DNA of 64,000 bases from Acidithiobacillus ferrianus (GTDB lineage Bacteria; Pseudomonadota; Gammaproteobacteria; Acidithiobacillales; Acidithiobacillaceae), in the NCBI RefSeq assembly GCF_010378095.1, contig NZ_WNJL01000022.1, positions 1-64,000 on the forward strand, read 5' to 3'. How positions within the stretch are numbered: position 1 is the first letter of the stretch; the number at the start of each line of letters is the position of its first letter. The notes beneath the pieces are model-generated. The model was not told the DNA's origin. It was given only the letters and a program-made list of their open reading frames with translations, and made no database searches. Shown one piece after another: positions 1 through 64,000 of the stretch. A program made the position numbers and the translations under genes.

Positions 1-160
1 CCTTGTTACCAAAGTAGTAGCGGATCATTGAGATATTGGCACCAGCCTTCTTAGCGATCAGCCGGGTTGTGACTCGGTGGTAATCGTCAGCAAGAAAACA
101 ATCCAAAGCCGCCTTTACAAGACGCCCCCTTACTGTCGCTGGCGTGTCGAGATTGCCCAT
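1..160 (-). CDS. TetR/AcrR-family transcriptional regulator, N-terminal part only
   Basis: The minus-strand frame opens with ATG at 160 and runs off the left edge, giving about 53 residues. They form a typical TetR DNA-binding head: a first helix with AALDCFL, then TTRLIAKKAGANISMIRYYFGNK, which matches the helix-turn-helix and the conserved Y-Y-F-x-N-K end of that fold. TetR proteins are usually dimeric repressors released by a small ligand. The ligand-binding domain lies outside the window, so neither ligand nor target can be named. It reads in the same direction as lspA, 281 bases downstream of it. Confidence 0.85.
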   Translation of the reverse strand, partial: MGNLDTPATVRGRLVKAALDCFLADDYHRVTTRLIAKKAGANISMIRYYFGNK

Positions 161-441
161 GATCAGCTTCCCTGATTTCGTTGAAAACAGTTTAGCACTC
201 AAGGTGATGAGTACCGGCATAGTTTCGTTAATCAAGATCGGGGGTGTGATTGAACGATCAAACTCTAGTAGAGCGAACGGCAATAAAAGAGTGGTAGCGG
301 ACGTTCCCGTCCCAGTATCTGGAGGAGTAGTATTAGCCAGAAACGGGTCATCTGGTAGATTGCAAAATAACGGATGGCCTCTCAAAATTCACGATATAGG
401 CCATGAATCCAGAAAACGATGGCCTCCAAAAACGGTCCGGA

Positions 442-954
442 TTAACTTGATGATGCTGACGGAAGGGGTAATTTAGTCTTGTGGCCGATTACGATGAAGA
501 CTGTGCCACAGGTGATCAAGACGTCGGCCACATTGAACGAATACGGGTTATTGATTCCGCAGCAGCTCATATTGAGGTAATCCGCCACCGCGCCGTAGGC
601 TACGCGATCGAAAGCGTTGCCAAGCGCGCCGCCGACGACGGCGCCGGTCGCCAGCGGCAGTATCCAGCCGCGCTTGTTACGCACCCATGCTATCAGCCCC
701 AGCGAGACAGCGATGGGGAACGCGACAAACAACCAACGGCCACCGTAGTTGCTCAGGAAGCCGAAATCGATGCCTGTATTCCAGGCCATCACAAAATTGA
801 GATAGGGCGGCCACACGTGGATAGTGTGCACCGAAGCCAGATCGAGCCAATAAATAATGACGACTTCGGAAAATCGGTTGAGGCTGAAGGCGATAAGTGC
901 TGATACGATCATTCGCAGCATTGGCATGGATAAAATTTTTCGGTTCCTCGTCAT
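442..954 (-). CDS. lspA: Lipoprotein signal peptidase (signal peptidase II)
   Basis: A 170-residue protein with four predicted membrane segments, the normal size for LspA, the aspartic protease that removes signal peptides from prolipoproteins in the inner membrane. The two catalytic-aspartate blocks are visible: GNAFDRVAYG (about residue 113) and FNVADVLI (about residue 140). An N-T-G-x-x-F-G-F block (about residue 59) is the conserved family segment before the first loop. It is separated from ileS and other common partners. The uracil-DNA glycosylase relative lies about 100 bases upstream on the same strand. Confidence 0.88.
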   Translation of the reverse strand: MTRNRKILSMPMLRMIVSALIAFSLNRFSEVVIIYWLDLASVHTIHVWPPYLNFVMAWNTGIDFGFLSNYGGRWLFVAFPIAVSLGLIAWVRNKRGWILPLATGAVVGGALGNAFDRVAYGAVADYLNMSCCGINNPYSFNVADVLITCGTVFIVIGHKTKLPLPSASSS

Positions 955-1054
955 TTCAAGTGGGTAGCCCGAGATCCAGCTTGTCCAGGATCAGATAGGC
1001 CTGCTCGATCCGTGTCCATGTCGACTGAATGGCATCGAAAGAGGCTAGGGCGGC

Positions 1055-1669
1055 TCATGTCGACGGCGCGTGTCCAAGCACCTCGGCCACGCGCGCCTGA
1101 AGCACCGGAATGAGTTCTTCCTCGAACCACGGATTGCGCTTCAGCCACAGATTATTACGCGGGCTGGGATGCGGCAATGGCATCCGGTGGGGCCAGTTTT
1201 CGCGCCATGCATGCACCACCTCCGCCAGTGTTCCGGTCTCGGCGGGGAGGTGATAAGCCCGGGCATACTGGCCGATGATCAGAGTGAGTTGTAGATGCTG
1301 CAAATGCGGTAGTAACTCCCCATGCCAGGCACGAGCGCACTCCGGCCGCGGCGGCAGGTCTCCGGATGCTCCGGTGCCCGGATAGCAGAATCCCATGGGC
1401 ACGATCGCCACCCGTCGGGCATCGTAGAATACCTCGCGGGAGATACCCAGCCAGGCACGAAGCCTATCGCCGCTGGCATCGTTGAAGGGAAGACCTGTTT
1501 CGTGCACCCTCCTGCCCGGTGCTTGCGCAGCGATCAAAATACGGGCGCGCGAATCCATCTGCAACACCGGGCGCGGGCCAAGCGGCAGGTGCCCGGCGCA
1601 AAGTTGGCAGTGGCGAACACGGGTGAGTAGCGTGGCGAGGGAATTACAATGTGTTGTGGGATCAGGCAT
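1055..1669 (-). CDS. Uracil-DNA glycosylase family protein
   Basis: A 204-residue single-domain protein of the uracil-DNA glycosylase superfamily. The active-site loop AQAPGRRVHETGLPFNDASG (about residues 48-67) and the C-terminal HPSPRN motif (about residues 163-168), which carries the conserved His, are both present. The four-cysteine iron-sulfur cluster of family 4/5 enzymes is not evident; only a C-x-x-C pair is seen near residue 20. The expected role is removal of uracil or related damaged bases from DNA, but substrate range cannot be read from sequence. No strong ribosome-binding site precedes the ATG, so the start is the longest reasonable choice. Confidence 0.75.
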   Translation of the reverse strand: MPDPTTHCNSLATLLTRVRHCQLCAGHLPLGPRPVLQMDSRARILIAAQAPGRRVHETGLPFNDASGDRLRAWLGISREVFYDARRVAIVPMGFCYPGTGASGDLPPRPECARAWHGELLPHLQHLQLTLIIGQYARAYHLPAETGTLAEVVHAWRENWPHRMPLPHPSPRNNLWLKRNPWFEEELIPVLQARVAEVLGHAPST

Positions 1670-1725
1670 CTAAGATTTGACCGGCGTTATAGGCGTTATA
1701 AAGGAACCCGAGTGATTCGCATCAG

Positions 1726-2724
1726 TCAGTGCTCCGGAGGTGCGCAATCGTCAAACAGAATTCCCGATACCCCGGACTGTCTTAACTGGTCTATCACCTG
1801 TTCGATCACCTCCGCGCGCGTCTCCCGCAGTTGTCCCCAGTCGAGGAACAAGGCCCCATATTCCTGCGTTGTGTCATAAAGTTCCAGGGTCAAACCATCC
1901 ATTGTGGGGTGGTCTTTTAATCGAGCCAGAACCTTACCATTCCCTTCGTGGACCGCGCGGTCCACGAAGTTTGCCAGGACAATGCCCTGATATTCCTGGA
2001 TACCTTCCCTGACGGCAAAGGCGCAGCGCCCCGGAATACCCAAAGCGTTGCACCGTATCCGCTGTCCCAGTGCCTCTTGGTCCACATGCTCAGCCCATTG
2101 CTTGACTCGACGCAGATAGTGCCCGGCATCCAACTCCCAGGCCAGACAAGGTCCGGGTAGTTGGGCCGGATAGGTGACGACGCCGATGAGGCAGACGTAG
2201 GGATGGACTCCGTGAGCATGCCGCTGACTGCCCAATATTTCAGTCACTTCGCGACGGTTGTTGCTGAGGGCCATGTGCAATCGAAATAGCTCCACTGGGG
2301 TCATGTTCAGGAGTTGTTCGCCGTCTACGGGAGTCGGGAAGAAAGTCACTTTGGCGCTCTGGCAGACGATACCGTGTTTCACGAAGGAGGCGCTGGCCTT
2401 GCTCGCGGAGAATCCGCTCATCTTCTTCGGATTTAAGACAGGTATGACAAAGAGCGTGGTCACCAACCCTTCTTCGGTGAGAAACATCTCAGCCCGCTCT
2501 CTGGCGTAGTCCCAAAGCTCTTCTTCGACCCCGTAGTCTTTTTCGAGCAGCATCTGGGACACGGCCTTGAAGGTTTCTTCATCCTCCTCTACCAGCAGAG
2601 CATCCACGCTCGCACCGAGTCGAGACTCTGCGGTATGGTCTCCCTCGATAAAATACCGGGTGGCAAGTTGGGCCAATCGAATGGTCTGCGGAGAAGCGGT
2701 ATTACTGGTGTTGGACAAGGACAT
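1726..2724 (-). CDS. Hypothetical protein, 332 aa, in an operon with a lipoprotein and a PilZ protein
   Basis: I do not recognise this family. It is a soluble, acidic protein with no signal peptide or membrane segment. The first 150 residues are rich in Glu and Asp, and the C-terminus ends with a short acidic tail. The start is well supported by an AAGGAG ribosome-binding site about six bases before the ATG. Its first 23 bases overlap the end of the lipoprotein gene, and the PilZ gene precedes that, so the three are probably co-transcribed. An accessory role in c-di-GMP-linked surface behaviour is an inference from context only. Confidence 0.7.
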   Translation of the reverse strand: MSLSNTSNTASPQTIRLAQLATRYFIEGDHTAESRLGASVDALLVEEDEETFKAVSQMLLEKDYGVEEELWDYARERAEMFLTEEGLVTTLFVIPVLNPKKMSGFSASKASASFVKHGIVCQSAKVTFFPTPVDGEQLLNMTPVELFRLHMALSNNRREVTEILGSQRHAHGVHPYVCLIGVVTYPAQLPGPCLAWELDAGHYLRRVKQWAEHVDQEALGQRIRCNALGIPGRCAFAVREGIQEYQGIVLANFVDRAVHEGNGKVLARLKDHPTMDGLTLELYDTTQEYGALFLDWGQLRETRAEVIEQVIDQLRQSGVSGILFDDCAPPEH

Positions 2725-3163
2725 GGTGACTCCTTCGGTCGTGACTGTGGGATTGGGGTTGGTGAGGCCCGCCCCTCATCGGCATCATCCGGTCCAGTAT
2801 CCCTAAAAAACGCAGAGATAAGGAGTGGTTGCCCCAATAGCCCGAGTGGAAGCTGACGGACGTAGCCCTTGGGTGGAGAGCAATCATCGTAACCTGAATT
2901 ACCTCATGCTGTGTGGTGAGGCCACGAATGACCATTTCAGAGGGGGTTCTCAGCGTCACGACCTGGTAGCGCGTTCCTAGCTGCCGGAGCGCTTTTTGGG
3001 TGGTCGTGGCGACTTGGCTCAGCGGAACCGGATAAGTTACAGAGTAGCGGCCATGTTTGCTGACTTGGATGGCAGGCTGGTGCGGTACGGCCGCATGCGG
3101 TGTCTCCGCGCAGGCCGCCAACAACAACAGACAGCCGAAGGAGAGGGGAAGTCGCCGCAACAC
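2702..3163 (-). CDS. Putative lipoprotein, 153 aa
   Basis: The N-terminus (MLRRLPLSFGCLLLLAAC) is a lipoprotein signal peptide with a lipobox ending at Cys18, so the mature protein should be lipid-anchored in the envelope. The middle part (about residues 38-120) alternates strands and helices in the manner of small DUF3568-like periplasmic lipoproteins: a VPLSQV-type opening followed by ALRQLG. That family match is weak. The last 25 residues are rich in His, Ser and Gln and look disordered. The gene starts two bases after the PilZ gene ends and overlaps the next gene by 23 bases, indicating one operon. Confidence 0.72.
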   Translation of the reverse strand: MLRRLPLSFGCLLLLAACAETPHAAVPHQPAIQVSKHGRYSVTYPVPLSQVATTTQKALRQLGTRYQVVTLRTPSEMVIRGLTTQHEVIQVTMIALHPRATSVSFHSGYWGNHSLSLRFLGILDRMMPMRGGPHQPQSHSHDRRSHHVLVQHQ

Positions 3164-3165
3164 GG

Positions 3166-3924
3166 TCAGGTGGATTCCAGGGTGCCGTCAAGAAACTGTT
3201 CGAGAGAGAGGGCTTTTTCTGAACCGTCAAAAATGAATGCAAATCCCAACAGTGAAAAGCCTTTGATCGGGCCGATGATGTCGTCCAGGGGACGATTGTC
3301 GGACGTAATCAAATTTGAGTGCCGTAGTTCCGCTGATCCCAGCCACTGTTGACCATCGGGTTTGGTGAGGATGACTTGACCAATTTCTCCACGGCGGAAG
3401 GTTCGGGTACCGTCGTTGAATGTGGCCACATTCATGCCGCCGAGGAAACCACCGAGGCTGATATCCATCACATCACCGAATACCACCTCCTGGGCGTCCT
3501 TGTTCCATTGGGCCGAGATGGGTACCTTCAGGGCGAATCGTTCATGCATGCGGCCCTTGCGGAGATGAACGGCCTTGGGATAGCTGATGTGGGTTGTGTT
3601 GCCATCGGCAGCGGTGGCATCGGCCATGAAGCCCATGGAGTAATCCTTGCCGTAGCCGATGCACAGAACCTTGCCGCCGGTTTGAAACGATTGATCTCCA
3701 GGGCGGACATTTTGCAGTGCAAGTTGAATGGACTGGGCGGTGAGGTGCGTTACCTGAGCGGTGAACATCTGCTGGATCTGATCCTTGAATAGACTGATCG
3801 ACGTACCATTGCTGCGTAAGGCGAACAAAAGGTCGGGAATGTTCGACTCAGCAACGCTGTCCCAGGCGGAGAACAGCAATTCCGCACGCTCCTCAACTGA
3901 AAGTGAGTCTGGCATGATCTGCAT
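3166..3924 (-). CDS. PilZ-domain protein, probable c-di-GMP receptor
   Basis: A 252-residue protein. Residues about 125-235 form a PilZ domain with both ligand motifs: R-M-H-E-R (RxxxR, about residue 129) followed by D-I-S-L-G-G (D/NxSxxG, about residue 155). These residues bind cyclic di-GMP in PilZ proteins. The N-terminal 120 residues resemble the YcgR-N type of regulatory barrel, by position only. It is the first gene of a three-gene operon. Two c-di-GMP metabolic genes lie immediately upstream, so it is the likely local effector. An AT-rich stretch with a TATAAT on the minus strand (about 4021-4016) lies upstream and may hold its promoter. Confidence 0.82.
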   Translation of the reverse strand: MQIMPDSLSVEERAELLFSAWDSVAESNIPDLLFALRSNGTSISLFKDQIQQMFTAQVTHLTAQSIQLALQNVRPGDQSFQTGGKVLCIGYGKDYSMGFMADATAADGNTTHISYPKAVHLRKGRMHERFALKVPISAQWNKDAQEVVFGDVMDISLGGFLGGMNVATFNDGTRTFRRGEIGQVILTKPDGQQWLGSAELRHSNLITSDNRPLDDIIGPIKGFSLLGFAFIFDGSEKALSLEQFLDGTLEST

Positions 3925-4067
3925 CCTTATGGGGCTATTCTCCGCGGGAGAGTCGGTTTCCCTGACGGCGCACCCGTAACGGGCATTTTACGCAATAATC
4001 ACGGCTGATAGGGCCATTATAATATATGCGGTTGTATATGTCTTCAAAAGCCGTGGTGGGACCGACG

Positions 4068-6893
4068 CTAGGCAATCTTGGGCTTGTGGTTATGTGGCTC
4101 GGATCCCCATTCCACCAGGATGCTCTGTGTGAAAGACGAAAACGCCTCCTCCATGGCTTCCCAATCGGAGTCGCTCCGTGAACGCATATCCAGGTCGATC
4201 ACTGCACCAAGGGCTTGATGATAGAGGTTGTGCGAACGTACCAAGTCGCTCTCATCCCCATAACCGAAGCGACGCATGATCTCATGCTCCCGGCAGCGCC
4301 GGCCATCTGGCAGGGTTTCAAGATTGAGTTCGGCTGGATTGATCATGATCATTTTCTTGCGGGTTCCATGAGATACCATGGTGCTGGCGTAGAAACCGAA
4401 CAAGGTGGTGGGGAGTTCCACGGGAGATAATTCGAAATGGGCGAGGAAATCCTCCAGTGCCCGTAGTGGCAGTGGCTGGGATATCACGTGACCCTGCAGG
4501 TATTGGACCCCCATGGTTAACATTGCATCCAGGACGTCTTCTGTTTCCACTCCCTCAACAACGAGATCCACTTTTAGTTCCGTGGCGAGATCCTGTATGG
4601 CCCGGACGAAGTGCAGATCCTGCGGGTATTTTTCCAGTGTGCGCACGAACCCTTGATCGAGTTTGACTTTGTCAACGGGCAACTCCTTGAGTCGGAGCAG
4701 TGATGAATAAGCGCTACCTACATCGTCCAGAGCGAGTCGAATGCCAATTTTCCTGATGGCATGGAGCGCGACGAGTGCGGAGTCCCGCTCCAAAAAGTCA
4801 TCACTTTCCAGGATCTCCGCCGTAATACGCGATGGATCGATCCCGCTGCGCTCGATCACGTCGCTCAACCAGCTTACGCAATGTGTCGCGAAGGATTGTG
4901 GAGACAGATTAAAGGAGACGTCGAGAAACCACCCCTTGTCATCCAACACCTTAAGATCCGCCAGTGCCTGAGTCAGAACCAATCGGCTCAGATCCGTGGT
5001 GTCATCCGCGGTGATCTGGGGCAAGAATTCCTTGGGATAGATAATGTGACTATCGCTGCTCCGCAGGCGGGCCAAGGCCTCGATGGCGACGATTTTCTTG
5101 TGCCGAGTATCCAAAATGGGTTGATAGAAGACCTCCACTCCCCCTTGCTTCAGGAGAAGTTGGTGGGTATTGCTGCGGCGTGGAACCGCTTCTCCATGTT
5201 GTACCCAATATCTGAGGCGATCGGATTTGTGGGCTTTACTCTCATAAAGCGCCCGATCTGCATACCTCAGCAATGTGTCCGACCCCGCCACCTCCGCCGA
5301 GGGATACAGGCACACGCCCATACTGACCCCGAGCGTTACGGTCGCATGGTTGCTTAAAATGATGGGCTCGCTAATCACGCTTTCGATTGCTCCAAAGATC
5401 ATTTCCAATTCAGGAGGGGATGTTTCACCTTCAATCAACAACACAAATTCGTCGCCACCGATGCGGGCGATAAAGTCACTTTTACGCATGATTCTTTCTA
5501 GGCGTCTCGCAGTGGCTTTGAGCACCTGATCGCCAGTTTCATGACCGTATATATCGTTGATTTCCTTGAATCCGTCCAGATCCAACATGCACACAACGAG
5601 GGTGCTGTGATGGCGATGGGCCCGGGCGATCGCGTGCTCCATCTCGTCATCCAAGGCGCGCCGGTTGGCTAATTCGGTGAGTGGATCGGCAAGGGCCTGA
5701 CGAATCCAGTTTTTTGCTAGCTGATGTCTTTCCGTGACGTCGACGACCGTCCAGGTCATGATGATACGGTCCGCCATATCCCGATCGATTCGCCCGGCGG
5801 TCAAATCCATATAGATGGTGGTGCCGTCGGCGCGCTGGTAAGGAACGTCACGGGCCTCTGCCTGCCCTTGGGTCAGAACGGTCTGATAGAGCGCCCCGGT
5901 CTTTTTGCGGATTACATGGTTGTCACCGAGCAGCGTCTGTATAGACTGGCCGACGAAATCCGATGCGCGAGAGTAACCCCATAAATCGGCCAAGCGCTGG
6001 TTAGCTTTCACAATGACCCGATCCGGGTAGGAGACGAGGGCCATGCCTGCGGTGGTATTGTTCAGCAGTGACTCGTTCATGGCCACGGCGGCGCGCTCCC
6101 GGCTCAAGAGATCGATATAGTCCAACCCATAACCCACATCCCTGGCGAGTTCCTCCAGAATCTCCTGGAGGTCTGTCTCGAAAACGCCATTTTCCTCGTG
6201 GTACACGGCCAACACGGCCCATGGCTGGGTGTTACGGTATATGGGCAGCGCGGCGCAAGATCGCAAACCGAATCGCTTGGATGGCCCGCTCCACGGGGCG
6301 AGGCGGTCAACATCTTCTTTGGAAGACCCGAAAACCGGGAGCTTGACTCGCCAACACTGCCCGGTGGGACCATGCCCCTCTGGGAGATCCTCACGAATGG
6401 AAATGAATATCCCATCCAGATATTTTTGCTCGCCAGCGGAGGCCAGAAACTGGATGGTGCCTTCCGCGTCGGGTTTTCCAATCCAGGCAAGTTTGAGGTG
6501 CGCGAGTTCGACGGCCAGATCGCAGGAGCGTTGTAAGAGGCGCGTTTCGTCTGGGGTCTGCGCGATCGTTTGGTTGATCTGCGCCAGAAGGGCGTTGAAT
6601 TGAGAGAGCCGATGGATATGACGCAGTTCTTTCCGGTTGATGCGTAGCAGCCTCCAGATGGCCAAGCACAGGACGGTGGATATCAGTACCACGACCATCA
6701 CCATGGACCAGTCCATCCAGGTCGCCTGCTTCGGCGTGGGTGACAGGCTTTGCGCATACCAGGCTCCCAAGAGCAACGCCAGCACCATCAGGGCAAACCA
6801 AGTGGCGAGTGGTGCCAACCAGGTCTGAACCGGTTCAGACGATACCCATTTGCGTATCTGTTTCCGCGGGTTCGGGGTGGGTGTGCGGGTCAT
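4068..6893 (-). CDS. Membrane-bound GAF-PAS-GGDEF-EAL protein with a CZB-like C-terminus
   Basis: A dual c-di-GMP enzyme of 941 residues from the chosen ATG; the frame stays open to 7124, but those extra residues look non-coding. Order: two membrane helices (about 20-75), GAF (about 85-245), PAS (about 265-385), GGDEF (about 400-560), EAL (about 575-825). GGDEF is intact, with an RxxD inhibitory site (R-K-S-D) five residues before it. The EAL signature (I-E-A-L-A-R-L) and the L-D-D-V-G loop are also intact, so both synthesis and breakdown are possible. The last 90 residues contain C-x(24)-H-x(3)-H, resembling the zinc-binding CZB domain. The gene is divergent from a second cyclase. Confidence 0.88.
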   Translation of the reverse strand: MTRTPTPNPRKQIRKWVSSEPVQTWLAPLATWFALMVLALLLGAWYAQSLSPTPKQATWMDWSMVMVVVLISTVLCLAIWRLLRINRKELRHIHRLSQFNALLAQINQTIAQTPDETRLLQRSCDLAVELAHLKLAWIGKPDAEGTIQFLASAGEQKYLDGIFISIREDLPEGHGPTGQCWRVKLPVFGSSKEDVDRLAPWSGPSKRFGLRSCAALPIYRNTQPWAVLAVYHEENGVFETDLQEILEELARDVGYGLDYIDLLSRERAAVAMNESLLNNTTAGMALVSYPDRVIVKANQRLADLWGYSRASDFVGQSIQTLLGDNHVIRKKTGALYQTVLTQGQAEARDVPYQRADGTTIYMDLTAGRIDRDMADRIIMTWTVVDVTERHQLAKNWIRQALADPLTELANRRALDDEMEHAIARAHRHHSTLVVCMLDLDGFKEINDIYGHETGDQVLKATARRLERIMRKSDFIARIGGDEFVLLIEGETSPPELEMIFGAIESVISEPIILSNHATVTLGVSMGVCLYPSAEVAGSDTLLRYADRALYESKAHKSDRLRYWVQHGEAVPRRSNTHQLLLKQGGVEVFYQPILDTRHKKIVAIEALARLRSSDSHIIYPKEFLPQITADDTTDLSRLVLTQALADLKVLDDKGWFLDVSFNLSPQSFATHCVSWLSDVIERSGIDPSRITAEILESDDFLERDSALVALHAIRKIGIRLALDDVGSAYSSLLRLKELPVDKVKLDQGFVRTLEKYPQDLHFVRAIQDLATELKVDLVVEGVETEDVLDAMLTMGVQYLQGHVISQPLPLRALEDFLAHFELSPVELPTTLFGFYASTMVSHGTRKKMIMINPAELNLETLPDGRRCREHEIMRRFGYGDESDLVRSHNLYHQALGAVIDLDMRSRSDSDWEAMEEAFSSFTQSILVEWGSEPHNHKPKIA

Positions 6894-7309
6894 GATCGGT
6901 TCTCTAAGGGTGAGGGGCACCGCCATCGGATCGCCACTGCAAATAACCGGACGACCGGATCTACTCCGATGTACTTTAATGCTTTTATGCTTCACGTGCC
7001 ACTGTCTTGCGGGGACGTCTTGCGGGGATGGCGCGTACGTATTCGCGCTTTTTTCGTTGCAGGAGTATCCGCCCCCAGAAGCTGATAACAGGGCCGGGTG
7101 GCGTGACTTTCGGCCTTTGCGCATTGGTCATTGGTCTGAGCGTTTCTTCATGGCGTACCCGCCGGGATGCGCGTGGGTGATAATGACACCAAGGCATGAA
7201 AGTGATAGCATCCGCCGTAGGCACTCGCGTTATAATATATCCCACCACATAATAAATCCGGTTCTATTGCGTGCGCTTCCATTGTCGCAGTCCTCTCGAA
7301 GGAGCTTTT
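6894..7309. other. Divergent intergenic region between two c-di-GMP enzyme genes
   Basis: About 415 bases separate the start codons of the GGDEF-EAL gene (left) and the PAS-GGDEF gene (right). I see no convincing coding region. A plus-strand TATAAT at 7231-7236 sits about 74 bases before the right-hand start, but no good -35 box is found 17 bases before it. The 11-base string TTATAATATAT around that point also occurs upstream of the PilZ operon (4017-4027). A short tandem repeat (ATTGGTC twice) lies near 7123-7136. Confidence 0.4.
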
Positions 7310-8644
7310 ATGTCGGGACCCGGCGGACCATTGTCATTTGATGAACTGCTTATGGATGGGGGCTGCGTGGAGATACTGCGGGAATATCCTGTTCCTCATG
7401 TCATGCTTCGACACAACAAGATCGCTTTCATCAATTCCGCGGCAGTGGCGCTTTTTGATGGAGAGAGTGCCGAATCGCTGCTGGAGAAGGAAATCATGGA
7501 GTTCATCCATCCTCTGGATCAGGAGCGAGCCCTTTCACGAATGCGTGGTCTGGATAAAAATAAACCGCGGAGCGTGCCCACCAAGATCCGCATCAACACA
7601 CTCGCGAATCGGCTGAAAATGATCATATCCTCCAGTGCGATGGTGTGCATCAAAGGCGAGCGTGTGATAGTGGCCACCGGCGTGGATGTAACAGATATCT
7701 ATGCCATGGACAATGAATTGAGGGAGTCGGAAGAAAGCTTCCAGCGGCTCTTCGAAAATATGCATGATGTCTTCTACCGCACCAACGATCAGCAACAAAT
7801 CGTGCTTGTCGGTCCAGGGGCGAAACGCCTACTCGGCTATAGTGTGAATGAGGTCATTGGTAAACCGGCTTCATATTTCTATCCTCGACCAGAGGATCGA
7901 CAAGCGATTATAGATGCCGTCAAAAAGTTTGGGGAGGTGAAAGACTTCCCAGGGCAACTCAGGCACAAGCGGGGTCATGTGCTGGATGTATCCATTAGTA
8001 GCAGGGTGATCATGGGGCCCAATGGAGAGTTTCTTGGTATGGAAGGTGTTTTCCGGGATGTCACCGAAGAAGTGAATATCAAGAAGGAATTAAAAAGACT
8101 GGCCTCCACGGATGATCTTACGGGTCTATTGAACAGACGCTCGTTCCTGGAGAAAGCCAATCACCTCGTACGATCTTTGCAGCGTTATCATGAAGATTGC
8201 CTGGTTGTTATATTGGATATAGATTGTTTCAAAGAAATAAACGATACGCACGGCCACTTAAGCGGAGATCGCATACTCAAAGACGTTTCTTTTATTGTCA
8301 AAGGATTGCTCAGAGAATCGGATATTTATGGGAGGTTGGGCGGCGACGAGTTCTCTATCATACTCAGGAGGTGTCCGCTGCAAGAAGGCCATGAGATATG
8401 TAGTAGGATAGTCCGGGAAATCAAGGACACCAAAATTTCCCTGGTTCACCAAAATACGATATCGCTTTCCGTAAGTCTGGGCGTGACTCCGCTCGTCAAG
8501 GACGACAACCCATTCGTTCTTGCCCTGGCCAGGGCGGATCGTGCCTTATACCTGGCCAAAACCCGAGGAAGAGGGTGCTTTGGGGTTACGCCTCTGGATG
8601 GGGACTCCTATTTACCCATGCACACGGATTTGGCAGATCACTAG
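7310..8644 (+). CDS. PAS-PAS-GGDEF diguanylate cyclase
   Basis: A 444-residue soluble protein with two PAS sensor domains (about 15-120 and 140-260) and a C-terminal GGDEF domain (about 275-435). The signature GGDEF is intact near residue 345 and is preceded by R-E-S-D, an RxxD product-inhibition site at the right spacing. It should therefore make cyclic di-GMP from two GTP and be feedback-inhibited. There is no EAL domain or membrane helix. The start at 7310 is supported by AAGGAG at 7299-7304; an earlier GTG in frame has no such site. The PAS ligands are unknown. Confidence 0.9.
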   Translation: MSGPGGPLSFDELLMDGGCVEILREYPVPHVMLRHNKIAFINSAAVALFDGESAESLLEKEIMEFIHPLDQERALSRMRGLDKNKPRSVPTKIRINTLANRLKMIISSSAMVCIKGERVIVATGVDVTDIYAMDNELRESEESFQRLFENMHDVFYRTNDQQQIVLVGPGAKRLLGYSVNEVIGKPASYFYPRPEDRQAIIDAVKKFGEVKDFPGQLRHKRGHVLDVSISSRVIMGPNGEFLGMEGVFRDVTEEVNIKKELKRLASTDDLTGLLNRRSFLEKANHLVRSLQRYHEDCLVVILDIDCFKEINDTHGHLSGDRILKDVSFIVKGLLRESDIYGRLGGDEFSIILRRCPLQEGHEICSRIVREIKDTKISLVHQNTISLSVSLGVTPLVKDDNPFVLALARADRALYLAKTRGRGCFGVTPLDGDSYLPMHTDLADH

Positions 8645-8671
8645 GCTCTGGCGAGTTGCGCGAATTGTAAG

Positions 8672-9553
8672 CTATGTGCTTTGCTGGAGTAAGGCGCCGA
8701 GATCCGCTGCCGCTTCGTGCGTTGCTTGATAACCCGCCATCACCGCCACCTCTCCTTTGTGAAACCCCAGGGTCTGGATGTTTTCCAGTTTGGGTGCCAA
8801 GATCAGATCAGCGCTGGCGAAGCGCATCTGCAGGTTCACCAGGTGGCTCTGCATGATTTCCACCGACCGGCGTAGCGCCTGTAGAATGTTCAGATCGGGG
8901 ATGACGGTATCCGCGATATCTTCGGTCGGCTCATCGCCGCCGGTGCGCGGCGCTGGAGGAGGGGACCACGCTCCTTCACGTTGGGTGCGGTGTACCAGCA
9001 CCGCGACTAAAGGCCCCGGGAAGAGCGCTCGGGCGACAGCAATCGGTACCGGATCAATCAACCCTCCATCCGCCAAGATTCGACCGCCATGGCGTTGCGG
9101 CGCCAGCATCACGGGTAGTGCGATGCTGGCGCGAACGGCGGGCAATGCCGGCCCGGAAGAGAGGATGACTTCCTGTCCGGTGACCATATCTGTTGCCACG
9201 CACGCGAAAGGCAGGGGAAAATCCTCAATCTGGCGGTCGCCGAGGCGGTCGTACAAGTATTGGGTGATGGCGACGCCTCGACTGAGGCCGCCGCCACCGA
9301 AGTCCGGGAAGAACAGGCGTAGTGTCCCCCACCAGCGGGTTGCACACGCCTCCGCCTCCAGTGTGGCTGTCGGCATGCCGGTACAGTAGAAAGCACCGAT
9401 CTCGGCGCCGATCGAGCAGCCGACGATCGCGCGGATGGGTATTTTCAGTTCCTCAAGGGCGCGAAGTACCCCGACATGCGCCAGACCGCGCGCGCCACCT
9501 GACCCCAGAACCAAGGTAATCCCGGGTTGTTGCTTCGCAAAATCCGTGGGCAT
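8672..9553 (-). CDS. Patatin-like phospholipase (RssA/NTE family)
   Basis: A 293-residue serine hydrolase of the bacterial patatin family. The oxyanion loop G-S-G-G-A-R-G appears near residue 18, the nucleophile elbow G-C-S-I-G near residue 45, and the catalytic aspartate in A-D-G-G-L near residue 165. These form the Ser-Asp dyad that cleaves acyl groups from phospholipids or lysophospholipids. It has no clear signal peptide. It is convergent with the diguanylate cyclase gene, with only 27 bases between their stops. Its physiological substrate is not evident. Confidence 0.85.
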   Translation of the reverse strand: MPTDFAKQQPGITLVLGSGGARGLAHVGVLRALEELKIPIRAIVGCSIGAEIGAFYCTGMPTATLEAEACATRWWGTLRLFFPDFGGGGLSRGVAITQYLYDRLGDRQIEDFPLPFACVATDMVTGQEVILSSGPALPAVRASIALPVMLAPQRHGGRILADGGLIDPVPIAVARALFPGPLVAVLVHRTQREGAWSPPPAPRTGGDEPTEDIADTVIPDLNILQALRRSVEIMQSHLVNLQMRFASADLILAPKLENIQTLGFHKGEVAVMAGYQATHEAAADLGALLQQST

Positions 9554-9670
9554 CCAGTGGGAACCTCCGCTTCATTTCGCCCCGGTTAACGGATCGTGAC
9601 CGCCCGAAACCTACGGAATGGGTACCACCAACCTGTGTGAGTGGCCATAGGGATGGCGGATCGATGCGCA

Positions 9671-9702
9671 AAACGAAAAAAGCGCCGTCCGAGAGCGGCG
9701 CC
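9671..9702 (-). terminator. Rho-independent terminator of the cold-shock gene
   Basis: Read on the minus strand, GCGCCG pairs with CGGCGC (9701-9696 and 9687-9682) around an eight-base loop and is followed by TTTTTTCGTTTT. It lies about 25 bases past the csp stop codon. This is a standard intrinsic terminator. Confidence 0.85.
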
Positions 9703-9726
9703 CTGTGGCGATCATCCAAACAAGGA

Positions 9727-9930
9727 TTATGCCTCGCGTACGTCCTCAGCCTGCATACCCTTTGGTCCGCGCACGCTATTGAATGTGACACGCGCACCTT
9801 CCGTCAGGGTCTTAAAGCCGTTGCCTTGTATGGCGGAATGATGCACAAACACATCCTCCTTGCCATCTTCCGGGGTGATAAAGCCAAAACCCTTGCTATC
9901 ATTGAACCACTTTACCGTACCAGTTGCCAT
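9727..9930 (-). CDS. Cold-shock domain protein (CspA family)
   Basis: A 67-residue protein consisting of a single cold-shock domain. The RNP-1-like K-G-F-G-F-I and RNP-2-like V-F-V-H-H motifs are present at about residues 13-18 and 27-31. Such proteins bind single-stranded RNA or DNA and act as RNA chaperones. Length and sequence fit the family exactly. The gene has its own probable promoter about 50 bases upstream and a strong terminator, so it is monocistronic. Which paralogue it corresponds to (CspA, CspD and so on) cannot be told. Confidence 0.96.
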
Positions 9931-9978
9931 GTGAAGAACTTCCTATTGCGTTGAATCTGGACCATTTGTCCAACTGGG

Positions 9979-10007
9979 ATAGTAAGATGTTTTGTTCCGG
10001 TGCGCAA
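9979..10007 (-). promoter_or_regulatory. Probable sigma-70 promoter of the csp gene
   Basis: On the minus strand TTGCGC (10007-10002) and TACTAT (9984-9979) are separated by exactly 17 bases. Transcription would start about 40 bases before the csp ATG. The -35 box matches the consensus at four of six positions. Confidence 0.5.
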
Positions 10008-10068
10008 GGATATCTTCCCGCACAATGTGCCGCCGCCAGGTTCGGCGGATCAGTTGTGCTGGGCGCTA

Positions 10069-11010
10069 TTACACCACATGTTCAGAGGCCAGGGCACAGG
10101 GATGTCCCGGATCGCCCATTTCCACCTGTAGGGTGGGATGCCCGATGTGAAAGCGGGTGCTCAATTCGTTGCCGATCTGGTTCAGAAGCCCGTCACCCGG
10201 ATAGCCGTTTGGCATGACCAGGTGGGCGGTCAACGCTGTTTCCGTGGTGCTCATGGCCCAGATGTGCAGGTCATGGACGGCCACCACGTCAGGCAGGGCA
10301 GAAAGATAGGTGCGCACCGCGTCCGTGTCGATGCCTTCGGGTACACCATGCAAGGCCAAGCGGGTGGAGTCTCTGAGGAGTCCCCAAGTGGCTATCACGA
10401 TCACCATGCTGATGAGTAGGCTGACCGCGGAATCTAGCCAAAACCAATGCATAAAGAATATGACGATTCCGGCGACCACGACCCCAAGCGAGATGACCGC
10501 ATCACTGGCCATGTGTAGAAATGCCGCCCGAATGTTCAGGTCAACCTTGCGTCCGGCGATGAAAAGTAGCGCTGTACCCGTATTGACCAGTACACCGAAG
10601 GCGGCCACACCGATGATTATACGGCTCGCAACCGGGGTGGGGTGCAGCAAGCGTTCGATGGCTTCCCACGCGATCCCACCGGTCACCACCAGCAGAAAGA
10701 CGGCGTTGGTCAAAGCCGCCAAAATAGACGAACTACGCAGTCCATAGGTGAATCGGCCTGAGGGAGGGCGGCGCGCCAAAGTACTCGCCCCCCAGGCCAT
10801 GACCAGCCCAAGCACATCACTGAGATTATGTCCGGCATCCGCCAGCAGGGCCAGAGAATGCCCGATCACCCCGAATACCGCTTCGACCACGACGAAACTC
10901 AGGTTGAGCGCTACACCGATGGCGAAGGCGCGGCCATGGCCCGCCGAGCCATGGGTATGTCCATGGCTATGGGATACATGTCCGTGCATGTGATGAGGTC
11001 CGGAAGTCAT
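10069..11010 (-). CDS. Cation diffusion facilitator (CzcD/ZitB-type zinc exporter)
   Basis: A 313-residue inner-membrane transporter with six predicted membrane helices (about residues 28-205) and a cytoplasmic C-terminal domain. The N-terminus is His-rich (H-M-H-G-H-V-S-H-S-H-G-H) and helix 2 carries the H-N-L-S-D metal site (about residue 60). Both are typical of CzcD/ZitB proteins, which exchange Zn2+ or Cd2+ for protons. Heavy-metal efflux fits a mineral-associated acidophile, but metal specificity cannot be fixed from these motifs. The neighbouring csp gene has its own promoter. Confidence 0.9.
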   Translation of the reverse strand: MTSGPHHMHGHVSHSHGHTHGSAGHGRAFAIGVALNLSFVVVEAVFGVIGHSLALLADAGHNLSDVLGLVMAWGASTLARRPPSGRFTYGLRSSSILAALTNAVFLLVVTGGIAWEAIERLLHPTPVASRIIIGVAAFGVLVNTGTALLFIAGRKVDLNIRAAFLHMASDAVISLGVVVAGIVIFFMHWFWLDSAVSLLISMVIVIATWGLLRDSTRLALHGVPEGIDTDAVRTYLSALPDVVAVHDLHIWAMSTTETALTAHLVMPNGYPGDGLLNQIGNELSTRFHIGHPTLQVEMGDPGHPCALASEHVV

Positions 11011-11246
11011 ATCTGTCTCCTTCGACGCTTGATCCAGAGTACCATTAGAAACCCTGTGGCCCCTCCATGGTCAGGTGGCTATGGTAGTGGATGCGCATTT
11101 ATTTGGTCCAGGTTGTGGGTGCGGTTTCAGGTTCTCCAGTTGCTGGAGCAACCGCTTGGACGATTGTACGGTATTCCCCATGAGTTGGCGATCGCTGCTC
11201 ATGGAGATGCTTGCGCGCGTCATTAAAGAGTCTAAAAGAACCTACA

Positions 11247-12728
11247 TCAGTAGGCCCCGTTGCGTGCAAAAACGACCTTCACCGTGCGTAACAGAATCAC
11301 GATATCATACCAAAGGGACCAGTTTTTCACATACCAGGCATCCAGGTCCGCGCGATCCGCAAAGGTCGTTTCAGAGCGTCCGCTCACCTGCCACAGACCT
11401 GTGATACCCGGTTTTACCTGGGTATATAAATGGATGCTGTCACCATAGCGGTGTAACTCACGATTTAACAGCGGCCGTGGTCCGACCAGGCTCATCTGAC
11501 CTTTCAGCACATTGAAGAGTTGGGGAAGTTCATCGAGACTGGCGCGCCGCAGCAAACGTCCGATTCGTGTCACCCTGGGATCGTTGCGCAACTTGTAATT
11601 TCGCTCATATTCTGAGGCGATTTCAGGATGAGACTGTAAATATTCAGTCAGGCGAACCTCGGCATCGAGAACCATGCTTCTGAACTTCAAACACATGAAG
11701 GGTTTCCCATCCCTGCCGATGCGTTCTTGGAGAAAAAAAATGGAACCTTTATCCTCGGCATGAATCCGCCAGGCCAAAAACAGCAGGAGTGGCGAGAGCG
11801 CAATGACAAGGAGTGATGCGGCAATCAAATCGAAGATCCGTTTTAAAAGCCGGGGTCCTGGTCGTGCTAAATTGTCCCGCACCCTCAACATGAACACTTC
11901 TTGACTAAAAAAGTGCATTATTTCCAGGCCAAACAACGGGAGCCCTCGTAATGGCGGCGCGATGGTCAACCGCGGGTAGCTCAACCCCAGTGCGCGAACG
12001 AGTTGTTCCTGCGCTTCCCACTGATCCATATCCAGTGCGAGAACGACATGCGGGTTGCCTAAATCGGCGAGTTGTCCCAGGGGATTGTTCCCCAAAGATT
12101 CGACTCCCACCTCAGGAGGCACCTTGCCCGGAGAGGGAGTGCTGCAACCGCGGGGCACGAGCATTTTCTTGACGGAATAGCCCAACAGCGGCTCGCTGGC
12201 GATGGCCCGCATAGCTTCCACGGCATTGGGGCCGCTACCGATCAGTACCACGGGCCGTGCCCAGGCACCTAGGCGGACCAGACCCCAACGTATGGAATGT
12301 CTGAAGATGGGTAAAAGCAATAAGACGAGCGCCCAGGTTGAAAACAGCCAAAGGCGGGAAAGAGGCCATTTTCCGATGAACGCGATCGCGGCATTCAATG
12401 CGATAAAAATGGTGAGCACCGCCAAGACATCGCCTGCCTCATCCCAGAATGCTTTGCGCTGGGCGTAGTGACCCTTGAGAGAAAAACTGGTAATAACGGA
12501 TACAGTGAGTAGCAGAAATAGCAGGAGATTGATTTGCGCTAAAGTTCCCCACCAGTGAAAGAGCACCCAGATGGGATCCAATCCGTAATATATCGCGTGC
12601 GACAGCCTCGCAAAGTAAAAAGCCAAAAGGAACGCAACGATATCTCCTAGGGCCAGAGCATAAGGAACCCAGTGAGACCATTGTAGCGTCGTATTGATTC
12701 TTGCCGTCGATTTAATGGTAACCACCAC
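11247..12728 (-). CDS. Polyprenyl-phosphate sugar phosphotransferase (WbaP/GumD type), starts EPS repeat unit
   Basis: This enzyme should transfer a sugar-1-phosphate from a UDP-sugar to undecaprenyl phosphate, the first committed step of EPS unit assembly. The N-terminal third holds about five membrane helices. A Rossmann-like block begins at L-I-G-S-G-P-N-A-V. The C-terminal bacterial sugar-transferase domain has K-R-I-F-D, the K-F-R-S-M block, D-E-L-P-Q and S-L-V-G-P-R-P. The start is uncertain: GTG codons at 12728 and 12725 follow a GGGGA box and give about 493 residues, close to GumD; the frame stays open to 12908. It lies last in the minus-strand EPS arm. Confidence 0.85.
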   Translation of the reverse strand: MVVTIKSTARINTTLQWSHWVPYALALGDIVAFLLAFYFARLSHAIYYGLDPIWVLFHWWGTLAQINLLLFLLLTVSVITSFSLKGHYAQRKAFWDEAGDVLAVLTIFIALNAAIAFIGKWPLSRLWLFSTWALVLLLLPIFRHSIRWGLVRLGAWARPVVLIGSGPNAVEAMRAIASEPLLGYSVKKMLVPRGCSTPSPGKVPPEVGVESLGNNPLGQLADLGNPHVVLALDMDQWEAQEQLVRALGLSYPRLTIAPPLRGLPLFGLEIMHFFSQEVFMLRVRDNLARPGPRLLKRIFDLIAASLLVIALSPLLLFLAWRIHAEDKGSIFFLQERIGRDGKPFMCLKFRSMVLDAEVRLTEYLQSHPEIASEYERNYKLRNDPRVTRIGRLLRRASLDELPQLFNVLKGQMSLVGPRPLLNRELHRYGDSIHLYTQVKPGITGLWQVSGRSETTFADRADLDAWYVKNWSLWYDIVILLRTVKVVFARNGAY

Positions 12729-12933
12729 ATTTCCCCGTTTTGTCTTATCTGAAGTGGTACGGATTGGCGAACGGCGCATTCCGTTATAACCTGCTCCAGA
12801 CATTTTGGCTTCATGCCAAAGATCGGGAGCAGTAGGATAGCCCTGCCAGTGTTCCGAAAGCAATATGACCCTCCGGGTGCGGTGAGTTGAGTGCTGAAGA
12901 AAGCGCACGCCCCGGTCAAATGTTTACCCTCTT

Positions 12934-14106
12934 TTATGGTGAGGTGCTCAGAATGGGATGCCCCACCGTTTGCAGGGGAACCTGAATGACTTCATCCAGC
13001 CTCGTGTACATGCCTTCGAGAGAAAAACGCCGTAGGGCGGACTCCCGGCCGCAACGGCCCATGGTTGCCGCGGCTTCCGGATTGTCGATGACGCTCATGA
13101 CGGAATGACTGAGCGCCTGTACATCTCCTGGTGCGTACAGCACCCCAGTCACACCATGTTCGATGATTTCATTGGGGCCGCCGGTTTGGCTGGCAACCAC
13201 CGGTTTGCCCGCAAGCATCCCTTCGACTACTACCCGACCGAAGGGCTCAGGGGCGATGGAAGTATGTGCCACGACATCGCAAGCGCCCATGAGACTGGGG
13301 ATATCTTTCTGAAAGTCCAGAAACTTGACGCGCTCGCTCAATCCGAAGTCGTGCACATCGCGACGAAGACTTTCGGCATAGGTATCCTCTCCGAAGAGGG
13401 GGCTTCCGACGATCATTCCTTGCACCGCGGGCATTTGCGTCAGGGCGCGTAAAAAAACGTCTTGTCCCTTCCAGGGGGCGAGCCGTCCAAACAAGCCGAC
13501 CAGCGGACGTTTGTCAAAACCCAGTTGCCGTCGCGTATTGGCGTTTTCTGCCTTGCTGGATCGGCCATATGTTGCCGTATCGAAGGCGTTGTAGACGAGA
13601 TGTACGTCCTTTTCCCGTGATGTAAGCGCGATGAGCGAGTCCCGTGTTGCTTCGGAGTTGACCAGAATCTGATTCGATCTGCGCGCTGTATATTTTGCGG
13701 CAAAGAGCTGGGCTCGACCAAAGTGTTCTGAGGTCAGGATGTCATGGAGGTACCAAATGACGGGTTTTTTGGATAAGTGGCTTGCCAGCACCGACAGAAG
13801 CCCGGCTTTTTGTGAATTCGCAAAGATGTAATCGAAGTTCTTGGCCTCTACGGCCAAGTCCCTGGCCATTTTAACCATGGCTGCCACACTCGTTAACGGA
13901 ATCCGCGAGCTACGTCTTATGCAACTTATAGATTGTGCAGATTTTATAATGCCAACAGGCACATCACGTTGTTGTAGTTCACTAACCAATGGCCCATCTT
14001 CAAATAAGATAACCTTGCTCTCGGTGCGGTAATGTTTAACGATTTCAAGTAATGCCAATTCGCCACCACCGAGTTTCGCCGTCTGGTCAACAAATAATAT
14101 TTTCAT
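12934..14106 (-). CDS. Glycosyltransferase family 4
   Basis: A 390-residue GT-B fold enzyme. The N-terminal domain opens with KILFVDQTAKLGGGE, the glycine-rich loop common in GT4. The C-terminal domain shows the G-R-L-A-P-W-K-G-Q-D segment, then P-E-P-F-G-R-V-V-V-E-G-M (the E-x7-E donor site region) and a following G-K-P-V-V-A-S. It should add a sugar to the lipid-linked EPS unit in the cytoplasm; donor and linkage are unknown. Its ATG overlaps the previous gene's stop by four bases, so translation is coupled to the neighbouring glycosyltransferase. Confidence 0.88.
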   Translation of the reverse strand: MKILFVDQTAKLGGGELALLEIVKHYRTESKVILFEDGPLVSELQQRDVPVGIIKSAQSISCIRRSSRIPLTSVAAMVKMARDLAVEAKNFDYIFANSQKAGLLSVLASHLSKKPVIWYLHDILTSEHFGRAQLFAAKYTARRSNQILVNSEATRDSLIALTSREKDVHLVYNAFDTATYGRSSKAENANTRRQLGFDKRPLVGLFGRLAPWKGQDVFLRALTQMPAVQGMIVGSPLFGEDTYAESLRRDVHDFGLSERVKFLDFQKDIPSLMGACDVVAHTSIAPEPFGRVVVEGMLAGKPVVASQTGGPNEIIEHGVTGVLYAPGDVQALSHSVMSVIDNPEAAATMGRCGRESALRRFSLEGMYTRLDEVIQVPLQTVGHPILSTSP

Positions 14107-15257
14107 GACATGGCCTCCTTGTACAACTGAGCAATCTTTGGGGCTACATTAATCCAGTCATAGCGTTGGGAATGTGTACGGCATTCAGAAGTTGATGGTG
14201 TCGCTATGGCCCCCGACAGGATCTCGCTCATGGACCGTGCCATTGCGCTGGCGGTGGAATCATCGGTTACCCATTGCGGCGCGAAAGGGCGCACTATTTC
14301 TGGCAGTCCCCCTACGGGGGTAACCAGTACCGGTGTGCCGGAGGCCATGGATTCGACGGTGATCAGTCCAAATCCTTCCAAGGCTGTGGTGGGTACTACG
14401 GTGAAATCTGCTGCGCGATAAGCGGCAGGGAGATCTTGATCTGCGAGAAAGCCAAGAAATTTAACGTGATTGGTGAGCCCGAGTGATTCGGTCATTCTCG
14501 CCAGTTCGTGAGCCATGCCGCCTACACCGGCAACCATGAGCAGCACGTCCGGGAAACGTGCTTTGACCGTGACGAGCGCGGTGAGCAAGTTTTCTATACC
14601 CATGCGCCGGGAGAGTCTTCGGACCACAAGAATGATTGGTCTATATCTAGGCCAGCCCAGAATATTTCTTGCCTCAGTGCGGGCTATGGGCTGATCGAAA
14701 CGCCGGGTATCAATCGCGCCTGGTATGACCGCGATCTTTTCTGGTGAAACTCCGTATTCATTGGTCAGTATTTCTTTGAAGGCGTTGGAGAGCACGATCA
14801 GTCGAGTGGCGCGACGATACACCGAGTTTTCTATGAAATATTTAATGAGGGAGCGATTCTTGCCCTGCTCCATGGCCGCTTCACCGGCCCATGGACCCTG
14901 AAAATGCACTACCAGAGGCTGGTGCGACAACAGATCCGTTGCGGGAAATCCATATAATGCAAAGTGCACGCAAATGATATCTGGACGAAATTCATTGATT
15001 ATCTTCTTCAAGGCACTGCGTGCCCTGTACCAGCGCTGTGGCAGTGAGCTCCGTGCCTCTGAAAATGCTACGATATTATCGTTGGTGTCACGCGTGATGG
15101 CTTTACTGCCGATGACCAGCCCACGGCTATGAAAACCCAAGGCGGGCAATCTGTTAAAAAGATCGTAATAGTATCTCTCCAATCCTCCAGGACGCTCTGG
15201 AAACCAAGAGGATCCTAGCTGAACCGTTCTGATCGCAGACGAGAGATCCGGCTCCAT
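14103..15257 (-). CDS. Glycosyltransferase family 4
   Basis: A GT4 enzyme of about 384 residues from ATG 15257. The N-terminal S-S-W-F-P-E-R-P-G-G-L-E-R motif and the C-terminal V-V-R-R-L-S-R-R and E-G-F-G-L-I-T-V-E-S-M segments mark the two Rossmann domains and the donor site. The reading frame continues upstream to a GTG at 15335, through a run of eight G on the coding strand, but those 26 residues look unlike a protein N-terminus. It is the first certain gene of the minus-strand EPS arm and is coupled to the next GT4 by a four-base overlap. Acceptor and donor are unknown. Confidence 0.85.
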   Translation of the reverse strand: MEPDLSSAIRTVQLGSSWFPERPGGLERYYYDLFNRLPALGFHSRGLVIGSKAITRDTNDNIVAFSEARSSLPQRWYRARSALKKIINEFRPDIICVHFALYGFPATDLLSHQPLVVHFQGPWAGEAAMEQGKNRSLIKYFIENSVYRRATRLIVLSNAFKEILTNEYGVSPEKIAVIPGAIDTRRFDQPIARTEARNILGWPRYRPIILVVRRLSRRMGIENLLTALVTVKARFPDVLLMVAGVGGMAHELARMTESLGLTNHVKFLGFLADQDLPAAYRAADFTVVPTTALEGFGLITVESMASGTPVLVTPVGGLPEIVRPFAPQWVTDDSTASAMARSMSEILSGAIATPSTSECRTHSQRYDWINVAPKIAQLYKEAMS

Positions 15258-15259
15258 AG

Positions 15260-15511
15260 CTATGATTTCATCCGCTGTTTCTTGGACCGTGAGGTGGTCG
15301 TCTCCAACGCATCGTGAAGTGGCGTCCCCCCCCACCCGGGATGGGGATCACAGACTGTGTAGATATCCGGATAGCTCGCAGAAGATGTGGCGCGTACGCG
15401 ATAGAAAAAAATGGGAGTCCGCGTTTTTTCGTCGGGCACTAATGTGTTTTTGGTTTCAAGGAATTCATCGACCTGTTGCGGTTTTATCGAGGTACCATTG
15501 AGCGTGAGCAT
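15260..15511 (-). CDS. Small hypothetical protein, 83 aa, leading the minus-strand EPS arm
   Basis: Not recognised. The frame starts at ATG 15511 with an AAGGA-like site about ten bases upstream and ends two bases before the start of the GT4 gene. Residues 1-60 have balanced composition (for example PDEKTRTPIFFYRVRAT); the last 25 are basic and Ser/Thr-rich. A run of eight G on the coding strand (15333-15326) lies inside it. A one-base slip there would join this frame to the GT4 reading frame. It could be a real small protein, a leader, or the displaced N-terminus of the glycosyltransferase. Confidence 0.4.
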   Translation of the reverse strand: MLTLNGTSIKPQQVDEFLETKNTLVPDEKTRTPIFFYRVRATSSASYPDIYTVCDPHPGWGGTPLHDALETTTSRSKKQRMKS

Positions 15512-15642
15512 TGCCGTAGTCCTTACAAGTGCTGCGCGGATGCATAGGTGAGAAACGGGTGGAGTGGGGTATGAGCGGTTTCTTTTTGCTGTTTTATTAA
15601 CCTTGACCTACCCGCGACTACTCCTGCTCACAAGACCTCATA

Positions 15643-15658
15643 AGCATTTTATATGCCA
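15643..15658 (-). promoter_or_regulatory. Possible sigma-54 promoter for the minus-strand EPS arm
   Basis: On the minus strand the sequence reads TGGCAT-N5-ATGCT, with the -24 GG and -12 GC separated by exactly ten bases, as RpoN promoters require. It differs from TGGCAC-N5-TTGCW at two positions. The start of transcription would be about 120 bases before the ATG at 15511. Confidence 0.4.
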
Positions 15659-16311
15659 CTCTAATAGTTAAGTAAAAACATATAGATATGGATTATTTCA
15701 GCGATTCTGTGGTCTATTGAGATGTAACGAACATGATACAAAATAGGGTCATTTCCACCTTGCTTACCCCCCAACTCTCTAGTGTTATTGATAAAAGTTA
15801 TGAATAGGTCGTCGGGCAGAGGTGTGTTAAGAGTGTTACGATGCGGGAGAAACACGTGGTGGGGAGAGGACACCCGCCTGCCATATCCTCGGATATTGGC
15901 CATCGAGGGCAACCGGGAGGTTTTTCACCCCGTGATGGCAAAGTTACTGGTCCTGTAGGCCGGTGCTCGGCGAAGATTTTCGTTTCGGGAATGATCTTGA
16001 TGGGGCGGCAGGGAGGTTGGGAATGTGTCTGGATGCGGCAAAGATGATGCAGTTTGTAAATCTCGTGCAACATTTTGGCGGGGTCATACTCCATAGCCCT
16101 CCGAAACCACGCTCTAGTCTGAGGTGGGGTAACACCGCATCCAAGGTGATCAGTATGATCGGCACCTTGCGCCCATAAAAATGAAAACCAAATAAAAGAG
16201 GAGGTTGTAATCATATCTTATGTTGAGCTGGGAGGCCGACCGACCGGTCGCCCTGACATGGAGAGGCCACTCGTTATATTTCGCGTTATATCACCATGTG
16301 TTGGCGCGGTA

Positions 16312-16327
16312 TGGCGCGATAATTGCT
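16312..16327 (+). promoter_or_regulatory. Probable sigma-54 promoter for the plus-strand EPS arm
   Basis: TGGCGC-N5-TTGCT, one mismatch from the RpoN consensus TGGCAC-N5-TTGCW, with GG and GC exactly ten bases apart. Transcription would start near 16338, giving a leader of about 110 bases before the wza/gumB-like ATG at 16449. Confidence 0.55.
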
Positions 16328-16448
16328 TGGATACAGGACGGTTTGGAGGAAGGCGAGTGGTGTGACAGATCGGCGCTTTTCGACTATATGCCATCAGGCA
16401 ACCCAGGCCGCCGTGGGCGTGTCCCCTGTTCAGTATGAGAGGTCGTTA

Positions 16449-17564
16449 ATGCGAATGCACACTTCAAGGCCGGTTCGGTGTGGCTCGGCTTCCTGCCGGT
16501 CGGTCACCGTTAAATCGCTGCGCAACCTGTTAGTGCTGGGCGTCTTGGCGGCCGCTCTTGCGGGATGCGCGGGAATCGCTCCGGTCGGACCTAATGTTGC
16601 TGTGCAAAAGTTACCGAGTCCGGTCGTCGCGAACAAATCCGAGACACTGGCTCCGCAATTGGTTAACCACCTGTTACATCCGTCTATAACCTACCGCCTT
16701 GGCGCCGGAGACGTGGTATCCGTTTCCGTATATCTCCATCCCACGCTGTCCGTGCCGTTTGGCGATAGTTCGGTCGGCCTGCCCGGCGCTTTGGTCAGCA
16801 ACAATGGTAACCTTCAATTGCCCCTGCTCGGTTTGGTGCACGTCGACGGGTTGACGACTTCCCAATTACAGACCCGCCTGACAAAGTTGTATGCCCACTA
16901 CGTGGTCGATCCGGATGTTACCGTGCAGCTTCAAGTCGCCCACAGTATTCGCTACTACCTGCTGGGGGCGTTCACGGCGCCGGGCCTGAAATTCTCTGAT
17001 CGTCGCCTGACTCTGTTGGATGCCATGGCCCTTGGAGGGAGTGTGAACCTGCCTGATGCGGATTTGCGCGGGGCGTATGTCGTGCAGCAGGGCAAAAAAT
17101 TGCCAGTGAATTTTCATCAACTCATCATGGATGGGAATCTGGGGCAAAACATTTCCCTGGCGAGCGGTGACACGGTGGTGGTACCCAGCATCTCCACCAT
17201 GCGGGCTTACGTTTTTGGCGCGGTCGCGAAACCTGGGGCGATACCTTTTGTCGATGGGCGTTTAGGGTTGCTGCAAGCGTTGTCGGCGGCGGGCATGGAT
17301 ACCACGTCACTCACCAACGCCCGTTTGAGCGACCTCCGCATCATCCGTTCCGAAGGCGCCAGTGGTGAATTGATCATTGTCAACGCGCGGGCCATTCTCG
17401 AAGGGAAGGCTGCACCTTTCTACCTGAAATCGGGCGACATTGTGTATGTTCCGCAGACGGCCATCAGCAGTTGGAACCAGGCCATTCAGTTGATTCTGCC
17501 TTCACTGCAGGCCATAGCGGGTGTGCTGAACCCATTCGTATCCATCAAGTATCTGTCGCAATAG
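16449..17564 (+). CDS. Polysaccharide export outer-membrane lipoprotein (Wza/GumB-like)
   Basis: A 371-residue protein beginning with a basic N-terminus and a lipoprotein signal ending in the lipobox L-A-G-C (Cys at about residue 40). Next comes the poly-export domain, opening with YRLGAGDVVSVSVYLHP (about residues 78-94) and including NNGNLQLPLLGLVHVDGLT. After it come SLBB-like repeats (YYLLGAF..PG and YVFGAVAKPG). Such proteins form the outer-membrane channel for capsule or EPS. The start is set by GAGAGG seven bases upstream and by the signal peptide. It is first in the plus-strand EPS arm, ten bases before the kinase gene. Confidence 0.9.
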   Translation: MRMHTSRPVRCGSASCRSVTVKSLRNLLVLGVLAAALAGCAGIAPVGPNVAVQKLPSPVVANKSETLAPQLVNHLLHPSITYRLGAGDVVSVSVYLHPTLSVPFGDSSVGLPGALVSNNGNLQLPLLGLVHVDGLTTSQLQTRLTKLYAHYVVDPDVTVQLQVAHSIRYYLLGAFTAPGLKFSDRRLTLLDAMALGGSVNLPDADLRGAYVVQQGKKLPVNFHQLIMDGNLGQNISLASGDTVVVPSISTMRAYVFGAVAKPGAIPFVDGRLGLLQALSAAGMDTTSLTNARLSDLRIIRSEGASGELIIVNARAILEGKAAPFYLKSGDIVYVPQTAISSWNQAIQLILPSLQAIAGVLNPFVSIKYLSQ

Positions 17565-17573
17565 GATGATCCC

Positions 17574-20084
17574 GTGACTGATAATCCAGAAACATTGTCC
17601 CAGCATCAAAGCGACGATCTCTTTAGGCAATCTCCCGCTGGCGGGGCCTTGGAAGATGGAGATGAAGGGGAAAAAATTGATGTGGCCGCCCTGCTTCGAT
17701 CGTTGAAAGCCCACTGGCGGTGGCCGGTGGGTTTGGCGGGAGCGGGTGCGGTCCTTGCGGTGCTGATTACGCTTTTCAGCGTGCCGGTATTCGTATCCAC
17801 CGGTTCCATTTATCTGGGTAATGCGGAGAAGGACCAGGGTGTGCCCAGTGGTGGAAGCGGTTTATCCCTGCTGGCGGGCTTGACTCAGGCGCCAAATATG
17901 GAGACACAAATTCAGATCATGCAGAGTCGCGACATCATTGAACGCGCGATCGCCAGGTCTGGGCTAAACGTATCGATCCTGAGTCCGAGTGAGAACAATT
18001 CCGTCCATTTCTGGTATTGGCTGGCCAGTGGTCACTCCTTTGGCATCTATGCACCGCCCGGCGATGGTCTGCACGCGAGTCTGGTCAAGGCGATAGGGCC
18101 GAATCTGTATGGTGCACGCTTGGATTTGATATTCACCGCCTCTGGCCACTATCGTATTCAGCGCGGCAAGCAGGTGCTGCTCACCGGTATTCTGGGCGAG
18201 CCGGCCGTCGCCCCGACATTGCGTCTGGTTTTACAGCCCAACGTGGCCGGTTTTGTGCCAAAGGCAGGTAGCACATACCACCTGACCATTCAGCCGCCTC
18301 TGGCCATCTACAAAATGATCCGGAGTCGTGTTTCGGTGGCGGAAGCCGGAGAGAATACCGGGGGGACGACAACCAGTTTTCTTGTCAATCTGGCGTTCCA
18401 GGACGCGAATCCCTATACATCCCAACACTTTCTCAATACGCTGATGTTGACCTATCTCGAGCAAACGCACGCCTGGGCCACTGGTCAGGCCTCTTCCACG
18501 TATGACTACTTGAACGTGCAATTGGAGAAGATCCGCACGGCGCTGGAGACGGCCGACAATCGCTTGGCCGGTTACCAGAGCAAGAGCGGTGTATTGTCGG
18601 TGGCCTCCAATGCACAAGTCATGATCAGTCAGATGGCGACGTATGAGAGCCAGCTCAGCGCGCTCAAGTTGAAGCTCTACAGCCTGCAACGGTTGCGCCG
18701 CGAGCTGAATACGCCCGGTGACCGCGTCAATCCTTATCTGGTCAGTAGTGTCAGTGATCCGGTTTTGAATGGATTGAGTGAAAAGCTGATTACCGCCCAA
18801 GGTAAGGAGGCGGCACTACGAAACCTCTACACCCCGGCAGCGCCCGAAATGAGGCAGATCATGACGGAGATCGATTCTATCAAGTCGGCGATCCGGAATG
18901 TGCTCAGTAATCAGGAGACCGAGACCAATCAGCGGATGCGTTCGCTCAGTAATCTCATCGGTCAATACAAAGAGCAGATGGGCCATTACCCTCAGGAAGC
19001 CTTGCAGGTCCTTTCTTTGACGCGATCCAGCGAGGTTCTGGGAAAACTCTATATGTTCTTGATGGAAAAGCAGGAAGAGGCAGCCATCAGCAAAGCCAGC
19101 ACGATCACCAAAAACCGGATCCTGGATACCGCTCTGGTGCATGATCTCCCCGTGTCGCCGGTGGGGAAACGCAACGTCCTCGTGGGCGCCTTTCTGGGGT
19201 TGTTGAGCGGGTTGGGTGTGGTGTTCTGGAGATTCCTGGCGCACAAGGGATTCCATTCGGACGAAGAGATTCGCCGGCGATATGCCTCTCTGCCCCTGTT
19301 CGGCACGCTTCCAGAGTATACAAAGTTTAGCGCGCCCTCCAACGGTCTGAAATCCGCGGGCATGACGATCCCGGATTCACGCTCCGGATATGGCGAGGCC
19401 ATGCGGCTGCTGCGCGGAAAGCTCTATATGGATATTGCGGGTGGGGAGCATGGTCGAGTTTTGATGTTGACCTCCGCTGTTCAAGGGGATGGTAAAAGCA
19501 CGGTGGCCACACAACTGGCGATGGCCTTGGCGAAAGACGGCAAAAGTGTTCTGTTGATCGATGCGGATTTGCGTAACCCGCATTTGCATGAAGTCTTCCG
19601 CACCGTGCAGAGTCCCGGCTTGGCCGGATATCTGGCAGGGCAAGGTGAATGGAGGGCGTGTGTGCAATCACTGACCGGTCAGCCCGATCTTCCGTTGCAA
19701 CTGATTGCGGCGGGCGAGGTTCCACCCAGCCCGGTAGAACTGGTGGGGCAGCCCAGATTCGCAGAACTCATAGACCGGGCACGTCGTGAATATGATTATA
19801 TTGTTTTGGATACGCCACCGTTCCCCATGGTGTCGGATGGTTTAGTGATTTCCCGCATGGTGGATCGTGTATTGTCGGTGATTCGGGTGGGACAAACTCC
19901 ACGCCGGGCTTTTCAAGAACATGTCATTGGTGTGGCCCATATGGCCCGCCCCCGGGGATTGGTGATCAACGGCACGTCGATGGATCAGGGACTGGGCTAC
20001 AGCTACACCACCAACAAGACCGCCTTGCAGATTTTGAAAGACAAAATGCGTGTATTCGTCCGCCGTATGCGATGGAGGGCCTGA
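17574..20084 (+). CDS. Polysaccharide co-polymerase with BY-kinase domain (Wzc/GumC type)
   Basis: An 836-residue inner-membrane protein. After a short cytoplasmic N-terminus comes a first membrane helix (about 52-75), a long periplasmic chain-length domain with coiled coil (about 300-500), a second helix (about 525-545) and a cytoplasmic tyrosine kinase. The kinase shows Walker A Q-G-D-G-K-S-T (about 640), Walker A' L-L-I-D-A-D-L-R and Walker B V-L-D-T-P-P. The C-terminal tyrosine cluster is minimal (Y-S-Y), fewer than in Wzc, so autophosphorylation control may be weaker. It partners the Wza-like lipoprotein to set chain length and open the export channel. GTG start with AGGATG upstream. Confidence 0.92.
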   Translation: MTDNPETLSQHQSDDLFRQSPAGGALEDGDEGEKIDVAALLRSLKAHWRWPVGLAGAGAVLAVLITLFSVPVFVSTGSIYLGNAEKDQGVPSGGSGLSLLAGLTQAPNMETQIQIMQSRDIIERAIARSGLNVSILSPSENNSVHFWYWLASGHSFGIYAPPGDGLHASLVKAIGPNLYGARLDLIFTASGHYRIQRGKQVLLTGILGEPAVAPTLRLVLQPNVAGFVPKAGSTYHLTIQPPLAIYKMIRSRVSVAEAGENTGGTTTSFLVNLAFQDANPYTSQHFLNTLMLTYLEQTHAWATGQASSTYDYLNVQLEKIRTALETADNRLAGYQSKSGVLSVASNAQVMISQMATYESQLSALKLKLYSLQRLRRELNTPGDRVNPYLVSSVSDPVLNGLSEKLITAQGKEAALRNLYTPAAPEMRQIMTEIDSIKSAIRNVLSNQETETNQRMRSLSNLIGQYKEQMGHYPQEALQVLSLTRSSEVLGKLYMFLMEKQEEAAISKASTITKNRILDTALVHDLPVSPVGKRNVLVGAFLGLLSGLGVVFWRFLAHKGFHSDEEIRRRYASLPLFGTLPEYTKFSAPSNGLKSAGMTIPDSRSGYGEAMRLLRGKLYMDIAGGEHGRVLMLTSAVQGDGKSTVATQLAMALAKDGKSVLLIDADLRNPHLHEVFRTVQSPGLAGYLAGQGEWRACVQSLTGQPDLPLQLIAAGEVPPSPVELVGQPRFAELIDRARREYDYIVLDTPPFPMVSDGLVISRMVDRVLSVIRVGQTPRRAFQEHVIGVAHMARPRGLVINGTSMDQGLGYSYTTNKTALQILKDKMRVFVRRMRWRA

Positions 20085-20117
20085 GGGTGCGTATGGGCGC
20101 TATCGGAGGGTGCTGAC

Positions 20118-21545
20118 ATGGTATCGACCATAGCGGGCAGGGGGGTGGTCAGAACCGTCAGACACGGTTTTGACAAAATATGGATCCCGATCATTCTATT
20201 TTGGGTATTCCCCTTCGCGTTCTATTTAGTACATTTGAGTTCCGTCACTAACTATTTATTCCCGGTAGCGGCATTTGCGCTCGGCATGGCGCTTTATCGT
20301 TCGCACCCCGCATTATATTTGAGCCACACTTGGTGGTTGTGGTTTATTACCCCAGAAATCAGGCGGCTAGTGGACTATCAAATTGGTTTCCAACCCATCT
20401 CTCTGATTATGCTTAGTCCTTATCTGGTTACTGGTTTGGCATTCTTTACGGTGATTACCTACCTCCCTCAATTACGTTACAAAGCATTATTCCCGATGGT
20501 ATTGGCCCTGTTTGGTGTTATTTATGGCTACTTGGTGGGCATTATCAATGCGGGGATCATGCCGGCGACGTTTGGTCTCTTAAACTGGATACTCCCCATA
20601 TTATTTGGTTTGCACACCGCTATTTACTGGCGTGAATATGAAGGATTCAAGCGGACTATCTATCGTACTTTTGTGTGGGGGAGCCTGGTTATGGGACTCT
20701 ACGGATTGTTTCAGTTCATGGATCCTCCGCCTTGGGACAGATACTGGATGATTTCCTCCAAGATGCTGAGTATAGGTTTGCCATTGCCCTTTCATGTTCG
20801 TATTTTCAGTACGATGAACTCTCCCGGTCCATTTGCGATGGAACTGATGGGCACGTTGCTTATGCTGGCCGCCGGTGGGGGATTCTGGCGTGTTCCCGCC
20901 GCGGTGTTCGGTTATAGCGCTTTTTTATTGAGCCTGGTGCGTACGGCATGGGGTGGCTGGGCAGTGGGTATCCTTTACCTGATATATCGGTTTAAGCCTA
21001 AGAATCTGATACGTTACTTCTTCGGCGCGCTGCTTGTCGCAATGTTGGCGCTTCCAGTACTGACCTTTGGGCCGATTGCCAAAGACCTGAACAATCGTTT
21101 CGCGTCTATTCAGCATGTTCAACAAAATGCCAGTTATCAGACACGTATATCATTTTATGAACACTTTCTTGGTGAGGCTTTTGATACGCCCATCGGCCAA
21201 GGAATCGGTAATGTGGGCGTTGCCGCCCGTTTATCGTCAAGTGGCCACGTGGTAGATTTTGATAGCGGTATCATGGAAATTCCCTACGTGTTGGGTTGGC
21301 TCGGCGGTAGTTTATTTTTTTTAGGAACGGTATGGATATCATTGTACGTCTCGTTAAGTAAATGGACCAAGTTGGACCCTTTCATGGCTGTGTCGAGCGC
21401 GATCGCGCTGGCCACACTCTCTACCATCCCGCTCTTCAACAATTTGATTGGCACTGCGGGAATGTTTTTTTGGGCATTTGTCGGGATGGCTGTCGCGGGC
21501 ATTCGTTATCACGGCCTGCATGACCCCCACACCATGACATCATGA
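20118..21545 (+). CDS. O-antigen ligase/polymerase-type membrane protein (probable Wzy)
   Basis: A 475-residue protein with about twelve predicted membrane helices and one larger periplasmic loop (about residues 320-380) ending in QNASYQTRISFYEHF, the place where Wzy/WaaL proteins carry conserved Arg and His. The segment S-L-V-R-T-A-W-G-G-W matches the Wzy_C signature. It should polymerise flipped lipid-linked repeats in the periplasm. Position after the Wza/Wzc pair and before the flippase supports Wzy rather than a ligase. GGAGGGTG precedes the ATG. Confidence 0.8.
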   Translation: MVSTIAGRGVVRTVRHGFDKIWIPIILFWVFPFAFYLVHLSSVTNYLFPVAAFALGMALYRSHPALYLSHTWWLWFITPEIRRLVDYQIGFQPISLIMLSPYLVTGLAFFTVITYLPQLRYKALFPMVLALFGVIYGYLVGIINAGIMPATFGLLNWILPILFGLHTAIYWREYEGFKRTIYRTFVWGSLVMGLYGLFQFMDPPPWDRYWMISSKMLSIGLPLPFHVRIFSTMNSPGPFAMELMGTLLMLAAGGGFWRVPAAVFGYSAFLLSLVRTAWGGWAVGILYLIYRFKPKNLIRYFFGALLVAMLALPVLTFGPIAKDLNNRFASIQHVQQNASYQTRISFYEHFLGEAFDTPIGQGIGNVGVAARLSSSGHVVDFDSGIMEIPYVLGWLGGSLFFLGTVWISLYVSLSKWTKLDPFMAVSSAIALATLSTIPLFNNLIGTAGMFFWAFVGMAVAGIRYHGLHDPHTMTS

Positions 21546-21606
21546 TCTGGAATGCTGGCCGCACCGAATATCTTCGAATGTTTGTATATTTTTGGGGTGT
21601 GTCATC

Positions 21607-22770
21607 ATGAAAAATATCTGTTTGGTTACCCATAAGATTAAACGGGGTGATGGCCAAGGGCGTGTCAACTACGAAATTATCCGTGCAGCTCGCGCCTACG
21701 GTTATCAGGTCACGGTGTTGGCCAGCGAATGTGTCGAAGAAGTTGCCCAGGATACTGGAGTGGAGTGGGTAAAAATTCCCGTAGATCCATGGATCAGTCA
21801 ATTGTTGCGCAATCAGGTTTTTGCCTGGCGCTCCGCTCGATGGCTGCGGCATCATGGTGATCGTTTCGATCTTGTTCATGCCAATGGATTTATCACGTGG
21901 TATCCCGCGCACATAAATTCCGTGCACTTCGTGCATGGGGCATGGTTGCATAGTCCGCATAGCGGTAGCGTGTTGACAGGCGGTTTCAAGGGCATGTACC
22001 AAAAATCCTTTTCCTTATTAAACGCCATACTGGAAAAAAGGGCGTTCAGACAGGCAGACACCGTGGTGTCGGTTTCTCCACTGGTCGTTGATGAGTTGCG
22101 CTCGATAGGTGTGCCAAATCACAAGATTGTGATGATTCCTAATGGAGTGGATACCGACGAATATCACCCGGGATGCGGCCTTCGGAGTGAACTGAATATC
22201 GCTGCCGAGGTACCTCTGGCGATATTTTCGGGAGATTTGCGATCGAAGCGGAAGAATCTGGAAACCGTGTTGGCGGCACTTCAGGAGGCCTCCGACTGGC
22301 ATCTGTTGGTGCTGGGTCGCACCGAAGGCAGTGCATACCCTGCTCTCGCTGACGCACTTGGACTCTCCCGGCGGGTGCACTTTCTGGGTTTTCGCCGGGA
22401 TACCGCAGAGTTGATGCGGACGGCGGACGTGTTGGTGTTTCCCTCTCGCTATGATCCCTGCACGCTGGTTGTGGCCGAAGCGCTTTCCAGTGGCGTGCCG
22501 GTGATTACGGCCCAATCGGTGGGGGCGGCGTTTCAGGTGCCCGAGGGAGGGGGATGGGTGCTGGATGATCCCGAAGACGGGAAGGGTATTGCGCTGATTC
22601 TCAGAAATCTTGCCGCTTACGATAAGAAGCAGCGGGATGACATCCGTGCGCGTGCGCGTGCCGCGGCGCTGGATTACACATGGTCTGAAACGACCAAAGC
22701 CTACCTGGAGTTATATGAACGATCTATCAATTCCCCAAGTAGAAGCGGTGCGATGGATATGCGTGGCTAG
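21607..22770 (+). CDS. Glycosyltransferase family 4
   Basis: A 387-residue GT-B enzyme. The N-terminus reads KNICLVTHKIKRGDGQGRVN, the acceptor-side loop. The C-terminal half has PNGVDTDEYHPG, the donor-binding S-R-Y-D-P-C-T-L-V-V-A-E-A-L block (E-x7-E region) and a following G-V-P-V-I. ATG 21607 was chosen because it follows a GGGGTG site and begins with the conserved fold; a slightly longer frame exists. It is an EPS repeat-unit transferase by context; the sugar is not known. Confidence 0.87.
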   Translation: MKNICLVTHKIKRGDGQGRVNYEIIRAARAYGYQVTVLASECVEEVAQDTGVEWVKIPVDPWISQLLRNQVFAWRSARWLRHHGDRFDLVHANGFITWYPAHINSVHFVHGAWLHSPHSGSVLTGGFKGMYQKSFSLLNAILEKRAFRQADTVVSVSPLVVDELRSIGVPNHKIVMIPNGVDTDEYHPGCGLRSELNIAAEVPLAIFSGDLRSKRKNLETVLAALQEASDWHLLVLGRTEGSAYPALADALGLSRRVHFLGFRRDTAELMRTADVLVFPSRYDPCTLVVAEALSSGVPVITAQSVGAAFQVPEGGGWVLDDPEDGKGIALILRNLAAYDKKQRDDIRARARAAALDYTWSETTKAYLELYERSINSPSRSGAMDMRG

Positions 22771-22785
22771 GCGAGGCGACATCTC

Positions 22786-24258
22786 ATGAGTATCAAGCGG
22801 CACACCGCTTACAACCTCCTGGGGGCGGGCACTCCAGTACTCGTATCGCTGGCTACGGTCCCGCTTTATCTTCACCTCATCGGTGACGCCCGCTACGGTG
22901 TGCTGGCCATTGTCTGGTTATTATTGGGCTATTTTGGTTTTTTTGATCTTGGGCTTTCGCTGGCGACCACCAATCATATCGCGCGACTCAATGAGGCGTC
23001 TGTCGAGGAGCGTGAAGGGGTATTCTGGACGGCCTTGACACTTAATGGCGCTTTAGGTGTTGTGGGCGGCTTAGTGCTGTATGGTGTCGCCAGGCCGCTG
23101 ATGACCTATGTGTTTACCATGCCGAGTGACCTGCGGATCGAGGTGCTTGCTGCGCTGCCTTTCATAGCGGCAGCCATCCCCGTGGCCACCATGACGGGAG
23201 TTTTTTCGGGCGCTCTGGGCGCCCGGCAGCGTTTCGGTACCATGAATATCATACAGTCTACCGGCACGGTCATATTCCAAGTGGCCCCGCTGGTCGCTGC
23301 GTATATCTATGGGCCTAATCTTTTGATGTTGATTGGTGTGGCCGTTGTCGCCCGAATGATAACGGCATTGCCTTTCTTGGCGGCCGTTAAGGTGGCTCTT
23401 CCACTGCGCCACCGTCCGCGTTTTGACAAGGCCCGTGTCCGGGAACTGATGCGCTATGGGGCTTGGGTGACCGTCACGAACCTTATCAGTCCGTTGCTCA
23501 CCGCCGCAGACCGTTTTATCATTGCCGCCGTATCCGGTGCCGCGGCGGTCACATATTATAACGTGCCCTATAATCTGGCGATACGTGCCGCCATTTTGCC
23601 GGCAGCCCTGTCGAGCGCGATTTTCCCTCGTCTGTCCATGACGGGTAAGGATGATGCGAAAATGCTCACGATCAACGCATTGGAAACGGTTAACGTCATC
23701 ATGACCCCGGTTATCATTGCGGGGATTTTTCTCATGCGGCCGTTTCTGGAGCTTTGGGTGGGCATTCCATTCGCATTGCAAGCCGCCCCCGTAGGGGCGA
23801 TTATACTAGTGGGCGTATGGGGCAATGGATTGTCCTTTATGCCATTGATTATGCTTGAAGGCCAGGGTCGACCGGACCTTGTGGCCAAATTGCATGCAAT
23901 AGAGTTAGTCCCCTATGCCGCGCTCTTATGGTTTAGCCTAACGCTGTATGGGTTGCCGGGGGCGGCCCTGGCGTGGACGGGCCAGGTTTTTGTGGACACG
24001 CTGCTTTTATGCCTGATTGCCGGCGTAGGGTTTCGCTTCTTATTGTTGAGTCTCTTACCTTCTGCGTTGTTGGTATCGCTAGCCTGTGTGGTCGTCACCC
24101 AAACGCAGAGCAACATGATTTTTTCGCTGCTGTGGGCATCGATCCTTGTGTTTTTCAGTCTCTTCGCTTCATACCAGAGCAGCGCCGTAGTACGGCAATC
24201 CCTGATGTCAGTGTCGCGACGTTTTTCGTATAAAATAAAAACTGCTGGCGAAGAATAA
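22786..24258 (+). CDS. Lipid-linked oligosaccharide flippase (Wzx), first copy
   Basis: A 490-residue polytopic protein with 12-14 predicted helices and the polysaccharide-flippase opening (TAYNLLGAGTPVLVSLATVP). Wzx proteins move undecaprenyl-linked repeat units across the inner membrane. It is clearly homologous along its length to the product of 27837-29300: shared blocks include YRYGVLA-type and LGYFG-FDLGLS near residues 37-60 and YGAW-N-I-P-F near residue 225. The two are therefore paralogues inside one locus. It is transcribed with the flanking glycosyltransferases. Confidence 0.87.
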   Translation: MSIKRHTAYNLLGAGTPVLVSLATVPLYLHLIGDARYGVLAIVWLLLGYFGFFDLGLSLATTNHIARLNEASVEEREGVFWTALTLNGALGVVGGLVLYGVARPLMTYVFTMPSDLRIEVLAALPFIAAAIPVATMTGVFSGALGARQRFGTMNIIQSTGTVIFQVAPLVAAYIYGPNLLMLIGVAVVARMITALPFLAAVKVALPLRHRPRFDKARVRELMRYGAWVTVTNLISPLLTAADRFIIAAVSGAAAVTYYNVPYNLAIRAAILPAALSSAIFPRLSMTGKDDAKMLTINALETVNVIMTPVIIAGIFLMRPFLELWVGIPFALQAAPVGAIILVGVWGNGLSFMPLIMLEGQGRPDLVAKLHAIELVPYAALLWFSLTLYGLPGAALAWTGQVFVDTLLLCLIAGVGFRFLLLSLLPSALLVSLACVVVTQTQSNMIFSLLWASILVFFSLFASYQSSAVVRQSLMSVSRRFSYKIKTAGEE

Positions 24259-24289
24259 GTTACATGAGACGATAGAAAAGGGGTGGCCC

Positions 24290-25339
24290 GTGCGCATCTT
24301 ACATATTACCAACCACGCGATGGAAATTGGGAATGGCATCGTCAATGTCGCGGTAGATTTGGCATGTACCCAGAGTGATGGCGGTCATCAAGTATTTTAT
24401 GCATCCAATGGTGGCGAGTATGAAAACCTGCTCAATTTTCATGGTGTTCAACACCATCAGATAAAATTGAGGAAGTCGTTATCTGGTTTGCCCCAATTGT
24501 GGACGGACTTTAGACAGATCATTCGCGCGACGCGTCCAGACATAGTGCATGCGCATATGATGACGGGCGCTATTGTCGGTAAAATTTCTCGGCCTGGATT
24601 TGGTTATAAGTTGGTTACACATGTGCATAATGAGTTTCAGAAAAGCGCAAGATTGATGGGTGTTGGTGATGCCGTGATTGCGGTGAGTGAGGCGGTTTCT
24701 GCTTCGATGCGGAACAGAGGGATTCCAATGTCGAGGCTGCACGTCATAAGGAATGGAACAATCAATAGCCCGCGGGTTTCACCGGCACAATCGAAAAAGC
24801 TCAATCACCCGGCGATTGTTACAGTGGCTGGAATGTATGAGCGCAAAGGTATTCGCGATTTGATCGGCGCCTTCGCAATGCTCCCCGGCCATGTGCAAGC
24901 ACATCTATACCTCGTCGGCGAAGGGCCGGATCGTGCGGCCTTTGAGGGTGCAGCCGCGCGGAGCGGTCGGGCGGCGTTCATCCATTTTGAGGGCTTCCAG
25001 CGGCAGCCTCAAGCCTATATGCAGGATGCGGATATATTCGTTCTCGCCTCTCACAAAGAACCTTTTGGCTTGGTCCTTTCCGAGGCCCGAGAACTGGGTT
25101 GCGCCATTGTGGCTACGCGCGTTGGGGGCATCCCCGAGGTTCTTGAGCATGGACATGCCGGACTGCTGTTCCCGGTCGGGGATGTTTCCGCGTTGACGGC
25201 ACTTTTATTACAGTTGATTGAATCACCGGAGGAATGCGGCCGATTGCGTAATCGGGCACAAGAAAATCTTCAGTGTCTTACGGTCGGACGAATGACCGGC
25301 GAGGTGCTGAAGCTATATCGTGACATGCTGGAATCCTAG
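24290..25339 (+). CDS. Glycosyltransferase family 4
   Basis: A 349-residue GT4 enzyme starting at GTG 24290 behind a good AAGGGGTGG site. The N-terminal RILHITNHAMEIGNGIVNV and the H-A-H-M acceptor-side segment are followed by V-T-V-A-G-M-Y-E-R-K-G-I-R-D and the donor site S-H-K-E-P-F-G-L-V-L-S-E-A. It is an EPS glycosyltransferase by context. It begins the AT-richer part of the locus. Acceptor and sugar unknown. Confidence 0.87.
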   Translation: MRILHITNHAMEIGNGIVNVAVDLACTQSDGGHQVFYASNGGEYENLLNFHGVQHHQIKLRKSLSGLPQLWTDFRQIIRATRPDIVHAHMMTGAIVGKISRPGFGYKLVTHVHNEFQKSARLMGVGDAVIAVSEAVSASMRNRGIPMSRLHVIRNGTINSPRVSPAQSKKLNHPAIVTVAGMYERKGIRDLIGAFAMLPGHVQAHLYLVGEGPDRAAFEGAAARSGRAAFIHFEGFQRQPQAYMQDADIFVLASHKEPFGLVLSEARELGCAIVATRVGGIPEVLEHGHAGLLFPVGDVSALTALLLQLIESPEECGRLRNRAQENLQCLTVGRMTGEVLKLYRDMLES

Positions 25340-25342
25340 GGA

Positions 25343-25374
25343 GGTTCCATTCGTATATCTTCCTCCATGGAACC
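25343..25374. repeat. Inverted repeat after the GT4 gene
   Basis: GGTTCCAT (25343-25350) and ATGGAACC (25367-25374) are a perfect eight-base inverted repeat four bases past a stop codon, with a 16-base loop. No T-run follows, so it may be an RNA hairpin within the operon (processing or partial termination) rather than a full terminator. Confidence 0.45.
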
Positions 25375-25550
25375 GTCCGATGTGCGGCCTTCATGAAGAC
25401 CAACGCGATAGGTGTCCGGAGGATAGATGTATAATGAATGGTTTTTGCATCTTTCGAAGGGAGGTAGGCACTCCATGATGGCCAAGTATTTTTATTTCTC
25501 CTCATGTACCGATCCATTATTCCATGAGGATATAAAATGGTAAGAATCTT

Positions 25551-26609
25551 ATGATGAACATATCTATTGCCATGGCCACTTATAATGGGGCCAGATTTAT
25601 CCGCCAGCAACTGGATAGCCTGGCCGCGCAAACATTGTCCCCTTGTGAACTGGTGGTTACCGACGACGGATCGACGGATGCCACTCTGAACATCATTGCC
25701 GACTTCGCAAAAACAGCGCCATTCCCGGTGAGAGTCTTCGAGAATGAGACGACGCTTGGTTTCGCGGATAATTTTATGAAAGCGGCGTCTCTATGCACCG
25801 GTGATTATATCGCATTTTGCGATCAGGACGATTACTGGTTGAGAAACAAGCTGGAGTACGCATCACGGCCCTTTGTGGATGAAGAAGTTCTTTCTTCGGT
25901 GCATTCGGCCTGCATAGTGAATGAGAATCTTGATGATACAGGGCGGCGATATCCAGATATCAGGGCTGATCATATCCATCAGGCATTTGAAGGGAATCCG
26001 TGGAAAACCTCAATACCAGGATTTGCCTTGCTGGTGCGAGCCTCTCTGCTTCGCTGCGCGATTGATTGGCGATATCGGCCTTTTGCGCCACAACCGCCAA
26101 AAGAAATGCACAAGGGCAATCAGATGGTGGCACATGATCATCTTGTATATATGCTCTCTCATACACTGGGGAAAACAGCATTCATAGCGGTACCGCTTGC
26201 GTGCTATCGAATGCACGATACCAATATCTTTGGTGCCCCTCTTAACGATGAGGGAAAGCATACCCCGGATTCATTTTTTAAGAGAACCTACAAATCCCGG
26301 GGTATTGGCGAACCCCACTATAGATTTATGGCTGACGTGGCTGAACAACGTGCGCAGTGGATGGCAGAAAATTGTGATAAATTGGCTCCTGCTTTTGTCG
26401 AGAAGGCCAGGTTGGCACCGGCCTACTGGAAGGCGCAACGTAAACAGTATCTAACCCGTGCGGAGATCTATGGCCGTGACGTGAATTTTGCCAGAAAGGT
26501 CGCGGCGGTCCGTTCACTGCTGGGTGGACATGCTTACCGGGCACCTGAGCAGGGTGGATTCGGATGGCGGGCATTTGCAAAGGATATCGCCTTTGGGCTT
26601 GTCCTCTAA
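25551..26609 (+). CDS. Glycosyltransferase family 2
   Basis: A 352-residue GT-A enzyme. It opens with ISIAMATYNGARFIRQQLDS, has the nucleotide-binding V-T-D-D-G-S-T-D-A-T (about 38-47), and the metal-binding C-D-Q-D-D-Y-W (D-x-D-type site) near residue 90. This matches the rhamnosyltransferase-like GT2 subgroup, which would suit a locus that makes GDP-D-rhamnose, though donor use is an inference. A five-codon frame (MVRIL) with its own GAGGA site starts at 25537 and its stop overlaps this gene's ATGATG. Confidence 0.86.
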   Translation: MMNISIAMATYNGARFIRQQLDSLAAQTLSPCELVVTDDGSTDATLNIIADFAKTAPFPVRVFENETTLGFADNFMKAASLCTGDYIAFCDQDDYWLRNKLEYASRPFVDEEVLSSVHSACIVNENLDDTGRRYPDIRADHIHQAFEGNPWKTSIPGFALLVRASLLRCAIDWRYRPFAPQPPKEMHKGNQMVAHDHLVYMLSHTLGKTAFIAVPLACYRMHDTNIFGAPLNDEGKHTPDSFFKRTYKSRGIGEPHYRFMADVAEQRAQWMAENCDKLAPAFVEKARLAPAYWKAQRKQYLTRAEIYGRDVNFARKVAAVRSLLGGHAYRAPEQGGFGWRAFAKDIAFGLVL

Positions 26610-26658
26610 ACCTCCTCAAAAACCGCTCTCTTCGATATGTGTATGAGAAGGATGTTGC

Positions 26659-27687
26659 ATGACACGTATACAATTTCAGCCTGAAGATTCGGAAACCAGC
26701 CCGCTGGTTTCCGTTGTGGTAATGGCATATCAGCGAACGGAATACTTGAAGATCACCATAGCCTCCATTATCGGGCAGACCATGGGTGATTTCGAGCTGA
26801 TCGTTGCGGACGATTCCAATTCTCCGGAGATCGCCCGGATTTGTAGTGAGTTTAAAGATCCCAGGATTCGTTATATTGGTAATGAAAAGCGCCTTGGGAT
26901 GTTGTTGAACGCAAAATCTGGTATGAAACTTGGGAGAGGTAAGTATATTGCGAACATTCATGATGATGATGTGTTGGATGCAAGATTTCTGGAGACCATG
27001 ATCCGTCCTATGGAACAGGATAAAAATGTTGGCCTCGTTTTTTGCGATCATAAAATCATGGATGCCGACGGTGTGGAGGATATTCCAGCTTCTGAAGAAA
27101 ATACGAGAATGTGGGGCAGGGAAGGATTAAGCGAGGGTCTGATCACCAATCGTGCGGAAGCATTTTTCAATGGCGTCATTCCAGTCCCTTCTGCGCGAGT
27201 GTTTAGAGCGGGATCTATAGATCTTGATGAACTATATGAAAGTGTTGGCATAGTATACGACTGGTGGATGTCTTTTTTGCATTGTCGATCAGCGTTTGAG
27301 TGCTATTATGTTCCTGAAAGGTTGATGTCTTACCGGTTGCACTCTGGATCAGAGACGGCGACGGAAAATCCGTCATATGGTGAGGCTATGGTATTCATAC
27401 TCAGCTATTTTCTGATCCATAAATCTTTCCCAGAAATGGAGGATGTCATAAAAAAAAGGCTGATAGAGACCAGTTTTAATGGTGCCAAGTTTCGTCTGCT
27501 GTCAGGTGAGAATAGAAAGGCTCGCACGAGTCTGATTAAAGCGTTCCGTTTGACGGGAAGCATACGCTGTATCATGGCTTATCTATTCACATGGTTGCCC
27601 TCCTGGTTGACAAGCGCGGTACTCAATATGCTGCTGTTCTTCAGAAAAAATTTCGGCAGGAGTGAAAAATTGAGATTTCTTGGCTGA
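26659..27687 (+). CDS. Glycosyltransferase family 2
   Basis: A 342-residue GT-A enzyme. Residues 15-50 carry V-S-V-V-V-M-A-Y-Q-R-T-E-Y and V-A-D-D-S-N-S-P-E, and the metal site is I-H-D-D-D-V (about residue 97). The last 60 residues include a membrane-associated hydrophobic stretch (about 310-330). AAGGATG precedes the ATG. The codon usage is noticeably more AT-rich than in the housekeeping genes, in keeping with an acquired EPS module. Sugar and linkage unknown. Confidence 0.86.
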   Translation: MTRIQFQPEDSETSPLVSVVVMAYQRTEYLKITIASIIGQTMGDFELIVADDSNSPEIARICSEFKDPRIRYIGNEKRLGMLLNAKSGMKLGRGKYIANIHDDDVLDARFLETMIRPMEQDKNVGLVFCDHKIMDADGVEDIPASEENTRMWGREGLSEGLITNRAEAFFNGVIPVPSARVFRAGSIDLDELYESVGIVYDWWMSFLHCRSAFECYYVPERLMSYRLHSGSETATENPSYGEAMVFILSYFLIHKSFPEMEDVIKKRLIETSFNGAKFRLLSGENRKARTSLIKAFRLTGSIRCIMAYLFTWLPSWLTSAVLNMLLFFRKNFGRSEKLRFLG

Positions 27688-27836
27688 TACGGTTTTACGG
27701 TGCTGTCGATAATTTTCAGCGTTGCAAGAATGATCCAATAGAAGGTGATCGAAATGTCTCATGGTGAAGTCCGACAGTCGGAGTTATCTGCAGAAATGGT
27801 GCAGAAGTGCCAGCAAAAAACGTCAGCGGCGGAGCA

Positions 27837-29300
27837 ATGAGCGGAAGCACAAAGAAAAACACGATCTATAATTTGGCGGGAAGTTTATTTCCGGTAGTGG
27901 TTTCCTTGGTGACTGTTCCACTCTATCTGCATAAGATCGGGGTTGATCGCTACGGCGTACTCGCTTTGGTTTGGATGTTCTTGGGATATTTTGGGGTTTT
28001 TGATCTTGGATTGTCGCGCGCAGCGGCGAATCAAATCGCCAAAACCGATAAACAAGAGGATGTGCGTGCGGTTTTCTGGACGGCTCTGTACCTCAATGGA
28101 TGTATTGGACTCCTGGGTGGCGTAGCACTTTATTTCATAGGGGAGCTGGTTTTCCAGTACGTATTCAAGATGCCGAGCGGTATGCGCACATCGGTTATAT
28201 CGGTTATGCCTTGGCTCGCTTTTGCGGTTCCTCTGGCAACCATTTCAGGTGTGTTCACAGGAACCATGGAGGGAAGGGAGCGGTTTCTGAGTTTAAATAT
28301 ATTACAGGTCATGGGAACGTTTCTTCTGCAGGTAGTCCCCTTGGGCGTTGCTTATTTGTATGGTCCGAAACTGCTCTGGTTGATTCCCGCTGCCATCATC
28401 GTTCGGGCAGTATCGTTGATTCCGCTCATATATTTTACTTTAAAGATCGTAGGCTCCTGGCGACCGCGTTTGCTCGATCCCCGTTGGGCGAAAGTCTTGT
28501 TTGGCTATGGCGCGTGGATTTCGATATCGAACCTGATCGTGCCTTTCTTCAGTACGCTCGATAAATTTATGATCGGTGGTATCATCGGCGCCGCGGGCGT
28601 GTCTTATTATACCGTTCCGGAACGGTTGGCTCGTCAAACGTCCGTGTTTCCAGGTGCGTTGACCAGGACGTTGTTTCCGCAGCTTTCAGCCGGTGAGGAA
28701 TCGGAGGCCCGACAGAAAGCGGAGCGCTCGCTGAATGTACTGATCGGGGTGGTTACGCCGGTGATTGTAATCCTCATGGTAGGTATGCATCCATTTCTAG
28801 ATCTTTGGGTGGGTGAAAAGTTTGCCACTATCGCTGCACCGATTGGAACGGTTATTGCGACGACGATTTGGCTCAATGGTCTGGCTTATGTTCCCTCCAC
28901 TTTTCTTCAGGCGCGAGGAAGACCTGATCTCACCGCGCGATTCCATCTGATCGAAATCATTCCACATATTGTGTTTTTATGGTTTGCCTTGCATTGGTTT
29001 GGATTGATGGGCGGAGCGATGGCTCTGGTTGTGGTGACCCTGCTGGATACGGGGTTACTATTTTGGGGTTCTCGTTTGGAGTTATGGTCGACATGGGCCT
29101 TTATCCAAGGGGTAATATGGGTGCTACTCGGCTGTGCTCTAGGTCTATCGTTCAGTAAATTCGCCGTGATTTGGTATTTGTCGGCATCCATCCTTGTTGT
29201 CGGAGTGTCCTTGTGGGGTCTGTATATAGCACCAGATATCAGAAGTATCGCGTATCGTGCTTACGCGCATGGCAGATCTTTATTTGGCAGGATGTTGTAA
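27837..29300 (+). CDS. Lipid-linked oligosaccharide flippase (Wzx), second copy
   Basis: A 487-residue polytopic protein with the same opening as the first flippase (NTIYNLAGSLFPVVVSLVTV) and the same order of helices. Conserved shared blocks include RYGVLALVW, LGYFGVFDLGLS, FWTALYLNG and FGYGAWISISNLI. It was probably produced by duplication or by joining of two related gene clusters. The ATG at 27837 follows GGAG closely; a GTG at 27807 is an alternative. Having two flippases suggests that the locus exports two repeat types or has one spare copy. Confidence 0.86.
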   Translation: MSGSTKKNTIYNLAGSLFPVVVSLVTVPLYLHKIGVDRYGVLALVWMFLGYFGVFDLGLSRAAANQIAKTDKQEDVRAVFWTALYLNGCIGLLGGVALYFIGELVFQYVFKMPSGMRTSVISVMPWLAFAVPLATISGVFTGTMEGRERFLSLNILQVMGTFLLQVVPLGVAYLYGPKLLWLIPAAIIVRAVSLIPLIYFTLKIVGSWRPRLLDPRWAKVLFGYGAWISISNLIVPFFSTLDKFMIGGIIGAAGVSYYTVPERLARQTSVFPGALTRTLFPQLSAGEESEARQKAERSLNVLIGVVTPVIVILMVGMHPFLDLWVGEKFATIAAPIGTVIATTIWLNGLAYVPSTFLQARGRPDLTARFHLIEIIPHIVFLWFALHWFGLMGGAMALVVVTLLDTGLLFWGSRLELWSTWAFIQGVIWVLLGCALGLSFSKFAVIWYLSASILVVGVSLWGLYIAPDIRSIAYRAYAHGRSLFGRML

Positions 29301-29438
29301 TCAGCGGGCGTAGTCTTGATGAATACGATATAACGGTTATCGTTTTAATATTATAATGCGTATTAATAATTGAAAATGTCCGTATAATATAGGATCATTA
29401 AATGGATTGATCATTCATCGTCATCTGCGGGGTGCGAC
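29301..29438. other. AT-rich gap with possible internal promoter
   Basis: A 138-base, very AT-rich stretch with no gene. It contains TATAAT-like hexamers on the plus strand (in AATATTATAATG and CGTATAATATAG), either of which could be a -10 box. No convincing -35 box lies 16-18 bases before them. An internal promoter for the last plus-strand glycosyltransferase is possible. Confidence 0.35.
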
Positions 29439-30554
29439 ATGAAATCTATTAATTTTATCCTTCCCGGTAGTAAGGATTGCCCTACCGGAGGGTATAAGGT
29501 GATATATGAATATGCAAATTATATGGTTGATAACGGATTTCGCGTGAATGTGATACATCCCGTGGAGCCTATGGTGCCAAATCCGCAAGCCATTCATGTC
29601 AAGCTTCACGTGCGCCCAAGAAAATGGTTTACATATTATAAGAAACTCATTGATAAATCATACCACCCGGGATGGTTCAATCTCGATCGCCGTGTAAATG
29701 TGCTTTGGACCCCGACGCTGCATAGGAGATATATTCCAGATGCCGATTTTTTGGTGACCACCGGATGGCAAACGGTAGATTCTGTTAGTAAGTATTCTAT
29801 TTCAAAGGGAATTAAATTTTATATCGTTCAGGATTTTGAGTTTTACATGTCCGGAGACCAGGGACTCAAAGAGAATATATGTAATGGGTGTCGGCAACCC
29901 TTGATTAAAATAGTTTACTCTCCCGCAGGTGTTGAGATGCTCAAGATGTGTGCGGTTGACGCGGACTTTCATATACCATTGGGGGTTGATTTTAAAGCTT
30001 TCAGGTTAACCACAAAAATATCTGATGAACATAGAAATATGATAGGTTTTCCAACCCGGCCAGGGGAACATAAAGGGACTCAGGATGCGGTGTTGGCGCT
30101 TGCTCTTTTGCGTGAAAAGAACGGCGATATCTTCGATGTGTGGTCATTCGGTGGGGTTAAACCAGCCTTTATTCCGGATTGGATAAAATATTACGAGAAT
30201 CCTTCGGATGGTTTACTATGCACTTTGTATAATTCTTCATCCATATTTGTTACCGCGTCGCATTACGAGGGCTGGGGGTTGCCTGGATCGGAAGCCATGT
30301 CCTGTGGCGCCGCACTGGTTTCCACGTTACATGGTGGTGTGAGTGCTTATGCTGAACATGGAAAAACTGCGCTGCTGAGCCCTCCCAAGAATGTTAACGC
30401 TCTTTGCGAGAATATAGTTAAGTTGGTTAACGATAGAGATTTGTTGCTAAGCATAGCTGAAAATGGACAGAGATCCATCCAGAACTTCACATGGGAGCGA
30501 TCTGGTTTGTCTTTAATGAGCGCGTTGCTTGAGTCCTCGGGGCGTGAAATGTAA
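29439..30554 (+). CDS. Glycosyltransferase family 4, last gene of the plus-strand EPS arm
   Basis: A 371-residue GT-B enzyme. It opens with SINFILPGSKDCPTGGYKVI, and the C-terminal donor region reads S-H-Y-E-G-W-G-L-P-G-S-E-A-M-S-C-G, the E-x7-E-like site with the usual Gly-rich flank. The type resembles rhamnan-synthesis and WsaF-like transferases in general layout. GGGGTG lies six bases before the ATG. It is AT-rich like its neighbours and converges with the minus-strand GT2 gene about 90 bases downstream. Confidence 0.83.
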   Translation: MKSINFILPGSKDCPTGGYKVIYEYANYMVDNGFRVNVIHPVEPMVPNPQAIHVKLHVRPRKWFTYYKKLIDKSYHPGWFNLDRRVNVLWTPTLHRRYIPDADFLVTTGWQTVDSVSKYSISKGIKFYIVQDFEFYMSGDQGLKENICNGCRQPLIKIVYSPAGVEMLKMCAVDADFHIPLGVDFKAFRLTTKISDEHRNMIGFPTRPGEHKGTQDAVLALALLREKNGDIFDVWSFGGVKPAFIPDWIKYYENPSDGLLCTLYNSSSIFVTASHYEGWGLPGSEAMSCGAALVSTLHGGVSAYAEHGKTALLSPPKNVNALCENIVKLVNDRDLLLSIAENGQRSIQNFTWERSGLSLMSALLESSGREM

Positions 30555-30646
30555 GGAATTGAATTTCACCGGATGGGCGCGATGGTGCTTAGGGGTGGCG
30601 CAGCGTCTCACGGATCGATCCTTCGAAACTTTAGGTGAATACCTCG

Positions 30647-31591
30647 CTATAGGGCCTTCTTGCCTGCCTTGCAAGCCTGTCGCCAGGTGCGCCATCCCGC
30701 GCCGCGGCCCGCCTGAACGGCCCAAAATATGCTGATTGAGGGGGTACGGTGAATCTGGAGGCGTAGCATCTGCAAGATGCCCGGAGCAACCCGCGTCCCG
30801 ATCAGTAGTGCCCAGCCCATGAAAATGGGTCTCTGTATGGGGGCCAGGTAACGCAAAAGCGCGACGGTCTCGTTGTGTGTGGCGTTGGTGAGTGCCGGAA
30901 TGTGCACGGTGGCCCGTTTATCCTCATCAAATCGCTCGGCCGGGTAATGGTCGATGGCGACGAGTGGGTCGTAAAGGAGTTTCCAACCCTTGCGACGGAC
31001 CTCCAACGAAAAGCTCAAGTCATTATGCACCTGGGCGCCGGTACCACGGAGCGATGCGTCGAAATTCAGACCGGCAATGGCCGTGGTCCGATAGCTCATG
31101 TTTGCACCTTTGAGCACGTCGACATAGCGTGCTTCGCCGACCCCCAGGTGATGATTGCCGATAACGCGCCCATACCACTCCACTTTGCCCACCACGGCGC
31201 GAGAATCGTCCTCAATGCCGCCTCCCTGATGTACCCAGTCTCTGCCACCCACGCCGCCAATGGCGGGGTCTTGGATAAAATGGGCTTCGATACGGGAAAG
31301 CCAGTCGGGGTGTGGAGCGGCGTCGTCATCGGTTATCGAGATGATATCTGCCACCGTTGCCCGTTCGATTCCGGCGTTCAGCGCATGTACTTGTCCAGGC
31401 GCATGCACTTCAATGGTCACCAAAGGCAGTTTGAGGCGCCATGGCGCGAGGACATCCCAACTTTCCTGATCGTCGGCGCGGGCGACGACGATCACCTCGT
31501 CGGCACCGCGTTTCTGCCGGGACAGCGCTTCCAGGCAGCGGGTCAGATCCGTCGGGCGGCGATAGGTGGGCACCAGTACGGTGATTCTCAT
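30647..31591 (-). CDS. Glycosyltransferase family 2
   Basis: A 314-residue GT-A enzyme starting RITVLVPTYRRPTDLTRCLE. The nucleotide site is followed by the metal-binding I-T-D-D-D-A-A-P-H (about residue 88), and there is a hydrophobic C-terminal tail. ATG 31591 is preceded by GGGGTG; the open frame to 31852 adds 87 residues that look non-coding. It is the last gene of the rhamnose arm of the EPS locus and is GC-rich like manC and gmd. Donor probably GDP-rhamnose or GDP-mannose by context, not by motif. Confidence 0.85.
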   Translation of the reverse strand: MRITVLVPTYRRPTDLTRCLEALSRQKRGADEVIVVARADDQESWDVLAPWRLKLPLVTIEVHAPGQVHALNAGIERATVADIISITDDDAAPHPDWLSRIEAHFIQDPAIGGVGGRDWVHQGGGIEDDSRAVVGKVEWYGRVIGNHHLGVGEARYVDVLKGANMSYRTTAIAGLNFDASLRGTGAQVHNDLSFSLEVRRKGWKLLYDPLVAIDHYPAERFDEDKRATVHIPALTNATHNETVALLRYLAPIQRPIFMGWALLIGTRVAPGILQMLRLQIHRTPSISIFWAVQAGRGAGWRTWRQACKAGKKAL

Positions 31592-31613
31592 GGACACCCC
31601 GGATAGGCGGATA

Positions 31614-32222
31614 TCATGAGCGCGCGAGATTCTTGCCGATCCAAGCCTCAAAAGGGGCATTGAAGAGCGCTGGATAATAATGCAGGTCGCTGGTTCTTCG
31701 ATGCGTTTCAAGGGTGGCGGGGTTGCCGGTAACGATCCCGTAATCCGGGACGTTTTCCCGAACCACGGCGCCAGCGCCCACCACCGCCCCTCTGCCGATG
31801 CGAACGCCGGGGAGAATGATGGAGTTCGTCGCGATCCATGCGTAATCGCCAATATGTATCGGGCTTTTTTTATGTCGCCAAAGCGGGTCGGTCAACCGAT
31901 GCGATGCCGAGATGAGTTTGACACCGCCATTGATCGTCACGAAGTTCCCGATCTGTATCGTATCGTGCAGGAATAATTCACAACTCCCCACGGAGCAGTG
32001 ATCTCCGACAACAAGATTTTTAAGGGAGGCGGAATAGCTGATCTCCCCCAGTACACAGAGTGTACCGATGGTCGCGCCTTTTGACCGGAAGCGCTGGATA
32101 CGCCACAAGATGCGCAGCAGGGGGTAGGCGTTGAGCAGACGTTTAGCGAGCAGAATAAGCGCGCGTTTTAAGGTCGTGGGCTTTTCGCGGTGCTGCCATA
32201 AATAACGTATCTCTGCGCACAT
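31614..32222 (-). CDS. Left-handed beta-helix acyltransferase (WcaF/Maa-like)
   Basis: A 202-residue enzyme with hexapeptide repeats over about residues 50-175 (for example IGNFVTINGGVKLISASH, IGDYAWIATNSIILPGVRIG and GAVVGAGAVV), ending with G-I-V-T-G-N-P-A. The conserved catalytic His lies in S-A-S-H. Such enzymes transfer acetyl or other acyl groups from acyl-CoA to sugar hydroxyls, so it probably decorates the EPS. AGGAGAAAGG precedes the ATG. It lies between the GT2 gene and manC on one strand. Confidence 0.87.
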   Translation of the reverse strand: MCAEIRYLWQHREKPTTLKRALILLAKRLLNAYPLLRILWRIQRFRSKGATIGTLCVLGEISYSASLKNLVVGDHCSVGSCELFLHDTIQIGNFVTINGGVKLISASHRLTDPLWRHKKSPIHIGDYAWIATNSIILPGVRIGRGAVVGAGAVVRENVPDYGIVTGNPATLETHRRTSDLHYYPALFNAPFEAWIGKNLARS

Positions 32223-32267
32223 GCGCCTTTCTCCTGACGAAGCGGCAGCAGCTTCGGGACCTCCTAG

Positions 32268-33713
32268 CTAGGAAGCCACGCGTCCATAACGATCATCAAA
32301 ACGCACGATATCGTCCTCTCCCAGATATTCACCGCTCTGCACCTCGATCATCACCAGGTCAATCACGCCCGGATTGATCAGGCGATGCGCGGTTCCGGCG
32401 GGGATGTAGGTGGATTCGTTGGTACGGATGAGACGCTCCTCCTCGCCATTGACGATCTTTGCGGTGCCCGATACGACGATCCAGTGTTCGCTGCGGTGAT
32501 GATGCATCTGCAGGGAAAGCGCGGCTCCCGGTTTGACGAAGATGCGCTTGATTTTGAAACGGGCGCCTTCCTCCAGTACCGTGTAGGTACCCCAGGGACG
32601 ATGGACGGTGCGGTGCAGGTTGTGCGCCTCATGGCCGCGTCGCTTCAGTTCGGTGACGATGCGTTTGACGTCTTGGTCACGGTCCTTGCGGGCGATAAGG
32701 AGGGCATCCGGCGTATCGACGATGATCAGTTCCTCCACCCCGAGCAAGGCGGTCAGGCGATCCGAACTGTGGACGATACAGTTCTGCGCATCTTCCAGCA
32801 CCGTGTCTCCCAGGACGCGGTTACCATCGACCCCGTCAGGGAGGAGAGCGCCGAAAGCGGTCCACGAACCAATGTCGCTCCAGCCGAAGTCGCCGGGGAC
32901 GACAGCGACCTGCTCGGCCTTTTCCATGACCGCGTAGTCCACGGAAATGTCCGGCACCTGCGCGAAGCCCGGTGCGAGTTCTCGAAAATCGGATTCGCAG
33001 CGACCCTCCGCCCAGGCGCTGCGGGTGTCGTGGTAGAGTTGCGGTTCGTAGCGTTCCAAGGCGGAGAGATAGGCATCGGCACGGAAACAGAACATGCCGC
33101 TGTTCCAGGTGTAATCGCCCTGGGCGAGAAAAGCGGCTGCGGTATCGCTGTCGGGTTTTTCGACGAAGCGGCGCACCGCGAAGCCGAGTGGCGTGCCGGC
33201 CGCCTCAAGGGTGTCGCCGGCCTCGATATATCCATAACCGGTTTCCGGCCAGGCGGGATGGATGCCGAAGGTCACCAGATAGCCCTGCTCGGCCAGTCGC
33301 CGTGCCCGCTCCACCGCTTGGGCGAACGCGGCCTGGTTCTGCACCAGATGGTCGGCGGGCAGCACCAGCAGGATCGCTTCCGGCCCGATCAGGGCTTCCG
33401 CCTGCAACGCGGCGGCGGCGATGGCCGGGGCGGTGTTGCGGCCTACCGGTTCGAGAACGAAAAATGCCGCCCGTTGTTCTGCCTGGTTCAACACCGGTTG
33501 GTAGACATCCCGTGTCTGGAAGTAGTATTCCCGATTGGTCACGGTGATAAAATGATGGACATCCGGCAGGGCCAACGCGCGTTGCAGCGTCTTCTGCAAC
33601 AAGGTCTCGCCATCGGGCAGTTGTAAGAAGGGCTTGGGGTGGCTCTGCCGGGAAAGCGGCCACAGACGCGTCCCGGCGCCGCCGGAAAGAATGACTGGGA
33701 TCAACGAGTGCAT
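32268..33713 (-). CDS. manC: Mannose-1-phosphate guanylyltransferase / mannose-6-phosphate isomerase
   Basis: A 481-residue bifunctional enzyme. The N-terminal nucleotidyltransferase has V-I-L-S-G-G-A-G-T-R-L-W-P (about 8-20), the F-V-E-K-P motif (about 173) and W-N-S-G-M-F. The C-terminal type II isomerase domain begins at R-P-W-G-T-Y (about 362) and has the metal-binding Q-M-H-H-H-R-S-E-H-W (about 392). It makes GDP-mannose, supplying gmd next door. Length and domain order match AlgA/XanB/ManC. GGAG lies upstream of the ATG. Confidence 0.95.
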   Translation of the reverse strand: MHSLIPVILSGGAGTRLWPLSRQSHPKPFLQLPDGETLLQKTLQRALALPDVHHFITVTNREYYFQTRDVYQPVLNQAEQRAAFFVLEPVGRNTAPAIAAAALQAEALIGPEAILLVLPADHLVQNQAAFAQAVERARRLAEQGYLVTFGIHPAWPETGYGYIEAGDTLEAAGTPLGFAVRRFVEKPDSDTAAAFLAQGDYTWNSGMFCFRADAYLSALERYEPQLYHDTRSAWAEGRCESDFRELAPGFAQVPDISVDYAVMEKAEQVAVVPGDFGWSDIGSWTAFGALLPDGVDGNRVLGDTVLEDAQNCIVHSSDRLTALLGVEELIIVDTPDALLIARKDRDQDVKRIVTELKRRGHEAHNLHRTVHRPWGTYTVLEEGARFKIKRIFVKPGAALSLQMHHHRSEHWIVVSGTAKIVNGEEERLIRTNESTYIPAGTAHRLINPGVIDLVMIEVQSGEYLGEDDIVRFDDRYGRVAS

Positions 33714-33739
33714 TGCATCATCTCCATGCTGAGAGTCTG

Positions 33740-35640
<1,901 letters not shown>

Positions 35641-35676
35641 GGAGTACTTGCTTTCGATGGCATGCAGGTCTGTCCT

Positions 35677-36870
35677 TTATATATGCTGTGCGTCCCGATG
35701 TCGAGATTTTTCCTGAAAAATGCGCCATTCCCTTTCCACGAGATCGGTGAATTCGGAACGAAAACGTTCCGGAGTAAACCGGAGCGCATTTTCACGGCAG
35801 GCGTTTGGGGTGATGGTCGTGCCTTCCCGCTCGAAGCGTTCCACCGCTGCAATGATGGCGGCTTCTGACTGTTCGTCAAAAAATACGCCGGTGGGTGCGA
35901 GGGAGGGCGCGGCGTCCTCTGTCTCCGCCAGTGGCACGATGGTCTCCCGGACTCCGCCTTTGCCATAGGCGATGACCGGCGTGCCGCAAGCCTGTGCTTC
36001 GAGCGGGGCAATGCCGAAGTCCTCCTCCGCTGCGAAAACGAAGGCGCGGCCCCGCTGCAGGTGGTCGCGCAGGATTTCGGTCCCGGTGAAGCCGAGCAGG
36101 GTGACATTCGGTCCGGCCTTGGACCGCACTTTTTCAAAATCCGGCCCGTCGCCGATCACCACAAGGCGTTTGTCGGGCATGGCCGTAAAGGCGGACACAA
36201 TCAAGTCCATCTTTTTGTAGGGTACCATGCGCGAGGCGGTAACATAAAAATCTTCTTTGGCGCTCCGCAAGGCAAAATGAGAGACATCGACGGGAGGCGC
36301 GATGAGGGTGGCTTCGCGCCGGTAGGCCTTGTGGATACGGCGGGCGACGAAGCGGGAGTTGGCGATGAAGGTATTCACGCCATTGGGCGTGCGGCTGTCC
36401 CAAAGGCGCACGTAATGAAGAATGATACGGGCGACCCAGCTCTTCGGCCCACGCACCAGTCCCGCCTCCCAGAGATATTGGTGTTGCAGGTCCCAAGCGT
36501 AGCGGATGGGCGAATGCACATAGCTCAAATGCAACTGATCCGGTCCGGTCAGAACCCCTTTTGCCACCGCATGACTGCTACTCAATACCAAGTCGTAGGC
36601 GGAGAGATCGAACTGTTCGATGGCCAGGGGCATGAGAGGCAGATAACTCCGATATTTTTTTTGCGCCCTGGGTAATCGCTGAATGAAGGAAGTGGTCACT
36701 GGCCGGTTGCCAATAAAGTCGCGGTGGTCCGGCAACAAGAAATCCACCAGGCTGAAGAGGTCCGCTTCTGGATAGCACTGCAGCATTTGTTCCAAGACAC
36801 GTTCCGCCCCGGCATAGGTGACGAGCCAGTCATGAATGATAGCGACGCGCCGGGGCACCTGTGTCGTCAT
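35677..36870 (-). CDS. Glycosyltransferase family 4 (WbaZ/mannosyl-rhamnosyltransferase type)
   Basis: A 397-residue GT-B enzyme from ATG 36870. The opening RVAIIHDWLVTYAGAERVLE and the Y-V-H-S-P-I-R-Y-A-W-D block (about 115-125) are typical of the WbaZ-like GT4 group. The donor site shows E-E-D-F-G-I-A-P-L-E-A-Q-A-C-G. Many of these enzymes use GDP-mannose or GDP-rhamnose, which fits the manC-gmd-rmd neighbours. It starts the minus-strand rhamnose arm. The frame extends to 36939, but the extra residues precede the conserved start. Confidence 0.85.
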   Translation of the reverse strand: MTTQVPRRVAIIHDWLVTYAGAERVLEQMLQCYPEADLFSLVDFLLPDHRDFIGNRPVTTSFIQRLPRAQKKYRSYLPLMPLAIEQFDLSAYDLVLSSSHAVAKGVLTGPDQLHLSYVHSPIRYAWDLQHQYLWEAGLVRGPKSWVARIILHYVRLWDSRTPNGVNTFIANSRFVARRIHKAYRREATLIAPPVDVSHFALRSAKEDFYVTASRMVPYKKMDLIVSAFTAMPDKRLVVIGDGPDFEKVRSKAGPNVTLLGFTGTEILRDHLQRGRAFVFAAEEDFGIAPLEAQACGTPVIAYGKGGVRETIVPLAETEDAAPSLAPTGVFFDEQSEAAIIAAVERFEREGTTITPNACRENALRFTPERFRSEFTDLVEREWRIFQEKSRHRDAQHI

Positions 36871-36993
36871 CCTGATATGCCCGGTGGGTGGAAAGGGGCG
36901 GCAACTGTGTTGAGCATGGGTGACGTTCTCAAGAGCCATTGGTCGAAACCTTAGCGTTAATAGCCGGTACGGTCAATTGCACCGGGGTGGCAT

Positions 36994-38793
36994 TCAGCGC
37001 AGCAGGATTTTCAGGAAGGATGCGCCATAAGCGGCCAGCTTGCGTTCGCCGATGCCGGGGACCGTGGCGAGGGCGCGCAGGTCGCGTGGGCGGCGCTGCA
37101 GCATTTCCATGAGGGTGGCGTCGTGGAAGATGGCATAAGGCGGGACTCCTTGCGCGAGCGCCAGTGCGCGGCGATGTTGTCGTAGCGCTTCCCACAGCGT
37201 GGCGTCTTGGGGGGCGAGGTCGGGGCGCTTGTCCCGTGACTTCGGGGTGACACTTTCCTGCTGGCGCAAGGTCAGGGTTTCTTCGCCGCGCAAGAGCGGG
37301 CGACTGCTGGAACTGAGGCGCAGGCCACCGTGCCCCTCGGCATCCACCTCCACCAGTCCGCGGAGCAAAAGATGGCGGAAAACGGCGCGCCAGGCATTGG
37401 CCGAGAGTTCCTGACCAATGCCATAGACGCTGAGCCGGTCGTGGCCGTTCTGGTGGATGCGTGGTTCCGCGCGGGCGATCAGGACATCCACCAGATACTG
37501 CACGCCGAAGCGTTGGCCGGTGCGGTGTATGGTGGAGAGGGCTTTTTGCGCGGCGACCGTGGCATCCCAGGTGGCGGGAGGTTGCAGACAATTGTCACAA
37601 TTGCCGCAGGGTTGGGAGAGGTGCTCACCAAAATAGGCGAGCAGGGTCTGGCGGCGGCAGTGGGTGGTTTCGCAGAGGGCGAGCATGGCGTCAAGTTTGT
37701 GGCTCTCCATCTGCTTGCGGGGCATATCTGTCCCGGATTGTTGAATCATCTGCCGCAATTGCACCACGTCTTGCAGACCATAATGCATCCAGGCTTCAGC
37801 GGGCATGCCATCGCGCCCGGCGCGGCCGGTTTCCTGATAATAGGCCTCAATGCTCCTGGGTAGGTTCAGATGGGCGACAAAGCGCACATTGGGTTTGTCG
37901 ATACCCATGCCGAAGGCGATGGTGGCGACCATGACGACGGCTTCATCCCGCTGAAAACGTTGTTGGTGACGGCGTCTTTCGTCTGCGCCCAGGCCGGCGT
38001 GATAGGGCAGGGCATCCAATCCTTCGCCCTGCAACCATTCGGCGATCTCCTCCACCCGTTTGCGGGACAGGCAGTACACGATGCCCGCTTCGCCGGTATG
38101 GCGGTCACGGATGAAACGCAGCAGGGCATTGCGCGCCCCTTGGCTGCCACTGTGGATGTGATACCGGATGTTGGGACGATCGAAGGAGCGGGTGAAGATG
38201 GCCGCCTTTTGCAACGCGAGCCGTTCAATGATTTCCGCGCGGGTTTTCGGGTCCGCGGTGGCGGTGAGCGCGATGCGCGGCACCTGCGGAAAGCGTTCGT
38301 GGAGGACCCGCAATTGCAGATATTCCGGACGGAAGTCGTGCCCCCATTGGGATACGCAGTGTGCCTCATCGATGGCGAAGAGGTTGACGGTAACACGTTG
38401 CAGCAGGCTGAGGGTGCGATCCTGAAGCAATCGTTCCGGAGCGATGTAAAGAAGGTCAAGCGTCCCGCGCAGCAGCGTTTCTTCGATGGCGCGGGCGGCG
38501 GCCGGAAGGGCGCTGGAGTTGAGCGCGGCGGCGGCCACCCCGGCCTGGCGTAGCGTGGTGACCTGATCTTCCATCAGGGCGATCAGCGGCGACACGACCA
38601 CGCCGGTACCCGTCCGGGCAATGGCTGGGATCTGATAGCACAGGGATTTTCCGCCTCCCGTTGGCATGAGTACCAGGGCGTCACGATCCGCCATGAGGGT
38701 ATGGATCACCTCCTCCTGCGGGGCACGGAAGGCCGCGTAGCCGAAAGTGTGGCGGAGTATTTCCAGCGGATGGCGGGCGGTGACGGTCGGCAT
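36994..38793 (-). CDS. recQ: ATP-dependent DNA helicase RecQ
   Basis: A 599-residue superfamily 2 helicase of normal RecQ length. Motif [10 protein letters not shown] (about 39-47), motif II D-E-A-H (about 143), motif III T-A-T-A, the helicase C domain with [10 protein letters not shown] (about 315-324), a four-cysteine zinc site in the RQC region (C-E-T-T-H-C-R and C-G-N-C-D-N-C) and a C-terminal HRDC domain are all present. It unwinds DNA 3' to 5' in recombination and fork repair. It lies just outside the EPS locus and is unrelated to it. Confidence 0.96.
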
Positions 38794-38865
38794 GGCGTCT
38801 CAGGATAACCGTAAAGGACGTTCGCGCCAAACCCGGCCGCGGCGGGCTCATCGCTCGCGGAAGCG

Positions 38866-39696
38866 TCAGGGGATGAGCCGCCCCTCCGGTCTTGCGTGAT
38901 CCACGAGCGCACCGGTGGCGATCAGCAGGCTGCCGGACATCCAGATCACCAGTGCAATCGTCAGTAGAGCCATACTGAAGACAATCAGCGCGACCAGTAC
39001 GATCCTGGCGATGAGTGAAGATAGTAGGGATTTTGACAACACACTGAGCGTGCCGACGATCACCCCGACAGGAATGGCGTAGATCACGCTCGCGAGCAGA
39101 ACGAACAGGGTAAGCACGAATGGGAAAAAAAGCCACACCAGGCGGCTGCCGAAAATACGGGACGCATCCCGCAAGGCCGCTTGCAGAGACGCGCCATACA
39201 CGGCAAAGAGCATGAAGGCATACTGAAAAAAGAAGCCTACCAGCATCCAGGCGAATATTTCCAGCCAGACATCCGGCCGGGTAAAGGTGGATGGCGGTAA
39301 AGGGTGTCCAGGGGTCGCCGCGAAGCCGGTAACGGCCACGAAGATCGCGCCCAGCGCTGCGGGAAGCATGGACAGGGTCCACGCCTCGACGCGTTGGGCG
39401 CCCCAGAGCAGATCTCCGACACTCCAGGTTCTATCCGCCAGTGCGGTGGCTAACAGGCGATAGAGTCCGATATTGAGCACGTATGTCCAGAGATACATGG
39501 GGAAGCGCCACAGATCCGTGTTGGCTGGGCTGATGGCGTTGAGGATGCCGAGGGTGATGAATCCGATAAGCAGCAGCATGAAGTAAATGAGGATGGCCCC
39601 GGAGAGGGGCTTGAAACGCTGCCGCAGCAGGCGCCAACCACTCGTCATGGCGCTACGGTAGGTGGGCTGTCCAGGGGGGAGAAGAGCGTCGTGCAT
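38866..39696 (-). CDS. Polytopic membrane protein of unknown function
   Basis: A 276-residue protein with about six predicted membrane helices (first about 35-55, last about 245-268) and no catalytic motif that I recognise. The general type resembles the BPSS1780-like family of proteobacterial inner-membrane proteins, which is a weak match. AGGAGA lies upstream of the ATG. It sits between recQ and apaH on the same strand, with about 70-base gaps on both sides. Confidence 0.75.
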   Translation of the reverse strand: MHDALLPPGQPTYRSAMTSGWRLLRQRFKPLSGAILIYFMLLLIGFITLGILNAISPANTDLWRFPMYLWTYVLNIGLYRLLATALADRTWSVGDLLWGAQRVEAWTLSMLPAALGAIFVAVTGFAATPGHPLPPSTFTRPDVWLEIFAWMLVGFFFQYAFMLFAVYGASLQAALRDASRIFGSRLVWLFFPFVLTLFVLLASVIYAIPVGVIVGTLSVLSKSLLSSLIARIVLVALIVFSMALLTIALVIWMSGSLLIATGALVDHARPEGRLIP

Positions 39697-39768
39697 GGGG
39701 CGGGTCTCCTGGTGGGGGCGTCTTCACAAACGGTGCGCTGTACGGCCACAATCCACATGGCGGGGATA

Positions 39769-40608
39769 TTAACCCGAATCCGGCCGAGCGAACATAGGGC
39801 AGGGCGTCTGATAAATCACCGGTTCCGCTCCATCGATACGGGCGGCACTGAGCTGGCGGCCCCAGACGCAGCCGCTATCGAGCGCCAACAGGCGTGGCCG
39901 CACCAGTAAACCCTGGGTGGCCCAGTGCCCGCAAATGATGGCCCCCGTAGTTTGCCGTTCCAGAAACCACTGGTGCCAGGGTGCGAACTCGTGGGCAGCA
40001 TCCCTGGGCGGCGTGCTGGGCCAACTGAAAAACCCCTTGGCGGTCACATAGCGGGCACGGGTGAATACGGCGACTCGAAAGCGTTGCGCCTCTTCTTCAT
40101 TGCGGCATTCCTGCCAACGATTGGGCACCGGGTCCGCCCAGAGAGACTTGATGAAGCGCCGCCATTGGCGCCCGCGCAGCGCTGCTTCGACGGCGGCGGC
40201 ATGATCTTGCGCCTGCGCCAGATCCCAGTCGGGATGGAGGGCGGCGTGGACCATGGTCCAGCCCAGTGTCGCGTCGGTGATCAGCATCGGGCCGTTGCGT
40301 AGCCAGTCCATCCATTCGTCCACCCGTGGATCGCTGAGCACGGCGCCGAGGGTATCGTTTTTTTTCGCGGGGATGATGCCCGCCCAGCGCGCAAGGGCGT
40401 AGAGATCGTGATTGCCGAGGACGAACTGGACATGATCCCTCCAGGCGTGGATCCGGGTGAGAATGGCGCGACTGTCCGGGCCGCGGTTGATGAGATCGCC
40501 CGCGAGCCAGAGCCGGTCCGTCTCGGGTGTAAAACCCATCTGCTCCAACAGGGCGTTAAAGGGGGCAGAGCAACCCTGAAGGTCGCCAATAGCGTAGGTG
40601 GCTGTCAT
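39769..40608 (-). CDS. apaH: Bis(5'-nucleosyl)-tetraphosphatase, symmetrical
   Basis: A 279-residue metallophosphatase. The signature blocks are in order: YAIGDLQGC (about 5-13, D-x-Q variant of GDxHG), W-L-A-G-D-L-I-N-R-G-P-D (about 34-45) and F-V-L-G-N-H-D-L (about 62-69). ApaH splits Ap4A to two ADP and also removes Np4 caps from RNA. Length and motifs match the E. coli type. It ends four bases before the stop of the DsrE-like gene's downstream partner region and shares the strand with it. Confidence 0.93.
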   Translation of the reverse strand: MTATYAIGDLQGCSAPFNALLEQMGFTPETDRLWLAGDLINRGPDSRAILTRIHAWRDHVQFVLGNHDLYALARWAGIIPAKKNDTLGAVLSDPRVDEWMDWLRNGPMLITDATLGWTMVHAALHPDWDLAQAQDHAAAVEAALRGRQWRRFIKSLWADPVPNRWQECRNEEEAQRFRVAVFTRARYVTAKGFFSWPSTPPRDAAHEFAPWHQWFLERQTTGAIICGHWATQGLLVRPRLLALDSGCVWGRQLSAARIDGAEPVIYQTPCPMFARPDSG

Positions 40609-40612
40609 GGAT

Positions 40613-40960
40613 TTAGAGTGTAATGACCTGATCCGAAAGTTTCATTTGCCGCACCAGGGTTTTCATGCTCGCGATCTGGATGCCCGGCCGCAGTGTCTGA
40701 CCCTTGGCTTCCTGCAACCACTCGAAGCCGATTACATGAATTGCGACACCCAGCTCTTGAATTTCCGCCATGAGATCGTGGTGAACCCGCTGTCTTTCAC
40801 TCAGAGCTTCCGTGTGCAGAGCCAGTAATGCCGCTTCTTCGGCCAGAAAGAGGCTGATCTCCACCCCATCGGCGCATGCGGCCGCCGCTACGCGCAATCC
40901 CTGCAGGACGGGATTGCCATGGGCGTCCGGGTGAGACTTGATGAGGATGGTCCAGTGCAT
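40613..40960 (-). CDS. DsrE-family protein
   Basis: A 115-residue single-domain protein of the DsrE/DsrF/YchN fold, opening with HWTILIKSHPDAHGNPVLQGLRVA and continuing with V-E-I-S-L-F-L-A-E-E-A. Family members often carry sulfur on a conserved cysteine; here only one Cys (about residue 29) is seen, at the end of helix 1, and the usual active cysteine near residue 80 appears absent. A sulfurtransferase role is therefore uncertain. ATG 40960 has no strong ribosome-binding site. It ends upstream of apaH on the same strand, four bases from it. Confidence 0.7.
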   Translation of the reverse strand: MHWTILIKSHPDAHGNPVLQGLRVAAAACADGVEISLFLAEEAALLALHTEALSERQRVHHDLMAEIQELGVAIHVIGFEWLQEAKGQTLRPGIQIASMKTLVRQMKLSDQVITL

Positions 40961-41171
40961 GGTCGGTCGGTGCGCTCTGTGGTTATCTTTGCCAGTTTGG
41001 AAAATTGTGGAGCTGCGATCCTGCTTTGTGGGCGCGTACACCCATAAGGGTAGCATAAAAATACCCTGATGAGGCTCTGAACCCGCTATTTCTGGGAAGG
41101 CTTGACCCATATCGCAATCACCGGATATAAGACGTTGTCGGGGATATCTGATGGAGAATAACGAGGTGGTC

Positions 41172-41966
41172 ATGGGTGCAGAACACATAGCCACCGCGTC
41201 GCGCCGGCCGCCATTGCGCTGGTTGGGCGCGGGGACGGCCGGCGTCGTTTTGATCTTCCTGCTGGCTCCCTTCGGGGGACTGGCTTTGGCGACGGACTGG
41301 CATGATTTTCACTTTGTTCCTGGCGATATTCAGGCCATCTGGGTTTCCCTGTTTTACAGCGCGCTGGCCCTGCTGCTGGTGGTGCTGGCGGGAACGCCGC
41401 TGGCGTGGTGGCTGGCCCATGGCGTGCACCGGGGCAAATGGGTGCTGGATGCGTTGCTACTCCTGCCCTTATTGACCCCGCCGTTGGCCATGGGCATTCT
41501 GCTCAGCACTTTCTACGGGCCGTATTCGCCAGTGGGGGGGCTCCTGAGCCAGGCGGGCATTTATCTCACCAATAGCGCTCCCGCCTTTGTGCTGGCCCAA
41601 ATTTACGGGGCCATGCCGTACTACGTACTGGCGGCGCGAGCGGCCCTCGAAGGCGTTCCGGAGGAACTGGAGCAGATCAGCCGGACGCTGGGGCGTAATC
41701 GCTGGCAAACCTTCTGGCGGGTCACCGTGCCGCTGGCGCGTCTCGGCCTTGCCGCAGGCGTTGCCCTGGCATGGGTGCGGGCCATGGGTGAGTTTGGGAT
41801 CGTGCTGATTGTGGCCTATTTTCCTCAGGGTATCCCGGTCAAACTCTGGGTGAACCTGCAGGATGTCGGTCTGACCGCGGTATACCCCTTGCTCTGGGTC
41901 TTTTTTTGGGTGGCGATACCGCTGCCTTTGTGGCTGGGCTTGCGCACCCGTCGGGGGTTGCTGTGA
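41172..41966 (+). CDS. modB: Molybdate ABC transporter permease
   Basis: A 264-residue inner-membrane permease with about six helices. The ABC-coupling (EAA) loop reads A-A-L-E-G-V-P-E-E-L-E-Q-I-S-R-T-L-G (about residues 158-175) and is of the ModB/CysT group. The start at 41172 is set by GAGGTGG six bases before; an ATG at 41151 is an alternative. modC follows four bases after the stop. No ModA-like binding-protein gene lies on either side, so substrate (molybdate, possibly tungstate or sulfate) rests on family resemblance and the ModC partner. Confidence 0.85.
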   Translation: MGAEHIATASRRPPLRWLGAGTAGVVLIFLLAPFGGLALATDWHDFHFVPGDIQAIWVSLFYSALALLLVVLAGTPLAWWLAHGVHRGKWVLDALLLLPLLTPPLAMGILLSTFYGPYSPVGGLLSQAGIYLTNSAPAFVLAQIYGAMPYYVLAARAALEGVPEELEQISRTLGRNRWQTFWRVTVPLARLGLAAGVALAWVRAMGEFGIVLIVAYFPQGIPVKLWVNLQDVGLTAVYPLLWVFFWVAIPLPLWLGLRTRRGLL

Positions 41967-41970
41967 GACG

Positions 41971-43020
41971 GTGGCGTTTGCGGACATGCATATTCATTAC
42001 CAAATAGACCAACCCGTGCATTTGGATGTTCAGATGGAAGTGCGGGCTTTTACCGTTTTGCTCGGCCTTTCCGGGGAAGGGAAAAGTATCCTGCTGAAGG
42101 CCATTGCCGGACTGATTCCCGCACGGGGCAGCCCCTTTGGTGGTTTGGCCGCGGAGCAGCGGCCTATCGGTTATCTGCCCCAGGGTTACGCGTTGTTTCC
42201 GCATCTGCGGGCCTGGGAGAATGTCGCCTATCCTCTGCGGGGTTCGGATCGGCGCCGGCAAGCCATGGATTTGCTGGCACGGGTGGGGCTTGGCGAAATG
42301 GCGGAACGTTATCCGGACGCGCTCTCCGGCGGACAACGTCAGCGGGTGGCGCTGGCTCGCGCATTGGCTCGGCGACCGGAGTTGCTCCTGCTGGATGAAC
42401 CTACCTCCGCGCTGGACATGGCCACCCGTGACGAGATTCTTGACGCGTTGATTAGCGAGGTGCATGACTTCGGTGTGCCTGTGCTGGCGGTCACCCACGA
42501 CCCGCACCTGGCGATGCTCGCCGATCACATGGCCGTCTTGCTGAATGGCCGCATCGCCCAGGAGGGCCGTCCGCAGACGATGTTTGCCCGGCCAGTAAGC
42601 GCCGGCGTGGCGCGTTTGCTGGGTTTCCGCAATTGCTTCGCGGGGACCGTGGAACAGGTGGATAGTCTGGGCATGACCGTGATCGTCGCGGGTTGGCCGT
42701 TGCGCGCCGGGCCGCGGGAGGATCTGCGTCCTGGCATGGCGGTGACGGTGGTGATTCGCTCCGAGGATTTTGTTCTGTGTGACGCCGTGGATGCTTCCGC
42801 CGAGAATGTATTATGCCTGAAGTTGACCCGTCTGCGCGAGGAAGGGCTCGCATGGCGTGTCCGCCTGGAAGGGGGCCTTTCGGTGGATATGTTGTTGGCG
42901 CGGCGGCTGTGCACGGGTCGAAGGCCGACGATTGGGGAGACGTGGTGTGTGCACGTGGCCGCGGAGCATGTGCAGGTCCTGATGGAAGAAGGAGGAAGCT
43001 CCCGCGCGGCGGGTGATTGA
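41971..43020 (+). CDS. modC: Molybdate ABC transporter ATP-binding protein
   Basis: A 349-residue ATPase. Walker A G-L-S-G-E-G-K-S (about 32-39), the Q-loop Y-L-P-Q-G, the ABC signature L-S-G-G-Q-R-Q-R-V-A-L-A-R (about 124-136) and Walker B L-L-L-L-D-E-P-T-S are intact. The C-terminal 110 residues contain a TOBE/Mop-type domain, which in ModC senses or binds molybdate. The chosen GTG is only four bases after modB; an ATG at 41986 is a second possibility. Confidence 0.88.
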   Translation: MAFADMHIHYQIDQPVHLDVQMEVRAFTVLLGLSGEGKSILLKAIAGLIPARGSPFGGLAAEQRPIGYLPQGYALFPHLRAWENVAYPLRGSDRRRQAMDLLARVGLGEMAERYPDALSGGQRQRVALARALARRPELLLLDEPTSALDMATRDEILDALISEVHDFGVPVLAVTHDPHLAMLADHMAVLLNGRIAQEGRPQTMFARPVSAGVARLLGFRNCFAGTVEQVDSLGMTVIVAGWPLRAGPREDLRPGMAVTVVIRSEDFVLCDAVDASAENVLCLKLTRLREEGLAWRVRLEGGLSVDMLLARRLCTGRRPTIGETWCVHVAAEHVQVLMEEGGSSRAAGD

Positions 43021-43122
43021 AGAGCGTTGAGCGAGCGTTGACAGGAGGAGCCGCTAGTCCCAGAATAGCCCACTTTGATTTTCCTGCAGAGTGCGGGATG
43101 GCAGATACCGGAGAGTAAAACG

Positions 43123-43398
43123 TTGGCCAATACAGCTCAGGCGCGCAAGCGCGTATTACAGAATGAAAAGCGGCGCTTGCACAATACCAGCCTGCGCTCG
43201 CGTCTGCGAACCTATATCAAGGGGGTGCTGAAGGCGGTGCACCTCGGCGACCAGGAACAGGCGCGCGTGGCGCTGCGTGCCGCGGAGTCGGTCATTGACA
43301 AGACGGTCACCAAGGGAGTGGCGCACCGCAACATGGCGGCGCGCACCAAGAGCCGGTTGTCCGCCCGCGTCAAGGCGATGGGCAACACCGCGCCGTAA
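43123..43398 (+). CDS. rpsT: 30S ribosomal protein S20
   Basis: A 91-residue basic protein ([20 protein letters not shown] and so on) that binds the 5' domain of 16S rRNA. The start is TTG at 43123, since the S20 sequence begins there and GGAGAG lies nine bases before; TTG starts are common for rpsT and are linked to autogenous control in other bacteria. The frame continues upstream to 43075 but those residues are not S20. A clear terminator follows, separating it from the defence operon. Confidence 0.95.
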
Positions 43399-43433
43399 CG
43401 GCGGCCAGGCCCCCGCGCTTGGGGGGAGAAGGC

Positions 43434-43470
43434 GAAAGAGGCGGCCCGGTGGTACGGACCGCCTCTTTGG
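43434..43470 (+). terminator. Intrinsic terminator after rpsT
   Basis: AAAGAGGCGG (43435-43444) pairs with CCGCCTCTTT (43459-43468), a ten-base perfect stem with a 14-base loop. It lies about 36 bases after the rpsT stop. The stem is symmetric, so it may also act on transcripts arriving from the minus-strand defence operon. Confidence 0.75.
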
Positions 43471-43601
43471 TGTGGTGTGGCCGGCAGGGCGCACTTACTT
43501 GGAGGTGGAAGTCCTCTACTCGCCCGGCAAGGGGAAGAGTCAGCCGAACGGTAAGGTGTTCTGGGCGACTGGAAATCTGGAGGAAGTCGAAGGCAACTCA
43601 A

Positions 43602-46340
43602 TTACGCCTTGATCTCAAAGCGCAGGTAGTCCGCGAGCCGTTTCGACTCGTTGATTTCGTCGTGGGGCACCAGCAGGTATTTCCAGGGCTTGGTGCCTAC
43701 GTTCGCCGCGTGATCGGAAGCGTGCTTGCACCACTGCATGGCGGCCGCTGCCTTGGCCTGAACCTCCTGGGCATTGATATCGACGCGCGCCTTGGTCTCC
43801 ACCATGAAAATAGTGGTGTCCGTCTCGGCCACGAAGTCGGGGATGTATTCCGGCTGCTCGGTGCCGAGCTTGTAGTAGATCTGGAACTGTCCCTTCGCGG
43901 GCTTGAGCCATTTCGTCGCGTCGCGCTCCAGGATGATGGCGAAGCGCCGTTCGGTGTCCGAGTCGAACTTCTGCAGCGGGTACAGACAACGCGCGAAGCC
44001 ACCGAAGAGCATCTGCTTGATGCGACTGGGATCAAGCACGGTCTCCCGGAAGTGGTGGGCCGTCTGGCCTGCCGTGGCGGTGTAGTTGCAGGGCTTGAGT
44101 TCGGTGAAGCCGCGACTGACCTGCACCTCGTACTCGGTCGCCGCCTCCCAGAAGTGGACCATCATCTGCGCGTGGATTTCCCGTGCGATCAGGCGGCGAT
44201 CCCGGTCCAGCACACTGACGGCTTCCGTCTCCGATAGGTAGCTGTGCAGGTGCTGCACCATCTGGCCCGCGAGGTCGTAGAGCAGATCGGTGTGGGTGAA
44301 GTAGTCGATGTCGTCGAAGTCCACCAGCGCGTGGACGATGTAGTCCTCCGGGCGCTGCTCCTTGAGCCCGACCTCGGCGGCCAGGGTGAACTGCTCGTTG
44401 GTGCGCAGCATCTGGCCGACGATCTCGCGGCTCCCCGGCTGGAGATGGAGCTGGCTCACATCCAGCTTGAAGGCGTGGAAGCCCGTCGTGACCTCGCCAG
44501 TCGGCACCACCGCGATGCGCGGGATGTCGATGGTCTGCTGCACCACGATCTCGGTGGTCTTCGCCACCACAGCGGACAAGTCAAGTGCGGGGACTGATTC
44601 ATCCACGCCCGCCAGCAATTCGCCTTGCAGCGGCTTCAACCGCTCCGCCACCTCCGCGAGGATCACCGATTGCACCTCTGGTTTCAGCAGCGCGCTGCTG
44701 GTGGGCACCAGATCGCGCCTGACCTCGTACTTCCCGATCACGTCCATCACCACGCGCGCGGCCTGCTTCTCCGCCTCCGTGGTGAACACCGGCTTGGGCG
44801 CGGGGACTTCCGGTCCACTGTCAGTGGCTGAAGCCCCTGTGATCACGATCGATGCTTCCGTCAAACCGAGACGCGCCGCCGCCCCGGACTCGACCTGCAC
44901 GCTGACCTTCTTGTCGGAGGCAGCAGGCGCATCGAGGATGATCTGCTTCAGGCGAATCGGCGAATCGCCGCGGTTGGCCTCGTCGATGATCTCCTGAAAC
45001 TTGTCGTGGGCGACGATGTTGAGGCGATCCACCGATGCCACGCCGGTGCGTTTGCCGTAGGGCAGGCGCAGACCACGACCGATGGACTGCTCGATCAGCG
45101 TGCGCGCGTTGGCGGCACGCAGCGGCACGATGGTGTAGAGGTTGGTCACGTCCCAGCCCTCCTTGAGCATGTTGACGTGAATCACGATCTCGGTCGGCTC
45201 GTCCACGCTCTCCACGGCCAACAGGCGCGTGATCATCTCCTCTTCTTCGGCGCCGGTACGGCTGGAATCGACCTGGATCACCTTGCCCGCGTACCGGCCC
45301 TCGTAGAAGGCATCGGACTCGATCAGCGCCTTGAGCTGCGCCGCGTGCGTGGTATCGCGCGCAATCACCAGCATGAAGGGCTTGACGATCTGCACACCGT
45401 TCTCGCGGGCGTAGGTGAGCATCTCGACTTTGGTGGTCTCGTGCAGGCGTACGCCGTCTTCCAGCTTGGTCTTCTCGATCTCCTCGGGCGTGTGAGCCTT
45501 GGCGTCGAAGTTGCGCTGGGTGACCACGGCGGGCTCCTTGACGAAGCCATCCTCCATCGCCCGCGCCAGCGGATAGTCCATCACCACGTTCTTGAACGGC
45601 ACCGGCCCTCGGCTGGACTCGACGAAGGGCGTCGCCGTCACTTCCAGACCGAATAGCGGCTTGAGCTCGTTGATGGCGCGCACCCCGGCGCTGGCCCGGT
45701 AGCGGTGCGACTCGTCCATCAGCAGCACCAGGTCAGGCAGATTCGCGAGATGGTTGAAATAGCTATCGCCCAGCACTTCCTTCATGCGCTTGATGCGCGG
45801 CTCCTTGCCGCCGCGCACCTCGGAGTTGATCTTGGAGATGTTGAAGATGTTGATGCGTACCAGCTCATCGACATAGCCTTGCAGTTGCTCGCCAACTGCG
45901 CTTCCCGTCTGGTCATAGTTGTCGCCGGTGATGATCAGCGGCGCTTGCTGCGCGAATTCGGCAATGCCTTTGAACACGTACTTCGGCGTGTTGCGCGTGA
46001 AGTCCGTGATGAGCTTGTTGTAGATCGTCAAGTTGGGGGCGAGCACGAAGAAGTTGTTGATGCCATGTGCCAGATGCAGATAGGCGATGAAGGCTCCCAT
46101 CAGGCGCGTCTTGCCCACGCCGGTAGCCAGGGCAAAGCACAGCGACGGAAATTCGCGCTCGAAGTCCGCAAGCGTCGGAAACTCGGCCTTCAGCGTGGCG
46201 AGGATTGCAGCGATGTCACGCTCGTGGCCCAAGAGTTCGGGCGCGGCCTCGATGGCGCGCACCAACCTGGAAATCGATTCCGCCTGCGGCGGACGCAGGG
46301 ACAGGCGGCCCGTGATGTGGTTCTGTACGCGGGCGCTCAT
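43602..46340 (-). CDS. Type III restriction-modification system, restriction (Res) subunit
   Basis: A 912-residue protein. Helicase motif I is A-T-G-V-G-K-T (about 73-79), motif II M-D-E-S-H-R (about 210), and a C-terminal helicase domain carries I-G-R-G-L-R-L (about 425). The far C-terminus has a PD-(D/E)xK nuclease: I-P-D-F (about 830) and V-E-T-K-A (about 843). This is the layout of type III Res enzymes, which need Mod to recognise DNA and cut about 25-27 bases away. It overlaps the DUF1016 gene by four bases and is the last gene of the defence operon. Confidence 0.92.
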   Translation of the reverse strand: MSARVQNHITGRLSLRPPQAESISRLVRAIEAAPELLGHERDIAAILATLKAEFPTLADFEREFPSLCFALATGVGKTRLMGAFIAYLHLAHGINNFFVLAPNLTIYNKLITDFTRNTPKYVFKGIAEFAQQAPLIITGDNYDQTGSAVGEQLQGYVDELVRINIFNISKINSEVRGGKEPRIKRMKEVLGDSYFNHLANLPDLVLLMDESHRYRASAGVRAINELKPLFGLEVTATPFVESSRGPVPFKNVVMDYPLARAMEDGFVKEPAVVTQRNFDAKAHTPEEIEKTKLEDGVRLHETTKVEMLTYARENGVQIVKPFMLVIARDTTHAAQLKALIESDAFYEGRYAGKVIQVDSSRTGAEEEEMITRLLAVESVDEPTEIVIHVNMLKEGWDVTNLYTIVPLRAANARTLIEQSIGRGLRLPYGKRTGVASVDRLNIVAHDKFQEIIDEANRGDSPIRLKQIILDAPAASDKKVSVQVESGAAARLGLTEASIVITGASATDSGPEVPAPKPVFTTEAEKQAARVVMDVIGKYEVRRDLVPTSSALLKPEVQSVILAEVAERLKPLQGELLAGVDESVPALDLSAVVAKTTEIVVQQTIDIPRIAVVPTGEVTTGFHAFKLDVSQLHLQPGSREIVGQMLRTNEQFTLAAEVGLKEQRPEDYIVHALVDFDDIDYFTHTDLLYDLAGQMVQHLHSYLSETEAVSVLDRDRRLIAREIHAQMMVHFWEAATEYEVQVSRGFTELKPCNYTATAGQTAHHFRETVLDPSRIKQMLFGGFARCLYPLQKFDSDTERRFAIILERDATKWLKPAKGQFQIYYKLGTEQPEYIPDFVAETDTTIFMVETKARVDINAQEVQAKAAAAMQWCKHASDHAANVGTKPWKYLLVPHDEINESKRLADYLRFEIKA

Positions 46341-47437
46341 TCTTTTTCCCCTTTATCTTCTCCGCCAACGTGTAAGTCGCGCTTACCGGTTGCCGCTTCA
46401 AACTCCCCGTCGTCAATCGCCCCCAGTTCGCTTTCCAGTTCCTCCACCGTCGGCAGGCTGGTGACCAGCGCTTCCGGCAGGGCACGCACCAGTTGGTATT
46501 CGGCCACGCCTATGGGCTTGTCGATGCCGGACAGCGCGTATTCGGCCACCGTCCGTTTCTTGGTCTTGCACAACAACAAGCCGATGGTGGGCTTGTCGTC
46601 GGGGGCCTTGATCTGCCTGTCCACGGCGGTCAGATAGAAATTCAGTTGCCCCGCATGTTCCGGCTTGAAGGCCGTGGCCTTCAGTTCCACGACCACGTAG
46701 CACTTGAGCCGCGTGTGATAGAAGAGGAGGTCAACGAAAAACTCATCGCCTTCGACCTCCAGCCGGAACTGACGGCCCATGAAGGCAAAACCACTGCCCA
46801 GCTCCAGCAGAAAGCGGGTGATATGCCGCACCAGCGCATTTTCGATGTCGCGCTCATGCGCTTCATCGCCCAAGCCCAGAAAGTCGAACAGATACGGGTC
46901 TTTCAGGGTTTCATGCGCCAGTCCCGAATGCGGCACAGGCAGGCGCGCGTCAAAATTGGTGACCGCCTGGCCTTGCCGCTCGTGCAGCCGGTTGCGGATA
47001 TTCAGTTCCAGCGTGACGCGCGACCACCCAGCGGCGATGGCCCTTCGGGCATACCATTCGCGTGCAGGATCGTCCTTCAGGCGTGTAATCAGTACGACAA
47101 TGTGGAACCAGGGCAATTGTGCAGCAAGCTGCTGCACAATTTCAGCGTCCGGCCAGGCTTCGGCAAAGTCCCGCATATACATCAGGTTGCGCGCGGAAAA
47201 TCCTTTCATTTCCGGAAAGGCCGCGCGCAAATCCCGCGCCAACCGCTCGATCACCTTGCTGCCCCAGCCCTGCGCGGACTGGCGCTGCAGAATGTCGCGG
47301 CCGATCTGCCAGTAAAGCCGGATCAACTCCGCATTGGCCGCCAGTGCTGCGCGCTGGCGGGCTGTCGCCACACGCGTCTTGATGTCAGCCAACCAGTCGG
47401 CGTAATCCGCCGGGATTGCACTGATTTTCCTGCTCAT
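46337..47437 (-). CDS. DUF1016/YhcG-type PD-(D/E)xK nuclease
   Basis: A 366-residue protein. The N-terminal DUF1016 winged-helix part (about 1-170) includes LIRLYWQIGRDILQRQ and F-S-A-R-N-L-M-Y-M-R-F-type blocks. The C-terminal nuclease domain (about 215-330) has F-F-V-D-L-L-F-Y-H and V-V-V-E-L-K-A, the D and ExK residues. YhcG proteins often accompany restriction systems, but their exact role is unsettled. It lies between mod and res, with four-base overlaps on both sides, so all three are translationally coupled. The ATG at 47437 is set by the mod overlap. Confidence 0.88.
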   Translation of the reverse strand: MSRKISAIPADYADWLADIKTRVATARQRAALAANAELIRLYWQIGRDILQRQSAQGWGSKVIERLARDLRAAFPEMKGFSARNLMYMRDFAEAWPDAEIVQQLAAQLPWFHIVVLITRLKDDPAREWYARRAIAAGWSRVTLELNIRNRLHERQGQAVTNFDARLPVPHSGLAHETLKDPYLFDFLGLGDEAHERDIENALVRHITRFLLELGSGFAFMGRQFRLEVEGDEFFVDLLFYHTRLKCYVVVELKATAFKPEHAGQLNFYLTAVDRQIKAPDDKPTIGLLLCKTKKRTVAEYALSGIDKPIGVAEYQLVRALPEALVTSLPTVEELESELGAIDDGEFEAATGKRDLHVGGEDKGEKE

Positions 47438-49230
47438 GCCCCGTCCTCCCCGCCATCGCCAAACAGGTCGGGCACGAGCGCTGCCTGACACCCTCTCCCC
47501 CTGGGAGAGGGCCGGGGCGAGGGCGCTTTGGGCTCCGGCTCCGCCATCGGCAGATTGGCCACGTTGAGGCTGTAGTCGTCGTGCCCCCACTCGCAGCGGG
47601 CCAGCACCATCTTCGGGATCTTCTTCAGCGTCAGGTTCGGCCAGCGCTCCGCCGCCTTGGCCGCCGTAACGCCGTGGAAAGCCGAGCAGCACACCAGCAG
47701 GCTCCGCTCCGGGCCGACTTCATCGGACAGCGCCTGCAACTGCTCGGCGGACAGATTCTGCGTGGTGACATAGATGAAATCGCGCTCGCTGGAGTGGCCG
47801 TGCCGCCACCAGTGCGTTTCCGACGGCGCGTAGATGAAGCCCTCCAGCTTAGCCAGCGCCTCGGCCAGTTGCGCGGCGTTGTATTCTGGGTTGATGACCG
47901 GGTTGCCCCAGCGGTCGTTGACGATCAGGCTGGGGGCCAGGCGGTAGTAGCGGAAGCCGCCGCCGCCCTGCCAACCAACTGTCTTTGATATCCCAGACTG
48001 ATCTTCACCATCAATGATAGTTTTGAGTCGAGGAATGATATGAGTGTGGCAATGCTCCCCAAGCTCGACCATGATCCAGCGGCGACCCATCTTGTGTGCA
48101 ACAGCTCCGGTAGTCCCGGAGCCAGCAAATGAATCAAGAACAATGTCCCCAATTGTCGTGGAAAGTTCAAGACACCTCTTGATTAACGCCTCGGGCTTTT
48201 TTCCATTCGGGAACGAAACCCCCCCCTCGTTATGCAGGTTGTTCGATAGCAAGTCATCCCAAAGATTCGTTAGAGGCGAGGCGGTCGTTGATTTACCGTC
48301 AATGATGCGAGTCTTGGATTTGTAGAAGACTAGCTGCTCGCCCCCGAGGAAGTAGTAGTCATCTTTGTCTTCTCGCACAGATCGGTAAACCTTGGTGCGG
48401 TCAGCGGTTGATCGAGCAAGGGCATCTCTCGCCGACTCGTTGACATCCTTGGGAGCAACCCGTGCGGTGCGAACAACTCGATGGGCGTTGGTCACGACAA
48501 AATCGGACAACTTGACTTCAAGCTTATCTGCGAATTTCGCTTTGGCATCATCCCACGATTGCAGTCTGTTGCTGCGAAGGAATGCCTCACGAAGCCCGAT
48601 AAGGCACCAATCTTGGAAATCGTCCTCATAATTCTCGATGTACTTTGAGTACCTGTCATCGCGAGGCCCGGGAACATAGACTCGGTTCGGAGACCAGACA
48701 TCCTTATTCTTCGCGTAATACAGAATGTAGTTATTTGTCGTTACAAGCCCTGGATTGATGGCTTTCGGCCCTGAGGCCGAACTCTGCTTGAAGGTCACGA
48801 CCCCGATGCGATTGCGCCGACCGAAAACTTCGTCAAGCAATGCGATCAGATAGCCAAGCTCGTTGTCGTCGATGTGCACGAACAGCGACCCGTCATCGGA
48901 CAACAATCGCCGAAGAGATTCGGCGCGATCACGAATGAGTCCAAGCCAAATGGAGTGCTCGTATCCATCGTCGTAGTGCTCAAATGCTTGTTGCGTATTA
49001 AAGGGCGGGTCGATGTAGATGCACTTCACCTTGCCGGAGAACTCCTGCTCCAACGCCTTGAGCGCCAGCAGGTTGTCGCCGAAGATCAGCCGGTTGTCGA
49101 AGATGTCGTTGTCCGACACGCGATGCTTGGCGTGATATGACTTCTCTGGATCTTCGAGCAGGATGCGTGGCTCCAGCTTGGGCCGCTTCTCCTTCCCGAT
49201 CCAGGTAAGTTCTAGTTTTTGTTTGCTCAT
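47434..49230 (-). CDS. Type III restriction-modification system, methyltransferase (Mod) subunit
   Basis: A 598-residue adenine-N6 methyltransferase of the beta group: the catalytic I-Y-I-D-P-P-F-N (about 70-78) comes before the SAM-binding D-S-F-A-G-S-G-T-T (about 365-373), with the target-recognition region between. It protects self DNA and guides Res. The central part (about 48000-48790, residues about 147-410) is clearly more AT-rich than the ends, suggesting exchange of the recognition domain. A GC-rich palindromic repeat is inserted in frame near the C-terminus. It has no simple-repeat tract of the kind that makes many mod genes phase-variable. Confidence 0.93.
   Translation of the reverse strand: MSKQKLELTWIGKEKRPKLEPRILLEDPEKSYHAKHRVSDNDIFDNRLIFGDNLLALKALEQEFSGKVKCIYIDPPFNTQQAFEHYDDGYEHSIWLGLIRDRAESLRRLLSDDGSLFVHIDDNELGYLIALLDEVFGRRNRIGVVTFKQSSASGPKAINPGLVTTNNYILYYAKNKDVWSPNRVYVPGPRDDRYSKYIENYEDDFQDWCLIGLREAFLRSNRLQSWDDAKAKFADKLEVKLSDFVVTNAHRVVRTARVAPKDVNESARDALARSTADRTKVYRSVREDKDDYYFLGGEQLVFYKSKTRIIDGKSTTASPLTNLWDDLLSNNLHNEGGVSFPNGKKPEALIKRCLELSTTIGDIVLDSFAGSGTTGAVAHKMGRRWIMVELGEHCHTHIIPRLKTIIDGEDQSGISKTVGWQGGGGFRYYRLAPSLIVNDRWGNPVINPEYNAAQLAEALAKLEGFIYAPSETHWWRHGHSSERDFIYVTTQNLSAEQLQALSDEVGPERSLLVCCSAFHGVTAAKAAERWPNLTLKKIPKMVLARCEWGHDDYSLNVANLPMAEPEPKAPSPRPSPRGRGCQAALVPDLFGDGGEDGA
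47491..47523. repeat. REP-like palindromic repeat inside the 3' end of mod
   Basis: CCCTCTCCC and GGGAGAGGG form a nine-base stem, followed by CCGGGGCGAGGG. This is the form of a widespread proteobacterial intergenic palindrome. Here it is read through in frame, adding a Pro/Ser/Arg-rich insert (P-S-P-R-P-S-P-R-G-R-G) about 30 residues before the Mod stop. Confidence 0.7.
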
Positions 49231-49240
49231 GACATTACTC

Positions 49241-51031
49241 TCATAGTTGTGGCGCGCGGCTCGACAAGTAGTCGATCAGGCGCTTGCGCGGAGACGCGTC
49301 CGCTGCATTCTGAATATTGCGTAGTGGCGCTATGGCCGGATCGGCGCCCAGCGCAAAGTGTGTTTCCATCAGGTCAGCCAGGAAGGCCACGACGTTGCCC
49401 TGGTTGCGGAAGTAGGCCAGCGGCCCCTCAAGAACGAGTCGCTGCTGGCCGAGGTCGAAAGTCTGCTGTCGGAGCTGATCGAGCGGCTGGCTGATCAGTG
49501 CGTGAGTCGCCGCCGGATCGATGACGGCTGCCGCGCCGATGCGGTTGCGCAGGCGCTTCATCATGACCGCCGTGATGACGTGCACGCCATGACGGTAGAT
49601 CAGGCGTTCCTGGCTTCGTGCCGGGGCGTTCTGCTCGTAGCCCACTACGAGAGTGCGGATCGCGCGGTGGCACAGAACGGCGTTGACCAGCACCACTCCC
49701 GGCAGGGCATCAGTGAACAGCGCTTGGTACTCGGCGGAGTCGGGATTGGCGAGCCGCGCCGGCTCACTCTTGAGCCAAACGGCGTAGCGCGGGTCGTTCT
49801 GTTGTGAGGCCAGTGCCCGCAGAGCCTCATCGAGCGTGATGGCCTTGGGGCCGGTTGCGAGGGCCTCGGGGCGATAGTGGTAATCGAAGCCGAGGTGGGC
49901 AATCTCCTGCCGCAGTCGCTCCTGGTTTTCGTCGAGCGAAGCGAAGTTTGCTGTCTGCACCGCGTTTTGATGGTTGCGCGCCTTGGTGACGCGCTTGCCG
50001 AACGGGCCGTCTGCAGGGGCTTTGATCAAGGTGAGCATCACCCTGGCGTCATCGATGCTCTTGCCCGGATGCTGTCGCACGAACTCGGCAGCCGACGCCA
50101 CCGTCTGCGCGCCGTTGATGATGGACAGGCCGCGCACCTTGAACTTCTTGACGCCATTCTTGTTGGCCTTCGGCTCGATCAGGTCGCAGACGGCCGTGAC
50201 GCCGTTGTTGAGATAGAAGAAGTCCACCGGGGCGTCATGCAAGGTTGTCTTGATGGCCTTGTTGACATCGGACTTGCTGCTGCCGAGGAAGTAGCGGATG
50301 TTGCGTTCGTACAGGGCCTTGCCGTGCGTCTGATGCAGGGTCACCAAGTCCGCCAGCCGCGCGACACCGTAGTACGTGGCTCGCGGGCTTTCGACTTTCG
50401 CGTGCTTCTGCAACGCGATATCCGTGTGCACGGGTTGGTAGGCCTGTTCCGCCAACAGATCGCGGGCGATCTCGGTCGCCGTGTAATACTCCACCTGCTT
50501 GACCAGCCGCTCTTCGTCCAGATCTTCGTCGACGAGCAGCGCCTGCAAGGCGTCGCTGGCGGTCTGCGAGATACCATCCCCCGTGTAGGGCACGACCAGC
50601 TTGATGTGGCTGCACGCATCGAGTGCCCCCTCGATATCAGCCTTCCGATTCAGGACATTCCCGTTGAACGCGGTGAAGTCTTGTTTGAGCAACAAGCGAA
50701 TGCCCTCGCAAAATGGCAGTGCATCCTCCTGTTTGAATTGCTCAGACTCCTTCAACTTGGTTTGCAGCAGGTACAGCGTCTCCGTCGGCGCGTGGTAGTG
50801 GATTGCGTCGATGCCCTTGTCGTTGAAATCATCCACGACCGAGGCGGCCGCCACCTGCGGCGTAATGTCGAGCAGCTTGTGGAGAACGAAGGCGCTGAAG
50901 GCCCGCGAAAGCTGTTTCGCCGCGTGATCGGCGGGATTGACGTTGCCGAGCAATCGCGGCAGGAACGGAACGAAGCGTTCGGCGAGCACCTTCTTTAGGA
51001 TGGTCATGTACTGAGGTTCGAGCGCCGCCAT
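49241..51031 (-). CDS. AIPR-family (abortive phage infection) protein
   Basis: A 596-residue protein. The AIPR core is recognisable from F-F-Y-L-N-N-G-V-T-A-V-C (about 270-281) and the nearby I-I-N-G-A-Q-T-V (about 305-312). AIPR proteins occur in abortive phage-infection loci and often beside restriction systems; their biochemical action is not firmly known. ATG 51031 follows a strong GGAGGGG site and shares one base with the protease stop (TGATG), so translation is coupled. mod begins ten bases after its stop. Confidence 0.9.
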   Translation of the reverse strand: MAALEPQYMTILKKVLAERFVPFLPRLLGNVNPADHAAKQLSRAFSAFVLHKLLDITPQVAAASVVDDFNDKGIDAIHYHAPTETLYLLQTKLKESEQFKQEDALPFCEGIRLLLKQDFTAFNGNVLNRKADIEGALDACSHIKLVVPYTGDGISQTASDALQALLVDEDLDEERLVKQVEYYTATEIARDLLAEQAYQPVHTDIALQKHAKVESPRATYYGVARLADLVTLHQTHGKALYERNIRYFLGSSKSDVNKAIKTTLHDAPVDFFYLNNGVTAVCDLIEPKANKNGVKKFKVRGLSIINGAQTVASAAEFVRQHPGKSIDDARVMLTLIKAPADGPFGKRVTKARNHQNAVQTANFASLDENQERLRQEIAHLGFDYHYRPEALATGPKAITLDEALRALASQQNDPRYAVWLKSEPARLANPDSAEYQALFTDALPGVVLVNAVLCHRAIRTLVVGYEQNAPARSQERLIYRHGVHVITAVMMKRLRNRIGAAAVIDPAATHALISQPLDQLRQQTFDLGQQRLVLEGPLAYFRNQGNVVAFLADLMETHFALGADPAIAPLRNIQNAADASPRKRLIDYLSSRAPQL

Positions 51032-53379
51032 CAGCCCCTCCCTCCAATCCGTGCACGCGCACGTGCCTGGGCACGGGCTTGCAGCGCCGCCCGCACCTGG
51101 GCGTAAAGCTGAGCGTTGGCCTGCTCCCGATCCGCCAGCACCACGGCGACGGCATAGGGCTCGTCCCCATCGCGCCCATCGGACCAAGGACTGTCTTGTC
51201 GGGTCACCACGACGAACACTTTGTGACCGTTGGCCAACGCCTGTTTGAAGCGCCATCGAGAGACCTGCAACGTGCCGTTCTTGCGGGTGTCGTTGGGCAG
51301 CCAGCGGCCGTTGGCGCGTTCACCCATGCCTTCTTCCCGATTGCGCCTGTAGGCTTGGGTGACCTCATCCAGGCTGCCAGCCGTCACCAGGTGGAACCAC
51401 AGTTTGGTTCTGCGGTAGTCCAACCGCGTGGTGCGCACGGCAGGGCTGTAGGCGAGCGCAACGGTCACCTCACGTGTGCGGCGGCCACCGTCCCAGAAGC
51501 TCTCTGGTAAAGGTAATTCGAAGAAGTGGTGCTGGTCGTTGCCGACGCGCTCTTCGGCCAGCAGGGTGACGGTGTGATCAAGCGAGCGGAAGAGCGCCGC
51601 ATCGTCCACGCGCCCATACCCGACGAGGCGCAGGAGTTTGTCGCGGCCTTCAGCATTGTTGCCGGGGTTCAACAGCGCTTCGCAGGCTTGCGGCCAGCGG
51701 GCATGGGCGCCGATCAGTGCGCGCAGCAGGCTGGGCGAGGCGTTGGGCACTTCGGCCAGTAGCCGTGCGGCTTGGTGGGCGACTTGGGGTGCGGCGTAGC
51801 TGGTGCCGATGTCTTCCTTAAACGCCGGCCCCAAGGCAAAGCCGCCATTGAGCGACACCACTCCCAGACCGGCATGGTCTGTGCCACCTCCAGTGCGCCG
51901 CAAGGCGATGTTGCCGGCATGCGCGACCACGTCAGGCTTGATGGCGCCGCTGGCAGAAGGGCCGCTGCGAGTTAATGGAAACGGCTGCTCCGCTCGTGCC
52001 AACACGTGGTCTTCAATCGTGTTGGGATGGCGCTGTGCATTGCGTGTGGCCTCATTCAGGCTCAAGCCGCCAACGGTCAGGGCGTTGAGCGATGTGGCGG
52101 GGTCCAGCAGGCGGGCGTGGCCTTCGAACAGGTAGTCCGGGTAACTCGCGCGTGTATCGGCTGGCAACTGGGATGACAGCAAATTGCCTGCTGGCACTAC
52201 GAACAGGACCCCCAGCTCACGCGTCAGCCAATCCAGCGTGTAGGCGAGCCCGCGCACATGACGGCCATCGTAGACCTTGTTCAGGTCGCCATAGCTTAGG
52301 TTGAAGACCCGGCAGCCGTATTGCGCATGCAGGTCGCGCACGGCTTCCTCGACCGCCTTTTCGACGAACTCGGTTTGGTCTTGTCCATCGTCCTCGAATA
52401 CCTTGCCGGAGAACAGGCGAAGTTGCGGGACGAACTGCCCCTGCTGTATGCCGCTGTGTACATTGCCATACAGCGCAAGCCCGCCGACGAAGGTGCCGTG
52501 CCAGTGGGGAGCGGTGTCATCCGAACTGCGATGCGGTGCGAGGTAGCCCTGCGCGTCGCCGACTGCTGCACCGAGCAGCGAATGTCCGCGCGTCAACCCG
52601 GAATCCAGCACGGCAATGGCCGGAGCATCGTCGGACGGGGGATCAATCTGAGGAAATTGGTTGATGTCGGTGTGAAGCAGTTGTATGGCCACGCCCAGGC
52701 GGGGCGGCAGGTCGCCAGTGCGCACATCGCGATGGTGCAAGATCTGCTCGGCCTGCGCACGGTTACAGCGCACACGGACCATGACGAGCGAGGGTTGCTG
52801 GATGTCGTCCAGCCGCTCAATGCCTTGTGCATGCAACCAGTCGAGAAAGGCACGCACCATTTCCTGGCGTTTGTCTTGTCGCTCCTGGGGCCATAGTTCG
52901 ACATCGAGCATGAAGGTTTGCGTGGCTGGAAATCCTTGCTCGCGCAAGGCCGCACCGGTACGGTCTTGGGGTGTCCAGTGGTCGAAGTCTTCGATGACGT
53001 AGAACAGCTCCTTGCGCGTGACGACGCCGTCGCGTGCAAGGGTGGCCAAGCGGCTCTCGAACTCACCCAAGCCCTCATCAGTGGCGAATGCCAGCACGAT
53101 GGATTCGTCTTCCTGGCTAACGATCTCAACGCCAGGAATGGCATCGAAGGGGGGCACGCTCTTGTCGCCCGCACGCAGCCGGATCTTCAACAGCTTGCGA
53201 TCATCGAATCCGCCGATGTCTTCTTCTGTCGCGCGTTGACGGGCCTGACCAAGCCGTCCAGCCAGCGCGGCACCGTGCGCTCTAGGATCTGCGGGCTTAA
53301 AACGGGGGCGTTTATCTTGCTGCCGATGACGATCCGTCAGAGGCTCTTCTCGCCCTAGTGTCAAGTGTTCATAGTCCAT
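51031..53379 (-). CDS. ietS: S8 (subtilisin-like) protease, IetS-type
   Basis: A 782-residue serine protease with the full triad: Asp in A-V-L-D-S-G (about 258), His in H-W-H-G-T-F-V-G-G (about 293) and Ser in G-T-S-Y-A-A-P (about 526). There is no signal peptide, so it is cytoplasmic, unlike most subtilases. The N-terminal 250 residues are of unknown fold. It sits 17 bases after an AAA ATPase, matching the two-gene IetAS arrangement known as an anti-phage system. A ribosome-binding site with GGGGGAGG lies before the ATG. The substrate is unknown. Confidence 0.88.
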   Translation of the reverse strand: MDYEHLTLGREEPLTDRHRQQDKRPRFKPADPRAHGAALAGRLGQARQRATEEDIGGFDDRKLLKIRLRAGDKSVPPFDAIPGVEIVSQEDESIVLAFATDEGLGEFESRLATLARDGVVTRKELFYVIEDFDHWTPQDRTGAALREQGFPATQTFMLDVELWPQERQDKRQEMVRAFLDWLHAQGIERLDDIQQPSLVMVRVRCNRAQAEQILHHRDVRTGDLPPRLGVAIQLLHTDINQFPQIDPPSDDAPAIAVLDSGLTRGHSLLGAAVGDAQGYLAPHRSSDDTAPHWHGTFVGGLALYGNVHSGIQQGQFVPQLRLFSGKVFEDDGQDQTEFVEKAVEEAVRDLHAQYGCRVFNLSYGDLNKVYDGRHVRGLAYTLDWLTRELGVLFVVPAGNLLSSQLPADTRASYPDYLFEGHARLLDPATSLNALTVGGLSLNEATRNAQRHPNTIEDHVLARAEQPFPLTRSGPSASGAIKPDVVAHAGNIALRRTGGGTDHAGLGVVSLNGGFALGPAFKEDIGTSYAAPQVAHQAARLLAEVPNASPSLLRALIGAHARWPQACEALLNPGNNAEGRDKLLRLVGYGRVDDAALFRSLDHTVTLLAEERVGNDQHHFFELPLPESFWDGGRRTREVTVALAYSPAVRTTRLDYRRTKLWFHLVTAGSLDEVTQAYRRNREEGMGERANGRWLPNDTRKNGTLQVSRWRFKQALANGHKVFVVVTRQDSPWSDGRDGDEPYAVAVVLADREQANAQLYAQVRAALQARAQARARARIGGRG

Positions 53380-53396
53380 GCCTCCCCCTCCATCCC

Positions 53397-54383
53397 TCAG
53401 CTCTTATGGCGATACTCGCGGGCAAGCGCGGTATCAATGTGATTTTTTTCCAGGAACTCCCGGCTGGATAGGATCATTTCCTTGACCGCGCGTCGAAGCA
53501 CCCGCTCGATGTCGGCATGCGACATGCCCTTGAACAGGGAGGCCACCTGGCCATCGTCGGGCTCGAAATTGCGGCGAATACCGGAGAGCTTCAGTGCCAA
53601 CAGGCGTTTGATCTGCTCCAGATTCGGCATCTCGAAGCGCACAACCTCATCGAAGCGTCGCCACACCGCTTTGTCCAGCAAGGTCTCGTAGTTCGTGGTG
53701 GCGATAAGGATGCTTTCTCCTCGATAACCGTCCATCATCTGCAGGACAGCATTCACGGAGCGCTTGAGCTCGCCATGATCGGCACTATCACCGCGATCCT
53801 TGGTCAGGGCGTCGAATTCATCGAACAACGCGACCACGGGCTGATCGGCGATGTAGTCGAACACCCTGCGCAAGTTGGCAGCGGTCTCGCCCAAAAACGA
53901 AGAAATGACCGAGTCCAGCCGAACTAAGATGAGGGGCATGGACAGGGCGTGTGCGATGACCTCAGCGGTCAGCGTCTTTCCGCAGCCGGGAGGCCCGCAA
54001 AACAATAGCTTCTGCGCGGGCTGCATTCCGTAGGAGCGCAGTACGTCCGCCCGGTTGTGCTCCATGAGGATCTCATCGAGCGCCGACTGCGCGGCATCCG
54101 AGAGGATGATGTCTTTTTCCTCCCGAACCACGGCGCGCTCTTCCAGTAGCGCAAGGCCGTTGTCTTTATTGGTCGGCAGGCTGGATAGCCTTTGCAGTTT
54201 GCGAGCCTTATTCCCGACCATCGCCTGATCGCCGTAAAGTAAACGCTCAAGGTCATTGGCGAGCAGATGATGGTTCTTCTCGCGCTCCTCTTTGATCACC
54301 TCCTCGGACGCTGCGCGAAAGCTCGAAGCATCGCCTTGCGTTCCCGATTTGATGAGTTGCCGCAGTAATTTTCCACTGGCCAT
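53397..54383 (-). CDS. ietA: AAA ATPase, IetA-type partner of the S8 protease
   Basis: A 328-residue protein with one AAA+ domain: Walker A G-P-P-G-C-G-K-T (about 132-139), Walker B A-L-F-D-E-F-D (about 184) and an arginine-rich sensor region with E-R-V-L-R-R (about 300). The small N-terminal domain (about 1-100) is helical. In IetAS-type systems the ATPase is thought to recognise or present a target to the protease. It is the first gene of the six-gene defence operon. GAGGAGAG precedes the ATG, and the IS1111-type element lies only about 55 bases further upstream. Confidence 0.88.
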   Translation of the reverse strand: MASGKLLRQLIKSGTQGDASSFRAASEEVIKEEREKNHHLLANDLERLLYGDQAMVGNKARKLQRLSSLPTNKDNGLALLEERAVVREEKDIILSDAAQSALDEILMEHNRADVLRSYGMQPAQKLLFCGPPGCGKTLTAEVIAHALSMPLILVRLDSVISSFLGETAANLRRVFDYIADQPVVALFDEFDALTKDRGDSADHGELKRSVNAVLQMMDGYRGESILIATTNYETLLDKAVWRRFDEVVRFEMPNLEQIKRLLALKLSGIRRNFEPDDGQVASLFKGMSHADIERVLRRAVKEMILSSREFLEKNHIDTALAREYRHKS

Positions 54384-54402
54384 ATCTCGCTCTCCTCAAT
54401 TC

Positions 54403-54416
54403 TTGACACGCGTCAA
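54403..54416. promoter_or_regulatory. Palindrome upstream of ietA, possible operator
   Basis: TTGACACGCGTCAA is a near-perfect palindrome (arms TTGAC and GTCAA) 20 bases before the ietA ATG. Its minus-strand TTGACG could also serve as a -35 box, but no -10 box follows at the right distance before the gene. No regulator gene is adjacent. Confidence 0.35.
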
Positions 54417-54442
54417 CCGCGGCCTGGTCATGCGCAGATGTA

Positions 54443-54454
54443 ATGGATGCCTCC
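54443..54454 (+). repeat. Left subterminal inverted repeat of the IS
   Basis: ATGGATGCCTCC, inverted relative to the right repeat at 55848-55859 with one mismatch. It lies 114 bases before the transposase start. Confidence 0.8.
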
Positions 54455-54567
54455 CCCTACACAGGACCGGCAGCGGGGAGTTTCTTGAGAGAGTCCTCGC
54501 TTGAACCGGACGGCATCAAGGTGCCAAGGTGGAAATTTATCCACGAGAAGGACAAGGAGGACTCATC

Positions 54568-55596
54568 ATGCAGGTTACAACATATGGATTAGATTTGGCA
54601 AAATCAGTCATGCAGTTGCACTGGGTAAACATGGAGACCGGAGAGATTCATCGCAAACAGTTGAAGCGCCGAGCGCTTCTGGAGTTTTTCGCCAACCGCC
54701 AACCGGGTATCGTGGCGATGGAAGCGTGTGGTAGTGCCCATTATTGGGCTCGGGAATTGCGTAAACTGGGGCATGAGGTTCGCTTGATCGCCGCCCAGTT
54801 TGTGCGTCCCTTCGTGAAGACCAACAAGAACGATGCGGCGGATGCGGCAGCGATCTGGGAAGCCGTACAGCGGCCTGATATGCGCTTCGTGGCCGTCAAG
54901 AGCGAGGAACAGCAATCCATCCTGTCACTACACCGTATTCGGGAGCAACTGATCAAAATGCGTACGATGCAGGTGAACCAGATCCGGGGGCTACTCTATG
55001 AATTTGGTGCCGATCTTCCGCAAGGTCGCCAGAGGGGACTGAAAGAAGTTCCTGATGCTTTGGCTGATCTGGAAAAATCCATATCGCCCATGCTGCTGGA
55101 CACCGTTCACCAGCAATTAAAGCGCCTTGAAGGGATGGACAAGGATATTGCGGATATCGAAAAGCGTTTGATGCTGTGGAAGAAAGACCAGGTGGCGGTG
55201 ACTCGATTGATGGCTATTCCCGGCGTGGGGCTACTGACGGCCACCGCCATCATCGCCACCGTGGGGGACATGAAATCTTTCCGTTCAGGGCGGGAGTTTG
55301 CGGCGTTTCTGGGGTTGGTTCCCCGCCAGAGTGGGACCGGTGGCAAGGTCCGCCTGCTGGGCATCAGTAAACGGGGAGACGTCTATCTCCGAACATTACT
55401 AACTCATGGAGCCAGGGTCGTGGTGAACTTCCAGATCAAGAACCGGAACCCATGGATTGATAAATTGCTGAGTCGACGGCCCCACAATGTGGCTGTGGTG
55501 GCATTGGCCAATAAGATGGCCCGCATGATCTGGGCGCTGCTGGCTAAGGGGCGGAGCTACGATCCACAGTACCAAGGGGTCGTGGCGGCTGCCTGA
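54568..55596 (+). CDS. IS110-family (IS1111 group) transposase
   Basis: A 342-residue DEDD recombinase. The N-terminal RuvC-like domain has D9 (Y-G-L-D-L-A-K), E52 (A-M-E-A-C-G-S) and D89/D92 (K-N-D-A-A-D). The C-terminal Transposase_20 domain begins at I-P-G-V-G and contains the catalytic-serine segment R-Q-S-G-T-G-G-K (Ser about residue 255). IS110-family enzymes act with a guide RNA encoded in the element and leave no conventional duplication. Start ATG 54568 follows AAGGAGG at 54555-54561. It appears intact and full-length. Confidence 0.95.
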   Translation: MQVTTYGLDLAKSVMQLHWVNMETGEIHRKQLKRRALLEFFANRQPGIVAMEACGSAHYWARELRKLGHEVRLIAAQFVRPFVKTNKNDAADAAAIWEAVQRPDMRFVAVKSEEQQSILSLHRIREQLIKMRTMQVNQIRGLLYEFGADLPQGRQRGLKEVPDALADLEKSISPMLLDTVHQQLKRLEGMDKDIADIEKRLMLWKKDQVAVTRLMAIPGVGLLTATAIIATVGDMKSFRSGREFAAFLGLVPRQSGTGGKVRLLGISKRGDVYLRTLLTHGARVVVNFQIKNRNPWIDKLLSRRPHNVAVVALANKMARMIWALLAKGRSYDPQYQGVVAAA

Positions 55597-55847
55597 CCCC
55601 AAAAGGTGATTATTACCGAAGTTCAGCAGAAAGAGTTGCGCAGGTAGACAAGCGATTGATGGCAGAATAGGTCAGACCGGGGAAGGGAGAGCCTGAATGA
55701 GCCTGGTCCTTTGAGGACGCTGCGCAGATAAGGACCCTTCCAGCGGATTTCATCAAGGCCAGCAGGGTAATAACCTGCGCCACAGGCCGGATATAAGGCT
55801 GTAACTCGATCTTAGAAGCCAAAAATCAAAAGTCGACTTGCACAAAC
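55597..55847 (+). ncRNA. Predicted bridge/seek guide RNA region of the IS
   Basis: The 250-base non-coding tail of the element. GGTCCTT (55705-55711) and AAGGACC (55730-55736) form a seven-base stem whose loop contains TGCGCAGAT. The run TGCGCAGATAAGG (55721-55733) equals the rebuilt empty target site across the junction. GCCTGGTC (55701-55708) also occurs in the left flank (54422-54429), in the same order. Further on, ATATAAGGCTG (55791-55801) repeats the right junction (55858-55868). A target loop followed by a donor loop is the known design of these RNAs. RNA ends and pairing are inferred. Confidence 0.6.
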
Positions 55848-55859
55848 GGAGACATCCAT
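55848..55859 (-). repeat. Right subterminal inverted repeat of the IS
   Basis: GGAGACATCCAT, the inverted partner of 54443-54454 with one mismatch. Confidence 0.8.
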
Positions 55860-55905
55860 ATAAGGCTGATGGACGGGCGCGATGATAACACTGATTCGCT
55901 ATAAC

Positions 55906-55935
55906 TTGACAGATTCGCTCGGCTTCCCGTACCTT
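55906..55935 (+). promoter_or_regulatory. Probable promoter of thiC
   Basis: A perfect -35 TTGACA (55906-55911) and a -10 TACCTT (55930-55935) are 18 bases apart. Transcription would begin near 55942, just before the TPP riboswitch. GATTCGCT occurs twice around the -35 box (55893-55900 and 55912-55919). Confidence 0.6.
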
Positions 55936-55957
55936 GCTCAGTGAATCGTTATAAACG

Positions 55958-57998
<2,041 letters not shown>

Positions 57999-58020
57999 CG
58001 CCCGGTTCCGTCTCTGGCCG

Positions 58021-58037
58021 GACCGCCGGAAGCGGTC
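58021..58037 (+). terminator. Hairpin after thiC, possible weak terminator
   Basis: GACCGC and GCGGTC (six-base stem, five-base loop) lie 22 bases past the thiC stop. No T-run follows, so termination is uncertain; it may only attenuate readthrough into the sigma-54 activator gene. Confidence 0.3.
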
Positions 58038-58094
58038 TATACGAATCGGCGGAGGCTGTTATAATCGGCCAGCGCGAGAGGGCGGAGAGGGAGC

Positions 58095-59456
58095 ATGACG
58101 AATTCATCGAGACAGTGGCGACCGGAAATGACATCACTGCTGGACTGCTTCGGCACCCCCGCGGTGCTGCTGCGCGCGGACCAGACGGTGCTCGCCGCCA
58201 ATCGGGCGTACCGGCGGACCTACGGCGACGGGAAACCCCTTCAGGGCAGGCGCTGTTCCGAAGTGATGGCGGAGGCGGGCCACGACTGCCGTCAGAAGGG
58301 CAATCACTGTCCGCTGGATGCGTGTCGGCACTCCGGTACGGAGCAGCATGTGGTGCATGACGGCGTATCGGGTAGTGCCCAGGTGGATTTGTACCCCATT
58401 CGCGACGACAACGCCGAAGTGGCCTATTTTCTGGAACTCCTGCTCCCCATGCGAGCGGAAGCGGCGCAGGCCGCGCGGGTCATGGTGGGCAACGCTCCGG
58501 CCTGGCGGAACGTGGTCGCCCTTATCCGACGGGTAGCGCCGAGTGACGCGGCCGTGCTGCTTCTGGGCGAGTCTGGCACGGGCAAGGAACTGGCCGCCGC
58601 CGCGGTGCATCAGGGCAGTCACTGTCGCAATGGGCCGTTTGTGCCGGTGGATTGTTCGGGACTCCCCGAAACCCTCTTCGAGAGCGAACTTTTTGGCCAT
58701 GAAAAAGGCGCGTTCACGGGCGCCCACTCCCGCAAAATCGGGCTGGTGGAAGCCGCCAACGGGGGCACCCTCTTTCTGGACGAGGTCGGCGACATTCCCC
58801 TGAGCCTGCAGGTGAAGCTTCTGCGTCTGCTGGAAACGGGTCAATTTCGCCGGGTGGGCGGCGTGGAGCCGATCCGCGCGCAATTCCGTCTGGTCTCGGC
58901 CACCCATCGCCCCCTGGAAAGAATGGTGGCGGAGGAACGTTTTCGGCAGGATCTGTACTATCGTCTGAATACCTTCCCCATTGCGTTGCCCCCTCTGCGG
59001 GAACGCCGGGAAGACATTCCCCTGCTGGCGGAGGCCATGCTCAAACGATTGCCGGCGGCCCGGGGTCTGCGCCTGCATGAGGACAGCCTCGCCCTGTTGC
59101 AGGGGGAATATGCCTATCCGGGTAATGTTCGGGAGTTGCGTAATATCTTGGAGCGCGCGGCGTTGCTGGCGGATGGCGTCTGGATACTGCCCGAGCATTT
59201 GTCGGACGGTCTGCGCCGGGCACCGGCAGGGGAAAACGCATCCGCGGCCGCCGTGCCCGTGGCCCGGCCGCCTGTGCCCGGCGTGGATGCCATCATTCCG
59301 TTGGCCGATCTGGAAGCGCAATATTTGCGCTGGGCGCGGGGCAATCACGAAGGGGACCGGCGCAGCCTGGCGCAGTGCCTGGGGGTGAGTGAGCGCACCC
59401 TGTACCGTAAACTGGACGCGCTGAGAAGCCATGCGCAACACATCGTCGAATCCTGA
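58095..59456 (+). CDS. Sigma-54-dependent transcriptional activator (PAS-AAA-Fis type)
   Basis: A 453-residue enhancer-binding protein. The N-terminal PAS-like sensor (about 10-115) has a cysteine-rich loop ([13 protein letters not shown]) that could sense redox or metals. The AAA+ domain has G-E-S-G-T-G-K-E (about 158-165), the sigma-54 contact loop G-A-F-T-G-A (about 208), and Walker B L-F-L-D-E-V-G-D. The C-terminus is a Fis-type helix-turn-helix ([15 protein letters not shown]). There is no receiver domain, so it is not a two-component regulator. It may act on the sigma-54-like promoters at opgG or in the EPS locus. GGAGAGGGAG precedes the ATG. Confidence 0.9.
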
Positions 59457-60126
59457 CGTCTGGCCGGAAGGTCTGCTGACGCGCCCCGCCCGGGAGCCCA
59501 CGGCGCCCGGCATCGTGATCCTGCACGGCCTCGGCGCGTCCATGGAGGACCTGGCCGGGATGGCGGACTTCGTGGATCCGGATGGCCGCTTCCGCTGGTT
59601 TTTTCCCAATGCGCCGATGCGCCCGGTGCGCCTCCATGCGGGCGGGATGATGCGCGCCTGGTACGATATCCATGGCCTCGACGCCCAATCCAGCGAAGAT
59701 GCGGAAGGATTGCGTGATATGGCCTCGCGGCTCACCGTGCTGCTGGACCACGCGGCGGATCGTGGCGCGCCGCTCATTCTCGGCGGTTTTTCACAGGGCG
59801 GGGCGATGTCCCTGTACAGCGCGCTGCATGCGGGTTACCCCGTGGCGGCGGTGCTGGCGCTCAGCACTTATCTGCCGCTACGCACGCAAGTCCCTGGGGC
59901 GACGACGGCCAAATCCCCGCCGATTTTCTGGGCGCACGGGCAGCGGGATACCGTGCTGCCGCCGCAGTATATGGATGTCGCGGAGCAAATCCTCACGCCG
60001 CTCGGTTATTCGGTGGCGCGGCATCGGTATGCCATGGCGCATACCCTGTGTGAAGAAGAACTCCTGGATGTACGCGTATTTCTTCGGACCATCACCGATT
60101 TACGAGAGGCGGAACCAACGCGATGA
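59431..60126 (+). CDS. Alpha/beta hydrolase, phospholipase/carboxylesterase family
   Basis: A 231-residue hydrolase. The nucleophile elbow is G-F-S-Q-G-G (about 116-121), with the acid in G-Q-R-D-T-V-L-P (about 172) and the base in M-A-H-T-L-C-E-E-E (about 196). This fits the carboxylesterase/YpfH-like group. There is no signal peptide. It overlaps the activator gene by 26 bases and the next gene by four, so the three form one transcript. The substrate cannot be predicted. Confidence 0.87.
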
Positions 60127-60599
60127 ATACGTTATGGATTGGACAGTTCGTGCATATTGCCGGGGTCGTCGTCTGGATCGGCGGCCTCTTTTTCGCCACC
60201 GTCGTGCTGGCCCCGGTGTTGCAGGCGGAGATCACCCAGGCGAGCACGCGGATACCCTTGCTGCACGCGATCCTGCGGCGGTTTTTTCTCTGGGTCTGGA
60301 TCGCCGGTGCCGCCCTGCTGATCAGCGGCTATACCATGGTGCCCCTGTTCTACGGGGGATTCGCGGCCCTCAGCGCGCCGATCCAGATGATGATGGGACT
60401 GGGCACCCTGATGGTGATGCTGGCGTTGCACGTCTACTTCGCGCCCCTGAAGCGCTTGCGGCGCGCCGTCCGGGATCAGGACTGGAAGGCGGGCGCGCGC
60501 GCGCTCGATCAGGTCCGGTTGCTTTCCGGCGTCAACCTGCTGCTGTCGCTGGTCGTGATTCTGATGGGCGTCTGGGGGATGACCGGCACCCCCTGGTAA
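60123..60599 (+). CDS. CopD-like integral membrane protein
   Basis: A 158-residue protein with four predicted membrane helices, opening W-I-G-Q-F-V-H-I-A-G-V-V-V-W-I-G-G-L-F. The H-I-x-G-V-x-x-W-I-G-G pattern is typical of the CopD/DUF2269 superfamily of small membrane proteins, some of which bind haem or copper. No catalytic motif is seen. It overlaps the hydrolase gene by four bases. Function in this operon unknown. Confidence 0.78.
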   Translation: MNTLWIGQFVHIAGVVVWIGGLFFATVVLAPVLQAEITQASTRIPLLHAILRRFFLWVWIAGAALLISGYTMVPLFYGGFAALSAPIQMMMGLGTLMVMLALHVYFAPLKRLRRAVRDQDWKAGARALDQVRLLSGVNLLLSLVVILMGVWGMTGTPW

Positions 60600-60603
60600 T
60601 CGC

Positions 60604-60618
60604 CGGACGGGGCGTCCG
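60604..60618. terminator. Hairpin between convergent genes
   Basis: CGGACG-GGG-CGTCCG, a perfect six-base stem, exactly fills the 19-base gap between the CopD-like stop and the lpd stop. It could terminate from both sides, although no T-run is present. Confidence 0.4.
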
Positions 60619-62037
60619 CTACTCCGGTATCCCGAAAATCTGCGCCTCCAGCCCCCAGCGGGCGGCCAGGGTTTCGGTGGCGTTCACCAGTTCCTCGCTG
60701 CGGGAAGGGTGATTGACCCGGAGTTCGGCCATGTGGCGCAGGATCGCATCGCGGTCGCCGCTGGCGGACAACAGGTGGATGAGTTCCCCGGCGTCCCTGC
60801 CGACAATCTCGCCGCCCAGGAGCGCGCCGCTGTCCATGTCCGCCAGCAGCCGCACGAAACCCGCGCTGTCGTCCTGTCCCAGCGCGCGCGGTGAGGCCGC
60901 AAAAGCGGCGAAACCCACGGCGGGCTCGAACCCCTCCTCCTCGGCGGTGGCGTCGTCCCTCCCGATCCGGGCCAGTTCCACGGCGGAATACACCAGTTCA
61001 GGCACCCAGAGGGGATCGCGCTCCCGCTTTTCCGCACCGAGCAGATTGTGGATGACCAACTGGGCGTCGCTGAGGGCCTGATTGGCATTCATGAGCGGAC
61101 CGACGACGTCGCCGATGGCGTAAATGCCGTGTTGCGCGGTTTCCAGGGTGGCGTCGGTTTGCACAAACCCGCGCGCATCCAGGGTCACGCCGGTATGCTC
61201 CAGACCCAGACCATCGGTAAAGGGGCGCCGCCCGGTGGCCAGCAGGACCCAATCCCCGTGGACGGACTCCCCCCGCGCGTCGAACACGGTCACCCCGTCC
61301 ACCCCCACCGTGGCGCGGGCGATCTGGAAACCGGTCCGCGGGTGGATGTCCAGCGCCGCCAGGGCGGCCTTGAGGGTTTCCTTGGCCTGCGGCGAATACA
61401 AGGTGCGGGCGAGGGCGGGAGAGTGCGCCAGCCATTCCACCTGTTTGCCGAGCTGGGTGAAGATATAGGCGAACTCCGTGCCGATCACCCCCCCACCCAC
61501 CAGGATCACCCGATCGCCGCTGGGCACGCCCTCGTCATACAGCATGTCGCTGGTCAGGATCTTTCCGGGCACCGGATCGATCCCCGCGGGGAGCGATGGG
61601 GTCGATCCGGTGGCGATGATGCTGTATTCCGTATGGATTTCGTGCCGTCCTGCTTTCCCTTCGATGTCGATGCGCCGCGCGTCCAGGAAGCGGCCGGTCC
61701 CCGCATACATCCGCACGCCGAGACGCTTCAGATAATCGACATAGCTGGCGCGCACGGTTTCCACGACCCGGCGCTGATGCCGCCAGGCTTGCGCCATATC
61801 CCCCTTCAAGACCGGCCCCAGCACGCCGCGCTCCCGAAAGTGGCGGCTCTGCTCGATCCACTTGGCCGTTTCGTGCCAATCCTTTTTGGGGACGCAGCCG
61901 CGGTTCAGGCAGGTGCCTCCCCAGGTCTGCTTCTCGATGATGGCGACCTTCCGGCCGCGCAGGGTCGCCAGAACCGCCGCGCGATAACCGCCCGGACCGC
62001 TGCCGACAATGGTGATGTCATGACTGTTTTTGCGCAT
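60619..62037 (-). CDS. lpdA: Dihydrolipoamide dehydrogenase (FAD-linked disulfide reductase)
   Basis: A 472-residue flavoprotein. It has the FAD-binding G-S-G-P-G-G-Y-R-A-A (about 12-21), the redox pair in G-G-T-C-L-N-R-G-C-V-P-K-K (C-x4-C, about 40-52), the NAD-binding V-G-G-G-V-I-G-T-E-F (about 178-187) and the second FAD motif Y-A-I-G-D-V. The C-terminal His-Glu dyad usually found as H-A-H-P-T-x-x-E is changed here: the matching segment reads V-N-H-P-S-R-S-E-E, so His and Glu are kept but the spacing context differs. It may be the E3 of a 2-oxoacid dehydrogenase or an independent reductase. No E1/E2 genes adjoin. Confidence 0.87.
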   Translation of the reverse strand: MRKNSHDITIVGSGPGGYRAAVLATLRGRKVAIIEKQTWGGTCLNRGCVPKKDWHETAKWIEQSRHFRERGVLGPVLKGDMAQAWRHQRRVVETVRASYVDYLKRLGVRMYAGTGRFLDARRIDIEGKAGRHEIHTEYSIIATGSTPSLPAGIDPVPGKILTSDMLYDEGVPSGDRVILVGGGVIGTEFAYIFTQLGKQVEWLAHSPALARTLYSPQAKETLKAALAALDIHPRTGFQIARATVGVDGVTVFDARGESVHGDWVLLATGRRPFTDGLGLEHTGVTLDARGFVQTDATLETAQHGIYAIGDVVGPLMNANQALSDAQLVIHNLLGAEKRERDPLWVPELVYSAVELARIGRDDATAEEEGFEPAVGFAAFAASPRALGQDDSAGFVRLLADMDSGALLGGEIVGRDAGELIHLLSASGDRDAILRHMAELRVNHPSRSEELVNATETLAARWGLEAQIFGIPE

Positions 62038-62337
62038 GGGTATCCTGGATGACTTTGTTGTGTATCAGCGACGATGGCCCCCGGAGACGGCTGGCGACCG
62101 AACGGCGTGAGTCATGGCCCCGACTTACCATTGCCTGATGATAATGCAACGCTTTCAGCAGGCTGGGGGAATAAGCAGCGCTGGTGCACGCGTCGTTGGT
62201 CCTTTCCGGCGGTGGGGGCATCGTCCACTCCTGGGAATACGTCGGGTAAAGGCGACAATATTCGACGAAACACGATTAAAAACGTAATGATAACAAAAAG
62301 GTAATGATATGGCACAAATACTGCTTCCTATTGTCCC
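62038..62337. other. Divergent intergenic region between lpd and opgG
   Basis: 300 bases with no convincing gene. The right end is AT-rich and holds the sigma-54-like element at 62310-62325. An imperfect inverted pair CGTCG...CGACG lies around 62231-62258, roughly 55-80 bases upstream of that element. Confidence 0.5.
62310..62325 (+). promoter_or_regulatory. Probable sigma-54 promoter of opgG
   Basis: TGGCAC-N5-CTGCT, one mismatch from the RpoN consensus, with GG and GC exactly ten bases apart. The expected start site (about 62336) lies two bases before the opgG ATG, so the mRNA would be nearly leaderless; no ribosome-binding site is seen before that ATG. Confidence 0.5.
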
Positions 62338-63882
62338 ATGACTCTTTACCGGCATGATCACCATTTCCCGCAGTCACTGAAACCATTCTCCGCAGCCCTG
62401 CTGGGGCTGGCCGGGTGGACCTTGTCCATGCCCGCGCTTGCCGACGATTTTAGCATGAATACGGTGGAGACCAAGGCCAACGCGCTCGCGCAGCGCCCCT
62501 ATGCGGCGCGTCCGCTCCCCATCCCGGCCTTTCTGAAGGATCTGAGCCCCGAGCAATATGCCCAGATTCAGGATGTTTCACCGCTGTGGCGGGGAGAGAA
62601 GCGGCCTTTCCAGGTACAATTCTATCTGCCCGGTTCCTGGTTTCGCCGGCCGGTGGTCATTCGTCGCGTCGTGGACGGCGTGGTGCGGCCGATACCCTTC
62701 ACGCTGAAACATTTCACCTTCGGTGATCTCAAGGTGCCCAAGGCGTTGCCCGACGATCTCGGCTACGCGGGTTTCCGCTTGCTGGCCCCGTTGAATACGC
62801 CGCCCCATTACAACGAGTTCATCTCCTTTCTCGGCGCCACGTATTTTCGCGCGGTGGGCAAGGGCGCCATCTATGGGACATCGGCGCGCGGTCTGGGGAT
62901 CGACACCGCGCAGCCTTCCGGTGAAATCTTTCCGTATTTCAAGGAATTTTGGCTGGAGCAGCCCAAGGCGGGCGCCCGGCGGATGGTGGTGTACGCGCTC
63001 CTCGACAGCCCCGTCGCCACGGGCGCCTATCGTTTCAGCATCCGCCAGGGCGACAGCACCACGGTGCATGTCGATGCGACCCTCTACTTGCGCAAGCCCG
63101 TGCAGGTCCTGGAGCTCGCGCCCCTGACCAGCATGTACTGGCACGGGCATGGCCGCGGCGCCGTCGCCGGGGACTGGCATCCCGCGCAGCACGATGCCAG
63201 CGATCTGGTCATGGCCAACGGCAATGGCGAATGGATCACCCGGCCCATCAACAATCCCCGGCACATCCAGACCACGACCTACACGATGGACCATCCCGTC
63301 GGTTTCGGGATGATTCAGCAGGATCGCCGCTTCTCCGCGTATGAGGGCATCGAGACCCAATATCAGCGGCGTCCCAGCGTGTGGGTGCGGATGGAGGGCG
63401 ACTGGGGCCGGGGGCAGGTGCGCCTGGTGGAGCTGCCGACCAACAACCGGAACCTGGACAATATCAACGCCTTCTGGGTGCCGGCGCGGGCCCCGGCCCC
63501 CATGACCCCCCTGCATTTCGCCTACAGCGTGCGTTTCTTCCTGGACAACCACGGCCTGATTCCCTTGGCGCATCCGGTGAACACCTATCTCGGCGAGGAC
63601 CACCGGGTGGCGGGGGCGCGCACGGTGGTCATCGATTTCGCGGGCGGCGCCTTGACGGCGCAGCCGGAAGGCGCGCCGGTGCGGGTGCACCTCGATGCGG
63701 CGGAGGGGGCCAGGATTCTGAGCCAGCGGCTGGAATGGGACAAGGATGCCCGCTTCTGGCGGGTGATCGCGGTGATCCGGCCGCAGCCGGGCACGCCCAG
63801 CAACGTGCGGTGTTTTTTGACTCTGAACCACCAGGTCATCAGTGATACCTGGACTTATCTCTTACATGCGGCGAAGGAGTAG
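62338..63882 (+). CDS. opgG: Periplasmic glucans biosynthesis protein OpgG (MdoG)
   Basis: A 514-residue periplasmic protein that shapes osmoregulated periplasmic glucans. Residues 1-36 form a signal peptide with a basic start, a hydrophobic core (SAALLGLAGWTLSMPALA) and cleavage after A-L-A. The mature part carries OpgG blocks such as F-L-G-A-T-Y-F-R-A-V-G (about 161-171), G-T-S-A-R-G-L-G-I-D-T and E-F-W-L-E-Q-P. It is followed six bases later by opgH. The start has no obvious ribosome-binding site but is the only one giving a full signal peptide. Confidence 0.94.
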   Translation: MTLYRHDHHFPQSLKPFSAALLGLAGWTLSMPALADDFSMNTVETKANALAQRPYAARPLPIPAFLKDLSPEQYAQIQDVSPLWRGEKRPFQVQFYLPGSWFRRPVVIRRVVDGVVRPIPFTLKHFTFGDLKVPKALPDDLGYAGFRLLAPLNTPPHYNEFISFLGATYFRAVGKGAIYGTSARGLGIDTAQPSGEIFPYFKEFWLEQPKAGARRMVVYALLDSPVATGAYRFSIRQGDSTTVHVDATLYLRKPVQVLELAPLTSMYWHGHGRGAVAGDWHPAQHDASDLVMANGNGEWITRPINNPRHIQTTTYTMDHPVGFGMIQQDRRFSAYEGIETQYQRRPSVWVRMEGDWGRGQVRLVELPTNNRNLDNINAFWVPARAPAPMTPLHFAYSVRFFLDNHGLIPLAHPVNTYLGEDHRVAGARTVVIDFAGGALTAQPEGAPVRVHLDAAEGARILSQRLEWDKDARFWRVIAVIRPQPGTPSNVRCFLTLNHQVISDTWTYLLHAAKE

Positions 63883-63887
63883 GTGTC

Positions 63888-64000
63888 ATGTTTAAAGATG
63901 AATCGAGCTACAGCGTCAATCCCGCGGCGGAGCCGTCGGCGGATTGGGCAGCGGAAGCGATGGTCGTCGCAAACAATGCCCCGGTATTGGCCCGTGTGGA
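63888..64000 (+). CDS. opgH: Start of glucans biosynthesis glucosyltransferase OpgH (partial)
   Basis: ATG at 63888 follows AAGGAG (63874-63879) and opens a frame of 37 codons that runs off the right edge (MFKDESSYSVNPAAEPS and so on). The region is acidic and Ala-rich, as OpgH N-termini tend to be, but the catalytic GT2 domain is beyond the window. The assignment rests mainly on the conserved opgG-opgH gene order. Confidence 0.7.
   Translation, partial: MFKDESSYSVNPAAEPSADWAAEAMVVANNAPVLARV

Follow-up and report, generated by a model that had tools for sequence, protein, structure and literature searches.

The window, a 64,000-nucleotide stretch of Acidithiobacillus ferrianus DNA (contig NZ_WNJL01000022.1), carries six consecutive defence genes on its minus strand. 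The first, ietA (53397..54383), encodes an AAA+ ATPase with Walker motifs (Pfam AAA; PADLOC IetA, 348 bits) and is followed after 17 bp by ietS (51031..53379), which encodes an S8 (subtilase) protease with D/H/S motifs (Peptidase_S8; PADLOC IetS, 1354 bits). The ietS gene overlaps by 1 bp (TGATG) a gene for a 596-residue AIPR protein, a predicted nuclease (49241..51031; PF10592), and 10 bp separate the latter from mod (47434..49230), encoding a predicted type III N6-adenine methyltransferase. Two 4-bp ATGA overlaps connect mod with a gene for a 366-residue DUF1016/YhcG PD-(D/E)XK nuclease family protein (46337..47437; PF17761 and PF06250; PADLOC PDC-S02, 538 bits), and this gene with res (43602..46340), encoding a predicted type III restriction subunit. 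Pfam, PADLOC and the coordinates bear out the families and junctions given in the preliminary description, and the tight spacing supports its proposal of a single translationally coupled operon.

For AIPR and YhcG we used the start codons that let homologues align from residue 1 or close to it; a mechanical ORF caller places both starts further upstream. The family motifs searched for were found in all six proteins. Neither promoter-like sites (2, against a shuffle mean of 3.1) nor terminator-like sites (12, against 10.3) were in excess in the operon region. The order IetA–IetS–AIPR–Mod is found again, with near-equal spacing, in seven other genomes of different genera and, for the pairs that could be computed, dN/dS ranges from 0.04 to 0.29, which indicates purifying selection; recurrence and selection together argue that the gene order is more than chance. 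Defence genes tend to cluster in islands and 7 of 21 AIPR loci are followed by a gene of a TraD-like family, as would suit unrelated genes that became neighbours by chance in an island. We consider this extremely unlikely: order, strand, overlaps and the positions of variable genes recur across genera, and IetS lies within 5 kb of a same-strand type III or SNF2 helicase gene in 7 of 19 loci, whereas simple arithmetic with one such locus per 3-Mb genome gives an expectation well under 1%.

A predicted type III restriction–modification core

Mod has a DPPF motif before FxGxG, an order that we take to mark beta-class N6 methyltransferases, and matches N6_N4_Mtase, PADLOC MTase_III (656 bits) and the EcoP15I Mod subunit. 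Res matches ResIII, PADLOC REase_III (711 bits) and the EcoP15I Res subunit, and contains the motifs ATGVGKT, DESH, GRGLR and IPDF..VETKA, presumably those of an SF2 helicase and a C-terminal PD-(D/E)XK nuclease. The restriction–modification (R-M) core is thus predicted to be of type III.

Within Mod, a variable target-recognition region (approximately residues 141–350; 48181..48810, minus strand) is delimited by a block-wise drop in identity: related Mods share 6–40% identity with the window protein per 20-residue block inside it, as opposed to 59–97% outside, with the exception of the C-terminal tail (24–28%). These regions fall into 14 clusters among 21 Mods. A REP-like palindrome (47493..47509, plus strand) lies within the C-terminal coding sequence of mod, and the Mod of locus L009 has a similar PSPQPSPRGRG tail.

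The IetAS and AIPR genes

The adjoining ATPase and protease genes, in A–S order and with PADLOC matches to both components, resemble the IetAS system, which was reportedly described by Gao in 2020. They differ from it in being embedded in an R-M operon and in scoring under the NCBIfam equivalog cut-offs (IetA, 252 bits against 510 for IteA; IetS, 132 bits against 900 for IteS), and the comparison places the window IetAS on a divergent branch. The closest PDB sequence to the IetA ATPase domain is the second ATPase domain of p97/Cdc48.

In AIPR, residues D67, D71, G73, D75, Q90 and K92 are invariant in 48 sequences with identities down to 24%. We take the conserved GxD..QxK pattern to be a PD-(D/E)XK (MspJI/Mrr-like) nuclease motif and predict an MspJI-like nuclease domain for this protein. 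The presence of an AIPR protein recalls MzaE of the MZA system, and the match to the MzaE profile is 48 bits, for a cut-off of 1050.

A seventh core gene beyond an IS110 element

The six-gene list of the preliminary description holds but is incomplete, as it overlooked an SNF2 helicase gene whose place is directly upstream of ietA. In the window's genome an IS110-family element lies between the two (54428..55865, outer limits approximate, plus strand; transposase 54529-55596, Transposase_20/DEDD_Tnp_IS110). A copy at 99.93% identity adjoins the helicase gene on contig C29, the element's junctions match the uninterrupted L002 site, and a remnant of the helicase–ietA intergenic region (54384..54446, minus strand) is homologous to L002:6589-6651. 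These matches indicate that IS110 insertion parted the helicase gene from the remaining operon in this genome; the thiC–IS110–ietA join in the window may be an assembly error.

The helicase reaches 672 bits as DrmD, far above its 172 bits as HmaA. Class 1 DISARM comprises a DrmD-like helicase and an adenine methylase together with DrmA, DrmB and DrmC, and the first two components are paralleled here. No PADLOC match to DrmA, DrmB or DrmC was detected among the six genes (among the best 25 families for Mod and YhcG), the 20 flanking ORFs of the window being typed by Pfam only and the flanks of other loci in part.

Two cargo slots in related loci

Sequence comparison with relatives shows a recurrent core, made up of the SNF2 helicase, Mod and Res, and two slots whose cargo differs; alleles of the cargo and of the Mod target region have been swapped between near-identical core genes. 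Both SNF2 helicase and Res are found in all 18 AIPR loci whose contig extends that far. Slot 1, the helicase/Mod junction, holds IetAS and AIPR in the window; elsewhere it holds AIPR with a Ppl-like ATPase, with HEC-01AB or alone, or lacks AIPR and is either occupied by other defence genes or empty. Among the 20 AIPR loci that can be read upstream of AIPR (L004 cannot), AIPR is accompanied by IetAS in seven, a Ppl-like ATPase in seven, HEC-01AB in one and nothing in five. Slot 2, the Mod/Res junction, contains YhcG in the window and Zeta, HepT-MNT, RhuM or nothing elsewhere. Accessory genes thus sit between core genes and vary among relatives, as in embedded-defence R-M operons.

A second sample, drawn by Res and therefore independent of cargo, gave 21 places in 20 genomes other than the window's, out of 369. 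Slot 1 was uninformative in eight of these places (G209; L101, L104, L105, L109, L110 and L111, which are short; and L114, without Mod). Where Mod is recognisable and the upstream sequence adequate (13 places), SNF2 is found in nine, IetAS in four and AIPR in one; because SNF2 is absent from the other four (L103, L108, L055 and L061), the helicase is not obligatory. In 18 of these places slot 2 could be scored, with Zeta in four (one interrupted), YhcG in three, HepT-MNT in one, no cargo in nine and an unclear content in one. Locus L113 is an SNF2–Mod–Res core without cargo, its mod lying in two overlapping frames.

The AIPR clade to which the window belongs keeps tight gene spacing whichever cargo is present. 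SNF2 and AIPR overlap by 1 bp where slot 1 is otherwise empty (5/5), as do IetS and AIPR where IetAS is present (7/7); Mod and Res overlap by 1–4 bp where slot 2 is empty, and YhcG overlaps both neighbours by 4 bp (the window and L015). Gaps of 82–766 bp occur outside this clade and in L016 and L019, so cargo is not necessarily translationally coupled there.

Genomic settings of IetAS

Among 19 IetS loci, seven lie near type III R-M genes or the gene for the SNF2 helicase, four lie within type I R-M operons (L058 and L067–L069), where IetS overlaps HsdS by 4 bp in every case, and eight have none of the tested R-M genes within 5 kb, as judged by six type I/III queries and, in six of the eight, by Pfam on ten neighbouring genes. 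These counts leave out five class-level matches (27–33% identity) and three phylum-level matches (L076–L078; 30–36%), the latter without match to the R-M queries; the class and phylum draws overlap in some genomes. The window's own IetS clade (eight rows plus L054 and L055) occurs only beside type III or SNF2 helicase genes. Four plasmid IetAS loci, looked at among 531 records, have no annotated adjacent R-M gene, with the exception of L031, where the opposite strand has a DNA cytosine methyltransferase gene some 1.2 kb upstream of ietA. IetS is split over two frames in L072 and L075, and the Mod of L057 is a fragment only.

IetAS therefore emerges as a recurrent passenger of R-M operons of both type I and type III, a setting relevant to what it senses. 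One reading is that IetAS is an R-M-dedicated unfoldase–protease that clears restriction subunits while host DNA is unmodified and would thereby spare a new host after transfer, much as ClpXP alleviates restriction by acting on HsdR. The loci beside type III/SNF2 genes or inside type I operons, the HsdS overlaps and the p97/Cdc48-like ATPase domain would suit such a role. We nonetheless hold it to be distinctly unlikely, given the eight loci without a match to the six R-M queries within 5 kb, the plasmid loci and the many relatives that have the core without IetAS.

Exchange between related cores

Loci L002 and L014 share 99% protein identity in SNF2 and 96% in Res, and 87%, 78% and 75% in IetA, IetS and AIPR, respectively, so that the IetAS–AIPR block differs as one piece. 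L002 and L022 share 98% in SNF2, 98% in IetS, 73% in AIPR and 97% in Res; here AIPR was replaced and IetS kept. Such sharp breaks in identity show that near-identical cores have swapped alleles of IetAS, of AIPR and of the Mod target region. The cores of L002, L003 and L017, about 97–98% identical, are followed by different genes downstream of Res. Rank correlations of pairwise divergence, for pairs that are not independent, are 0.90 for SNF2–Res and 0.37 for IetS–AIPR; AIPR tracks the core moderately (rho 0.68 with SNF2 and 0.65 with Res), and IetS–Res gives 0.73.

On the SNF2+Res tree the kind of slot-1 cargo changed at least six times. We found no two cores sharing more than 95% identity that differ in the kind of slot-1 cargo. 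The nearest approach is L011–L012 (SNF2 92.8%, Res 89.8%) and, for IetAS versus the Ppl-like ATPase, a pair at 91.1% and 88.6%; the case for exchange of whole slot-1 kinds consequently comes from the tree and from loci further apart. On the core tree IetAS is clustered (two changes, a value as low in 0 of 500 shuffles), and this clustering, like the IetS clade confined to type III/SNF2 neighbours, is also what specific adaptation to this core would produce.

The preliminary description had raised the possibility that the six genes form one system, a pathway linking modification state, an IetAS sensor–protease and an AIPR effector; counting the helicase, such a system would have seven genes. 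A recurrent association of type III R-M with IetAS, and likewise with AIPR, is supported, IetAS, AIPR and Mod occurring together in 7 of 21 AIPR loci. Coupling in the window, the constant IetS–AIPR overlap and the L002–L014 block are also what such a pathway would give. We rate it as very unlikely, however. IetAS is missing beside AIPR–Mod in 13 of the 20 AIPR loci that can be read (12 of these 13 also have a readable Res; L009 shows only the start of Res), IetAS beside type III/SNF2 genes lacks AIPR in all six loci readable past IetS (the L054 contig ends there), and, where the Mod/Res junction of an AIPR locus can be read, YhcG is present in 2 of 19. Recombination acts separately on IetS, on AIPR and on the Mod target region, as L022 illustrates for AIPR and IetS, and IetAS also resides in type I operons. 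A co-occurrence search, which the earlier description had proposed, thus recovered the four-gene order and found the complete six-gene set in the window only. Nothing here favours the idea that IetS acts on AIPR or Res, which is biochemically not disproved.

Proposed function and relation to known systems

We favour as probable a model in which the locus is an R-M core, predicted to be type III, with defence genes inserted at two fixed junctions, the cargo forming a mainly self-acting second line. Mod would methylate host DNA, with its variable region dictating the target site, and Res and Mod, probably with the help of the SNF2 motor, would cut unmodified invading DNA. IetAS (ATPase and protease), AIPR and YhcG (both nucleases) would be co-expressed with the core, act mainly on their own and be of greatest use when a phage evades or inhibits it. 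Differing cargo likely gives strains an exchangeable second line of defence. A study of TgvAB embedded in a type I operon reports protection independent of HsdR restriction, which we count for this modular model, and 10–100-fold weaker protection against several phages by the pair alone than by the whole cluster, which we count against it (PMC11411939).

A bolder extension, which we regard as possible though doubtful, is that SNF2–Mod–Res is a mobile docking chassis whose two conserved sockets are loaded with interchangeable defence modules through homologous recombination within core genes. Target specificity (the Mod region) and back-up effector (the cargo) would then be reshuffled independently, with cargo wired to fire upon evasion or inhibition of the core. 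It is unlikely, in our estimate, that the cargo guards the core, IetAS, AIPR or YhcG being released when a phage inhibits Mod–Res or the helicase. PrrC, in a type IC locus beside EcoprrI (PMC12707154), is a precedent, and some of the cargo belongs to families of toxin-like or abortive character (Zeta, HepT-MNT, AbiEi and Ppl); against it, IetAS is also found apart from the core, and no inhibitor or contact surface was identified. The guarding and modular models share their structural part, and the odds we assign them overlap.

Embedded defences in R-M and Hma operons are already published. According to Payne 2021 (PMC8565338) and, reportedly, the Payne 2024 preprint, Hma systems contain embedded HEC candidates, and the former describes helicase–methylase–ATPase operons that, as here, hold foreign defence genes between core genes. 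The Hma methylase (HmaB) is an m5C enzyme, whereas the methylase of the window operon is a type III N6 Mod (N6_N4_Mtase). Type I operons with TgvAB or DarTG2 likewise carry a second defence pair (PMC11411939, PMC12255303) and differ from the type III core with two slots. Relative to type III R-M (EcoP15I), the Mod and Res matches and the variable target region are shared, whereas the SNF2 helicase of most relatives and the two slots are distinctive. We found no account of an SNF2–Mod–Res core with embedded IetAS/AIPR in the literature covered, which leaves aside preprints and most subscription journals (the papers include PMC2292703, PMC5608340, PMC9523054, PMC12707154, PMC12629846, PMC12255303, PMC11411939, PMC12111858 and PMC8565338).

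In place of a six-gene system, our data suggest a rule: wherever an SNF2–Mod–Res core is located, defence modules are to be expected in the two slots. These may point to uncharacterised modules, such as the 359-residue and 379-residue proteins encoded by slot-related genes of L107 and L108. HEC-01AB and a HEC-05-like gene were also observed in or beside these loci.

Architecture of the window's operon

The minus-strand operon (43602..54383) comprises ietA, ietS, an AIPR gene, mod, a DUF1016/YhcG gene and res, and all of the coordinates and spacings in the preliminary description were correct on re-examination. With AIPR starting at 51031 and YhcG at 47437, neighbouring genes either overlap (by 1, 4 and 4 bp) or are separated by gaps of 17 and 10 bp. 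All six proteins contain the sequence motifs expected of active members of their respective families. A perfect REP-like palindrome (47493-47509) is translated as part of the Mod C-terminus (PSPRPSPRGRG), and the Mod of one homologous locus, L009, has a similar tail.

A recurrent SNF2–Mod–Res core with two slots

Using the AIPR protein as a query against genome contigs, we identified 21 loci (53-94% identity). Mod follows AIPR in all 21, and Res is present in all 18 with sufficient contig, its start also being visible at the end of L009. Unexpectedly, the first gene encodes an SNF2 helicase in each of the 18 loci reaching that far; the L002 helicase has DrmD as its top PADLOC match (672 bits). 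The helicase/AIPR interval, readable in 20 loci, holds IetAS (7), a Ppl-like ATPase (7; the L020 gene is broken) or HEC-01AB (1), or is empty (5). The Mod/Res interval contains YhcG in L015 and L018, RhuM in L009 and no gene that we identified in the remaining AIPR loci. Defence-type genes 3' of Res also differ (PDC-S06, GmrSD and a GHKL ATPase that weakly matches Shedu).

TraD/TraG-like coupling protein genes lie downstream of Res in L002 (assigned by Pfam) and in L003, L010, L011, L014, L020 and L021 (by clustering). This arrangement resembles the traD-flanked island hotspot described in PMC12629846, for which that paper counts 1542 type III RM and 797 ietAS systems.

Because AIPR had served as bait, we ran a second search, using Res as the query, over a class-wide draw of 369 genomes (E <= 1e-120), yielding 21 places in 20 other genomes. 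Among the 13 in which Mod could be recognised and the upstream sequence was long enough, the SNF2 helicase occurs in 9 and is absent from 4, IetAS occurs in 4 and AIPR in 1; judged by this gene content, AIPR is cargo rather than a core gene. L113 is a bare SNF2-Mod-Res core, its genes separated by 5 bp and a 4-bp overlap and its mod split over two overlapping frames. Cargo at the helicase/Mod junction (slot 1) includes SMC/LmuB-like ATPases, HEC-01AB, two Schlafen-AlbA proteins, AbiEi, an HTH-M78 protein, HepT-MNT and KwaB. The Mod/Res junction (slot 2; 18 places) holds Zeta (4; interrupted in L102), YhcG (3) or HepT-MNT (1), is empty in 9 and unclear in 1. Two minus-strand genes directly upstream of mod, L107:5034-6113 (between SNF2 and mod) and L108:5163-6302, returned no PADLOC match and no Pfam match above cut-off, and are candidate new defence genes. 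L114 has decayed: it lacks Mod, and its SNF2 gene directly adjoins fragments of a broken Res.

Exchange of alleles

Near-identical core pairs carry differing alleles bounded by sharp edges. Between L002 and L014, almost every 150-bp block through the helicase gene shows 97-100% identity; the level drops to 59-84% over ietA, ietS and most of the AIPR gene and recovers to 91-99% in res and beyond. L002 and L022 share 91-100% identity as far as the AIPR start, followed by a divergent AIPR. In L002 and L003, identity is 92-100% over the stretch from helicase to AIPR and 84-100% in res, but the Mod target regions and the gene after res differ. The 21 Mods form 14 target-region clusters, and the SNF2+Res tree demands minima of 3 changes for YhcG and 6 for slot-1 cargo kind. 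Counting against exchange, no core pair above 95% identity was found with different slot-1 cargo kinds, the closest being Ppl-like versus empty (SNF2/Res ~93%/90%) and IetAS versus Ppl-like (~91%/89%), and AIPR divergence partly tracks the core (rho 0.68 and 0.65). Taken together, the sequence comparisons establish the recurrent core, its two slots and allele exchange. They also show that gene coupling is retained within the AIPR clade; it is looser in L016, L019 and loci outside that clade.

IetAS in type I and type III operons

From IetS searches of partly overlapping class (369 genomes) and phylum (398 genomes) draws, we examined 19 non-own loci (38-65% identity). Seven neighbour type III genes or an SNF2 helicase and four lie inside type I operons; at 8 of the 19, six R-M queries gave no same-strand match within 5 kb. 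AIPR is absent from all six type III IetS loci readable beyond IetS, where the L054 contig stops. The IetS tree intermixes R-M and stand-alone contexts (at least 7 changes), but the window's clade neighbours type III genes or the SNF2 helicase only. In L058, L067, L068 and L069, IetAS sits between hsdM and hsdS, in the order HsdM, 10-45 bp, IetA, 6 bp, IetS, 4-bp overlap, HsdS.

We propose that Mod–Res would perform type III restriction, assisted by the SNF2 helicase, and that the cargo would supply separate second-line effectors. In PMC11411939, protection by TgvAB, embedded in a type I operon, was measured to be independent of HsdR restriction, although the pair by itself was less protective than the whole cluster. 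IetAS could instead be a restriction-alleviation protease, or the cargo may guard the core.

Defence genes embedded in Hma and R-M operons are already described in PMC11411939, PMC12255303, PMC12111858 and PMC12629846, and several of the cargo families are already listed by PADLOC among its HEC or PDC candidates. As far as could be seen, the two-slot core, IetAS riding in both operon types and the evidence for allele exchange appear to be new.

IS110 separates the helicase from ietA

The window genome's helicase gene lies on contig C29 (93% to that of L002), 25 bp ahead of an IS110 copy 99.93% identical to the window's (54428-55865). Placed end to end, the outer flanks of the two copies fit the helicase-ietA site of L002, which has no insertion. 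This genome has at least four near-identical IS110 copies, and two contigs terminate within one. Three copies have permuted flanks among C15, C29 and C31: C29-left and the right side of the window's IS110 make helicase-ietA, and C31-left and C29-right, as read by eye, make a single transposase frame of IS256 type. The window's left-side (thiC) and C31-right sequences are immediate neighbours in 6 of the 8 regions read from the same genus; the two are ~7 kb apart in L094, and the pairing was not seen in L095. The permuted flanks are consistent with misassembly at this repeat or with recurrent IS-IS recombination, and the window's thiC/IS110/ietA join, likely a product of one or the other, should not be trusted. 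The position beside thiC, held by IS110 in the window, is occupied in L095, from the same genus, by a related SNF2-Ppl-Mod-Zeta-Res locus (L095:1566-13940), directly upstream of thiC.
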